A DNA stretch of 44,842 nt, taken from NCBI GenBank assembly GCA_017462965.1, contig JAFTQC010000072.1:1-44842 (forward strand), written 5' to 3'. Shown here piece after piece: positions 1 to 44,842 of this stretch. Positions within the stretch are counted from its first letter, which is position 1; every line of letters starts with the position of its first letter. The position numbers and the translations under genes were made by a program. Under the pieces are notes generated by a model. The model was not told the origin of the DNA and did not search any database. It was given only the letters and a program-made list of their open reading frames with translations. This DNA comes from Clostridia bacterium. GTDB taxonomy: Bacteria > Bacillota > Clostridia > TANB77 > UBA1234.

Positions 1-431
1 ACTATTGCTACTGAATTTGATAAATTAAGAGAACGCAAATCCTTTTTCATAGGAATTCTTATTGCAGTTTCTAAATTATCAAGTAACAATTCTTCAGGTA
101 ATCCTTTTGTTTCTTTTCCAAACAAAATAAATACATTTTCAAAATTTGAAAAATCGACTTCTGTATAGCACTTTTGACCTTTTGTAGTTAAAAAATACAT
201 ATTATTATCAGATGGCGGATACTTTTCTAGAAAATCTTTTAAAGATGCATGCTCTTCAATATCTACTTTATCCCAATAATCAAGACCAGCACGTTTTACT
301 TGCTTTTCGCTAATATCAAAGCCAAGAGGATGAACTAAATGCAATTTTGAATCAGTTGCAGCACAAGTTCTAGCTATATTTCCAGTATTTTGAGGTATTT
401 CAGGTTCTACTAATACAACATTTATTTTCAT
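1..431 (-). CDS. trmL: tRNA (cytidine(34)-2'-O)-methyltransferase TrmL (partial, 3' end off the window)
   Basis: SPOUT-class RNA methyltransferase that 2'-O-methylates the wobble nucleotide of tRNA-Leu in this family. The minus-strand reading starts at ATG 431 with MKINVVLVEPEIPQNTGNIA, the hallmark N-terminus of TrmL/YibK. It continues through ENVFILFGKETKGLPEELL and IRIPM, the SAM-binding trefoil-knot signatures. About 143 codons are visible and the C-terminus lies left of base 1. A ribosome site AAAGGAG sits about 8 bases upstream on the minus strand. A tRNA-Leu(CAA), a possible substrate type, lies at 14411, but that proximity need not mean anything. Family call is firm. Confidence 0.93.
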   Translation of the reverse strand, partial: MKINVVLVEPEIPQNTGNIARTCAATDSKLHLVHPLGFDISEKQVKRAGLDYWDKVDIEEHASLKDFLEKYPPSDNNMYFLTTKGQKCYTEVDFSNFENVFILFGKETKGLPEELLLDNLETAIRIPMKKDLRSLNLSNSVAI

Positions 432-467
432 AATTGGTGTAACTCCTTTTTACATAATTCTCATAAA

Positions 468-496
468 AAGATACCATAAAAAGTAAGAAAAAGCAA
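468..496 (-). promoter_or_regulatory. probable sigma-A promoter of trmL
   Basis: On the minus strand TTGCTT (496-491) and TATCTT (473-468) are separated by 17 bases, with a TG one base before the -10 box (extended -10). It lies about 37 bases upstream of the trmL start. The -10 box is only 4/6, so this is moderate evidence. Confidence 0.45.
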
Positions 497-520
497 GAAA
501 TTCAGATTTTGCACTTTATC

Positions 521-540
521 AAGAGGGGCGTCCCCCTTGC
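521..540. repeat. solo copy of the REP-like GGGGCGTCCC repeat
   Basis: The 20 bases AAGAGGGGCGTCCCCCTTGC match the right arm of the paired REP-like palindromes at 6738-6799, 25871-25933 and 44796-44842. This copy has no second arm. Its own ends are self-complementary (AAG.GGGG / CCCC.CTT). It lies between the divergent trmL and secG genes. Confidence 0.75.
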
Positions 541-560
541 ACACTTTTTTTATTTTTTTG

Positions 561-589
561 TTGTCAAATTAAGAAAAATATGTTAATAT
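561..589 (+). promoter_or_regulatory. sigma-A promoter of secG
   Basis: TTGTCA (561-566), a 17-base spacer and TAATAT (584-589), with TG at 581-582 giving an extended -10. The -10 box ends 31 bases before the secG start codon, so the leader is short. Confidence 0.75.
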
Positions 590-620
590 ACTTTGTGTTA
601 TGAGATAAGGAGGAGAAACT

Positions 621-851
621 ATGCAAAGCTTATTAACAATTTTACAAATATTGACAGGAATTATAGTTGTAATCTTAGTTCTTTTACAAGAAGGAAAAGA
701 AGGGGCAAGCCTAGTTGCAAGTGAAGCAAATAGAGGCGGTTCAATGGGTTCAAGTAGAGAAGCAAGATTAGCTAAATATACAAAATATGCAGGTTTGATT
801 TTTATAATTCTTACTATCGCAGTTGGTTCATTAATGGCAGTAAATGCTTAA
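621..851 (+). CDS. secG: preprotein translocase subunit SecG
   Basis: Small integral membrane subunit of the SecYEG channel; it assists SecA-driven protein export. The 76-residue protein has two hydrophobic segments (about 5-22 and 57-75). Between them lies the conserved loop LLQEGKEGA and a Gly/Ser-rich stretch (GGSMGSS), the usual SecG layout and length. ATG 621 follows AAGGAGGAG at good spacing. It is monocistronic, with its own promoter (561-589) and terminator (868-911). In many Firmicutes secG precedes rnr and smpB; here it does not, and the convergent ger operon follows. Confidence 0.95.
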   Translation: MQSLLTILQILTGIIVVILVLLQEGKEGASLVASEANRGGSMGSSREARLAKYTKYAGLIFIILTIAVGSLMAVNA

Positions 852-867
852 TTACAGATTAAAGTTT

Positions 868-911
868 AATTTCGACCACCGAGGACGTCCTTGATGGTCG
901 AAATTTTTTTG
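868..911 (+). terminator. rho-independent terminator of secG, REP-like core
   Basis: An 11-bp stem (868-878 with 895-905) encloses an inner palindrome with the core GAGGACGTCCTT, followed by a run of seven T (904-910). It lies between convergent secG and gerAC. The GGACGTCC centre resembles the REP-like repeats elsewhere in the window. Confidence 0.88.
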
Positions 912-2201
912 TTAAATATTGGAAATTCTATGGAATATGATTCTAGAAACATTTAAATCAACATCAACATTTATATTAAACCTTGCATTCTTGTATTGTT
1001 CATTCCATTTTAGTTTTTCAAATTCGTCCCAAGTTAAAAATTCTTGTTTTACATATCTCCCAATTCCTGCAGTGTCTGTATTATAGCTTTGGGTTAGTTG
1101 TATATACTTTTCAACTAAAGTTTTGATTTCTTTTTCAATATTTGATGTAAGGATATTTTTATTTTCTTTATCTAAATAGTCTGTTGTGCTGGTTGAGGAG
1201 CGCAAATGTCCCGTTAATTTAATTTTGATATTGATTTCAGGAATATCGTTTTTCATCGTTACATCATATTTGCACTTTTTTTCTTGTCTTAAGAATATAC
1301 TGGCAAGCTTTCCATCTTCTTTTGCATCGTATACGGTGATATCTCCTTGTTTTAATTCATTAGTTAAAATTAGATGCGACATTATTAAATCTTGCGGAAT
1401 TTCTCCAACCATTTTACTTCCTTTAAATACGGCAAGACCAGCAAATTTCTTTTGCGAATTTTCTTTATCACCTTGAGAAGAGCTTGAACCTTGTGAACTT
1501 TGACCTTCTGAAGAGCTTCCTGTCGAGTTTTGCTCAGAATTTTGAGAATCGTTAGAGTTTCCGGATTTTTTTGAAGTATCAGAATCATCACCAGATTTTT
1601 TATTAGAAAGTAGTATTATTGCAGAATCTCGCTCTATTGAAGTTGTTGCAGTGTAAAAATCTATGAGCTCACTTTTGGCACTTTCATTTGTACGATTTTG
1701 AGAAGAGAAAAGGAGTTCATAATATCTTGCAGGGCTGGATTCCAAATCTGGTGTAATATTTTTTAAAAAATCCTTTGCTGAATTTTTACATATTGCTACA
1801 GTTGTTTTGGGTCTAATTGAAACATTACTTATTAAACTATTTATATGTCCAGACAAATCGTTTTTAGCAAGTTCTTCTGAGTATACAATTAATTTAACAT
1901 GCGATAGATTTACTTCTTTACTTGTAAGTGCATTGACTTTTGAGTTACCAACATAAAGTGAAGGAGCCGAAACTGTATACGTAGTAAAATTTTCTTCACC
2001 AGTTTTACCTTCATTTGACGAAACCTTTAGCGGGATGGCTATTTGATAAGTTATGTCTAAATTATCACCGCTGCCAATGTCTGCGCCGATACCGATAACA
2101 TATGCAAGATTATCTAATTCCTTTTTGTTGTAGCATCCAGTAGTTAAGAAGAGCGACAATAGTAAAAGCAAAATTAATTTAAAAGATTTATTGTGTTGCA
2201 T
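912..2201 (-). CDS. gerAC: spore germination lipoprotein GerAC (Ger(x)C family)
   Basis: Subunit C of a GerA-type germinant receptor, a lipoprotein at the spore inner membrane. The 429-residue product starts with a lipoprotein signal (hydrophobic LLLLLSLFL, lipobox LTTGC) followed by YNKKELDNLAYVIGIGAD, the typical Ger(x)C opening. Residues about 201-251 form an unusual Ser/Asn/Gln/Gly-rich low-complexity stretch between the N-terminal domain and the remainder. ATG 2201 follows AAGGAG. The start overlaps the gerAB end by 14 bases, so translation is probably coupled. It is the last gene of the gerAA-AB-AC operon. The germinant cannot be inferred. Confidence 0.95.
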   Translation of the reverse strand: MQHNKSFKLILLLLLSLFLTTGCYNKKELDNLAYVIGIGADIGSGDNLDITYQIAIPLKVSSNEGKTGEENFTTYTVSAPSLYVGNSKVNALTSKEVNLSHVKLIVYSEELAKNDLSGHINSLISNVSIRPKTTVAICKNSAKDFLKNITPDLESSPARYYELLFSSQNRTNESAKSELIDFYTATTSIERDSAIILLSNKKSGDDSDTSKKSGNSNDSQNSEQNSTGSSSEGQSSQGSSSSQGDKENSQKKFAGLAVFKGSKMVGEIPQDLIMSHLILTNELKQGDITVYDAKEDGKLASIFLRQEKKCKYDVTMKNDIPEINIKIKLTGHLRSSTSTTDYLDKENKNILTSNIEKEIKTLVEKYIQLTQSYNTDTAGIGRYVKQEFLTWDEFEKLKWNEQYKNARFNINVDVDLNVSRIIFHRISNI

Positions 2202-3291
2202 AATTAGTCTCCTTATTATTTTTAGAGTTTTTGAGATTGGCTAAAAGTATGAGTATAAAAGGGTATACAACAATTAAAAGAGGTGACAAATATATAGAAA
2301 CAATTTCTCTAAATTTTAATATATCAATATATGATGTAAGGACTCTGCTTAGTATAAGTACGATGATACAGGCGATTACAAGAAATATTTTTGAGTTTTT
2401 GATATTAAAAATCTTTTTTAGTATTAAAACGGAAAAACTTATTCCAATAGTAAGGTAAATAAATGTAGCAATAAGCCAAAGTAATACAAAAATTGATTCT
2501 ACACGTTGGACAAATCTGCCGTAACTAATTAATTTTGTAAGCTCGAAAAATGGTAAATAGTTATCTGTAAGTGATGGATACGACATGACGCCAAAGATTA
2601 GAAAAAACGCACTAAGTAAGAAAAAGGCTATCATGAAAAATGAGTTTCTAGCGGTTTTATCAAAATTTTTGATGTTTGGTGCGATTAAGAAAAGAAGCGC
2701 TAAGCTTTCGTAACCAGAGATTTTATATGCGCCACCTATGAAAAGGTCCGAGATGCCATTGCCGAAAACAGGAGTAAAGTTCGTCAAATCTATACTTGGA
2801 ACAAGTGCAAAAAACATGCCGATGAAACCTATAATCATAAATGGAGCAAGTATAGTACTTGCGCGAAAAATACCTTTTAATCCGATTAGACAGCCTATAA
2901 GTACAGTAATTATAAAAAGTAATGAAATGTAGATTGAGGGCGCTTCGTCAAATAAAATATTTCTTACATTTTCATTAAATTCGCTAAGTGTTATTACTGC
3001 TGCTGTCATCAAATAAAGAACCACAATGAGTCCAGTGATATATTTCAAGAGCTTTCCGCCTGCGATTTCTGCGACATCTAAAATGTCCTTATTTTTGTAT
3101 TTCGAAAAGAATTTGAAAAGTATAAAAAATAGAATTCCTGCAACTATGCTAGAATAAACGGCGTATAAAAAACTTGCTGTTCCGAAATAGTGTGCTGAAA
3201 AAGTAGGAAGCGTTAAAATAATTGGAATAATAGTCATGCATCCAAGAGTTGCGATGCATTCAAAGTTTTCAAGAAATCCTTTAAAAATCAA
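2188..3291 (-). CDS. gerAB: spore germination permease GerAB
   Basis: Polytopic subunit B of the germinant receptor, an APC-superfamily member held to bind the germinant. The 367-residue protein shows about ten hydrophobic segments with the usual GerAB spacing and a conserved central stretch around GAYKISGYESLALLF. The start chosen is TTG at 3291. AAAGGAGGT (minus strand, around 3300-3308) sits eight bases upstream, and the codon overlaps the gerAA stop (TTGA), which fits translational coupling. A later ATG would remove part of the first membrane segment. Confidence 0.93.
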   Translation of the reverse strand: MIFKGFLENFECIATLGCMTIIPIILTLPTFSAHYFGTASFLYAVYSSIVAGILFFILFKFFSKYKNKDILDVAEIAGGKLLKYITGLIVVLYLMTAAVITLSEFNENVRNILFDEAPSIYISLLFIITVLIGCLIGLKGIFRASTILAPFMIIGFIGMFFALVPSIDLTNFTPVFGNGISDLFIGGAYKISGYESLALLFLIAPNIKNFDKTARNSFFMIAFFLLSAFFLIFGVMSYPSLTDNYLPFFELTKLISYGRFVQRVESIFVLLWLIATFIYLTIGISFSVLILKKIFNIKNSKIFLVIACIIVLILSRVLTSYIDILKFREIVSIYLSPLLIVVYPFILILLANLKNSKNNKETNYATQ

Positions 3292-4931
3292 TTTTTATTA
3301 CCTCCTTTTTCGCTAGTATCCCACTTTCTTGAGATATGGGGTTCTCGTACAGGTTTTTTGGTTTTCAGAAATGGTGGACGATTTTCTTTCTTCCAGATAG
3401 GAAAGATAAATAAATCATCCTTGAATATTCCTTTTCGTGTTGGTGCAAATGGTGTAAGATATGGAACACCGAAAGATGTCGTAGATGTAAGCAGGCAAAG
3501 ATGAATAAAAATACCAATTGCGAGTCCGAAAAAACCGGCTGTTGCACCAAGTAAAATATAAAAAAATCTTAAAATTCTAAAACTATAATTTAAAGCATAA
3601 TTTGTTGTAACAAAAGTGCTGATACCAGTAAGTGCAACGATAATTACTAAAATAGGACTAACAATGTTAGCTGAAACAATGGCTTGTCCTAAAATTAATG
3701 TTCCGACAATTCCGATTGTTGCACCCATAGGTGCTGGGGTTCTAATACTTGCTTCACGAATTATTTCAAAAGCTATTTCCATTATTAAAAGTTCAGTGAG
3801 CATCGTAAACGGGACTTTTTCGCGTGCGCCTGCAATTGCAAAAAGTAAATCTGTTGGAATCATTTCCTGGTGAAAATTACAAATAGATATATATAATCCA
3901 GGCAAAAATATTGAAAGAAAAATAGCAGGCAATCTGAATATTCTGAGCATTTCGGCGTATGGAAAGCGAAGGTATGAATCTTCTGAAGCATGCGTAAAAT
4001 CCGAGAAAATCGCTGGAACAATTAATACATTGTTGCTTCCTTCAACAATTATTGCAACGCGTCCTTCAATGAGATGCGATGCCACTTTGTCAGGTCGTTC
4101 TGTGCTCAAAATTAATGGATCAATTATAAAAGTTTTATCCTCAATTAATTGCTCTAATTCGCCACTATCAAGTAAATAGTCGACTTCAACTCCATTAATT
4201 CTTCGCCTAACTTCGTCAACAATAGAATCATTTGCAATCGTTGAAATATAGGCAATTGCACATCTTGTTGTCGTCTCAGTTCCGACTTCAACACTTTCAA
4301 AAATCAAATTTTCATCTTTTACAAATTTTCTAATTAAAGCCGTATTTGTTCGAAAATTTTCTATAAATCCTTCTGCAGGTCCTTTTAAATTCATCTCAAT
4401 TTCAGATTTCGTAACACTTCGACCTGGAATGTTTTTTGTATCACATATAAGGGAATACGTTTCGCCATCAATAAATAGAGCAGAATCACCGTGCAAAATA
4501 TTCTCTACAACTTTTTCAAAAGTTGATACAGCGCTAACTTGACAATCTGTTAATATTGAGTTGCAAATGATGTCCTTTAAATTTGGAATTGATTTGTTTT
4601 TTAAAATACTTTTGGAGTCGCTTGTATTAAATCTATTATTTTCATTCATAAGTTCTCTTAAAATGTAATTATTTATTATGTCATTGTTCACAAGACCATC
4701 ATATGAAATAAGAAGTCCTTTATAAAACTTGTCATTTATGCAAATATTAATATCTCTAAATTGAACATCGTTTGATAATGGATAGTGTAGTAATTCAGAC
4801 AAAAACTTTTTATTTTCATCTAATGATGCATGTATATTAAGGTCCTTTGAAAGTGTGGGGGCAGGCTCGGGTTTTTGTATATGAAATTCTTTTTTATCAT
4901 TTTTCATAAAATGTTTAAAAAAATTAAGCAT
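3288..4931 (-). CDS. gerAA: spore germination protein GerAA (GerA family)
   Basis: Subunit A of the germinant receptor. The 547-residue protein has a soluble N-terminal region (to about residue 330) and a C-terminal membrane region with several hydrophobic helices. Family motifs include EVGTETTTRCAIAYI, FPYAEMLRIFRLPAIFLSIF and REASIRTPAPMGATIGIVG. ATG 4931 follows a GAGGTGAC ribosome site. It is the first gene of the minus-strand gerAA-AB-AC operon and is divergent from ylbF. A forespore (sigma-G) promoter is expected. The 150-base gap holds both a poor sigma-G-like and a sigma-A-like match, so I call neither. The operon shows the organism makes endospores. Confidence 0.96.
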   Translation of the reverse strand: MLNFFKHFMKNDKKEFHIQKPEPAPTLSKDLNIHASLDENKKFLSELLHYPLSNDVQFRDINICINDKFYKGLLISYDGLVNNDIINNYILRELMNENNRFNTSDSKSILKNKSIPNLKDIICNSILTDCQVSAVSTFEKVVENILHGDSALFIDGETYSLICDTKNIPGRSVTKSEIEMNLKGPAEGFIENFRTNTALIRKFVKDENLIFESVEVGTETTTRCAIAYISTIANDSIVDEVRRRINGVEVDYLLDSGELEQLIEDKTFIIDPLILSTERPDKVASHLIEGRVAIIVEGSNNVLIVPAIFSDFTHASEDSYLRFPYAEMLRIFRLPAIFLSIFLPGLYISICNFHQEMIPTDLLFAIAGAREKVPFTMLTELLIMEIAFEIIREASIRTPAPMGATIGIVGTLILGQAIVSANIVSPILVIIVALTGISTFVTTNYALNYSFRILRFFYILLGATAGFFGLAIGIFIHLCLLTSTTSFGVPYLTPFAPTRKGIFKDDLFIFPIWKKENRPPFLKTKKPVREPHISRKWDTSEKGGNKN

Positions 4932-5019
4932 AAGTCACCTCAAAAAAATAGAAAAATCTATAATATATTTTGCACAATAATCTGCAAAAAATTCATTACT
5001 TTGGGATATTTGTGAATTC

Positions 5020-5048
5020 TTGACAATAGGTAGCAAATGTTAGATAAT
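5020..5048 (+). promoter_or_regulatory. sigma-A promoter of ylbF-mtaD
   Basis: A perfect TTGACA (5020-5025), a 17-base spacer and GATAAT (5043-5048). It drives ylbF at 5081 and presumably mtaD at 5438. Confidence 0.8.
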
Positions 5049-5080
5049 CAAGGTATAGAAAATTTGGGAGGTTTTAGAAT

Positions 5081-5416
5081 ATGAATCCATACGATAAAGT
5101 GCATGAATTAGTTAGAGCAATCAAAGATTGCAGAGAAGTTAGAGAATATTTAGAAATCAAAGATGAATTATACAAAGATGAAAAAACAAAAGCGATGATA
5201 AAAGATTTTAGAGAGAAACAAGTTGAAGTTCAATCTTTGTTGATGCAGGGAAAAGAAGCAGAGCAAGAGAAAATGGAAAAATTACAATCATTATATTCAA
5301 TACTTGCATCAAATGTTAAAGTTAAAGAATTTTTTGATAAAGAAGTTGCGTTTGACGTAATGTTATCAGATATATACAAGATAATAGGCGAAAGCTTGAA
5401 AGAAATACTTGAGTAA
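5081..5416 (+). CDS. ylbF: YlbF/YmcA family protein
   Basis: A small all-helical protein of the Com_YlbF family (111 residues). In Bacillus subtilis, family members form the Y-complex (YlbF-YmcA-YaaT) that acts with RNase Y in mRNA maturation and affects sporulation and competence. The sequence is strongly charged and heptad-like throughout (for example DEKTKAMIKDFREKQVEVQSL), as in the family. ATG 5081 follows GGGAGGT. It shares a promoter with the downstream deaminase gene, 21 bases away. Whether this copy is the ylbF or ymcA orthologue cannot be settled from the sequence alone. Confidence 0.82.
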   Translation: MNPYDKVHELVRAIKDCREVREYLEIKDELYKDEKTKAMIKDFREKQVEVQSLLMQGKEAEQEKMEKLQSLYSILASNVKVKEFFDKEVAFDVMLSDIYKIIGESLKEILE

Positions 5417-5437
5417 TGCAATAAAAGGAGAGGAAAC

Positions 5438-6712
5438 ATGAAGATTTTAATAAAAAATGGTTATATTGTTTCAATGGTTTCAGAAATTATAAAAGGCGAT
5501 ATTTTAATTGAAGACGATAGAATAAAAAGAATTGGTCATATAGATTGTGAAGTTGATAGGGTTATTGATGCGACTAACAAGATTGTAATGCCAGGTTTGA
5601 TAAATGCGCATACACATGTTGGCATGTCCCTTTTTAGAGGTTGTGCTGATGAGAAAGAACTTATGACATGGCTTCAAAAGGATATTTGGCCAGTTGAAGA
5701 TAAGATGACGGCAAGTGATGTATATAGTGCATCAATGCTTTCTGGTATCGAAATGATTAAGAGTGGTACGACGACTTTTAATGATCAATATTTCTTTGAA
5801 GATGAAACTGCGAAAATGGCTGAAAAATTAGGTCTTCGTGCAATTCTTTCTCGTTGTATAATTGGAGATGGTGAAGAGGCACATAAGAGAGTTGCTGAGG
5901 CTGAAGAATTATATAATAATTGGCATAACAAAGCTGACGGAAGAATTAAAATATGTGTTGGATTACATGCTCCATATACATGTCCACCTGATACTATAAG
6001 AAGAGGTGTTGAACTTGCTGATAGATTGGGAAGTCCAATACACATACATTATTTAGAGACAAAAGATGAAGTAAAACAAATGGCTGATAAATATCAAATG
6101 ACAGCTACTGAATACTTGAAAAAAGCTAATGTATTTAATTATCACGTTATGCTTGCACATGGAGTGCATATAGATAATGAATCAATTGAGACATTGAAAG
6201 AAATAAGTGGAGGAATTGTTCATAATCCTGTTTCAAATCAAAAATTGGGTAGTGGAATTGCTGATATAAGAAAATTAAGATCAAACGGCATAAATGTTGC
6301 GCTTGGAACGGATGGACAAGGCAGTACGAATACACTTGATATGTTTGAAGAAATAAAATCTGCAGCATATTTGCAAAAAGTAATATATCAAAGTGCCACA
6401 GCTCTTTCTGGAGAGGACGTTATGAAAATGGCTACGATAGAAGGTGCTAAAGTTCTGGGAATAGACAGTGAAGTTGGTTCTTTAGAAGAAAATAAAAAAG
6501 CAGATATAGTCATAATTGACATAAACAAACCACATCTTTGTCCAATGCACGACATCTACTCATTACTTGCTTATTCTGTAAACGGTGCAGATGTTGAAAC
6601 AAGCATTATTAATGGACAAATTGTAATGGAGAACAGACAAATAATAAATGCTGACGAGCAAGAAATAATGCGAGATTGTAGAAGAATAACAGAATCTTTG
6701 TTTAGAAGATAA
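5438..6712 (+). CDS. mtaD: 5-methylthioadenosine/S-adenosylhomocysteine deaminase (amidohydrolase)
   Basis: Cytosolic metal-dependent amidohydrolase of the MtaD/TrzA/AtzB group; members deaminate MTA, SAH or adenosine to the inosine form. The 424-residue chain shows the composite beta-sandwich start (MKILIKNGYIVSM) and the metal motif NAHTHV (His58, His60). Further markers are IHIHYLET, MLAHGVH and the Asp of LGTDGQGSTNTLDMFEE. The C-terminal strand ADIVIIDINKPH closes the fold. ATG 5438 follows AAGGAGAGG. An MTA/SAH nucleosidase-like gene lies at 21025, so two enzymes of this salvage route are in the window. The exact substrate is inferred. Confidence 0.88.
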   Translation: MKILIKNGYIVSMVSEIIKGDILIEDDRIKRIGHIDCEVDRVIDATNKIVMPGLINAHTHVGMSLFRGCADEKELMTWLQKDIWPVEDKMTASDVYSASMLSGIEMIKSGTTTFNDQYFFEDETAKMAEKLGLRAILSRCIIGDGEEAHKRVAEAEELYNNWHNKADGRIKICVGLHAPYTCPPDTIRRGVELADRLGSPIHIHYLETKDEVKQMADKYQMTATEYLKKANVFNYHVMLAHGVHIDNESIETLKEISGGIVHNPVSNQKLGSGIADIRKLRSNGINVALGTDGQGSTNTLDMFEEIKSAAYLQKVIYQSATALSGEDVMKMATIEGAKVLGIDSEVGSLEENKKADIVIIDINKPHLCPMHDIYSLLAYSVNGADVETSIINGQIVMENRQIINADEQEIMRDCRRITESLFRR

Positions 6713-6737
6713 GAAAAATAATCAAGGTGACGGAACT

Positions 6738-6804
6738 TAGCAAGAGGGACGCCCCTTTTTGCTGAAAACTTCTTGCAAAAAGGGGCGTCCCTCTTGCTAT
6801 TTTT
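6738..6804 (+). repeat. REP-like palindrome, GGGACGCCCC type, terminator-like
   Basis: A perfect 25-bp inverted repeat: left arm 6738-6762 begins TAGCAAGAGGGACGCCCC, right arm 6775-6799, loop of 12 bases, then five T (6800-6804). It probably also terminates mtaD transcription. The same arm sequence recurs at 521, 25871 and 44796. Confidence 0.9.
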
Positions 6805-6822
6805 AGGAAGGAGCGATTTTTT

Positions 6823-8562
6823 ATGAAGAAAATTGTCGTAATGTTTTTGATGATGATTATGATATTTTCAACAACGGTTAATGCAAATTCAATAGATTCG
6901 ATTACTATGGATATCTATATTGATGAATCAGGAGATGCAGAGATAACAGAAGTTTGGAAATGCTATACAAATCAAGGAACGGAAAGCTATCATCCTTATT
7001 ATAATTTAGGAAGATCAGATATAAAGAATTTAAGAGTATCGGATGAAGATGGCACTACGTATACAACGTTATCATCATGGAATACTAATGGAACTTTGGA
7101 AAGCAAGAAAAATAAGTGTGGGTTGAATTATATAAGTGACGGAGTAGAGATTTGTTGGGGAATTAGTGAATATGGTTCTAAGACTTATACTGTGCAATAT
7201 GAAATAACAAATTTTGTTATAGAATTAAATGATTCGCAAATGATTTATTGGACGCTTATTCCGCATGATTTTTCTAATAGAATAGAGAATGTTGAAATTA
7301 CAATTCATGCGGATGACAGATTTGAAGATTCTCTTGATGTATGGGGATATGGTGACTATGGCGCACCCACTTACGTTTATGATGGTGAAATAAAAATGCA
7401 CTCTAATGGTGCTATTAATTCAAATGAGTATATGGTTATTTTAGTAAAGTTTCCAAGTAATACATTTGATACTGCGGTAAAAGAAAATAAAGATTTTAAT
7501 TATTATTATGAAATGGCTGAAGATGGAGCGATACATTACAGTAACGATAATAGTAGTAATACAGAAATTTTTGTTGGTTTGATAATTGTTTTTATATATT
7601 TTTTTAGTTTTGTTATAGTATTTAATACTAATCAAAAAGTAAGACTTACAATGGATCAAATAAGACAAGTAAGGCATACCGATACTTATTACAGAGAGTT
7701 GCCATGTGAAGGAGATTTCTTTAAAATATTTTATCTGGCAGATCTAGCAGATATTTCTAACAATAAAACCGATTTTTTAGGTGCATTAATTTTGAAATGG
7801 GTTAAAGAAGGAAAAGCTAAGATAAATAAGGTTGAAAAAAATGGTTTGTTTTCTAAAGAAGAAAGTACCATTTCATTAAATCGTAATAGTATGTTGGAGA
7901 TAAATAATTTTTATGAAAAACAAATGTATCAATTAATGTATTATGCAAGTAAAGATGGTGTTCTTGAAAAGAAAGAGTTAGAAAAATGGTGTAATAGAAA
8001 ATATAATAAATTGTTAAATTGGTTTGAAAAAGCAATTAAAGAAGAAAAAGAAAAGTTAACCCAAAAAGATGAATTAAGAATTGAAAAATTTGGAGGTCTT
8101 TTCAAAAAGAAACAATATGTTTTGGCAGATAATTCTTTTCAAGAGACATTAAATATTGCTGGATTAGAAAAATATTTAAAGGATTATACTTTAATAAATG
8201 AAAGAGAACCTATAGAGGTTAAGTTATTTGAAGATTATTTGATATTTGCTCAAATTGTTGGTATAGCTGATAAAGTCGCTAAGGATTTTAAAGATTTGTA
8301 TCCTGAAATTATGGAGATATCTGCTTTTGAATCATTTGAGGAAATTGATTATATTAGAATAGTTACAGATACTGGTGTGAGAACTGCTAAAACAGCCAAA
8401 TCAAGAGCTGAGTCTTATTCGTCTGGTGGTGGAGGATTTTCATCAGGTGGAGGCGGCGGAGGCTCTTTTGGAGGCGGCGGAGGCGGCCGGAGGATTCCGT
8501 TAATATGTGATAGCGTTGAAAGGATGATTAAAGGTGCAAAAAAGAATAGTGCATATGCTTAA
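6823..8562 (+). CDS. DUF2207 family membrane protein (tail probably frameshifted)
   Basis: Envelope protein of unknown function, 579 residues as read. It has an N-terminal signal peptide (MKKIVVMFLMMIMIF to about residue 22) and an extracytoplasmic DUF2207-type domain. A membrane helix spans about 247-266, a charged cytoplasmic region follows, and a Gly/Ser-rich tail starts near residue 537. After the Gly run the frame continues as RRIPLICDSVERMIKG and overlaps the next gene by 29 bases. Removing one C at 8487/8488 gives GGGGFR then TAA at 8501-8503. That is a typical end for this family and leaves a normal intergenic space with a ribosome site for the next gene. I infer a one-base insertion (real or assembly error); the intended length is about 559 residues. 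Confidence 0.85.
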   Translation: MKKIVVMFLMMIMIFSTTVNANSIDSITMDIYIDESGDAEITEVWKCYTNQGTESYHPYYNLGRSDIKNLRVSDEDGTTYTTLSSWNTNGTLESKKNKCGLNYISDGVEICWGISEYGSKTYTVQYEITNFVIELNDSQMIYWTLIPHDFSNRIENVEITIHADDRFEDSLDVWGYGDYGAPTYVYDGEIKMHSNGAINSNEYMVILVKFPSNTFDTAVKENKDFNYYYEMAEDGAIHYSNDNSSNTEIFVGLIIVFIYFFSFVIVFNTNQKVRLTMDQIRQVRHTDTYYRELPCEGDFFKIFYLADLADISNNKTDFLGALILKWVKEGKAKINKVEKNGLFSKEESTISLNRNSMLEINNFYEKQMYQLMYYASKDGVLEKKELEKWCNRKYNKLLNWFEKAIKEEKEKLTQKDELRIEKFGGLFKKKQYVLADNSFQETLNIAGLEKYLKDYTLINEREPIEVKLFEDYLIFAQIVGIADKVAKDFKDLYPEIMEISAFESFEEIDYIRIVTDTGVRTAKTAKSRAESYSSGGGGFSSGGGGGGSFGGGGGGRRIPLICDSVERMIKGAKKNSAYA

Positions 8563-9613
8563 TTCAATGGGAATGGGTGGAATAGAAAACTTTATAATGA
8601 ATGCATATGGAAGTTTAGATAAGGAAAAATATCAATTTGATTTCATATTACAAAACGAAGAAGAGAGTTTTTTTGAAAAAGAGATAAAAGAGCTTGGGGG
8701 CAATATATATATAATTCCTAGAATTGAAAAACATCCAGTAAAACATATTTTTGAATTAAGGAAAATATTAAAAAACAATTCATATATAGCTTTTCACAGG
8801 CATACAGCAAATAGTATTGTTTTTATAGATTTGATGATTGCTAAATTATCTCATATAAAAAATATAATAGTACATTCGCATAGTACTTCACATTCTAAAG
8901 AATGGCTCAATAAATTGTTTAGACCATTGTTATATGCTTTTTCAAACAGTCATTTGGCGTGTGGTGATGCTGCAGGGAAATGGCTGTATGGTGCCAGAAA
9001 TTTTGAAGTGATATATAACGGAATGCCAGTTGCTAAATATGCATATAGAGAAGAAAAAAGAAATGAAATGAGAGAAAAATTAGGATTTAACTCTGGAGAT
9101 ATAGTTCTTGGGCATGTTGGTAGATTTGATGAGGCAAAAAATCAAAGATTTATAATCGAGATGTTTAAAGAATTAAATAAATTAGACAAAAAATATAAAT
9201 TACTTTTATGTGGAGATGGACAGTTACGCGGTGAACTAACTTTGTATTGTAAGGAAAATGGATTGGATAATAGTGTGTCATTTTTAGGAGTAAGAAAAGA
9301 TGTAAATGACGTATTACAAGCTATGGACGCATTTTTATTCCCTTCTAAATATGAAGGATTGCCATTGTCACTTATCGAAGCTCAATTAACAGCACTACCT
9401 TGTTTTGTCTCAAAGAACATTCCGGATGAAGCTTTATACAATAAGAACATGTTGAAACTTGGAATTGAAGATGCTGATAAAGAAGAGTGGTGCAAACATA
9501 TAATGGCGTTGCCGATAACGACAGAATTTAGATCATACATAAATGAAGATTTATATAATGATTATGAAATAAAAAATGTTACAAAAAAATTATGCGAAAT
9601 TTATGAAAGATGA
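8534..9613 (+). CDS. glycosyltransferase family 4 (GT-B fold)
   Basis: Retaining GT-B glycosyltransferase resembling EpsF-type exopolysaccharide enzymes; donor and acceptor unknown. The 359-residue protein opens with RIVHMLNSMGMGGIENFIMN, the typical GT4 first strand and glycine loop. The C-terminal donor domain has VLGHVGRFDEAKN, LLCGDG and the E-x7-E element EGLPLSLIE near residue 273. GTG 8534 is chosen because AAAGGA lies 9 bases upstream and the family start aligns there. The 29-base overlap with the DUF2207 frame is probably an artefact of the frameshift in that gene. No polysaccharide cluster surrounds it. Confidence 0.88.
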   Translation: MQKRIVHMLNSMGMGGIENFIMNAYGSLDKEKYQFDFILQNEEESFFEKEIKELGGNIYIIPRIEKHPVKHIFELRKILKNNSYIAFHRHTANSIVFIDLMIAKLSHIKNIIVHSHSTSHSKEWLNKLFRPLLYAFSNSHLACGDAAGKWLYGARNFEVIYNGMPVAKYAYREEKRNEMREKLGFNSGDIVLGHVGRFDEAKNQRFIIEMFKELNKLDKKYKLLLCGDGQLRGELTLYCKENGLDNSVSFLGVRKDVNDVLQAMDAFLFPSKYEGLPLSLIEAQLTALPCFVSKNIPDEALYNKNMLKLGIEDADKEEWCKHIMALPITTEFRSYINEDLYNDYEIKNVTKKLCEIYER

Positions 9614-9614
9614 T

Positions 9615-9664
9615 AGTGGGGACAGTCTTTTTTGCGAGTAGCAAAAAGGACTGTCCCCATTGCT
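9615..9664 (+). repeat. REP-like palindrome, GGGGACAGTCC type
   Basis: Left arm AGTGGGGACAGTC... (9615-9635) and right arm (9641-9664) ending CTGTCCCCATTGCT pair with few mismatches across a 5-base loop. It uses the same TTTTTGC/GCAAAAA inner ends as the other REP copies but a different core (ACAGT rather than ACGCC). It sits directly after the glycosyltransferase stop and may act as its terminator. Confidence 0.82.
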
Positions 9665-9673
9665 AAAAATGTG

Positions 9674-9702
9674 TTGAAGTTACGAATATTATGAGGTAAA
9701 AT
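9674..9702 (+). promoter_or_regulatory. probable sigma-A promoter of recJ
   Basis: TTGAAG (9674-9679), a 17-base spacer and TAAAAT (9697-9702). It lies 29 bases before the chosen recJ start. Confidence 0.55.
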
Positions 9703-9731
9703 GTCTTTATGGTTTTATGATGGGGGTAAAG

Positions 9732-11429
9732 ATGGTTAAGAAGTGGTTATATTCAAAGTTTGAAGATGATAAAGTTAAAAAAATAGCTGAAGAAAATAAT
9801 GTTTCTGAATTGCTTGCTAAAATATTGCTTTGTAGAGAGTTTGAATCTAAAGATACTATTGATGATTTTTTACATCCTAAAATTGATAATTTGTATGATC
9901 CTTTTTTATTAAATGACATGCAGATTGCCGTGGATACCATAATTGATTCGTGTAATAAAAAAGAAAAGATTACTATATACGGTGATTATGATGTTGATGG
10001 AATTACGAGTGTATCGGTGCTTAAAAAGTTTTTTGCTGATATGGGAGTGAATGCTGAGCATTATTTGCCGAGTAGGCTTGAAGAGGGATATGGTTTAAAT
10101 AATGATGCGTTGGACAAAATCGCAAGTAATGGTACGAAACTTTTGATAACGGTGGATTGTGGAATTTCTGCATATGAAGAGGTTGAATATGCTAAAAGGC
10201 TTGGGATGAAAGTTATTGTTACTGACCATCATGAGTGCCCTGAAAGATTACCTGATGCGCTTGCTGTTGTTGATGCCAAGAGACCTGATAGTACATATCC
10301 TTTTAATTCGCTTGCGGGAGTTGGTGTCACATTTAAGCTTATTCAAGCAATATCATATAAATTGAATTTTGATAGAAAAAGATATTTAAAATATATTGAT
10401 ATAGTTGCTCTTGGGACGATTGCCGATATTGTTCCTTTAGTTGATGAAAATAGAATAATTGTGAATTTTGGTTTAATTCTTATGAGACAAACTCGTAATA
10501 TTGGTTTACAGGCTCTTATAAGAGTTAGTGGTTATGAAACGGGGAAGGATTTAAGTTCTACAGCGATTTCGTTTGGTATTGCTCCAAGAATAAATGCGTC
10601 TGGACGAATGGGAAAGGCTGATTTGGCGCTTGAATTGCTACTTGAGAATAATCCTGAAAAAGCGTATAAGATGGCGCTAGAACTTAGTGATACGAATAAA
10701 GAAAGACAAGATGTCGAGAAAAATATAATAAATCAAGCTGTTGATATGATTGAAAAGGACAAGTTATATGAGAAAGATATAATTGTTTTGTATCATGAGA
10801 ATTGGCATCATGGTGTTATTGGTATTGTTGCTTCTAAAATAACAGAACTTTATTATAAGCCATCAATTTTGATATCACTTGAAAATGGCGTTGGCAAAGG
10901 ATCTGGCAGAAGTATTGAAGGTTTTGATTTGCATGATGCACTTTCTAAATGCACTGATTTACTTATGAAGTTTGGTGGTCATGAAATGGCTATCGGGCTT
11001 TCGATTGAAGAAGAAAAACTAGAAGCTTTTTCAAAGAAAGTTGAAGAAATTGCAAAAGAAAAAGGAACAAAGGATTTACAACCAACAGTTAAAATTGATG
11101 CAGAAGTTACTTCTGAAAATATATCGTATGAAACACTTAAAGAAATTGAACTTTTAAAACCATTTGGTGAAGGAAATCCACCGCCTGTTTTTGTATATAA
11201 AAATATAAAGGTAGATGGAGTAAGACTTTTATCAAATGAGAAACATTTGAAATTATCACTTAAAGATGGTGTGCATGTATATGATGCGATTGCTTTTAAT
11301 ATGGGAAATCAAAAATATAGTATCAAAATTGGTGATAAAGTAGATGTGCTTCATGCATTAGAAATAAATAGTTTTAATGGAATTGAAAAAATTCAGATGA
11401 ATGTAAAAGATTTGAAGAAAAGTTTGTAG
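9732..11429 (+). CDS. recJ: single-stranded-DNA-specific exonuclease RecJ
   Basis: 5'-3' exonuclease of the DHH phosphoesterase superfamily, acting in recombination and mismatch/base-excision repair. From ATG 9732 it has 565 residues. Visible are motif I (YGDYDVDGITSVSVL, near residue 82), VDCGIS, and the DHH motif TDHHECP near residue 163. Also visible are FGIAPRINASGRMGKADLALE, the DHHA1 signatures HHGVIGIVASK and KFGGHEMAIGLS, and a C-terminal OB-like segment (LLKPFGEGNPPPVF). Its length is that of the short RecJ form. An ATG at 9717 is in frame, but the GGGGGT ribosome site at 9722-9727 supports 9732. It lies 29 bases upstream of rel. Confidence 0.95.
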   Translation: MVKKWLYSKFEDDKVKKIAEENNVSELLAKILLCREFESKDTIDDFLHPKIDNLYDPFLLNDMQIAVDTIIDSCNKKEKITIYGDYDVDGITSVSVLKKFFADMGVNAEHYLPSRLEEGYGLNNDALDKIASNGTKLLITVDCGISAYEEVEYAKRLGMKVIVTDHHECPERLPDALAVVDAKRPDSTYPFNSLAGVGVTFKLIQAISYKLNFDRKRYLKYIDIVALGTIADIVPLVDENRIIVNFGLILMRQTRNIGLQALIRVSGYETGKDLSSTAISFGIAPRINASGRMGKADLALELLLENNPEKAYKMALELSDTNKERQDVEKNIINQAVDMIEKDKLYEKDIIVLYHENWHHGVIGIVASKITELYYKPSILISLENGVGKGSGRSIEGFDLHDALSKCTDLLMKFGGHEMAIGLSIEEEKLEAFSKKVEEIAKEKGTKDLQPTVKIDAEVTSENISYETLKEIELLKPFGEGNPPPVFVYKNIKVDGVRLLSNEKHLKLSLKDGVHVYDAIAFNMGNQKYSIKIGDKVDVLHALEINSFNGIEKIQMNVKDLKKSL

Positions 11430-11458
11430 AGATACATAAAGCAGGAGGATGATGATAT

Positions 11459-13630
11459 ATGACGAAAATCGAAGATATAATCGCCAGAGTAAAAAGTTAT
11501 AATAAAAGATCTGATACAAAGTTAATAATGAAGGCTTACGAATATGCTAATCGTTATCATGAAGAACAAAAAAGAAAATCAGGTGAGCCATATATTGTTC
11601 ATCCGCTAGAAGTTGCGTATATTGTTTCAACACTGGAGTTAGATGATAATGCTATTTGTGCGGCGCTTCTACATGATGTTGTTGAAGATACACCGGCAAC
11701 TCTTGAAGATATGAAGAAGGAATTCAATGAAGAAATTGCGGTTTTGGTAGATGGAGTAACAAAACTTGGTAAAATAGCAAGTTACATAGATAAAGAGGAA
11801 GAACAAGTTGAAAATTACAGAAAGTTTTTCTTGGCAATGGCTAAAGATATAAGAGTTGTCATGATAAAGCTTGCTGATAGACTTCATAATATGAGGACTT
11901 TGAAGCATTTAAGTGATGACAGAAAAACTGCAATTGCAAAAGAAACGAGACAATTATATGCGCCACTTGCAAACAGACTTGGTATTTATTCTATAAAGTG
12001 GGAACTTGAGGATTTAAGCTTGCTATATCTAGAACCTGATGCATATAAAGAGTTGGTTGAGGCAATTAATTCTAAGCGTGCAGAACGTGAAAAATTTATA
12101 AATGATATAATTCTAGAAATTAGAAAAAAATTAAAAGAAGTTAGAATTGAAGCTGAGGTTTATGGAAGACCAAAGCATCTTTATAGTATTCATAGAAAGA
12201 TGCAAAAAGATAATAAATCAATTGAGCAAATTTATGATTTGTTTGCGATGAGAATTATTGTGAATTCTGTTAAAGATTGTTATGCGGCGCTTGGATTGGT
12301 TCATGAATTATATAAGCCGATGCCTGGACGTTTCAAAGACTATATTGCGGTTCCAAAGCCTAACATGTATCAATCGCTTCATACAACGCTTATAGGAAAT
12401 GGTGGAACGCCTTTTGAAATACAAATTAGAACGTGGGACATGCATAGGGTTGCTGAGTATGGTATCGCAGCACACTGGGCGTATAAAGAAGGAAAGAATA
12501 TTTCTGCTTCTGATGAAAAATTGTCTTGGCTTAGAGAAACTCTAGAATGGCAAAAAGAGACTAACGACGATAGAGATTTCATGAATAAATTGAAATTTGA
12601 TTTGTTCGATGAGGATGTTTTTGTATTTACACCAAAGGGTGATATCAAAGCGCTTCCAGCTGGAAGTATTCCAATTGATTTGGCATACATGATTCACGAA
12701 CAAGTTGGAAACAGAATGATTGGTGCAAAAATAAATAGTAAGATGGTTCCAATTACTACGCCATTACAAAATGGTGATATCGTTGAAATTGTTACATCAG
12801 ATAATACAAAAGGTCCAAGTCGTGATTGGCTCAAGATTGTAAAAACTACGCAAGCACGTAGCAAGATTCAAAACTGGTTTAAAAAAGCTCAAAGAGAAGA
12901 AAATACAGCTAAGGGAAAAGAACTAGTTGAGAAAGAATTAAAGAGAATCGGAATGTCTTTTGCAGAATTATTTAAAACAGAATGGATTGAGAAGGCGCTT
13001 CAAAGATACAAATATAACTCGTTAGACGATTGTTATGCAGCGATTGGCTTTGGTGCAATTTCGCCGGCGAAAATCATTACAAGATTACTTGAAGAGTATA
13101 AGAAAGAGCATAAAGAAGAGGAAATTGAAAACAAGATAAATGAACTTCGTCAAAATAAACGTCCTGATAAGAGTAAGGTTTCGAAGTCGGGTATTATAGT
13201 TAAGGGAATCGATAATTGCTTGGTAAAACTTTCTCGTTGCTGCAATCCACTTCCTGGTGATGACATAATTGGATATATAACAAAAGGTAGAGGTGTTTCA
13301 GTTCATAGAGCTGATTGCATAAATTGTAAAGAATTATTAACAGAAGAACAAAGACTTATAGATGTTTCTTGGTATAAAGAAAATAATGCTTCTTATATGG
13401 CTGAGCTTGAGATTTATGCAAATGACAGAAATGGATTACTTGCAGATGTTACTGTTGCGGTTGGTGATCTGAAAGCTAAAATTGTTTCAATTAATGCTAG
13501 AACAGTTCAAAATAATAGGGTTGCGATTATAACAATAGGACTTGAAGTTGTAGATATAGAAATGCTTAATAAAGTAATAAAGGTTATTAGAAAGGTAGAT
13601 AGCGTGTACGATGTACACAGACAAAAATAA
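11459..13630 (+). CDS. relA: bifunctional (p)ppGpp synthetase/hydrolase (Rel/SpoT family)
   Basis: Stringent-response enzyme that makes and degrades (p)ppGpp. The 723-residue protein has the long RSH layout. The HD hydrolase domain is intact (HPLEVAYIVSTLELD, LLHDVVEDT near residue 75). A synthetase domain follows (GRPKHLYSIHRKM, PGRFKDYIAVPKPNMYQSLH). Then come a TGS domain (DVFVFTPKGDI, about residue 386), a conserved Cys region (SRCCNPLPGD) and a C-terminal ACT domain (about 648-723). Both catalytic domains keep their motifs, so it is probably the single bifunctional Rel. ATG 11459 follows GCAGGAGG. The recJ-rel order and the hydrolase gene after it are common in clostridia. Confidence 0.96.
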   Translation: MTKIEDIIARVKSYNKRSDTKLIMKAYEYANRYHEEQKRKSGEPYIVHPLEVAYIVSTLELDDNAICAALLHDVVEDTPATLEDMKKEFNEEIAVLVDGVTKLGKIASYIDKEEEQVENYRKFFLAMAKDIRVVMIKLADRLHNMRTLKHLSDDRKTAIAKETRQLYAPLANRLGIYSIKWELEDLSLLYLEPDAYKELVEAINSKRAEREKFINDIILEIRKKLKEVRIEAEVYGRPKHLYSIHRKMQKDNKSIEQIYDLFAMRIIVNSVKDCYAALGLVHELYKPMPGRFKDYIAVPKPNMYQSLHTTLIGNGGTPFEIQIRTWDMHRVAEYGIAAHWAYKEGKNISASDEKLSWLRETLEWQKETNDDRDFMNKLKFDLFDEDVFVFTPKGDIKALPAGSIPIDLAYMIHEQVGNRMIGAKINSKMVPITTPLQNGDIVEIVTSDNTKGPSRDWLKIVKTTQARSKIQNWFKKAQREENTAKGKELVEKELKRIGMSFAELFKTEWIEKALQRYKYNSLDDCYAAIGFGAISPAKIITRLLEEYKKEHKEEEIENKINELRQNKRPDKSKVSKSGIIVKGIDNCLVKLSRCCNPLPGDDIIGYITKGRGVSVHRADCINCKELLTEEQRLIDVSWYKENNASYMAELEIYANDRNGLLADVTVAVGDLKAKIVSINARTVQNNRVAIITIGLEVVDIEMLNKVIKVIRKVDSVYDVHRQK

Positions 13631-13660
13631 ACTTGTAGCAAAATATTGGAGGATAAATTC

Positions 13661-14290
13661 ATGATAATGAAGACTTTTAGGGCGCAGGTTGGCAATACGA
13701 GCATGTTTACAAACATGTATTTAGTTGCTGATGAAAACACGAAGGAAGGCGTGTTAATTGATGCAGGTGCTGGAATTGATAAAATAATTAATTTTATAGA
13801 AAATGCACAAATAAAGCTTAAATATATAATTTTGACTCATTGTCATGTTGATCATGTTGCGGGGTTAAGGGCTTTGAAGCACGAATATCCAAGAGCTAAG
13901 ATAGTTATAAATGAAGAAGATGCTGAAGGTCTTGCGGATGAATCTATAAATATGTGCGAATTACTTGGAGTAGAGAATAATTTTCTAAATGCTGATGTGA
14001 CAGTTAAAGATGGCGATGTTTTGGAGTTTGGTGGATTACAAGCAGATATCATTCATACTCCAGGACATACCGCTGGAAGCATGTGTATATTGATAAAAGA
14101 TGCATTATTTAGTGGAGACACTTTGTTTAAGGGAACTAGAGGCAGAACTGATTTGAAAACAGGCTCAGAAAGAGAAATACTGTGGGCGATAAAGGATAAA
14201 TTATTGAAGCTTCCCGAAAACACGATTGTCTATCCTGGACATGGTGCTACGACAATAATTAGGGATGAGATAGCAAATTATGAAGATTGA
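13661..14290 (+). CDS. MBL-fold metallo-hydrolase (glyoxalase II-like)
   Basis: A 209-residue metallo-beta-lactamase-fold hydrolase of the YcbL/glyoxalase-II-like group. The two-metal signature THCHVDHVAG (HxHxDH, near residue 59), HTPGHTAGS, FSGDTLFKG and YPGHG are all present, so both metal sites look complete. The family often hydrolyses thioesters such as S-lactoylglutathione; the substrate here is unknown. ATG 13661 is preferred: an upstream in-frame TTG (13646) lies inside the GGAGG ribosome site, which is 8 bases from ATG 13661. It is the third gene of the recJ-rel unit and ends in a terminator hairpin. Confidence 0.88.
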   Translation: MIMKTFRAQVGNTSMFTNMYLVADENTKEGVLIDAGAGIDKIINFIENAQIKLKYIILTHCHVDHVAGLRALKHEYPRAKIVINEEDAEGLADESINMCELLGVENNFLNADVTVKDGDVLEFGGLQADIIHTPGHTAGSMCILIKDALFSGDTLFKGTRGRTDLKTGSEREILWAIKDKLLKLPENTIVYPGHGATTIIRDEIANYED

Positions 14291-14333
14291 ATTTGCACTT
14301 TTGGGATGTCCCTTAAAAGTGCAAATTCTTAAA
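14289..14333 (+). terminator. hairpin after the MBL-fold gene, GGGA/TCCC core
   Basis: A perfect 14-bp stem (14289-14302 with 14315-14328) starts inside the stop codon and encloses GGGATGTCCC. Only two T follow, then an A-rich stretch, so termination strength is uncertain. The core is REP-like. Confidence 0.7.
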
Positions 14334-14351
14334 AATTTAATATAAAAAAAC

Positions 14352-14380
14352 TTGCAAAAGAAAAACATATAGAATATAAT
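14352..14380 (+). promoter_or_regulatory. sigma-A promoter of tRNA-Leu
   Basis: TTGCAA (14352-14357), a 17-base spacer and a perfect TATAAT (14375-14380), 30 bases before the mature tRNA 5' end. Confidence 0.8.
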
Positions 14381-14410
14381 AAGCAAGTACTCGAAATTAG
14401 AGAGTTGCTT

Positions 14411-14493
14411 GCCCGAGTGGCGGAATTGGCAGACGCACACGACTCAAAATCGTGCGGGAAACCATGCGGGTTCAAGTCCCGCCTTGGGCACCA
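14411..14493 (+). tRNA. tRNA-Leu (anticodon CAA)
   Basis: A type II tRNA of 83 bases with encoded CCA. The acceptor stem GCCCGAG (14411-14417) pairs with CTTGGGC. The D arm is AGTGGCGGAATTGGCAGAC. The anticodon stem CACGA/TCGTG encloses the loop CTCAAAA with anticodon CAA (14445-14447). A variable arm and the T arm (GGTTCAAGTCC) follow. It reads UUG codons. It has its own promoter and terminator. Confidence 0.97.
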
Positions 14494-14497
14494 AAGA

Positions 14498-14528
14498 AGA
14501 TACTGTTTTAAACAGTATCTTTTTTTTG
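14498..14528 (+). terminator. rho-independent terminator of tRNA-Leu
   Basis: AGATACTG (14498-14505) pairs with CAGTATCT (14513-14520), followed by a run of at least eight T. Confidence 0.9.
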
Positions 14529-14579
14529 TAGTAAGAGGGGCGAAATATTGCGAAAATTGTAAAAATATGCAAATGAAGG

Positions 14580-14608
14580 TTGACATATTACATAAAATAT
14601 AATAAAAT
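14580..14608 (+). promoter_or_regulatory. strong sigma-A promoter of the first small orphan gene
   Basis: A perfect TTGACA (14580-14585), a 17-base spacer and TAAAAT (14603-14608). Transcription would start near 14615, leaving about 170 bases of leader before the gene at 14785. Confidence 0.72.
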
Positions 14609-14646
14609 ACCATTGTAAATTATGCAACTGAACAGGACCTTAGAAA

Positions 14647-14724
14647 ATGGAGGGGTTATATGTAAGTCGATTACTCATTCTCATGACATTCGTATTTGGG
14701 GTGAAAGCGGCAAAAACACACTAA
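14647..14724 (+). CDS. possible 25-residue hydrophobic leader peptide
   Basis: A short frame inside the 170-base leader: ATG 14647 with CAGGA nine bases upstream, stop TAA 14722-14724. The peptide has a hydrophobic middle (RLLILMTFVFGV) and a basic tail (KAAKTH). The same leader also has GGAGGGG six bases before ATG TAA (14660-14665), a start codon directly followed by a stop. Either could be a translated regulatory element, or chance. No homology is recognised. Confidence 0.25.
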   Translation: MEGLYVSRLLILMTFVFGVKAAKTH

Positions 14725-14784
14725 TGTCGAAACATATGTATTGGTTATGTCAAAAAGAAAAAATACAGAAAGGGGAAGCCAAAC

Positions 14785-15060
14785 ATGGAACACAGAAGTG
14801 GAGCAACTAAGATCCGCATTACCAAAATTGTGAGCGGTGTGAAACTGGTGGATGATCAGGCGCAGGAGAGTGTCTGTTCTTCCAAGAATCGGTGCATTCT
14901 CGGTTTCCTCGCCGAAGGACGTCAAGTTCTCATGAACGAGAATGAACTTGTTCGAAACTACGCAAACGGCGACGGTACACAGATTCGGCTCAATGCTATT
15001 GTGCCGGGAAGAATCTACACAGTATACACCCGTGGCTATGAATTGGCCACTGCTAACTGA
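14785..15060 (+). CDS. small orphan protein, GC-rich cassette gene 1
   Basis: Unrecognised 91-residue protein, probably cytosolic: no signal peptide and no membrane segment. The composition is balanced, with two Cys (ESVCSSKNRC) and a beta-rich look (TKIRITKIVSGVKLVDD, RIYTVYTRGYEL). It is a real gene by context: a strong promoter (14580-14608), an AAGGGG ribosome site before ATG 14785, and a terminator directly after the stop. Base and codon use (CTC, GTC, CGG, GGC, AAC) is clearly more GC-rich than the neighbouring housekeeping genes, which suggests acquisition from elsewhere. Three other small genes here share these traits (15255, 29702, 30397). Function unknown. Confidence 0.75.
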   Translation: MEHRSGATKIRITKIVSGVKLVDDQAQESVCSSKNRCILGFLAEGRQVLMNENELVRNYANGDGTQIRLNAIVPGRIYTVYTRGYELATAN

Positions 15061-15078
15061 TAACTTATAACTCTTTTG

Positions 15079-15108
15079 AAAGCGTCCAGGTCTGACTTGG
15101 ACGCTTTT
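15079..15108 (+). terminator. rho-independent terminator of orphan gene 1
   Basis: AAAGCGTCCA (15079-15088) pairs with TGGACGCTTT (15098-15107) across a short loop, followed by T. Confidence 0.88.
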
Positions 15109-15120
15109 AAATTGAAAATT

Positions 15121-15140
15121 GGAACGGTCCCTCTTGCTAG
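15121..15140. repeat. solo REP-like arm, GGAACGGTCCC type
   Basis: GGAACGGTCCCTCTTGCTAG has the TCCCTCTTGCTA end of the REP arms and the ACGGT core seen at 19026-19130. There is no matching second arm. Confidence 0.65.
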
Positions 15141-15156
15141 TTTTCTGTGTTTTTCC

Positions 15157-15185
15157 TTGACATTGCACTAAAATGAGCGTATAAT
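15157..15185 (+). promoter_or_regulatory. perfect-consensus sigma-A promoter of the second small orphan gene
   Basis: TTGACA (15157-15162), exactly 17 bases, TATAAT (15180-15185): a 12/12 consensus match. Transcription should start near 15192. Confidence 0.88.
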
Positions 15186-15254
15186 GTTTATTGCTTATGT
15201 AAACATGAGTTGTAGATGTACCATGCAAATCGAAATTTTGGAGGTAAAAAACAA

Positions 15255-15521
15255 ATGACGCAAAAAGTGAATTCTAAGCCGGTGTATGATCTTTATGACG
15301 TTGAGTTCCTTCTCCGCTTTAAAGGAGAGGACCGAACTTCTGGAGATCCGTATCATGGAAGCCGTGTTGTTGAGCTGGTGAAGCCTGAAGAACTTAAAAA
15401 GGCTGAACAGCTGCAAGAAGAACTCACGCAGACCCTGCGGAAGTATTTTGCGGGACTCAACGAATTTCCTGTCGAGATCGTTCTGGTCGAGCTTGTGAAA
15501 TTCGAGCGTAAGGACGCCTAA
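15255..15521 (+). CDS. small orphan protein, GC-rich cassette gene 2
   Basis: Unrecognised 88-residue cytosolic protein. It opens with MTQKVNSKPVYDLYDVEFLL. A helical middle (KPEELKKAEQLQEELTQTLRKYF) and a C-terminal strand (PVEIVLVELVKFERKDA) follow. ATG 15255 is chosen because GGAGGT (15240-15245) lies nine bases upstream; the longer frame from 15216 has no ribosome site. Codon use (CTC, CGC, GTC, CTG, GAG) is more GC-rich than its neighbours. It sits alone between a perfect promoter and a terminator whose loop contains the stop codon. Strong expression is predicted; function unknown. Confidence 0.8.
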   Translation: MTQKVNSKPVYDLYDVEFLLRFKGEDRTSGDPYHGSRVVELVKPEELKKAEQLQEELTQTLRKYFAGLNEFPVEIVLVELVKFERKDA

Positions 15522-15537
15522 CCAGCGTCCTTTTTTT
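15510..15537 (+). terminator. rho-independent terminator overlapping the stop codon of orphan gene 2
   Basis: AAGGACGC (15510-15517) pairs with GCGTCCTT (15525-15532). The 7-base loop holds the TAA stop (15519-15521). A run of T follows. Confidence 0.92.
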
Positions 15538-15593
15538 ATGTCTTTTTTTATGAAAAAGAGACGTAATTTTATATTTCATTTTTTAATAAAATA

Positions 15594-15622
15594 TTGATAT
15601 CGAGTAAAGAATAGTATAGAAT
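15594..15622 (+). promoter_or_regulatory. sigma-A promoter of gap
   Basis: TTGATA (15594-15599), a 17-base spacer and TAGAAT (15617-15622), 35 bases before the gap start. Confidence 0.68.
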
Positions 15623-15633
15623 AACCCTTGTAG

Positions 15634-16667
<1,034 letters not shown>

Positions 16668-16668
<1 letters not shown>

Positions 16669-16791
16669 AAACGCGTGAAAATCATCATCTTACAAAAAGT
16701 TTATTCGTCCTTGGTGCTCAGCGTATAAACATACGCTTGCGCGCTCGCGGACTTCATAAATTTTCGTAATCTAATGATTTTGACACGTTTT
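16668..16791. repeat. 124-bp near-palindromic repeat, copy 1 (after gap)
   Basis: The left arm (16668-16693) and right arm (16766-16791) are imperfect inverted copies (AAAACGCGTGAAAATCAT against the complement of ATGATTTTGACACGTTTT). The centre holds a perfect hairpin AGCGTAT-AAAC-ATACGCT flanked by GC-rich sequence. The architecture and several segments (GAAAATCA, ATCTT, CTCA-CGTA, TACGC, GCG) match the copy after pgk at 18096-18220. Function unknown; possibly a MITE, an mRNA-stability or attenuation hairpin. Confidence 0.8.
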
Positions 16792-16845
16792 GAAGATATA
16801 GAAAATATTGAAAGTTTTATAAAATATAGTTAAATAAAAACAGTG

Positions 16846-16877
16846 AGGGGCCGGCATATTTAGAAAGTGCCAGCCCT
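16846..16877 (+). promoter_or_regulatory. GC-rich hairpin in the pgk leader
   Basis: GGGGCCGGCA (16847-16856) pairs with TGCCAGCCC (16868-16876) with one mismatch and an 11-base loop, followed by AAATTTT rather than a clean T run. It lies 36 bases before the pgk start. It could be an RNA-processing or stability element; no known riboswitch is recognised. A weak promoter-like TTGAAA-17-TAAATA (16808-16836) precedes it. Confidence 0.45.
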
Positions 16878-16912
16878 AAATTTTAATATAGAGAGAAAGG
16901 AAGTTTTTCGGT

Positions 16913-18097
16913 ATGTTAAATAAGAAAACAATTGAAGATATCGATGTAAAAGGTAAAAAAGTTTTAGTTAGATGTGATTTTAATGTTCCTCTTGATGTTG
17001 AAACAAAAACAGAAATTACTGATGATAGAAGAATAACAGAGGCCCTTCCAACAATTAAATATTTGATGGAACAAGGTGGTAGAGTTATTTTATGTTCTCA
17101 TATTGGTAAGACAAAAAATAAACAAAGTCTTGCTCCTGTAGCTAAGAGACTTTCAGAATTATTAAATAGAGAAGTTCCTTTTGCTAGTGATGTTGTTGGC
17201 GAGGATGCAAAAGCTAAAGCTGCTGCTTTAAATGATGGAGATGTAATGTTAATTGAAAATGTTCGTTTACATCCTGAAGAAGAAGCAAATGATCCAGCGT
17301 TTGCAAAAGAACTTGCTTCACTTGCTGAATTATATGTAAATGATGCTTTTGGAACAGCTCACAGAGCTCACGCTTCTACTGCTGGTGTTGCTGATTATTT
17401 ACCAGCTGCTTGTGGATACCTAATCCAAAAAGAAATTGGAATAATGGGTGGAGCTTTAAATGAGCCAAAGAGACCTTTCCTTGCAATTCTTGGTGGATCT
17501 AAAGTTTCTACAAAGATCGGTGTTATTGAAAACTTATTAGATAAAGTTGATGGACTTATGATTGGTGGAGGTATGACATATACTTTTGCTAAGGCTCAAG
17601 GCGGAAATGTTGGTAATTCAATTTGCGAACTTGATAAATTAGATTTGGCAAAAGAAATCTTGGCTAAAGCAGAAGCTAAAGGTGTTAAATTGTATTTCCC
17701 AGTTGATACGTTATGCGCAGCTGCACCAGCTGAAGATGCTGAAACAACTGTATGTCCTTCAAATGATATTCCAGATGGTTTAGAAGGATTAGATATTGGA
17801 CCTGAATCAATCAAATTGTTTACAGAAGCTATCAAAGAATATAAAACAATTATTTGGAATGGACCTGTTGGTTTCTTCGAACTTAACAAATTTGCTAATG
17901 GAACAAATGCCATAGCAAATGCGCTTGCAGAAAATGAAGATGCAGTTACAATCATTGGTGGCGGAGATAGTGCTGCTGCAGTAGAAAAAGCAGGATTGTC
18001 AGAAAAAATGACACACGTTTCTACTGGTGGTGGAGCCTCACTAGAGTTCATCGAGGGCAAGACTTTGCCTGGCATCGCTTGTTTACAAGATAAATAA
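16913..18097 (+). CDS. pgk: phosphoglycerate kinase
   Basis: Transfers phosphate from 1,3-bisphosphoglycerate to ADP, the first ATP-forming step of glycolysis. Normal length (394 residues). Signatures: [62 protein letters not shown] and the nucleotide motif [13 protein letters not shown] 16913 has AGAAAGGAAG upstream. It follows gap after a 245-base gap that contains repeat copy 1 and a leader hairpin, so pgk may be transcribed or processed separately. Repeat copy 2 begins within its stop codon. Confidence 0.98.
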
Positions 18098-18220
18098 TTT
18101 GCATGAAAATCAGCATCTTGCGGAATGTTTTAAATTGGTTCCGTACTCAACGTACCACAGTACGCCTCCGTGCGTCACTCAATTTAAAAATTCCGCAAGC
18201 TACTAATTTTGATGCAAATT
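18096..18220. repeat. 125-bp near-palindromic repeat, copy 2 (after pgk)
   Basis: The left arm (18096-18137) and right arm (about 18179-18220) are inverted copies with few mismatches (AATTTGCAT, AAAAT, CTTGCGGAA, TTAAATTG shared). The centre is a small hairpin CGTAC-CACA-GTACG next to GCGTCACTC. It is related to copy 1 after gap. It begins inside the pgk stop codon. Confidence 0.85.
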
Positions 18221-18265
18221 TGGAAAGGTGTAGTTAGAAAAAAATAAATAGAAAGAAGTGATAAA

Positions 18266-19015
18266 ATGCGTAGAAAAGTTATTGCAGGAAATTGGAAGAT
18301 GAACAAATCTCCAGAAGATGCAAAAGCGTTCATGCAAAGCTTTCCAGAACTTGTTAAAGAGTCTGAGAGTGAAGTTGTTCTTTGTGTGCCATACATAGAT
18401 GTATGTGTTATGAAAGAACTTGCTAAAGATACAAATGTAAAGATTGGTGTTCAAAACGTGCATTATGAAGAAAAAGGTGCGTATACAGGAGAAGTTTCTG
18501 TAAAAATGCTTAAAGATATAGGAATGGAATATGTTATAATAGGTCATTCTGAGAGAAGACAATATTATAATGAAACTGATGAGAGTGTTAATAAAAAATT
18601 GAAGGCGTCTCTTGCTAATGGTTTGAAACCTATTGTTTGTGTTGGTGAAACTTTAGAACAAAGAGAAGCTGGTATAACTAAAGATTTTGTTACAACTCAA
18701 GTTAGACTTGCTTTGGATGGTTTGTCTAACGAAGATGTTGCTAAAACTATAATTGCTTATGAGCCTATTTGGGCTATTGGTACAGGCAAAACAGCTTCTA
18801 AAGAAGATGCTAATGAAGCTTGTGCTTGGATAAGAGATGAAATCAGAAATCTTTTCGGAGCAGTAGCTGAAGAAGTTATAATTCAATATGGCGGAAGCGT
18901 GAAGTCTTCAAATGCTAATGAACTATTTAATATGTCAGATATTGATGGTGGATTAGTTGGTGGAGCAAGCTTGGATCCAGAAGAATTTGCTAAGATAGTT
19001 AATTACAACAAATAA
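18266..19015 (+). CDS. tpiA: triosephosphate isomerase
   Basis: Interconverts dihydroxyacetone phosphate and glyceraldehyde-3-phosphate. The 249-residue TIM barrel has the substrate Lys in AGNWKMNKS, the catalytic His in IIGHSERR, and the catalytic Glu in AYEPIWAIGTGKTAS. The phosphate loops QYGGSVK and GGLVGGASL are also present. ATG 18266 has AGAAGTG upstream. It is third in the glycolytic cluster, separated from pgk by repeat copy 2 and from gpmI by a 105-bp REP-like palindrome. Confidence 0.98.
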   Translation: MRRKVIAGNWKMNKSPEDAKAFMQSFPELVKESESEVVLCVPYIDVCVMKELAKDTNVKIGVQNVHYEEKGAYTGEVSVKMLKDIGMEYVIIGHSERRQYYNETDESVNKKLKASLANGLKPIVCVGETLEQREAGITKDFVTTQVRLALDGLSNEDVAKTIIAYEPIWAIGTGKTASKEDANEACAWIRDEIRNLFGAVAEEVIIQYGGSVKSSNANELFNMSDIDGGLVGGASLDPEEFAKIVNYNK

Positions 19016-19025
19016 TGATAGTTAG

Positions 19026-19130
19026 AATCGGGACAAAGGGACGGTTCTTTTGTCCTTTTTTAAAATTTTATTTAGAGTATTGAAAATATGATATAAAAAA
19101 GGACAAAAGAACCGTCCCCTTGTCCCGATT
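19026..19130. repeat. REP-like palindrome, GGGACGGTTC type, 36-bp arms
   Basis: The left arm (19026-19061) and right arm (19095-19130) are 36 bases each with a single mismatch (A for G inside CAAAGGGACGG). The AT-rich loop is 33 bases. Core GGGACGGTTCTTTTGTCC; outer ends AATCGGGACA / TGTCCCGATT. It lies between tpiA and gpmI. Confidence 0.92.
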
Positions 19131-19157
19131 TAGAGAAAGAAAAAGGAGACGAAAAAA

Positions 19158-20690
19158 ATGGATAAAAAACTAGTTATGCTTGCTATATTAGATGGTTGGG
19201 GGATAAATGAGACAGAGGATGGTAATGCTGTTAGACTTGCTAAAACTCCTAATCTAGATTCGATAATGAAACAAAATCCTAATACAGTAATCCATACAAG
19301 TGGCTTAAATGTGGGACTTCCTGATGGACAAATGGGTACATCTGAAGTTGGACATATGAATATTGGTGCTGGTAGAATTGTTTATCAAGATTTAGCAAAG
19401 ATAACAAAATCAATTCAAGATGGTGATTTCTTCGAGAATGAAGCTTTCCTTAAAGCTGTTGAAAATTGTAAAGCTAATAATAGTGCGATGCATTTGATGG
19501 GGCTTACTTCTGATGGTGGTGTTCATACACATGTAAATCATTTATATGCGTTATTAGAACTATGCAAGAAGAATGGTTTGGAAAAGGTATGTGTACATTG
19601 CTTTACAGATGGAAGAGATACAGCGCCAACATCTGGTGAAGGTTATATTCAAGAATTAGAAGAAAAGATTGCAGAAATTGGTGTTGGTAAAATTGCTAGC
19701 ATAAGTGGTAGATATTATGCAATGGATAGAGATACTAACTGGGATAGAGTTAAGCTTGCATATGATGCTTTAACTAAAGGTGAAGGATTTACTGCTAAAA
19801 CTGCAATAAATGCTATTGAATCTGCTTATCAAAGAGAAGAATTTGATGAATTTATTAAGCCAACTGTTATTGTTGAAAATGAAACACCAGTAGGTTTGAT
19901 AAAAAATAATGATTCTGTAATTTTCTATAATTTCAGAAGAGATAGAGCAAGAGAAATTACAAGAGCGTTTGTTGATAATGATTTTGCAGGATTTGAAAGA
20001 GAAAAATTGAATCTTACATATGTTTGTATGACAGATTATGATGATACAATAGATAATGTAGAAGTTGCTTATAAAACTGCAGCTATCGAAAATACTTTCG
20101 GTGAATACATTAGTAAACTTGGATACAAACAATTAAGAATAGCAGAAACTGAAAAATATGCGCATGTTACATTCTTCTTTAATGGCGGAAATGAAGTTAA
20201 ATATGAAAACGAAGACAGAATTTTGGTGGCTTCTCCTAAGGTTGCTACATATGACTTGAAGCCAGAAATGAGTGCATATGAAGTTACAGACAAACTAGTT
20301 GATGTAATTAGAAAGTCTACTTATGATGTTATAATATTGAATTTTGCTAACTGTGATATGGTTGGTCATACAGGATATTTAGATGCTGCTATAAAAGCGG
20401 TTGAAACTGTTGATGAATGTGTTGGAAGAGTAGTTGAAGAAGTTAAACGTGTAAATGGAACGATTTTAATTACTGCCGACCATGGTAATGCTGAACAAAT
20501 GATTGACTACGAAACAGGTGATCCACATACAGCGCATACGACAAATCTAGTTCCATTAGTTGCTGTTGGACTTGAAGATGGTGTCAAATTAAAAGAAGGA
20601 AGACTTGCTGACATAGCTCCAACAATGCTTGAAATAATGGGAGTTGAACAACCAAAAGAAATGACGGGAGAAAGCTTAATAGAGAAATAA
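19158..20690 (+). CDS. gpmI: 2,3-bisphosphoglycerate-independent phosphoglycerate mutase
   Basis: Mn-dependent mutase interconverting 3- and 2-phosphoglycerate, typical of spore formers. The 510 residues are standard. Motifs: LDGWG near the N-terminus, [20 protein letters not shown] with the phosphorylated Ser, [28 protein letters not shown] and [10 protein letters not shown] (metal sites). ATG 19158 follows AAAGGAG. It ends the glycolytic cluster; enolase, the usual next gene, is absent and a 240-base composite repeat follows instead. Confidence 0.98.
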
Positions 20691-20697
20691 AAAATTT

Positions 20698-20938
20698 GGA
20701 CAGCCCTTTTTGAGAGAGCATGTCATCAACAGGGACAGCCCTTTTTGAGAGAGCATGTCATCAACAGGGACAGCCCTTTTTGATAAATGTAAGTATTAAT
20801 AATAGCGCAAATTATTTTTACTTGTTTATCAAAAAGGGCTGTCCCTGTTGATGACATGCTCTCTCAAAAAGGGCTGTCCCTCTTGATGAGAATTTTCTCA
20901 AAAAGGGGCGTCCCTCTTGATAAAAAAGGAACCGTCCC
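20698..20938. repeat. composite REP array: 35-bp tandem units plus a 55-bp perfect inverted repeat
   Basis: This fills the 334-base gap after gpmI. A 35-bp unit (GGACAGCCCTTTTTGAGAGA and the following 15 bases) occurs at 20698-20732 and 20733-20767; a third copy starts at 20768 and changes after 17 bases. Bases 20733-20787 are perfectly inverted at 20825-20879 around a 37-base loop. A further arm with the ACGCC core (about 20897-20920) and a solo GGAACCGTCCC arm (20928-20938) follow. Units are contiguous without spacers, so this is not CRISPR. Confidence 0.9.
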
Positions 20939-20954
20939 AATTTCCAAAAAAAGA

Positions 20955-20984
20955 TTGCAATATATACTAGACTAGGGATAAAAT
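20955..20984 (+). promoter_or_regulatory. probable sigma-A promoter of the nucleosidase operon
   Basis: TTGCAA (20955-20960), an 18-base spacer and TAAAAT (20979-20984), 40 bases before the start at 21025. Confidence 0.6.
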
Positions 20985-21024
20985 ATTTGTAGAAGCTTTG
21001 TTATAAAAGAGAGGTTCGAAAATA

Positions 21025-21777
21025 ATGTACGAAGATGTTATTTTAATAATAGGTGCAATGAAAGATGTTGAATTAGATGTTTTGCTTAATAAATTAGAAT
21101 TAAGAAACGTGGTTGAGGAGAAAAGTTGCACTTTTTATGAAGGAAATTTGTTAAATAATAATGTAGTAATTTGTCATGCGAATGTAGGAATAATAAATGC
21201 TGCAACTGCGACCACGCTTGGAATAATGAAATATAATCCTAAATTAATCTGGGTTGAAGGTACTGCTGGTGGTCATGCAGAAATTGTGCATAAGGGTGAT
21301 ATTGTAGTTAGTACAGGAATTATAAATTTGAATTCGTTTAGAACTGGATGCTTAGGTAAGAATGAAGGATCGGATCCTTTTTCTTGGGAATTAAAGAGAT
21401 ATGGTCATTTACCTCAAGATGTTGAGAGTATAGTTGTAGCTGCAAGTGAAAAGCTAATTGAGTTGGCAAAGAGTGTTGAAAATGAGTTTGTAATTAATAA
21501 TCCTTCAAGTAAAGTTCATTATGGCATTATAGGAAGTGGAGATGCATGGAATAAAGAAGCTGATCTAATAAAGCACTATTCTGCTAAATATCAGACGTTA
21601 TGTGAAGAAATGGAAAGTGCAGCTGTTTTTCAGATTGCACGTAACTATGATATTCCAGTAATCGCAATTAGAAGTATTTCTAATAATGAAATACATGGCG
21701 AAGTTTATGAAAGAGAGCTTGGCCAAAAAGCTCAAGAGTATGTTTTATATATGTTAAAAAATAAAAAGGAGAAATGA
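21025..21777 (+). CDS. nucleosidase / phosphorylase (PNP_UDP_1 superfamily, MTA/SAH nucleosidase-like)
   Basis: A 250-residue member of the purine nucleoside phosphorylase superfamily, closest in look to 5'-methylthioadenosine/S-adenosylhomocysteine nucleosidase. The N-terminal strand and helix IIGAMKDVELDVLL, the turn GNLLNNNVVICHANVG and IINAATATTLGI are typical. GSGDAWN and the purine/ribose Glu motif CEEMESAAVFQIA complete the site (MTAN has MEGAAVA). ATG 21025 has AGAGAGG upstream. It heads an apparent operon through 25816, with the next gene one base away. Substrate is inferred; nucleosidase domains of this fold also serve in other settings. Confidence 0.78.
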   Translation: MYEDVILIIGAMKDVELDVLLNKLELRNVVEEKSCTFYEGNLLNNNVVICHANVGIINAATATTLGIMKYNPKLIWVEGTAGGHAEIVHKGDIVVSTGIINLNSFRTGCLGKNEGSDPFSWELKRYGHLPQDVESIVVAASEKLIELAKSVENEFVINNPSSKVHYGIIGSGDAWNKEADLIKHYSAKYQTLCEEMESAAVFQIARNYDIPVIAIRSISNNEIHGEVYERELGQKAQEYVLYMLKNKKEK

Positions 21778-21778
21778 T

Positions 21779-22417
21779 ATGTTTGATGCTATAAAGAGTC
21801 AGGATTTCAAAAAAGAAATTTCTAAAATTCTAAATAAGAAATTAACTGAGATTAGTGATGAAGATTTAGAGAGTGTTGAAAAAATATCAATAAATAAAGA
21901 GAACATTTTTGGTGGAATTAATGATTATCAAATATCAGATTTGAAATTTTTGAAGGGGCTTAAACAATGCAGTATATCTGGTTTTGAAATAACGGATCAA
22001 GATATTGATATAATAAATGAACTTCCAGAGCTTGAATTTTTGGAGTTTGATTTTTGTGGTTTCAAATTAGTATCAAATAGTGTAAATAATCCGAAGTTAG
22101 AGGATTTGTATTTAGACAATTGTGTTGATTTTAAAATTTCATACGTGAAAAGTTCTAATCTTAAGAGCTTGTCAATTGTTGGTTTTAAAGAAGATATGGA
22201 TTCTTTGAATTTAGCAGGTTTAATGATAATGCGTAGTTTGGAAGAAATAGAGATTCATAATTACAAGATTGAAAATATCATTAATGTAATTAGTTCGGCT
22301 CCAAATGTAAAGAGTATCAATCTAGATGGATCAATTGTAAGTGAAAAAGATTTGCTGGAAGAAATAAAAATAAATGGCATTAAAGTCTCAAATGAAAGTT
22401 TCTTTCATTTACATTAG
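21779..22417 (+). CDS. leucine-rich-repeat-like protein, function unknown
   Basis: A 212-residue acidic protein without signal peptide or membrane segment. From about residue 55 it shows irregular leucine-rich repeats of 20-24 residues with LxxLxLxxC/F patterns (LKQCSISGFEI, LEFLEFDFCGFKL, LEDLYLDNCVDF, LKSLSIVGFKE, LEEIEIHNYKI, VKSINLDGSIV). An LRR-type solenoid used for protein binding is likely. Its start is one base after the nucleosidase stop, with AAGGAG at the end of that gene as ribosome site. Partners are unknown; the transglutaminase-like protein two genes on is a candidate. Confidence 0.75.
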   Translation: MFDAIKSQDFKKEISKILNKKLTEISDEDLESVEKISINKENIFGGINDYQISDLKFLKGLKQCSISGFEITDQDIDIINELPELEFLEFDFCGFKLVSNSVNNPKLEDLYLDNCVDFKISYVKSSNLKSLSIVGFKEDMDSLNLAGLMIMRSLEEIEIHNYKIENIINVISSAPNVKSINLDGSIVSEKDLLEEIKINGIKVSNESFFHLH

Positions 22418-22445
22418 AAAATATTTTGTACAAAGGAGAAATTTT

Positions 22446-22886
22446 ATGAAGAATGCAGAACAGGCAAGAGTTTACAAAGAAGTTCTTACGGTGCTTGATG
22501 CTTTTAATATTGTAAATTTTATTCCGAAAAATGTGATAGGAAAAATGATGCGTGAACAAGATAGAGATTACGAATATTCATTTGATATTAATGGTCCTAT
22601 TGAAGAGCAAAGAATTTCGAAGAAAGCGGCTACAATTTTATCAGTTTTGTATATAAAATATATTTGTACGGATGAAAATGAAAAGCTTGAACTTAAGGCT
22701 ATTTATGAGAAAAATGAAGAGATACCGGAATATAGAGCTTATCGAGATGAAGTTATACAAGATTTGAAGGATTCTGAAAATGAAGCAAGTAGTACAGCAG
22801 TAGAAAATGAAAATTTGCCAATGAAACCAAAAACAATTTCTGAAAAGATAAAACAATTTTTTAGAAAATTATTTGGAAAAGCATAA
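22446..22886 (+). CDS. hypothetical protein, 146 residues
   Basis: Unrecognised soluble protein. The N-terminal part is helical (EQARVYKEVLTVLDAFNIVNF), with conserved-looking IPKNVI and a PEYRAYRDEVIQDL segment. An acidic linker (ENEASSTAVENEN) is followed by a basic amphipathic C-terminal helix (ISEKIKQFFRKLFGKA) that could touch membrane or nucleic acid. ATG 22446 is chosen over an upstream in-frame start (22374) because AAAGGAG lies 8 bases before it and 22374 is inside the previous gene. It belongs to the nucleosidase-to-PLC-like operon. Confidence 0.75.
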   Translation: MKNAEQARVYKEVLTVLDAFNIVNFIPKNVIGKMMREQDRDYEYSFDINGPIEEQRISKKAATILSVLYIKYICTDENEKLELKAIYEKNEEIPEYRAYRDEVIQDLKDSENEASSTAVENENLPMKPKTISEKIKQFFRKLFGKA

Positions 22887-22904
22887 GATAAGGGTGGAAA
22901 AAAT

Positions 22905-24599
22905 ATGGTTGATGTAAAAGAGCGTATTGATTTAATATTGCAAACTAAAGATAAGACACTTTTAGAAAATCTTCTTTATGAATATGGTGGAGAGAATTTT
23001 TCTATGTATGAAATTGGAAATGTGCTTATGGAGATATGTGACGATAAAGAGTACATTAAATCTTTTATTGCAAATTCTAATTATGGGCTGAATTCGTTTC
23101 AAAAAGAGGCTATTATTTCGATGTTAGGAGATGATACTTTTCGTGATGCGTGTATAAGAGGTGAAGTCGAAGGCGTTGATTTAGAGCCTTTCAGTAAAGC
23201 GAGACTATATATGACAGATGGTGGTTATGAGTATACTGATCAAAAGGATTTATATATACGTAATGCTTTATCTGGCCAGTACTTTGAACTTGATTCACTT
23301 GCGTCAGAGTATTTGATTGATGCCCTAAGTGATGTTGAGGAGAAAAAACAATATATACTTGATGATTCTATCCCTTTAGAAATAAGTGAAAGGGTTGCTC
23401 TGGCTAATGGTATAAATGAAGATGATTTTATTAGAGAAGTTGTTGCGCCGTTAAGAGTAGATGAAAATTACAAACAAAGTATTCCAATTGTTAGAGCTGT
23501 ATCAACGGTGAAAAGTGCAGATATTAGAAAAGATTTTATAAGAAATAATCATGGAGAATTATCATATGTTAGTTTGAGTGATTTGGCACAGGGGGCGGCT
23601 ATTCAGGGGATGGAAGAAATTTCTGATATCTGTGAGTGGGGCGTAGAAAATGGTATCGAACTTCGAAAATTAGATGATATGGTGAATGCAGAATATTATA
23701 AGAACGAAGGAAATAGAGCAAATTGGAATGCTGGTGTTAAGCGTATTGCTACTGTTTCGGAATTGGATCAGCCTACTTTAGAGCAAAACCCAGATATTAA
23801 ATATGTTAGAATGCAAGATGCACAAAATCCAAATTCTAGAAAGGATATGTATACTAGAGAAAGATATGGACAGATACGTGGAGCGATTGATAAAGTTGTT
23901 GAAGGCATTCCAGTAGCAGAAGATGGAAATCCTAAAAGTCAGGTTGAAGCATTTTCAAAAGTTTATTCTAGATTGTCTAATATAAAGTATGATAATTATG
24001 CTATATCTAAAAAAGGTGAGATGGATCCAGAATTGCAAATGAGGTGTAGAAATTTAGAAGGTGGACTGCTTGATGGAAAATGTATCTGTGCGGGGTATTC
24101 TGAAATTTTAAAAAATGCACTAAGTTGCGTTAATATTGAAAGTATTACTGTTGGTGGGAATCAAAAAGGAGAAGGAAAAGCAGGACATGCCTGGAATCAA
24201 GTTCGAATAGGTGATAATTGGCTAAATTGTGATTTGACGAATGATAGAGATTGCGGGAAATTTTTTAATGGAAAATTTGCTCATAAAGCACTAAAATCAG
24301 ACAAACAATTTAAAGGTTATGATAGGTATAGCGAGAATAGACCAGCTGAAGAGCATCGTTGTGATGTTCCTTTGACAGAAATACCTGGTGCAACAAATCC
24401 TTCTTTTAGTTCATATGTGAAGTCTTGGGCTTCTAATATAAAAATGAATCAGATTCAAGAAGCAAGTAGAGAAGTTGCTGCTATAGAGCAAGCACCAATG
24501 ATTACTGCACAAGAACAAAATATGCAAATCGCTGCACAACAGGCTACGCAGCAAGTTGCAACTCCACCACCACCTCCGCCTATGAGTATGGAAATGTAA
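22905..24599 (+). CDS. transglutaminase-like cysteine protein, cytoplasmic
   Basis: A 564-residue protein without signal peptide. The first 350 residues are mostly helical and unrecognised. Residues about 340-450 form a transglutaminase-like fold with a complete Cys-His-Asp triad: Cys395 in CICAGYSEIL, His428 in AGHAWNQVRIG, Asp443 in NWLNCDLTND. Family members are proteases, amidases or crosslinkers. The C-terminus is a Gln/Ala-rich linker ending in seven prolines in a row (ATPPPPPPP-like, then MSMEM). ATG 22905 has AAGGGTGG upstream. It lies between the small hypothetical gene and the NadD-like gene. An intracellular transglutaminase-like protein with such a tail is unusual; role unknown. 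Confidence 0.8.
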   Translation: MVDVKERIDLILQTKDKTLLENLLYEYGGENFSMYEIGNVLMEICDDKEYIKSFIANSNYGLNSFQKEAIISMLGDDTFRDACIRGEVEGVDLEPFSKARLYMTDGGYEYTDQKDLYIRNALSGQYFELDSLASEYLIDALSDVEEKKQYILDDSIPLEISERVALANGINEDDFIREVVAPLRVDENYKQSIPIVRAVSTVKSADIRKDFIRNNHGELSYVSLSDLAQGAAIQGMEEISDICEWGVENGIELRKLDDMVNAEYYKNEGNRANWNAGVKRIATVSELDQPTLEQNPDIKYVRMQDAQNPNSRKDMYTRERYGQIRGAIDKVVEGIPVAEDGNPKSQVEAFSKVYSRLSNIKYDNYAISKKGEMDPELQMRCRNLEGGLLDGKCICAGYSEILKNALSCVNIESITVGGNQKGEGKAGHAWNQVRIGDNWLNCDLTNDRDCGKFFNGKFAHKALKSDKQFKGYDRYSENRPAEEHRCDVPLTEIPGATNPSFSSYVKSWASNIKMNQIQEASREVAAIEQAPMITAQEQNMQIAAQQATQQVATPPPPPPMSMEM

Positions 24600-24626
24600 T
24601 TTTAATTAATGTAAGAGGTGATTGAT

Positions 24627-25211
24627 ATGAGACTTGGGGTTTATGTTGGAAGTTTTAATCCTGTGCATAAAGGTCACAAGGCAATTGTAGATTTTTTACT
24701 TGAGAAAAAATATGTTGATAAAATTTTGATGATTCCGACAGAGAATTATTGGGGAAAGCAAAATTTGATTGATACTAAATATAGATTAGATATGTTAAAG
24801 TTTTATGAAAATGAAAAAATAATAGTAACGGCAAAATATGGCGATTTTAAGTATACGAATGAAATATTAACGTCGTTAAAAAATGATTTTGACGATGAAT
24901 TGTACTTGATAATTGGAGCCGATAACTTAGTAAAATTTCATGAATGGAAAAGTGTTGATAAAATTTTAGAAAATAAAGTTGTCGTACTTGGAAGAGATGA
25001 TATCGATATGGAAAGTTTAATTCAAAAATTTGAGGGAAAAGAAAATTTTGTTTTGATTAAAGATTTTCCTTTGATTTCAACATCTTCTACACTTGTTAGA
25101 AAAAAGATTGCCACGAAAGATTGCGAGGATATTGAATCTTTAATTGATACACGTATATACAAATACATATGTGAGAATAATCTATATAGTTTGTTAGAAA
25201 AAGGAGAATAG
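24627..25211 (+). CDS. NadD-like nicotinate-nucleotide adenylyltransferase family protein
   Basis: A 194-residue nucleotidyltransferase of the HxGH family. The start MRLGVYVGSFNPVHKGH carries the HxGH motif. YLIIGADNLVKFHEWKS matches the NadD GaDnl...W segment, and ISTSSTLVRKKI is the C-terminal ISSTxIR motif. In NadD these bind ATP and nicotinate mononucleotide. ATG 24627 is chosen; an in-frame GTG (24618) lies inside the ribosome site AGAGGTG. It could be the main NadD or a paralogue serving this operon: NadD is usually next to yqeK and rsfS, which are absent here. Confidence 0.8.
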   Translation: MRLGVYVGSFNPVHKGHKAIVDFLLEKKYVDKILMIPTENYWGKQNLIDTKYRLDMLKFYENEKIIVTAKYGDFKYTNEILTSLKNDFDDELYLIIGADNLVKFHEWKSVDKILENKVVVLGRDDIDMESLIQKFEGKENFVLIKDFPLISTSSTLVRKKIATKDCEDIESLIDTRIYKYICENNLYSLLEKGE

Positions 25212-25213
25212 AA

Positions 25214-25816
25214 TTGCCAAACTGGAAAACACATTTAGAAATTAGTAAAAGATTGAATGAAAAATATAAATTTAATGAAAAGGATTATGAGTTATTTTTA
25301 ATAGGAAGCATTTTGCCGGACATAAATAATTCATATGTAGTTACGAATATTTCTAAGAAAATTAGTCATGACATAACACATTTTAGAAATAAAGAAATAC
25401 CTTCGTATATTCTTTTTTATGAAAAATATAAGATGGAAATTGATTCACACAATCCGCTTTTTGTCGGATATGTAACACATTTATTTACAGATTATATGTG
25501 GAACAACAATTTTTATACTTCTATTAAAAAAAGAAAACTTGAAGAAACCGATAAAGAAAAACTTCGAATAATGAAGCAAAGTGATTTTAAAATATATAAC
25601 AATAAATTCATGGATGATTTTATTGATATAAAGTATAATTCTTACGAATCAATATTGGAAGAAATAAAGAAAATTTCTGAAGTAGATATTATAAAAAAGG
25701 ATATTGAAACAGTTTGCGATGCACTAAAGAAAAAACTGATTTATGAAGCAAGTTATCAATTCTATACAGAAAAAGAATTAGATGAATTATTAGAAAAAAC
25801 AGTGAATGAACTTTAA
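25214..25816 (+). CDS. zinc-dependent phospholipase C-like protein
   Basis: A 200-residue protein resembling the Zn_dep_PLPC (S1/P1-like) fold: PNWKTHLEISKRL, FLIGSILPDIN, SHDITHFRN and FVGYVTHLFTDYMW supply the His/Asp pattern of that group. Bacterial stand-alone members are mostly uncharacterised. There is no signal peptide, unlike secreted phospholipases. TTG 25214 is the start, three bases after the previous stop, with AAGGAG (25201-25206) seven bases upstream. It is the last gene of the operon; a REP-like palindrome between it and the convergent oxidoreductase could terminate both. Confidence 0.7.
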   Translation: MPNWKTHLEISKRLNEKYKFNEKDYELFLIGSILPDINNSYVVTNISKKISHDITHFRNKEIPSYILFYEKYKMEIDSHNPLFVGYVTHLFTDYMWNNNFYTSIKKRKLEETDKEKLRIMKQSDFKIYNNKFMDDFIDIKYNSYESILEEIKKISEVDIIKKDIETVCDALKKKLIYEASYQFYTEKELDELLEKTVNEL

Positions 25817-25838
25817 TAAGAAGAGACAATCGTTTTTT

Positions 25839-25882
25839 CAGCAAGAAGTCAGCAGGAGATCAGCAAGAGATCAGCAAGAGGG
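25839..25882. repeat. four tandem 11-bp repeats leading into a REP palindrome
   Basis: CAGCAAGAAGT, CAGCAGGAGAT, CAGCAAGAGAT and CAGCAAGAGGG follow one another without spacer. The last unit is also the outer end of the REP arm at 25871, so the array looks like stepwise duplication of the REP end. Confidence 0.8.
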
Positions 25883-25933
25883 ACGCCCCTTTTTGTGAAA
25901 ACTTTTCACAAAAAGGGGCGTCCCTCTTGCTGA
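25871..25933. repeat. REP-like palindrome, GGGACGCCCC type, between convergent genes
   Basis: A perfect 31-bp stem: 25871-25901 pairs with 25903-25933 around a single central base. It has the same TCAGCAAGAGGGACGCCCC arm as 6738 and is the longest uninterrupted stem of the family here. It probably works as a two-way terminator. Confidence 0.9.
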
Positions 25934-25940
25934 CCTCTTG

Positions 25941-27428
25941 CTAGATATTATGGATTGCAGGTTCTGAAAGTACGTTACCGTTTATGTCGTAACGTGAACC
26001 GTGGCATGGGCAGTCCCATGTTTTTTCGACATTATTGAAGCTGAGTTCACAGCCCAGATGAGCACAAACAGGTTTTATAAAATAACATTTCCCATTTGTA
26101 TCACGATAAACCCCGACTTTTTCATTTTCGTATTCAATAATTTTTCCTTCATCCATTCCAACGTCATCTAAAGTGTCTGGTGAATCTTTTAATTTGTTTA
26201 TAACAAGTGAATATATTGATTCCTTAACCATATTTCCAAGTTCGTCACGATTTTTAATTGGCTCTAATCTTGTTGCTTCAAAGGTATTTTCATATTTATT
26301 TTTGTTTCCTAAAATTTTGTCAGTTATGATTTTGCTTGCAACGTTTGAAAATGTGATTCCCCATTTTTTGAAACCTGTTGCAACATAAAGGTTTGGCATT
26401 ATAGAAGAAAAATCGCCGATGTATGGTATTTTGTCCAAAGAAATACAATCTTCTGTACACCATTTGTATAAGACTTCACTCTCAGGATAAAGCTCTTTAG
26501 CTTTTTTTTCTAATATTTCGTAGGCATTTTCTAAATCTATTTTTTCTCCAGTCTTGTGATCAGCACCAGCAACAATTAATAATTTTTTGTCTTTATATGG
26601 AGTGGTTCTAAAAGAAAAAGTTGGGATAGAACTATTTATATACATTCCTTCCGGCAAATCACATTTGGTATCAACAGCAATTGCATAAGACATGCTTTGA
26701 TACATTTTCAAAAAATAAAATCCAGGGAAATTAATGATAGGATAGTGTGTTGCTAAAATTACATATTTTGCTTTTATACTATTATTTGCAGTGGAAACAA
26801 TATAGCCACTATCAAAACTTTCAACATCAGTAACAACAGTGCTTGTATAAATATCAATCCCTTTTTTTGTTACAATATCACATAGTGCAAGAGCATATTT
26901 TCTTGGATTAAATTGTGCTTGATTTGGGAACTTAATTGCACCAAGAGTTTTAATTGGCATAGGTATTTCTTTAACAAATTCACAAGGAAAATCTAAAGAC
27001 TTTACCGCACTTACTTCTTTTTCAATATCAAACAACTCTTCTGAAGAATAAGCATAGACATAACTATCTTGAACAGAAAAATCGCAATCAATTTTTTCTT
27101 TATCGATAATATCTTTAATTCTTTGAACGGCTTCTTCGTTGGCATCTAAATATTTTTTTGCTAAATCATGACTATATGAATTAATTAGATAATCGTAAAA
27201 AAGATTATGCTGTGAAGTTATTTTTGCAGTAGATTTTCCACTTACATGAGAACAAACTGAATCTCTTTCTACAATAGCAACCTTTAACTTACTATCAGAA
27301 AGATAGTATGCGCTTGTGATACCAACTAATCCGGCACCAATAATACAGACATCAACATCTATATCATCAGATAAATGTTTGTATTCCTTTTCTAAATTTT
27401 TAGTTGTCTCAATCCAATAAGAACACAT
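25941..27428 (-). CDS. FAD-dependent oxidoreductase with C-terminal Rieske [2Fe-2S] domain
   Basis: A two-domain 495-residue redox protein. The N-terminal DAO-type flavin domain has the GxGxxG motif VCIIGAGLVGITSAYYL near residue 30. The C-terminal Rieske domain (about 420-495) has ligands Cys455, His457 (CAH) and Cys473, His476 (CPCHGS), with Cys460 and Cys475 placed for the structural disulphide. The combination matches Bacillus YhfW-type proteins, whose substrate is unknown. ATG 27428 (minus) has an AGGAGGTCC ribosome site. Gene and operon context give no substrate hint; it is monocistronic and convergent with the PLC-like gene. Confidence 0.92.
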   Translation of the reverse strand: MCSYWIETTKNLEKEYKHLSDDIDVDVCIIGAGLVGITSAYYLSDSKLKVAIVERDSVCSHVSGKSTAKITSQHNLFYDYLINSYSHDLAKKYLDANEEAVQRIKDIIDKEKIDCDFSVQDSYVYAYSSEELFDIEKEVSAVKSLDFPCEFVKEIPMPIKTLGAIKFPNQAQFNPRKYALALCDIVTKKGIDIYTSTVVTDVESFDSGYIVSTANNSIKAKYVILATHYPIINFPGFYFLKMYQSMSYAIAVDTKCDLPEGMYINSSIPTFSFRTTPYKDKKLLIVAGADHKTGEKIDLENAYEILEKKAKELYPESEVLYKWCTEDCISLDKIPYIGDFSSIMPNLYVATGFKKWGITFSNVASKIITDKILGNKNKYENTFEATRLEPIKNRDELGNMVKESIYSLVINKLKDSPDTLDDVGMDEGKIIEYENEKVGVYRDTNGKCYFIKPVCAHLGCELSFNNVEKTWDCPCHGSRYDINGNVLSEPAIHNI

Positions 27429-27446
27429 ATGGACCTCCTAATAGCA

Positions 27447-27473
27447 TAGCAAAAAGGAGCGTCCCTCTTGCTA
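27447..27473. repeat. solo REP-like arm, GGAGCGTCCC type
   Basis: TAGCAAAAAGGAGCGTCCCT and the following CTTGCTA have ends that mirror each other (TAGCAA / TTGCTA). It is the same core as the right arm at 41130-41148. It lies between the divergent oxidoreductase and lipoprotein genes. Confidence 0.75.
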
Positions 27474-27507
27474 ACTTTTTACTTTTAAAAATAGTATTTC
27501 CAATTCC

Positions 27508-27535
27508 TTTGAATTTATACTCAATATGATATAAT
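27508..27535 (+). promoter_or_regulatory. extended -10 promoter of the lipoprotein gene
   Basis: TTTGAA (27508-27513), a 16-base spacer and a perfect TATAAT (27530-27535) preceded by TGA, an extended -10. Confidence 0.62.
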
Positions 27536-27553
27536 TGTTTAAGGAGGGTGCAT

Positions 27554-28603
27554 ATGAAAAAGTTTGGAAAAATAATTAGTGTGATAAGCTGTATTTTTAT
27601 ATTGTTCACTTTGAGCGGATGTGAAGGATTTATTTACAATAATTCATCTAAAGAAGAGATTTTGGATAACTTCAAGACAGGTAAATATGAAGTGCAAAAT
27701 GAATCGAGTGAGCAAGTTCATAAAATTGAGTTTTATGGAGATAATGTTTTTTTAGTTGTATCTGGTGATATGGATTATGTTGGAACATATGATATAAATG
27801 AAAAAAATATAAGCTGTAAAGTTCAAAAGAAAAGTGGTACAACTTTTGCTACTGAAAATGTGGATTTTAATATAGAGCTTGTAAGGGTAGATAACAACGG
27901 AATTAAGTTTGATGATGCTTATGAAGGTACAGAAAACTTTTTGATGGAAAATGAAACGTATACATATTGTGGAGAATTTGAAAGTAGGCTAAAAGCTAGA
28001 AATATAATGCAAGAAGAAAATAATCATATAGTGAGTGTTTTCTACAACAATAGTAATATATGGGATTCTGGGGATTTTGAGAGCTTTTGCTTTGTAGATT
28101 TGAATGGTGATACAGAGAAAGAATTATTAGTTCAATATATGATAGATAAAGCTCCTACTACTTTTGTGTATGAATGCGATAGTAATAAAATTGAAAAAAT
28201 TAGTGAACTTGATTTAGATATTACTAGTCTATCAAAATATTCCGATTCAAATGGGAAAAAATTATTTGTAAATTCGTATGATACAGAAATTTCAGATACA
28301 GAAGAGTGTACGATTGTAAAAGAGTTGACATTTGGAAATAATAATTTTAATACAAAAGATGTATTTAGCGAGAAAAGAACGTTAACAAATGCGGCAGATA
28401 TAAATGGATATGAAGAATGGATTTTTGAATATTTTGTTGAAAATATAAGTACAAAGCAAGGCGACTATATAAATGCATATAAGAATTATTTTGATAAATT
28501 AACCAAAGAAGATTTGATTGTAAATCTTATAAATGTTGATGATTGGCGTAATGAAAACAAGGATAAGCGTTTAGAAAAATTGAATAATTCTTATGGTAAA
28601 TAA
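27554..28603 (+). CDS. putative lipoprotein, function unknown
   Basis: A 349-residue lipoprotein: basic start MKKFGK, hydrophobic core, lipobox FTLSGC (Cys near residue 24). The mature part has a first beta-rich domain (KYEVQNESSEQVHKIEFYGDNVFLVV, YVGTYDINEKNISCKVQ). A second region holds FCFVDLNGDTEKELLVQYM, an Asp/Asn calcium-loop-like pattern common in clostridial surface lipoproteins. ATG 27554 is used instead of GTG 27548 because AAGGAGGG overlaps the GTG. It is probably membrane-anchored and faces outward. No specific role can be assigned. Confidence 0.82.
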   Translation: MKKFGKIISVISCIFILFTLSGCEGFIYNNSSKEEILDNFKTGKYEVQNESSEQVHKIEFYGDNVFLVVSGDMDYVGTYDINEKNISCKVQKKSGTTFATENVDFNIELVRVDNNGIKFDDAYEGTENFLMENETYTYCGEFESRLKARNIMQEENNHIVSVFYNNSNIWDSGDFESFCFVDLNGDTEKELLVQYMIDKAPTTFVYECDSNKIEKISELDLDITSLSKYSDSNGKKLFVNSYDTEISDTEECTIVKELTFGNNNFNTKDVFSEKRTLTNAADINGYEEWIFEYFVENISTKQGDYINAYKNYFDKLTKEDLIVNLINVDDWRNENKDKRLEKLNNSYGK

Positions 28604-28669
28604 AATATTTTTAATTCAAGATTAACCAAATAACAAAAAATAAATATAATAAATGTATGGAGGTGTAAT

Positions 28670-29632
28670 GTGATTAACAGAATTATTGGAAATACACCAA
28701 TGATTAAGATTATTTATGAATATGACGGAATTGAAAAATATGTGTATGCAAAACTTGAATACTTTAATTTGACTGGTAGCATAAAGGATCGAGTTGCGTA
28801 TTATATTCTTGACAATGCGAAAAAAAGTGGAGAGCTTCAAGCAGGGATGCCTATTATAGAAGTGACAAGTGGAAATACTGGCATTTCGCTTGCGGCACTT
28901 GGACGATATTATAATCACCCTGTATATATTTTTATGCCAGATTGGGTTAGTAAAGAAAGAGTTAAATTGATTGGTGGATATGGTGCGGAAGTTATTTTAA
29001 TTAGCAAAGAAGAGGGTGGTTTTCTCAAATGTCTTGAAGAGTCCAGAAAATTAGCGTTGGAGAATGATGGATTTTTAGCGAATCAATTTGCTAGTAAATA
29101 TAATTTCTTGGCTCATTATGAAACAACTGCAGAAGAAATTTTAAGTCAGGTTAAAGAAGACTGCTATGGTTTTGTTTCTGGTGTCGGTACGGGTGGAACT
29201 TTGATGGGAGTCGGAAAAAGATTAAAGGAAATAAATCCAAACATGAAAGCTATAGCGATTGAACCTGATAAAATGCCAATGATTTCTGAAGGTAGAATTA
29301 TAGAAGAACATAAGATTGAGGGGATCGGAGATGATTTCGTTCCTGATTTGGTAAATAGAGAATTAATTGATGATATATTCTTGATTAATGATGATGATGC
29401 AGTTAACATGGCAAGAAAACTTTCAAAGGAACTAGGACTAGGAGTTGGAATTTCATCTGGAGCAAATTTGATAGGTTGTATCTTAGCACAAAATAAGCAT
29501 GATATACCTATGGTAACGGTATTTCCAGACGATAATAAGAAATATCTGTCAACAGATTTGTCAAGGCCAATCTGCGATGACGAAGCTTTTGTATCCAATA
29601 AAATTAAATTGAAAAGGTACGAAATTGTGTAA
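28670..29632 (+). CDS. cysK: PLP-dependent cysteine synthase family protein
   Basis: Fold-type II PLP enzyme, probably O-acetylserine sulfhydrylase (O-acetylserine plus sulfide to cysteine). The 320 residues show the PLP Lys39 in NLTGSIKDRVA, the substrate loop EVTSGNTGIS, the phosphate loop GVGTGGTLMGVG and SSGANL near the C-terminus. GTG 28670 is the start: GGAGGT lies five bases upstream and the overlapping ATG runs straight into TGA. A cystathionine beta-synthase-like role cannot be excluded. No cysE is adjacent, and a GC-rich cassette promoter begins 10 bases after the stop. A possible promoter TTAACC-17-TATAAT ends at 28650. Confidence 0.88.
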   Translation: MINRIIGNTPMIKIIYEYDGIEKYVYAKLEYFNLTGSIKDRVAYYILDNAKKSGELQAGMPIIEVTSGNTGISLAALGRYYNHPVYIFMPDWVSKERVKLIGGYGAEVILISKEEGGFLKCLEESRKLALENDGFLANQFASKYNFLAHYETTAEEILSQVKEDCYGFVSGVGTGGTLMGVGKRLKEINPNMKAIAIEPDKMPMISEGRIIEEHKIEGIGDDFVPDLVNRELIDDIFLINDDDAVNMARKLSKELGLGVGISSGANLIGCILAQNKHDIPMVTVFPDDNKKYLSTDLSRPICDDEAFVSNKIKLKRYEIV

Positions 29633-29641
29633 AAATTCAAG

Positions 29642-29670
29642 TTGCATTTTACATAATGACGTGATATAAT
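29642..29670 (+). promoter_or_regulatory. extended -10 promoter of the third orphan gene
   Basis: TTGCAT (29642-29647), a 17-base spacer and a perfect TATAAT (29665-29670), with TG at 29662-29663. It starts only 10 bases after the cysK stop. Confidence 0.82.
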
Positions 29671-29701
29671 TCTGTAAAAATTGCTAGAAAGGATGAATTT
29701 C

Positions 29702-30220
29702 GTGCTCACTAATGAAATTCACAGGTTGATTCGGAATTTGGTTGAAGCAACTGAGGAAAGTCAAATTGACCACGCGGAAGTAAAGGAGGCGCTTTCGAAG
29801 GCTTTTGAGTATTGCGATGGTGATACGGCACAAGTAAAAGACAAAATGCAAGATTTCAAAGAGCAAAACAGCGACGTTTTGCAAAAAATACGAGAGTTTG
29901 TAAGGAGCGAGTTGACGCCAATAACTTGGGGAAACTCGGTTAATGACACTCCAATCCTTCTCAGAAATACTGATTTCGAATTCGTTGTAACGGCTCTGTT
30001 CATTTACTATAAATTGATCAGAGAACAGTCGGTTGTCGACATAGAAAAATGGATGAATCTCGTCTGTATTGAGACGGAGACAGACCGGAAGAAGGCATAT
30101 TCGGTTATTCACACAAAGATGAAACGCTGCCTAGGTGTATATATGCATGTAGCATGGCAAAGTAAGCGTATCGACAAAATGATGGCACGATTCTATCAGA
30201 AACACATGAAAAAGTGGTAA
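29702..30220 (+). CDS. small orphan protein, GC-rich cassette gene 3
   Basis: Unrecognised soluble, mostly helical protein of 172 residues. It opens with MLTNEIHRLIRNLVEATEES. A middle charged helix region (TAQVKDKMQDFKEQNSDVLQ) follows, and the basic C-terminus has an amphipathic look (SKRIDKMMARFYQKHMKKW). GTG 29702 is chosen because AAAGGA (29688-29693) lies at the right distance; the ATG at 29693 overlaps that ribosome site. Base use is richer in G and C than in flanking cysK and the lipid operon. It has its own promoter and a strong terminator. The paired charged helices suggest protein or nucleic-acid binding, but this is only a guess. Confidence 0.75.
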   Translation: MLTNEIHRLIRNLVEATEESQIDHAEVKEALSKAFEYCDGDTAQVKDKMQDFKEQNSDVLQKIREFVRSELTPITWGNSVNDTPILLRNTDFEFVVTALFIYYKLIREQSVVDIEKWMNLVCIETETDRKKAYSVIHTKMKRCLGVYMHVAWQSKRIDKMMARFYQKHMKKW

Positions 30221-30235
30221 GATAAGGAAAAATTT

Positions 30236-30275
30236 AACCCCAGCTACGAAAGTCGTTGCTGGGGTTGATTTTTTA
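30236..30275. terminator. strong two-way terminator between convergent orphan genes
   Basis: AACCCCAGC (30236-30244) pairs with GCTGGGGTT (30258-30266), and an inner ACGA/TCGT stem extends it. T-rich DNA follows on the plus strand (30269-30275) and AAATTT flanks on the other side, so it can serve both strands. Confidence 0.9.
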
Positions 30276-30281
30276 TATTTA

Positions 30282-30380
30282 CTATTCATTCGGCTCGTAA
30301 AGTCTGAGTGTGCCGTCAGCATTGTACAAAGGCGAGAGTGTGATACCACCTCTGGAGTTATAGTAAATCAAGGCATACAT
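30282..30380 (-). CDS. possible 32-residue protein
   Basis: Short minus-strand frame after the 60-residue orphan gene, running to the shared terminator. It reads MYALIYYNSRGGITLSPLYN and then a short acidic end. The codons are as GC-balanced as in the gene upstream and the frame fills the space to the terminator exactly, which favours a real gene. Against it, AAGG lies too close to ATG 30380; a TTG nine bases further in would have better spacing. Function unknown. Confidence 0.4.
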   Translation of the reverse strand: MYALIYYNSRGGITLSPLYNADGTLRLYEPNE

Positions 30381-30396
30381 TACCTTGGTTTCTCAC

Positions 30397-30579
30397 TTAA
30401 GATTCCTCCTTTTTATCGTCATCCTTAATTTTCAGTTCGACACCGAAGTCTATACCAGTGACACTAACGAGCTCTCCGGTGAATTCAATCCGCTCACCAG
30501 ACAAAAGGTCGAGTACGTAGCGTCCATCTTCACGTACGCTAGTTCTTTTGATACCTGTACCTAAGATTCTTAATACCAT
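30397..30579 (-). CDS. small orphan protein, GC-rich cassette gene 4
   Basis: Unrecognised 60-residue protein, beta-rich in look: MVLRILGTGIKRTSVREDGR, then LDLLSGERIEFTGELVSV, ending in a Lys/Asp/Glu tail (KIKDDDKKEES). A small barrel or SH3/OB-like fold is conceivable. ATG 30579 (minus strand) has AGGAGG about seven bases upstream; the longer frame from 30624 has none. Its own extended -10 promoter lies at 30615-30643. GC-balanced codons contrast with the AT-rich operon next door. Confidence 0.72.
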   Translation of the reverse strand: MVLRILGTGIKRTSVREDGRYVLDLLSGERIEFTGELVSVTGIDFGVELKIKDDDKKEES

Positions 30580-30614
30580 AAAAATCCTCCTTATAAGAGT
30601 ATTATTTTGCCTGC

Positions 30615-30643
30615 ATTCTATCACAAATAATAGAGCGATTCAA
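30615..30643 (-). promoter_or_regulatory. extended -10 promoter of the fourth orphan gene
   Basis: On the minus strand TTGAAT (30643-30638), a 17-base spacer and TAGAAT (30620-30615), with TG one base before the -10 box. Confidence 0.68.
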
Positions 30644-30697
30644 TATGTTGAAGAACATCGTGGATGAACTTTTGCGGTTTGAAGGTATGTTTTGGAT

Positions 30698-30726
30698 TTG
30701 TATATGGTGTCGAAATATGCTAATAT
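30698..30726 (+). promoter_or_regulatory. extended -10 promoter of the lipid operon
   Basis: TTGTAT (30698-30703), a 17-base spacer and TAATAT (30721-30726), with TG at 30718-30719. It lies 37 bases before the first gene of the operon (30763). Confidence 0.65.
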
Positions 30727-30762
30727 AAATTGTAGAAATAGGTCTGTTTTTGAGGAGATTTT

Positions 30763-31353
30763 ATGTTTGAAAATATAATTTGTATGTATGTAACTTTGAT
30801 GCCTCCAATTATTGCGGGGATTTTAAATATGATTTGGTGTAAACTACCGATTTTAACCAAGTTAAAAACACCAATTGATTTTGGTAAAAATTTTGTTGAT
30901 GGAAAAAGAGTATTTGGTGATAACAAGACATATAAAGGTTTTGTCGGATATATTCTATTAAACGTAATTATGGCATTGCTTTGGGGTGTTTTGTGTGAGT
31001 TTTCGAATTTAGGAAAATTTAATTTGCTATATGTAAATAATGAAAATACAATCATGTTTAATTTGATTATTGGAATTTTACTTGGACTTGGATATTCGCT
31101 ATTTGAATTACCAAATAGTTTTCTAAAAAGGAGACTAGATGTTGAACCGGGAAAAACAGTTTCAGGAGTTAAGAAAATATTTTTTATTTTCTTAGATCAA
31201 GCAGATTCAGTTTTAGGTTGTACATTAGTAGTAGCAATGTTTTATAAGATGAGCTTAACATTTTATATAATGTACGTTTTGCTTGGTAGTGCAACTCATT
31301 TTATTCTAAATATGTTGCTTTATTTTATGAAGTTGAGAAAAAATATGTTTTAA
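30763..31353 (+). CDS. CDP-archaeol synthase-like integral membrane cytidylyltransferase (CarS/DUF46)
   Basis: A 196-residue membrane protein of the CarS family, which in archaea activates unsaturated archaetidic acid with CTP. The family signature PIDFGKNFVDGKRVFGDNKT, then YKGFVGY, is intact (residues about 39-65). So are LPNSFLKRRLDVEPG and IFLDQADSVLG, which hold the polar catalytic residues. About five membrane segments are visible. ATG 30763 has GAGGAGA upstream. It heads the operon that contains UbiA, CDP-alcohol transferase and decarboxylase genes, so its CDP-lipid product is probably used by the enzyme at 39618. Whether its substrate is ether/isoprenoid or ordinary phosphatidic acid cannot be read from sequence. 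Confidence 0.85.
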   Translation: MFENIICMYVTLMPPIIAGILNMIWCKLPILTKLKTPIDFGKNFVDGKRVFGDNKTYKGFVGYILLNVIMALLWGVLCEFSNLGKFNLLYVNNENTIMFNLIIGILLGLGYSLFELPNSFLKRRLDVEPGKTVSGVKKIFFIFLDQADSVLGCTLVVAMFYKMSLTFYIMYVLLGSATHFILNMLLYFMKLRKNMF

Positions 31354-31370
31354 AGGGTAGGCGTGAACAA

Positions 31371-33872
31371 ATGATAATCAAATTAGGTGAAAATAAAGGA
31401 AATGAAATAGGTAATAAAGCTAAGTTTCTGAGTGATATGAAATCAAATGGATTTAATGTTCCGAATGGATTTGTTTTAGATAAAGATACATATCAAAAAG
31501 TGATAAGGGAAAATAATCTAGATGATGAAATAAATAACTTACTTAACGTTGTTAAAAAAGAAAACGTATCAGAAATAAGCAATAGAATTCTTAACGTTTT
31601 TCAGAAAACAAAAATACCTGAAGAAATAAAAAATGAAATTAATAAATACATAGATGAAACAAAAAAGTACGCCGTTAGAAGTAGTGGAATGAAAGAGGAT
31701 TTGGAACATTATTCATTTGCAGGGCAGTATGAAACAATGTTAAATGTTCAAGGAATTGATAACATTGAAACAGCTATCGTTTCCTGCTATAAATCAATGT
31801 TTTCAGAAACAGTGCTTTCATATTTAATAAATAATAAAATAAAACTAGACGATTTATATATGTCAGTTATAATTCAGGAAATGGTTGATTCTGAATATAG
31901 TGGCGTTGCATTTACTTTAAATCCCTTAACGGGAAATGATAAGCAAATGCTTATCGAAATTGCTCCAGGTTTAGGTGAAAATTTAGTTAGCGGAAAAGCT
32001 GCACCAGAGCAATATAATTATAATTGGTACGATGAAAGCATTGAAGTAGACGAAAAAAACAAATACATAGACGCGGAAACATTAAAAAGAATAGGAGAAG
32101 AATTTTCAAAAATCCAATTATATTTTGGTTACCCTTGTGATATTGAATTTGCTCTAAAAGATAATCAATTGTTCATATTACAAGCTCGAAAGATAACAAG
32201 CCTAAAATATTTAGATATCAAGGATATGTGGTCAACAGCAGATTTTAAAGATGGTGGAGTGTCTGCAACAGTGTGTACACCATATATGTGGAGCTTATAT
32301 GAATACATTTGGGAGTTCACTTTACGAAAATTTATGATTGATTCAAAAATTTTGAAGGAAAGTGATTTGAATAGAAAACTTGGAGAGATGTTTTATGGCA
32401 GATGTTATTGGAATATGTCTGCTGTAAAGCTTGCAATGAGTAAAGTAATAGGATATAAGGAAAGAGAATTTGACAGTGAATATGGAGTAAAAATCAATTA
32501 TGAGGGGGACGGACAAACTACAAAAGTTACACCGGGTTCACTTATAAGAATTGCGCGAATTGCAATTGCTCAAAGAAAAATTTTAAAAGAAAGAAATTTA
32601 AATGCAGAAAATTATAAAAGTGATTTGCTTACAAAATATGAGAATTGTAAAAAACATTTTGAAGAAAATCAAATAGAAGACATAGAAAAAGAATGGTATC
32701 AATTAACTAAGAAAACATATTTACAAAGTGAAGCAACATATTTCTGGCAAATTTTTATTAATACGATACATCAGTCACTTTATAAAGATGGACTTTTAAA
32801 ATATGTATCTGAAAGTGACTATTTGACTTTACTTGGATCAATAGATAATATCTCACATTTATTACCTTTTTATGATATGTGGAATGTTACAAGAAAAATT
32901 AGACAAAATGAAGAGGATTTAAAATATTGGGAAAATACTGCTATAAACCAAATTGCAAATAATATGGAAGATACTAAATATTGCATGCCACAAGTAAAAC
33001 AAATAATTGATAAATATGGATATCATTCAGATAAAGAACTTGATGTAACTTATCCATGTTATTATGAGGATAAATTGCCAATAATAACAAATATAAAAGA
33101 GATGGTAATACTAGATGATAAGTATAGTCCTTTGGAAGATAAAAAGAATGGCCAAGAAAGATATGAGAAAATTTTAAAATCTATTAAGGAACAAGTTAAT
33201 AAAAGAAAATTTAATAAGATAAAAATTAAAGTAGAAAATATGCGAAAGATGCTTTGGTGGAGAGAAGAATTCAGAGATGTTTCTACAAGATTTTATTATT
33301 TGATTAGAGTTTATACGATCAGTCTTGCTAAGCATTACAAAAAGGTTGGCGTTTTGAAAGATATTGATGATATATGGTTTATAAGAGTTTCAGATTTGTG
33401 GGATTTTATTGATAAGAAAAAGACCGCCGAAGATTTGAATGCATTAATAACCAAAAATAAAAAATATTATAATTCTTATCGTAACTATTTAAGTGAAAAT
33501 GAGATAGGAAACATTTTTAGTACTTCAAGTGAAAAACAAAAAAACGAAAATGCTATTATTAAAGGACTTGCTGCAAATACTGGAACTGTAAAAGGAACAG
33601 CAAGAGTAATAGAAGATTTTAATCAAATAGATAGATTAAAAGAAAATGATATTTTAATAACTAAATTTACAGATACAGGTTGGACTCCAAAGTTTGCAAT
33701 TTTATCTGGTATTGTAACTGAATATGGAGGAATTTTGTGTCATGCAGCAATAGTGGCTAGAGAATACGGTATACCTGCAATTGTAAGTTGTCATGAAGTG
33801 ATGAAAAAAATAAAAGACGGAGATATTATAACAATAGATGGTGCTACTGGAATTATAACAATAGAAAAATAG
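31371..33872 (+). CDS. PEP synthase/rifampin phosphotransferase-like dikinase
   Basis: An 833-residue ATP-dependent dikinase-type protein. The N-terminal PPDK_N ATP-grasp domain (about 1-280) has YAVRSSGMKEDL, SFAGQYETMLNVQG and DIEFALKDNQLFILQARKIT. A long variable, mostly helical region spans about 290-740. The C-terminal phosphohistidine swivel domain has TEYGGILCHAAIVARE with His791. The PEP/pyruvate TIM barrel of true PEP synthase is missing, as in rifampin phosphotransferase. It therefore probably phosphorylates a hydroxylated small molecule or lipid bound by the middle region. ATG 31371 has only a weak GGGTAGG site. It is 17 bases after the CarS-like gene and has a paralogue at 34787. 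Confidence 0.85.
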   Translation: MIIKLGENKGNEIGNKAKFLSDMKSNGFNVPNGFVLDKDTYQKVIRENNLDDEINNLLNVVKKENVSEISNRILNVFQKTKIPEEIKNEINKYIDETKKYAVRSSGMKEDLEHYSFAGQYETMLNVQGIDNIETAIVSCYKSMFSETVLSYLINNKIKLDDLYMSVIIQEMVDSEYSGVAFTLNPLTGNDKQMLIEIAPGLGENLVSGKAAPEQYNYNWYDESIEVDEKNKYIDAETLKRIGEEFSKIQLYFGYPCDIEFALKDNQLFILQARKITSLKYLDIKDMWSTADFKDGGVSATVCTPYMWSLYEYIWEFTLRKFMIDSKILKESDLNRKLGEMFYGRCYWNMSAVKLAMSKVIGYKEREFDSEYGVKINYEGDGQTTKVTPGSLIRIARIAIAQRKILKERNLNAENYKSDLLTKYENCKKHFEENQIEDIEKEWYQLTKKTYLQSEATYFWQIFINTIHQSLYKDGLLKYVSESDYLTLLGSIDNISHLLPFYDMWNVTRKIRQNEEDLKYWENTAINQIANNMEDTKYCMPQVKQIIDKYGYHSDKELDVTYPCYYEDKLPIITNIKEMVILDDKYSPLEDKKNGQERYEKILKSIKEQVNKRKFNKIKIKVENMRKMLWWREEFRDVSTRFYYLIRVYTISLAKHYKKVGVLKDIDDIWFIRVSDLWDFIDKKKTAEDLNALITKNKKYYNSYRNYLSENEIGNIFSTSSEKQKNENAIIKGLAANTGTVKGTARVIEDFNQIDRLKENDILITKFTDTGWTPKFAILSGIVTEYGGILCHAAIVAREYGIPAIVSCHEVMKKIKDGDIITIDGATGIITIEK

Positions 33873-33890
33873 GTGGTTTGGAGGATTTGT

Positions 33891-34790
33891 ATGTTAAAAA
33901 GATTGAATATATATTTTAAAGAAATGTATCCAATAATTCCAAGACTTTTACTTGCCTTAATCGTTTTTTTAGAAATATATTTTATTATTCTATTAAATAA
34001 TGGGATAACTGAGTTTGACATCGGAATACAAGAATGTGTTGGAGGATACACAATATTTGCATTTTTGATGTGGCTTAGAATAGCAGACGATTTTAAAGAT
34101 TATGAAACAGATAAAAAACTTTTTAAAGAAAGGCCACTTCCAAGCGGTCGCGTAGAAAAGAAAGATTTAATAGTTGTAGGAATAATAGTTGAAACAATTG
34201 CAATTATTTTAAATTTATTATTTATGAACAATTTTGTCTTTTTTATAATCTTATACGCTTATGGATATTTGATGAGCAAATGGTTTTTTCAGCGAAGTAA
34301 AATTCAACCAAGTTTACCACTTGCTTTGATTACACATAATCCGGTACAACTAATTGTAAACACATATATTATTTCTTTTACATGTATAAAATATGGCTTG
34401 GAAGCATTCACACTAGTTAATTTTCTAACATTATGGACGCTATATTTTCCAGCTTTAATATGGGAAATATCTAGAAAAATTAAAGCACCGAAGGATGAAA
34501 ATGACTATACAACATATTCAAAATTATTTGGATATGAAAAATCAACAAGATTTGTATTACTACTTACATGGATTGATATTATAACAAATGTATTGTTAGT
34601 AATAAACTTAAATAAAATATCAGTAATATTACTACTTGTAAATATTAGTTGGATGACATACAAATTTATAGCGTTTATAAAAGATCCAACCAAATATAAA
34701 ATTGTAACAAAGGTAGAAAAATATACATACATACAAGAGTCAATAATGCTTCTGACTGTTGCATTGTATCTATTGGTGGGGAAAATATGA
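33891..34790 (+). CDS. UbiA-family prenyltransferase
   Basis: Polytopic membrane prenyltransferase, 299 residues, about eight hydrophobic segments. The first Asp-rich motif is D66-D67-xx-D70-xxx-D74 (RIADDFKDYETD, an NDxxDxxxD variant), followed by RPLPSGRV, a UbiA hallmark. The second is reduced to KDENDYTTYSKLFG. Family members prenylate aromatics, haem or glyceryl ethers (DGGGP synthase). Next to a CarS-like gene, the glyceryl-ether option is attractive but unproven. ATG 33891 is chosen over GTG 33873 because GGAGG (33880-33884) lies between them. The stop overlaps the next start (ATGA). Confidence 0.85.
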   Translation: MLKRLNIYFKEMYPIIPRLLLALIVFLEIYFIILLNNGITEFDIGIQECVGGYTIFAFLMWLRIADDFKDYETDKKLFKERPLPSGRVEKKDLIVVGIIVETIAIILNLLFMNNFVFFIILYAYGYLMSKWFFQRSKIQPSLPLALITHNPVQLIVNTYIISFTCIKYGLEAFTLVNFLTLWTLYFPALIWEISRKIKAPKDENDYTTYSKLFGYEKSTRFVLLLTWIDIITNVLLVINLNKISVILLLVNISWMTYKFIAFIKDPTKYKIVTKVEKYTYIQESIMLLTVALYLLVGKI

Positions 34791-36790
34791 TGCTTGGAAC
34801 TAAAATTGAAAATCTAAAAAAATTAAAGGAAAACAATATTAATATTCCAAACTTTGTTGTGGTAACTCATGAAGACATCGTAAAAGGAAACTTTGAGATA
34901 AATTTGCAGAGTGATTTATATTCAGTTCGTTCGTCAGCTAATATAGAAGATTCAGATGATAGTAGTTTCGCAGGTCTGTTTGATACATTTTTAAACGTGA
35001 AGAAAATTGAACTAAAAGAAAAAATAGAACTTTGTTTAAAATCGTTATATAACGAAAGTGTTTTAGAATACATAAAAAGAAACAATCTTAAAACTGAAAC
35101 TTTGAAAATGAATGTAATTGTTCAAGAAATGATATGTGCAGATTATTCAGGAATTTTATTCACATCAAATCCTCAAGGGATTTTAAACGAAAGTGTTATT
35201 GTAGTAGGAAAAGGTGTTGGTGAAAACGTAGTGCAAGACAAAGTAGATACTACTACATACTATTATAATTTAACAGACAAAGTTTATTATTATGAAGGTA
35301 AGACAGAATATTTAAATAATGAGAAAATAGAAGAACTTATAGAAATGGCTTCAAAAATTAAAGCAATTTTGGGAGACTTTTTAGATATCGAATTTGCAGT
35401 TAAAGATAATATAATATACATTCTTCAGGCAAGAAAAATAACTACGATAAATGATAGTAGTCCATTGATTTTAGATAATAGTAATATTGTAGAAAGTTAT
35501 CCAGGGATAAGCCTTCCACTAACGTGTTCATTTGTGAACAGTGTGTATGGAGGAATATTTAGAAGTGTAAGCAAGAGAGTATTAAAAAATAAAAAAGTGC
35601 TTAATAAATATGATCATGTGTTTTCTAATATGGTTGGAAATGCAAATGGAAGATTATATTACAAAATAAGTAATTGGTATACGGTGATTAAATTTTTACC
35701 ACTTAATAAAAAGATTATTCCTGTGTGGCAGGAAATGCTTGGTGTAAAAAACAAAATATATGATAAAGAAAAAGTGAATATTCCTGTAATTACAAGAATG
35801 ATGACATATTTCAATTCGGTGTATGAAATATTAAATGCTAGTAAAAATATGAAAAAGTTAAATGAAGAATTTACGCAGGTAAATAATTACTTTTACTCGA
35901 ACTTCAATAATAATATGTCTTCAAAAGAAATTTTAAAACTATATAACGAGGTTGAAAATAGACTTTTAAGCGATTGGGATATAACGCTTTATAATGATAT
36001 GTCTTCATTTATATTCACGGGTTTATTAAAACATAATTTGAAAAAGAAATATAAAAATTATGAAGAAGTTGCGAATAATTATATCTCTGGGATTTCTAAT
36101 ATAGAAAGTATAAAACCTATTAAAGCTTTGATTAATTTATCATATCAAAAAGACAAAATATCTAAGGAAGAATTCAAAGATAAGTTTAATGATTATATAA
36201 GAGATTATGGTGATAGAAGTTTAGAAGAATTAAAAATGGAAAGTGAAACATTTAGAACTAATCCTGAGTTACTAATAAATAAGATAAATGAATATACGAA
36301 TGATAGGAAAAAGCTAGAAGAATTATATAAAAATATAAACAAAACTAAATTTGATAATATTGAAAATGAAAACTTTTTAACTAAATTTTATATAAAAAAG
36401 TGCATGCATGGAATAAAAAATAGAGAAATATCAAGACTTAACAGAAGTAGAATTTTTGGTATGGTAAGAGAAATGATTTTAGCTATTGGAAATAACTTTG
36501 AAAAAGAAAATATTATATCAAACCAAAAAGATATTTTCTATTTAACATTAGATGAAATATTTGAATCTGTTGAAAAGCCAAGTGATTTAAGACAAATTAT
36601 AAAGTGTAGGAAAGAAGAATACGAAATTTATAAATTATTGCCTACATATTCAAGAATTATATTTGAAAAAAATGAATTTAACAAAATACATAAATCAATA
36701 AATTCTAAAAAAATATATTTGTCAAAAAATAAAATAACAGGTGTTCCATGTTCTTCGCGGAGTTGTGGAAGGAGAAGCTTTAGTTATTGA
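34787..36790 (+). CDS. second dikinase-like protein, N-terminal part (frameshifted)
   Basis: Paralogue of the 31371 protein. It reads 667 residues, then runs out of frame and stops. The ATP-grasp domain has YSVRSSANIEDS, SFAGLFDTFLNVK, VIVQEMICADYSG and FLDIEFAVKDNIIYILQARKIT. The helical variable region follows. The normal frame ends near TGVPCSS (36737-36754), where a single extra T among 36751-36755 shifts the frame and gives SRSCGRRSFSY before the stop. The swivel domain continues in the next frame (36756-37061). The combined protein would be about 757 residues. ATG 34787 overlaps the UbiA stop. Either a recent mutation, an assembly error or a +1 frameshift site. Confidence 0.8.
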   Translation: MMLGTKIENLKKLKENNINIPNFVVVTHEDIVKGNFEINLQSDLYSVRSSANIEDSDDSSFAGLFDTFLNVKKIELKEKIELCLKSLYNESVLEYIKRNNLKTETLKMNVIVQEMICADYSGILFTSNPQGILNESVIVVGKGVGENVVQDKVDTTTYYYNLTDKVYYYEGKTEYLNNEKIEELIEMASKIKAILGDFLDIEFAVKDNIIYILQARKITTINDSSPLILDNSNIVESYPGISLPLTCSFVNSVYGGIFRSVSKRVLKNKKVLNKYDHVFSNMVGNANGRLYYKISNWYTVIKFLPLNKKIIPVWQEMLGVKNKIYDKEKVNIPVITRMMTYFNSVYEILNASKNMKKLNEEFTQVNNYFYSNFNNNMSSKEILKLYNEVENRLLSDWDITLYNDMSSFIFTGLLKHNLKKKYKNYEEVANNYISGISNIESIKPIKALINLSYQKDKISKEEFKDKFNDYIRDYGDRSLEELKMESETFRTNPELLINKINEYTNDRKKLEELYKNINKTKFDNIENENFLTKFYIKKCMHGIKNREISRLNRSRIFGMVREMILAIGNNFEKENIISNQKDIFYLTLDEIFESVEKPSDLRQIIKCRKEEYEIYKLLPTYSRIIFEKNEFNKIHKSINSKKIYLSKNKITGVPCSSRSCGRRSFSY

Positions 36791-37061
36791 AGATATTAAT
36801 AATATTGGAAATGTAAAAGATAAAATTTTAATTACTAAAATGACAGATCCGGGTTGGGTATTTTTGCTTGCTACAGCAAAAGGTGTGATTTCTGAGAAGG
36901 GATCACTATTATCACATACTGCAATCATCTCAAGAGAATTAAAAATACCTTCAATAGTTGGTGTTGAAAATGTTTTAGATATAATTAAAACAGGAGATAT
37001 AGTTAAAATGGATGGAAGCAATGGAACTATTGAAATAATACGAAAAGAAGGGAGTGTATAA
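36741..37061 (+). CDS. second dikinase-like protein, C-terminal phosphohistidine domain (continuation after frameshift)
   Basis: This frame holds the C-terminal swivel domain missing from the 34787 reading: RGVVEGEALVIEDI, ITKMTDPGWVFLLATAKGVI, and the phosphohistidine motif SEKGSLLSHTAIISRELKIP. These align with the end of the 31371 protein. The real continuation starts at about 36756; a GTG at 36741 opens the frame but has no ribosome site and is probably not a true start. Dropping one T gives the smooth junction GVPCSRGVVEGEA, matching the usual G-x-x-x-S-x-G-x-x-x-G linker. It should be annotated as one gene with 34787. Confidence 0.75.
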   Translation: MFHVLRGVVEGEALVIEDINNIGNVKDKILITKMTDPGWVFLLATAKGVISEKGSLLSHTAIISRELKIPSIVGVENVLDIIKTGDIVKMDGSNGTIEIIRKEGSV

Positions 37062-37084
37062 TATTAATTTATTATACAAAGGCC

Positions 37085-38155
37085 ATGGAGTATATAAAAT
37101 TTGAGTACGAAAGAAAATATGTAAAAGAGTTTATAAATTTATCAAAGAAAATATATAGTAAATCAGAAAATATGGAAAATAAAAAAGAAATTGAAAAATT
37201 ACTTTTAAATGTGCATCCGCTCAGTAAATATTTTCACTTAGATAAGTTTTTGATATATGATGATAATAAAGTTGTAGGTCGTTTTTGTATAACAACATAT
37301 CCAGATGATACAACGGCTTATATAGGCTTTTTTGAATGTGTGAAAAATAATGATATAGCAAAATTCTTATTTGAAACAGCATATAACTTTGCTAAAGAAA
37401 AAAGCTATAAAGAGCTTGTGGGTCCTGTTGATGCATCATTTTGGATTAAATATCGTTTAAAAATTAATGCGTTTGATAAAATGCCTTATACAGGTGAACC
37501 ATATAACAAAGATTATTATTATAAAATGTTTTTAGAAAATGGCTATGAGGTGACAAATCATTATATTTCAAATATTTTTCCCGTTATCACTGAACATTAT
37601 ATAAATGGAAAATTTGAAGAACGATATGAAAACTTTACGAAAAATGGTTATGAAATAATAAGTCCAGATTTGAAAAATTATGACAAACTAATGGAAGAAC
37701 TTTATTATATGATAACAGAATTGTATAGTGATTTTCCAATTTATAAACATTTATCATTAGAAGATTTTAAAGATGTATTTTCGGGTTATAAATATATATT
37801 AAATACAGACATGGTTAGATTTGCGTATTACAATAAAAAACCAGTAGGTTTTTATATAAGTGTTCCTAATTATAATAATAAAGTTTATCATTTAAATAAC
37901 TTATTTAATTTAATTGATATTTTAAAAATTAGAGAGTCACCAAAAGAGTATGTAATGTTATATATGGGTGCAGATAAAAATCATAAAGGTCTTGGTAAGG
38001 CTTTAGTTGGAGCTATTGAAGAGGAGTTAAAAAAGAACAAACTTCCTAGTATTGGTGCTTTAGCACGAGACGGAAAAATAACACAAACATATGGCACAGA
38101 GCTTGTAACAAATGTGTATGAATATGTTTTAATGAGGTGCAAGATAGATGATTAA
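37085..38155 (+). CDS. GNAT-fold acyltransferase, YghO-like
   Basis: A 356-residue protein with two GNAT-like halves. The first has VGRFCITTYP, TAYIGFFECVKN, LFETAYNFAKEKSYKELVGPV and PYNKDYYYKMFLENGY, the pattern of the poorly known YghO group. The second has RFAYYNKKPVGFYISVPNYN and GADKNHKGLGKALVGAIEEEL, where the Gly-rich loop fits acyl-CoA binding. The natural acceptor is unknown. In this operon, next to an acyl ligase gene whose start overlaps its end by eight bases, transfer of an acyl group onto a lipid intermediate is plausible. The ribosome site for ATG 37085 is weak (AAAGG close to the start). Confidence 0.72.
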   Translation: MEYIKFEYERKYVKEFINLSKKIYSKSENMENKKEIEKLLLNVHPLSKYFHLDKFLIYDDNKVVGRFCITTYPDDTTAYIGFFECVKNNDIAKFLFETAYNFAKEKSYKELVGPVDASFWIKYRLKINAFDKMPYTGEPYNKDYYYKMFLENGYEVTNHYISNIFPVITEHYINGKFEERYENFTKNGYEIISPDLKNYDKLMEELYYMITELYSDFPIYKHLSLEDFKDVFSGYKYILNTDMVRFAYYNKKPVGFYISVPNYNNKVYHLNNLFNLIDILKIRESPKEYVMLYMGADKNHKGLGKALVGAIEEELKKNKLPSIGALARDGKITQTYGTELVTNVYEYVLMRCKIDD

Positions 38156-39605
38156 AATTGAAGAGCTATTAAAATCTGATTATCAAAAATGGAAAAGTAG
38201 GGACTATATTTTCGAAAAGAAAAATGAAAAGTATGAGAGCATTACTTTTGGAAACTTTGTTGAAAAAGTAGTATACTTAGCAGACTATTTAATTGATAAA
38301 AATTTGAAAGATAAAAAGATAATCATTTTTTCGGAAAATAGTATTAATTGGATGATCAGTGATGTTGCAATTATGAGTTATGTCGGGGAAAGTGTTACAG
38401 TATCTAAAGAGTGGAAATATGAAGAATTAAAAGAAGTTCTAAATTTTTTAGATATAAGCTGTATAATTTATAGTGATACCAAGAAAGATGTAATTGAAAA
38501 AATAAAATTAGAGTTTCCAGACATGATTTATATCTGTATGCAAAGTGATTTTAAAACGATATTTGAAAAAGGTCAAGAGTTAAATTCGAAAAAGTTTGAT
38601 ATGTTTGATTTTGAGCCAAAAGAAATTAACTCTTGTTCAAAAATTATATTTACAAGTGGTACAACATCGTCTCCAAAAGCGGTTATGCTTTCACTAAAAA
38701 ATATTTTTTCAGGATACGAATCATTGAAACGAAGAGTTTTATTTGATGAAAACGATGTATGTTATTTGTTTTTGCCATTAACACATACGTACGGGAATAT
38801 ATATAATTTTATTTTTTCCTTAATATCTGGATATACAATATATCTTGCTTCATCAACAGAAAATATTTCCAAAGAATTGCTAGAAGTTAATCCAACAATT
38901 TTTTGTGCGGTACCGCTTATATACGTGAAGATGTACGAGGGATACAAAGATAACATTGATAAGGCTTTTGGTACTAGAATAAAATATTTATTTTGTGGTG
39001 GAGCACATTTTGATGAAACGATAAGAAAAATATATAAAGACAAGAAATTAAATATAATGGAAGCATATGCTTTATCTGAGACAAGCTCATCTTTTTCTAT
39101 TGAATATCCATACACAGATGATACAAGAAGTGTTGGAACGATATTTGAAGATATAGATGTTAAAATTTTAAATCCAGATGAAAATGGAAATGGAGAAATT
39201 GCAGTAAAAGGTGACAATGTTTTTCTAGGATATGCTAACAATCAAGAATTGACAAATAGAGTTTTTACCCAGAATGGCTATTTCTTAACAGGCGATATAG
39301 GATACATAAAAGATAAAAAACTTTATATTACAGGAAGAAAGAAAAATGTTATAATAGGAACGAATGGAGAAAACATTTCTCCGGAAATTCTGGAAAAAAA
39401 GATAAAAGAATTGAGTCCTAATATTAATAGTGTTAAAATATTCCTTGATAAAGATGTATTATCTTGTTATGTGTATATAAGGGAAAACGATAATGCAGAT
39501 TGGGACAAAGTTTTCGAGCAGTTTAATAAAAATATACCTAAATATGAAGTAATAAAAAAATATGAAATTATTGTCGATTCAGTGGATAAAAGATTGAAGC
39601 AATAG
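38148..39605 (+). CDS. AMP-forming acyl-CoA synthetase/ligase (ANL superfamily)
   Basis: A 485-residue adenylating enzyme that activates a carboxylic acid with ATP, usually a fatty acid, to the CoA thioester. Motifs: IIFTSGTTSSPKAVMLS (P-loop), FLPLTHTYG, AYALSETSSS (A5), YFLTGDIGYI (A7) and ITGRKKNVII (A8). The C-terminal lid is short and ends DSVDKRLKQ, without a clear PKTxxGK motif, so the catalytic Lys is uncertain. Its start overlaps the GNAT gene by eight bases with GAGGTG upstream. The probable role is supplying an acyl group for the lipid pathway. Confidence 0.85.
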   Translation: MIKIEELLKSDYQKWKSRDYIFEKKNEKYESITFGNFVEKVVYLADYLIDKNLKDKKIIIFSENSINWMISDVAIMSYVGESVTVSKEWKYEELKEVLNFLDISCIIYSDTKKDVIEKIKLEFPDMIYICMQSDFKTIFEKGQELNSKKFDMFDFEPKEINSCSKIIFTSGTTSSPKAVMLSLKNIFSGYESLKRRVLFDENDVCYLFLPLTHTYGNIYNFIFSLISGYTIYLASSTENISKELLEVNPTIFCAVPLIYVKMYEGYKDNIDKAFGTRIKYLFCGGAHFDETIRKIYKDKKLNIMEAYALSETSSSFSIEYPYTDDTRSVGTIFEDIDVKILNPDENGNGEIAVKGDNVFLGYANNQELTNRVFTQNGYFLTGDIGYIKDKKLYITGRKKNVIIGTNGENISPEILEKKIKELSPNINSVKIFLDKDVLSCYVYIRENDNADWDKVFEQFNKNIPKYEVIKKYEIIVDSVDKRLKQ

Positions 39606-39617
39606 TGGGAGGAAAAT

Positions 39618-40220
39618 ATGTTCATTGGTAAATATAATAAATCTGTAATAGTTACGTATATAGGAGTAATTTTTGGAGTTTTAGGAACAATGTTTGTAAT
39701 GAGTAATAATCTTTCTTATGCAATGATTTGTTTGATATTTGCAGGAATTTGTGACTTGTTCGACGGAAAGGTTGCTAGAATGTGCAAGAGAACAGAAGAG
39801 GAAAAGGAGTTTGGAATTCAAATTGATTCTTTAGCAGATGTGTTTCTTTTTCTAGGACTTCCCGCTTTTATGGGGGCAAAGTTATTTGCAGAAAAGAAAT
39901 TTTTGGGTGTAGCAATAGTTTTGTATGTGCTTGGTGGAATAATTAGACTTGCTTGGTTTAATTTAATAGCCGATACGGAAGGTCCGGTTAAACATTACAC
40001 AGGTTTACCAGTTACAAGTGCTGCGTTGATTTTACCTTTGATTCATACATTAGGATTGTTATTTAACTTTTTCAATGTATATTTATGGGCAGCTATTTAT
40101 TTGTCAATGGCTATTTTATTCATATTGAATATAAAAATACCAAAACCAAAGGGAATTTGGTATGCAATTTTTTCTATAATGGCTGTAGCTGTTACTGCTA
40201 TAATTATAATGTGGAGCTAA
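39618..40220 (+). CDS. pssA: CDP-alcohol phosphatidyltransferase, probably phosphatidylserine/archaetidylserine synthase
   Basis: A 200-residue membrane enzyme that replaces CMP of a CDP-activated lipid with an alcohol. The signature D-x2-DG-x2-AR-x11-G-x3-D-x3-D is complete: DLFDGKVAR, eleven residues, GIQIDSLAD (about residues 46-75). Several membrane helices follow. GLPVTSAAL resembles PssA-type enzymes. The adjacent decarboxylase gene, four bases downstream, makes serine the likely head group. The CDP-lipid donor is probably made by the CarS-like enzyme at 30763. ATG 39618 has GGGAGG upstream. Confidence 0.88.
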   Translation: MFIGKYNKSVIVTYIGVIFGVLGTMFVMSNNLSYAMICLIFAGICDLFDGKVARMCKRTEEEKEFGIQIDSLADVFLFLGLPAFMGAKLFAEKKFLGVAIVLYVLGGIIRLAWFNLIADTEGPVKHYTGLPVTSAALILPLIHTLGLLFNFFNVYLWAAIYLSMAILFILNIKIPKPKGIWYAIFSIMAVAVTAIIIMWS

Positions 40221-40223
40221 TAT

Positions 40224-41096
40224 ATGAAGATTTGGGAGAGAAAAAATAATACGTATGTTGTTGAAGAAGAAACGGCACAAAAAGGCGCAGAATTTCTATA
40301 TAATACAGTTGTGGGAAGAGTTTTTCTTAAGTTTATATTTGCAAGCAGATGGTTTTCAAATTCTTTAGCTATATATCAACGTAGTAAAATGTCTAAAAGA
40401 AAAATAAAATCATTTATTCAAAAATATAATATAAATATGGAAATGTATGATGAGCCTGAGAGTTATAAGTCATTTAGAGATTTCTTTATAAGAAAAAGAA
40501 ATGTGGAAAATGATATTGCAAAAGAGTGTATGAAAAAAGAAAAGCTACTTGCTATCGCTGACTCAAAGCTGCAAGTAGTTTTTTTAGATGAAAAAAGTGT
40601 ATTAAAAATAAAAAAATCAACATACGATTTAAAAGATTTATTACAAGATGATAAATTAAGTAAAAAATATAAAAATGGAGTTTGTTTGATTTATAGGCTG
40701 TCACTCCATGATTATCATAGATATCATTTTCTGGATAATGGAGAACTTATTTCTTCAAAATACATAAAAGGAAAACTTCATACTGTCAGACCAATTTCGG
40801 AAAAGTATAATGTATATTCTAAGAATTCTAGGGTTGTTAGTGTTTTGCAGACAGAAAATTTTGGGGAAGTTATTCAAATAGAAGTAGGCGCTATGCTTGT
40901 TGGTAAGATGGTAAATCACGAGTGCAAAACATTCTCTAAAATGCAAGAAAAAGGCTTTTTTGATTTCGGTGGATCAACAATAGTACAGATTTTTGAAAAA
41001 AACTCTATAAAAATAGACGCAGACATTCTGCAAAAAAATAAAGAAGATACGGAAGTAAAAGTTGAAATAGGAATGAAAATAGGAGAAAAAGCTTAG
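40224..41096 (+). CDS. psd: phosphatidylserine decarboxylase proenzyme
   Basis: Pyruvoyl enzyme that decarboxylates phosphatidylserine (or an analogue) to the ethanolamine lipid. In the 290-residue chain the self-cleavage motif is FGGSTIV, cleaved between Gly250 and Ser251, where Ser becomes the pyruvoyl group. The upstream active-site features YRLSLHDYHRYHF and VGAMLVGKMVNH are intact. PESYKSFRDFFIRKRN is the typical N-terminal region. ATG 40224 follows pssA by three bases. The stop codon TAG is the first three bases of a REP-like palindrome. It ends the lipid operon. Confidence 0.93.
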   Translation: MKIWERKNNTYVVEEETAQKGAEFLYNTVVGRVFLKFIFASRWFSNSLAIYQRSKMSKRKIKSFIQKYNINMEMYDEPESYKSFRDFFIRKRNVENDIAKECMKKEKLLAIADSKLQVVFLDEKSVLKIKKSTYDLKDLLQDDKLSKKYKNGVCLIYRLSLHDYHRYHFLDNGELISSKYIKGKLHTVRPISEKYNVYSKNSRVVSVLQTENFGEVIQIEVGAMLVGKMVNHECKTFSKMQEKGFFDFGGSTIVQIFEKNSIKIDADILQKNKEDTEVKVEIGMKIGEKA

Positions 41097-41148
41097 CAAG
41101 GGGGACGCTCCTTTTTGCAAAAATTTCTAGCAAAAAGGAGCGTCCCTT
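41094..41148 (+). repeat. REP-like palindrome, GGGACGCTCC type, including the psd stop
   Basis: The left arm TAGCAAGGGGGACGCTCC... (41094-41118) and right arm (41130-41148, GCAAAAAGGAGCGTCCCTT) match over the core with an 11-base loop. The C-to-T change in the left core is matched by G-to-A in the right, so pairing is kept. It may terminate the operon. Confidence 0.88.
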
Positions 41149-41229
41149 TAGTGAAGAATGTGTGAAAAGCTTGTAGTTTGTTAAAAAAAGTAATAAACTT
41201 AATTGAATAGTTTTTATAGGAGGTACATT

Positions 41230-42876
41230 ATGAGCTCAGAGCAAGTTGAAAATGAGAATATTATAGAAAAAAAGAGAAGAATAGAAAAAATAAAGAAGAA
41301 AAAAGGTAGAAAAAAAATTCTCATATTTTTGATAGTAATTATTGCATTCTTTGCTATTAGTGGATATTCAAAAAATTCTAGTGGAGAAGTTAAAAGCAAG
41401 TTTAATTATGAAGAAGTTACTGCAGATAGTGGTGATATAAACGTAATTGTTGAAGGTAAAGGGACAATAGAGGAAAACAGAGTCTACAACATTTATCCGA
41501 CTGTGAATGGAGAAATTATTGAAGATTATATTGTTGTTGGGCAAAACGTAAATAAAGATGATTTGCTATATGTTATCGATTCAGAAGATTTAGATGCATC
41601 ATTATCGACAGCAAAACTTGCAGTTGAACAAGCTCAAATAAATTATAATAATATAAGAAAACAAATTTCTGATTTGACAATTGTTTCAAACGATAATGGT
41701 CATATTAGCGATTTAACAATTTCAAAAGGTGCATATGTAACTAATGCTATGCAAATTTGTAATGTTGTTGAAAAAAATCAATATGAAGTTGTGTTACAAT
41801 TTGCAAATTCTACTGCTAGTCCAATTAGAGTTGGAAATAGAGCGACATTAACATATATCTCATATTTGTCTAATGTTGAAGGTGTTGTTACAAATGTTAG
41901 TGACAGAAACTTTTTACTTGCTGATGGATCGCAGGTTGTAGAAGTTACAATAAGAGTTGAAACTACTGGATATAGTTTGACAAATGCTCAAGTAAAAGGA
42001 ACAATTTACACAGACGCTGGAACAGCTATTTCAAGTGCTAATACGGCGTTTGTCACGGGTGTAACGAACAATATGGTTAAAGCTAAAAGCATGGGAACAG
42101 TAAAGGAAGTTTATGTGAAAAATGGTGATTACGTAAATACGGGAGCTGTTATAGCAATTCTTGAAAATACAGATCTGCAAACATCATTAAGTAATGCGCA
42201 AATAGCATTAAAGAATGCAAAAAATTCGCTTTCAAATGTTGAAAAACAACTAGAAAATTATTATATTACGTCTCCAATTTCAGGTACTATTGCATATAAA
42301 AATAATAAGCTTGGTGATATTATTTCTAATTTCCAATCTGCTTCTTCAAATATAATGGTTACAGTTGTAGATAATTCAATAAAGAAATTCGAAATGGAAG
42401 TTGATGAATTAGATATTGCGAAAGTTAAAGTTGGTCAAGAAGTTGAAGTTACGATTGATGCTTTAGAAGGAAAAGAATTTGTTGGAACAGTTGCAAATAT
42501 TAATACTATAGGTAAGACAACAGCCGGTATTACAACATACACAGTTTTGATAGAGCTTGAAAGTAATAGTGAAATATATGCAGGTATGAATGTTGACGCG
42601 AGTATTAAAATTACGTCTATAAATGATGTTATTAGAGTTCCTTTATCAGCTGTTAGAAAAGGAAATGTTGTGTATAGAAAAGTAGCTGATGTAAATTACC
42701 AAGACGCAGATTCGAAAGTGCCAATGGGTTATGAGAAAGTCAGTGTTGAAATCGGTCAAAACAACAGTGATTATATTGAAATAATTAGCGGTATAAAAGA
42801 AGGAGATGTCGTACTTATCGACAAATTAACTCAATCTGGAATTTTAGATTTTAGTCATTTGCAAGGTGGAATGTAA
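41230..42876 (+). CDS. HlyD/MacA-type efflux adaptor with a duplicated hairpin-lipoyl module
   Basis: Membrane-anchored adaptor of a MacB-type exporter, 548 residues. A basic start (KKKKGRKK) precedes one membrane helix (about residues 29-45). Two barrel-sandwich plus helical hairpin modules are visible. The first is NGEIIEDYIVVGQNVNKDD with the hairpin LSTAKLAVEQAQINYNN. The second is MGTVKEVYVKNGDYVNTG with the hairpin LSNAQIALKNAKNSLSNVE. A beta-barrel region (VGQEVEVTIDALEGKEF) and a membrane-proximal end follow. Usual adaptors have one module. ATG 41230 is used: GGAGG lies upstream, whereas the longer frame from 41203 has no site. It is followed 11 bases on by the ATPase gene. Confidence 0.9.
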   Translation: MSSEQVENENIIEKKRRIEKIKKKKGRKKILIFLIVIIAFFAISGYSKNSSGEVKSKFNYEEVTADSGDINVIVEGKGTIEENRVYNIYPTVNGEIIEDYIVVGQNVNKDDLLYVIDSEDLDASLSTAKLAVEQAQINYNNIRKQISDLTIVSNDNGHISDLTISKGAYVTNAMQICNVVEKNQYEVVLQFANSTASPIRVGNRATLTYISYLSNVEGVVTNVSDRNFLLADGSQVVEVTIRVETTGYSLTNAQVKGTIYTDAGTAISSANTAFVTGVTNNMVKAKSMGTVKEVYVKNGDYVNTGAVIAILENTDLQTSLSNAQIALKNAKNSLSNVEKQLENYYITSPISGTIAYKNNKLGDIISNFQSASSNIMVTVVDNSIKKFEMEVDELDIAKVKVGQEVEVTIDALEGKEFVGTVANINTIGKTTAGITTYTVLIELESNSEIYAGMNVDASIKITSINDVIRVPLSAVRKGNVVYRKVADVNYQDADSKVPMGYEKVSVEIGQNNSDYIEIISGIKEGDVVLIDKLTQSGILDFSHLQGGM

Positions 42877-42887
42877 AGGAGAAACAA

Positions 42888-43571
42888 ATGATTGATTTAA
42901 AGAATGTGTATAAAATATATGAAACTGGGGATGTTGAAGTTCATGCCTTAGACGGAATAGATTTACATATCGACAAAGGCGAATTTGTTGCAATTGTTGG
43001 CCAGTCTGGTAGTGGAAAATCTACGTGCATGAACATAATAGGATGTTTAGATATACCTACATCTGGAGAATACATATTGGATGGAATTGATGTTAGTACA
43101 ATGACTGATGATGAGCTTTCTTACATCAGAAACACAGAATTAGGTTTTATATTTCAGCAATATAACTTAATACAAAAACTTTCTATCTTGAGTAATGTAG
43201 AATTACCACTTATATATAAAAGGTATCCCAAAGCTGCGAGAAAAGAAATTGCGATGAAGGCTTTGGAAAGAGTTGGCCTTAAGGGAATGGAAAATAGATT
43301 TCCACAACAGTTATCTGGTGGACAACAACAAAGAGTATCAATAGCAAGAGCCCTTGCGGGAGAACCATCTGTAATATTGGCAGATGAGCCAACTGGTGCA
43401 TTGGATAGTAAAACTGGTATTGAAGTTTTAGAACTTATAAAAAAATTAAATCAAGAAGGTAATACTATAATTTTGGTTACTCACGATAATTCGATTGCAG
43501 AACAAGCAAAAAGAGTGGTAAGGCTACAAGATGGAAAAATTATAGAAGATAGACCAGGTAGGGGGGAGTAA
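42888..43571 (+). CDS. ABC transporter ATP-binding protein (MacB/LolD type)
   Basis: Cytoplasmic ATPase of a type VII (MacB-like) ABC system, 227 residues. Walker A is VGQSGSGKST, the Q-loop is FIFQQYNLI, the signature is QLSGGQQQRVSIARAL, Walker B is VILADEPTGALD and the switch His lies in VTHDNS. YETGDVEVHALDGIDL is typical for the family. ATG 42888 has AAAGGAG upstream. It pairs with the permease gene two bases downstream and the adaptor upstream. The substrate (peptide, lipid or drug) is unknown. Confidence 0.96.
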   Translation: MIDLKNVYKIYETGDVEVHALDGIDLHIDKGEFVAIVGQSGSGKSTCMNIIGCLDIPTSGEYILDGIDVSTMTDDELSYIRNTELGFIFQQYNLIQKLSILSNVELPLIYKRYPKAARKEIAMKALERVGLKGMENRFPQQLSGGQQQRVSIARALAGEPSVILADEPTGALDSKTGIEVLELIKKLNQEGNTIILVTHDNSIAEQAKRVVRLQDGKIIEDRPGRGE

Positions 43572-43572
43572 A

Positions 43573-44760
43573 ATGGACATAGGACAATCTTTCTCACTTG
43601 CTGTAAAAAGCCTTATGGCAAGTAAAATGAGAGCTCTTCTAACTATGCTTGGTATAATAATTGGTGTTTCAGCGGTAATTCTTATATCAGGAATGGGAAA
43701 TGGTTTAACAAATAAAGTTGAAGAAACGTTTACTAGTATGGGATCAAATATCATAACTGTAATGGCTTTGTTTCAAAATGATACAAGATATGTGAATTTG
43801 GATAAGTTAGAAAATCTTGTTAGTGAGACAGAAGGAATAAAACATTATGCACCTTATACACAAACGTCAAGTGCAACTATAAAATTTGAAAATGAAGATA
43901 CGACAACAACGGTTTATGGAACAAATGAAGATTATACAAGTATCAGAGATAGAGGGATTGCAAGCGGAAGAAGTATTCAATACTTAGATGTTGAAAGAGA
44001 ACAAAAAGTATGTGTTGTAGGATCTAATGTTGTAAATGATCTTTTCGGAGATGATGTTTCAAACGATGAACTTATTGGAAAAACAATAAAAATAAATGGA
44101 AATGCTTTTAAAATTGTTGGTATATTAGAAGAAAAAGCTTCTGGGCTTGCTGGAAGCGACGATGACTTGATTTTAATTCCATATACAGTTGCTCAAAAAG
44201 TCTTTAACATTCAATATATTAATATGTTTTATTTTACATATACGGACGGTAAATTTGCAGACGCTGTAATGGATAAAATTGATAGATTTTTTTACAGTAT
44301 TTATGATGATGCAGATTATTATTTTATAATGGATGCACAAAGTATGATGGAAGAAATGTATGATATGCTTGACACAATAACATCAATATTGGTTGCAATT
44401 GCAGGAATTTCGCTTCTTGTTGGTGGTGTAGGAATCATGAATATTATGCTTGTCTCTGTTACTGAGAGAACAAAAGAAATTGGTATTAGAAAAGCGATTG
44501 GTGCAAATCAATGGGATATACTTAGTCAGTTTGTAATTGAAGCGATAACGACAAGTGTAATAGGCGGAAGTATAGGAATTATTCTAGGAATATTCTTTAC
44601 AGGAGTAGCATCAACAGTACTCGGAATTACAGGAAAAGTAACGCTAAGCTCTGTGGTAATAGCAGTTGGAATTTCATCTTTAATAGGAATTGTATTTGGA
44701 TATCTACCAGCCAAAAAAGCTGCAGAAATGCATCCGATAGATGCGTTAAGACATGAATAA
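43573..44760 (+). CDS. ABC transporter permease (MacB/FtsX family)
   Basis: Permease partner of the preceding ATPase, 395 residues. One N-terminal membrane helix follows LMASKMRALLTMLGIIIGVS. A large extracytoplasmic domain spans about 45-265. Three C-terminal helices follow, with the family motif SVTERTKEIGIRKAIGA and the final YLPAKKAAEMHPIDALRHE. This is the standard MacB core layout. ATG 43573 has GGGGGGAG at the end of the ATPase gene as ribosome site. It completes an adaptor-ATPase-permease exporter. Confidence 0.96.
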   Translation: MDIGQSFSLAVKSLMASKMRALLTMLGIIIGVSAVILISGMGNGLTNKVEETFTSMGSNIITVMALFQNDTRYVNLDKLENLVSETEGIKHYAPYTQTSSATIKFENEDTTTTVYGTNEDYTSIRDRGIASGRSIQYLDVEREQKVCVVGSNVVNDLFGDDVSNDELIGKTIKINGNAFKIVGILEEKASGLAGSDDDLILIPYTVAQKVFNIQYINMFYFTYTDGKFADAVMDKIDRFFYSIYDDADYYFIMDAQSMMEEMYDMLDTITSILVAIAGISLLVGGVGIMNIMLVSVTERTKEIGIRKAIGANQWDILSQFVIEAITTSVIGGSIGIILGIFFTGVASTVLGITGKVTLSSVVIAVGISSLIGIVFGYLPAKKAAEMHPIDALRHE

Positions 44761-44795
44761 GAAATTGGACAATGGGATGGAGTTGTTTTATCACG

Positions 44796-44842
44796 AGGGA
44801 CGCCCCTGTTCGTGAAAATTTTTAACTAACAGGGGCGTCCCT
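44796..44842 (+). repeat. REP-like palindrome, GGGACGCCCC type, at the window edge
   Basis: AGGGACGCCCCTGTT (44796-44810) is perfectly inverted at 44828-44842; the copy continues past the window. The inner end is GTT rather than TTTTTGC. It follows the exporter operon and may terminate it. Confidence 0.85.

Follow-up and report, generated by a model that had tools for sequence, protein, structure and literature searches.

Two GC-rich orphan genes between tRNA-Leu and gap as candidate long-term residents of a class of autonomous small genes in AT-rich Clostridia

Are small genes of atypical composition, set between housekeeping genes and furnished with their own promoters and terminators, recent arrivals, or may they be residents of long standing? 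Unusual base composition is a widely used signature of recent gene import, and the question is raised by two orphan genes, here called A and B, between tRNA-Leu and gap in a stretch of 44,842 nucleotides (the window). The window is contig C61 of a metagenome-assembled genome, G000 (2.07 Mb, 76 contigs); we know of no cultured member of the host bacteria. The GC content of G000 is 32.6% (527 kb sampled), and the median GC3 of its ORFs of at least 150 aa is 0.22. The comparison within the genus covers six members (G000–G005). The closest relative of G000 among the genomes compared is G005, a bin labelled "uncultured Eubacteriales bacterium"; between G000 and G003, core proteins are about 76% identical and core fourfold sites are near saturation.

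All features of the locus lie on the forward strand. The tRNA-Leu (CAA) gene, identified by ARAGORN and by DNA search, occupies positions 14411–14493 and is followed by the promoter of gene A at 14580–14608 (TTGACA-17-TAAAAT, 11/12 matches to the consensus; TTGACA-17-TAGAAT in G005). Gene A (14785–15060) encodes 91 aa with GC 0.49 and GC3 0.51, and its terminator at 15075–15111, found by an inverted-repeat scan, has 18-nt arms that are 89% complementary, followed by TTTT. The promoter of gene B at 15157–15185 is a perfect TTGACA-17-TATAAT (12/12; TTGACT-17-TATAAT in G005); gene B (15255–15521) encodes 88 aa with GC 0.48 and GC3 0.50, and its terminator spans 15510–15532. The two promoters, both of the sigma-A consensus type, are the best two among six promoter-like sites in 14300–15700, an interval that yields 3.5 such sites in shuffles. 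The gap gene (glyceraldehyde-3-phosphate dehydrogenase, assigned by Pfam and synteny) follows at 15658–16668.

The first-pass annotation of this stretch had described A and B as self-contained units with near-perfect or perfect promoters, strong ribosome sites, compact terminators and a codon usage foreign to the surroundings, and most of that description is borne out, including the contrast in composition (genome GC 0.326). Gene B indeed has a strong ribosome site, GGAGG at 15240–15244, 11 nt upstream of the gene, read from the sequence and conserved in G005; for gene A the word is generous, since it is preceded by AAGGGG only. The leader of A also contains, at 14649–14665, the element GGAGGGGTTATATGTAA, read from the sequence and kept in G005, in which a ribosome site is followed by ATGTAA, that is, a start codon immediately 5' of a stop codon; this start–stop element is possibly regulatory. 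Gene A is 95% and gene B 85% identical in G005, with mostly synonymous changes, by which both are evidently real genes.

The pair is present in four of the six genus members (G000, G003, G004, and G005), with tRNA-Leu as the conserved left neighbour in all four and gap as the right neighbour in three. In G005, order and place between tRNA-Leu and gap are kept. In G003, A (34% identity) and B (46%) keep the place, behind one consensus promoter; the two genes travel together, in this genome as one promoter-operon, and the earlier term "single-gene" is not strictly right for them. In G004, A (24%) and B (38%, both from alignment) lie between a divergent tRNA-Leu gene and pgk, 5' of the tRNA. Neither A nor B was found in G001 and G002, which belong to the same genus and keep gap; the neighbourhoods are rearranged in both, hence the locus has no clean empty site. 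Homologues with the same codon bias at a conserved locus, proposed beforehand as the sign of vertical descent across the clade, are largely what is seen, in four of six genus members rather than in the whole clade.

Two other features of these intervals were noted. In G003, an extended, imperfect inverted repeat, ACGGAGTTTTTGTC ... GACAAAAACTCCGT, which resembles a MITE and is absent from the window, lies between tRNA-Leu and A–B (contig C17, around 8760–8865; L010). In another genus, the tRNA-Leu/pgk interval of G007 (contig C12, near 34800–35800; L111:2803-3795) holds a different GC-rich orphan of 330 aa.

Could the locus be a product of binning or assembly? The source genome, assembled from a metagenome into 76 contigs, has 4.67% contamination, and another contig of G000, C73, repeats window positions 28202–30740 exactly. 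A–B and its flanks recur, however, in three other independently binned genomes, which already refutes an artefact for the pair, and the chance of one is negligible. The C73 copy is cut off at 30740 and most likely reflects overlapping assembly or strain variation, not a second genomic copy; as an exact overlap, it was not taken for a further copy of the locus.

The terminator of B has an unusual design: its 5' arm consists of the last codons of the gene, and the stop codon lies in the loop. The same design is found in all four genomes with the pair, in differing sequences (AAGGACGCC-TAA, AGGATTACC-TGA, and GGAGTGCC-TGA), so the hairpin has persisted through joint change of the C-terminus and the RNA. 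By the same simple hairpin rule, used throughout for these counts, one of 70 host terminators starts within coding sequence. The stop codon in the loop, and the fact that A–B is always 5' of gap or pgk, would suit a regulatory or toxin–antitoxin-like pair tied to the glycolysis genes, e.g., one whose translation-tuned B terminator controls transcription into gap. However, gap has a promoter-like site of its own at 15594–15622, G001 and G002 keep gap without the pair, and no toxin, antitoxin, or defence family is matched in libraries of described families; the odds of such a tie are slim.

Searches beyond the genus support the orphan status claimed for both genes. No relative of B outside the genus is found, by close or profile searches, in 385 genomes of the order, 391 of the class, and 398 of the phylum; weak partial matches were set aside. 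The sole relative of A beyond the genus is remote, an isolated 154-aa gene with GC3 0.56 in G226, from another family of the order; it has a TTGATT-17-TATAAT promoter and a strong terminator, and the adjoining host gene has GC3 0.10. Other weak matches to A in the order were judged to be due to chance, most of them falling within long reading frames. Close and profile searches of phages, plasmids, and viral contigs give no match to A–B, and those of genome contigs return for B members of the genus alone. In Pfam, PHROGs, NCBIfam, and PADLOC, libraries of described families only, nothing credible is matched by A, B, or the two genes of a second locus considered below; matches to UBR4 and Cas11a were below the cut-off or weak and were ignored. 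The predicted structures are all-beta for A (mean pLDDT 78) and beta-beta-alpha-beta for B (mean pLDDT 77.7), and fold searches give no significant match for either (best Z 2.6 for A and 5.4 for B; best BFVD match of B, E 0.007). The likeness of the B fold to ribosomal LX/L20a and PurS-like proteins is within the range of common arrangements. Two of the six genus members, and every genome searched outside the genus, lack the pair, so its old residence is read from few genomes.

The first-pass annotation had also seen the same pattern at 29642–30643. This second locus is likewise GC-rich, but its promoters are not near-perfect. A 172-aa orphan (29702–30220, forward strand; GC3 0.47) has, as read from the sequence, a TTGCAT-17-TATAAT promoter with an extended −10 element, and a terminator hairpin at 30236–30266 on the same strand. 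A 60-aa orphan on the reverse strand (30397–30579; GC3 0.40) has a TTGAAT-17-TAGAAT promoter (9/12). The latter gene is 88% identical and at the same place in the sister species G005; of the former, that species alone has a short remnant (G005:C35:45187-45394) beside the intact 60-aa neighbour, which looks like one cassette being lost.

To what extent such units form a class was assessed in a survey covering three species of the genus and 1.39 Mb, which collected ORFs of raised GC that have a good ribosome site and lie in gaps separating host-type genes; promoters were not used as a selection criterion. The survey gives 54 ORFs, or 51 once three evident artefacts are removed. A promoter with at least 11/12 matches lies within 120 nt upstream of 18 of the 51 cassettes, compared with 14 of 283 native genes that have a ribosome site and sufficient upstream space (P = 1.1e-8); without the G005 copies of shared cassettes the count is 16 of 46 (P = 6e-8). 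A terminator lies within 90 nt of 19 of the 54 cassettes and 70 of 803 host genes (P = 3e-7). The existence of a class of self-contained cassettes, suggested earlier from the two loci of the window, is upheld by these counts. For the 34 cassettes with promoters of at least 10/12, GC is 0.446 in the ORF, 0.20 in the promoter, 0.28 in the leader, and about 0.30 just beyond, where only the terminator raises it in part; it is the ORFs alone that are GC-rich. The boundaries of these 34 cassettes share no common 9-mer except AT-rich words. The literature searched, largely open-access, does not describe a class of such genes.

One cassette occurs roughly every 15 kb in the part of G005 that was sampled, every 31 kb in G000, and every 73 kb in G003. 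Two other families of the order have similar units (G226, 160 kb scanned; G016, 100 kb scanned); 68 kb of G014 contain no such cassette. Some cassettes match AAA-CYTH, ClpX-like, phosphorylase, or phosphoesterase families, and two enzyme-like ones have wider homologues in large phages at about 29–37% identity, too low for a donor to be named; Patescibacteria were also considered as a source. A 128-aa cassette of G000 (L113:1299-1685, minus strand) matches the phage family phrog_4074 (E 5.5e-20); its relatives occur in phages of very different kinds and in 78 viral contigs. In G005, tandem pairs of related cassette genes (C28:322003-322948 and 387735-388408) suggest that members of the class have duplicated locally.

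tRNA genes are common integration sites. The tRNA-Leu neighbour, as well as the phrog_4074 match of one class member, could be taken to mean that A and B are what is left of a single large prophage or conjugative element formerly at this tRNA. Yet no structural, integrase, or relaxase family is among the matches of the scanned genes, the cassettes are scattered singly at the above densities, and in G004 the pair lies 5' of the tRNA gene; such an origin is very unlikely. As an integration site, tRNA-Leu was rejected: besides the position of the pair in G004, no downstream copy of the tRNA end was found. The interval 14380–15660 contains no att-like or terminal repeats, just the terminator hairpins and short chance repeats.

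The age of the cassettes can be estimated from seven of them that G000 and G005 share in corresponding positions, namely A, B, the 60-aa gene, and four more. At fourfold sites they diverge by 0.665, compared with 0.543 for 56 core genes, and their transversion divergence is 0.251 compared with 0.232; individually, A has 0.69 and B 1.15 at fourfold sites, with 0.54–0.65 for the core. Since the fourfold divergence is not below that of core genes, the seven shared cassettes are at least as old as the split of the two species. Further cassette families keep corresponding positions between G000 and G003 or G005.

Other members of the class do turn over. A 201-aa gene (L071:12946-13551), upstream of what we take to be prfA, is absent from G005, where 37 bp correspond to 1010 bp in G000 with both flanks conserved; this is a near-clean empty site. 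The gap between two genes that are presumably tuf and plsX holds a short Cys-rich (zinc-ribbon-like) protein in G000, G005, and G003, and an unrelated 407-aa gene in G001, which is related to a cassette elsewhere in G005. On L071, which also holds the 201-aa gene, two inverted copies of an approximately 120-bp repeat (L071:9803-9927 and 10025-10146), which recurs on both strands in many places of G001, G002, and G005, are a candidate miniature inverted-repeat element.

This bears on the original proposal that A and B are recently acquired, still mobile single-gene cassettes. The contrast in GC and codon usage speaks for it, as do the near-clean empty site and the different genes at one site between species, both of which concern other cassettes. 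Against it are the presence of A–B at one address in four species with core-like divergence, and the lack of any att-like repeat or common boundary word in the searches described above. "Recently gained" therefore fails for A–B, for which this reading is largely refuted; mobility or turnover, also evidenced by one family at unrelated sites, applies to some class members other than the pair, and recent acquisition is possible for the 201-aa cassette. For the locus as a whole we consider it improbable.

If the shared cassettes are old, their composition should have drifted toward that of the host. We applied a two-state model (G/C versus A/T) of third positions, fitted on core genes, with an equilibrium of 0.165 and a decay constant of 0.66 per lineage. 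With present cassette GC3 values of 0.572 and 0.520, neutral decay requires an ancestral GC3 of 0.91 (bootstrap 0.79–1.04), and the neutral prediction of G/C–A/T differences exceeds the observed one by 0.146 (0.083–0.211); these figures assume that cassettes mutate at core rates and that host GC3 is the neutral equilibrium, and the discrepancy shrinks if intergenic GC, about 0.29, is taken as the equilibrium. The G000–G003 comparison requires an impossible ancestral GC3 of 1.06, from 85 informative sites only. As GC3 has not decayed in the shared, dated cassettes, their GC-rich composition seems to be maintained or repeatedly re-imported, rather than being a relic of recent arrival.

Re-import would mean that positions are old while alleles are overwritten repeatedly from a GC-richer outside pool (phages, other Clostridia), keeping GC3 high without selection. 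Consistent with this, GC3 stays at 0.42–0.63 across G000, G003, and G004, and A and B are just 24–34% and 38–46% identical in those relatives, compared with about 76% for core proteins (G000–G003). On the other hand, no donor is found in the 391 class genomes, 398 phylum genomes, phages, plasmids, or viral contigs; the cassettes shared by G000 and G005 are not younger than core genes; and promoters and leaders are AT-rich and host-like. We regard repeated replacement as possible but doubtful. Maintenance can be put in a broader form: the cassettes would be autonomous orphan genes that form a large and long-established class in AT-rich gut Clostridia of the order, with GC-rich codon usage actively maintained against host mutation bias, so that atypical composition marks a functional class of residents and not a recent foreign origin. 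This we hold tentatively, at somewhat less than even odds. Possible maintaining forces are mRNA stability, translation in special states, and steady exchange with an unseen gene pool.

Among known systems, phage morons such as pid of P22 (PMC3573128) are the closest in kind. Morons are autonomous units at sites where relatives carry nothing or something else (PMC3573128); like them, the cassettes are small orphans with their own control and a Rho-independent terminator, inserted between genes adjacent in relatives, and for cassettes other than A–B the site is empty or filled differently in some relatives. A–B has its own promoter and factor-independent terminator, and its composition is unlike that of the flanks (GC3 0.50 versus 0.22). 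In contrast to morons, which reside in a phage or prophage genome, A–B lies between chromosomal housekeeping genes, and the class as a whole is chromosomal: each genome has dozens of units between its housekeeping operons, richer in GC than their surroundings, and several are long-term residents. Integron gene cassettes are also small single-gene units, often orphans, but the units here each have their own promoter and are dispersed, with no common boundary repeat or array seen. Horizontally acquired ORFans undergoing amelioration are similarly orphans of unusual composition, although the decay of GC3 toward the host expected for them is not observed in the shared, dated cassettes. The link to phage family phrog_4074 concerns one G000 cassette, while A and B match no PHROG.

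Our preferred reading, to which we assign a probability of roughly 0.6, is that A and B are autonomous members of this class with moron-like entry, long residence, fast protein evolution, and GC3 held by selection or exchange. They would be adjoining members of a class of small genes in gaps between housekeeping operons in an order of AT-rich Clostridia. Each is probably transcribed constitutively and strongly, to judge by the consensus matches, as a short insulated mRNA, and as such would neither depend on nor disturb tRNA-Leu and gap. The class may have entered genomes in moron fashion, with autonomous units inserting between operons and some of them, at least, coming from phages; useful members such as A–B would have been kept for long while their proteins evolved fast, and selection on the coding sequence would now keep their GC3 high, unless exchange restores it. 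The beta-rich A and the beta-beta-alpha-beta B might be small binding partners acting together in a fast-evolving conflict, e.g., phage defence or competition. This conflict role, the least supported part of the reading and held with low confidence, is a first guess from the constant pairing, small size, and fast change of the proteins and the phage kinship of a classmate.

For these bacteria, then, dozens of small orphans carry the import signature, yet the datable ones are as old as a species split and do not drift toward the host. What appears from the genomes compared, a chromosomal gene class that resembles morons, has strong promoters of its own and stays GC-rich, is more interesting than simple gene import. 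If confirmed, it would be a gene class with its own composition regime and with promoters among the strongest of the genome; it would provide a list of probably highly expressed proteins, and a warning for calls of horizontal transfer based on GC content.
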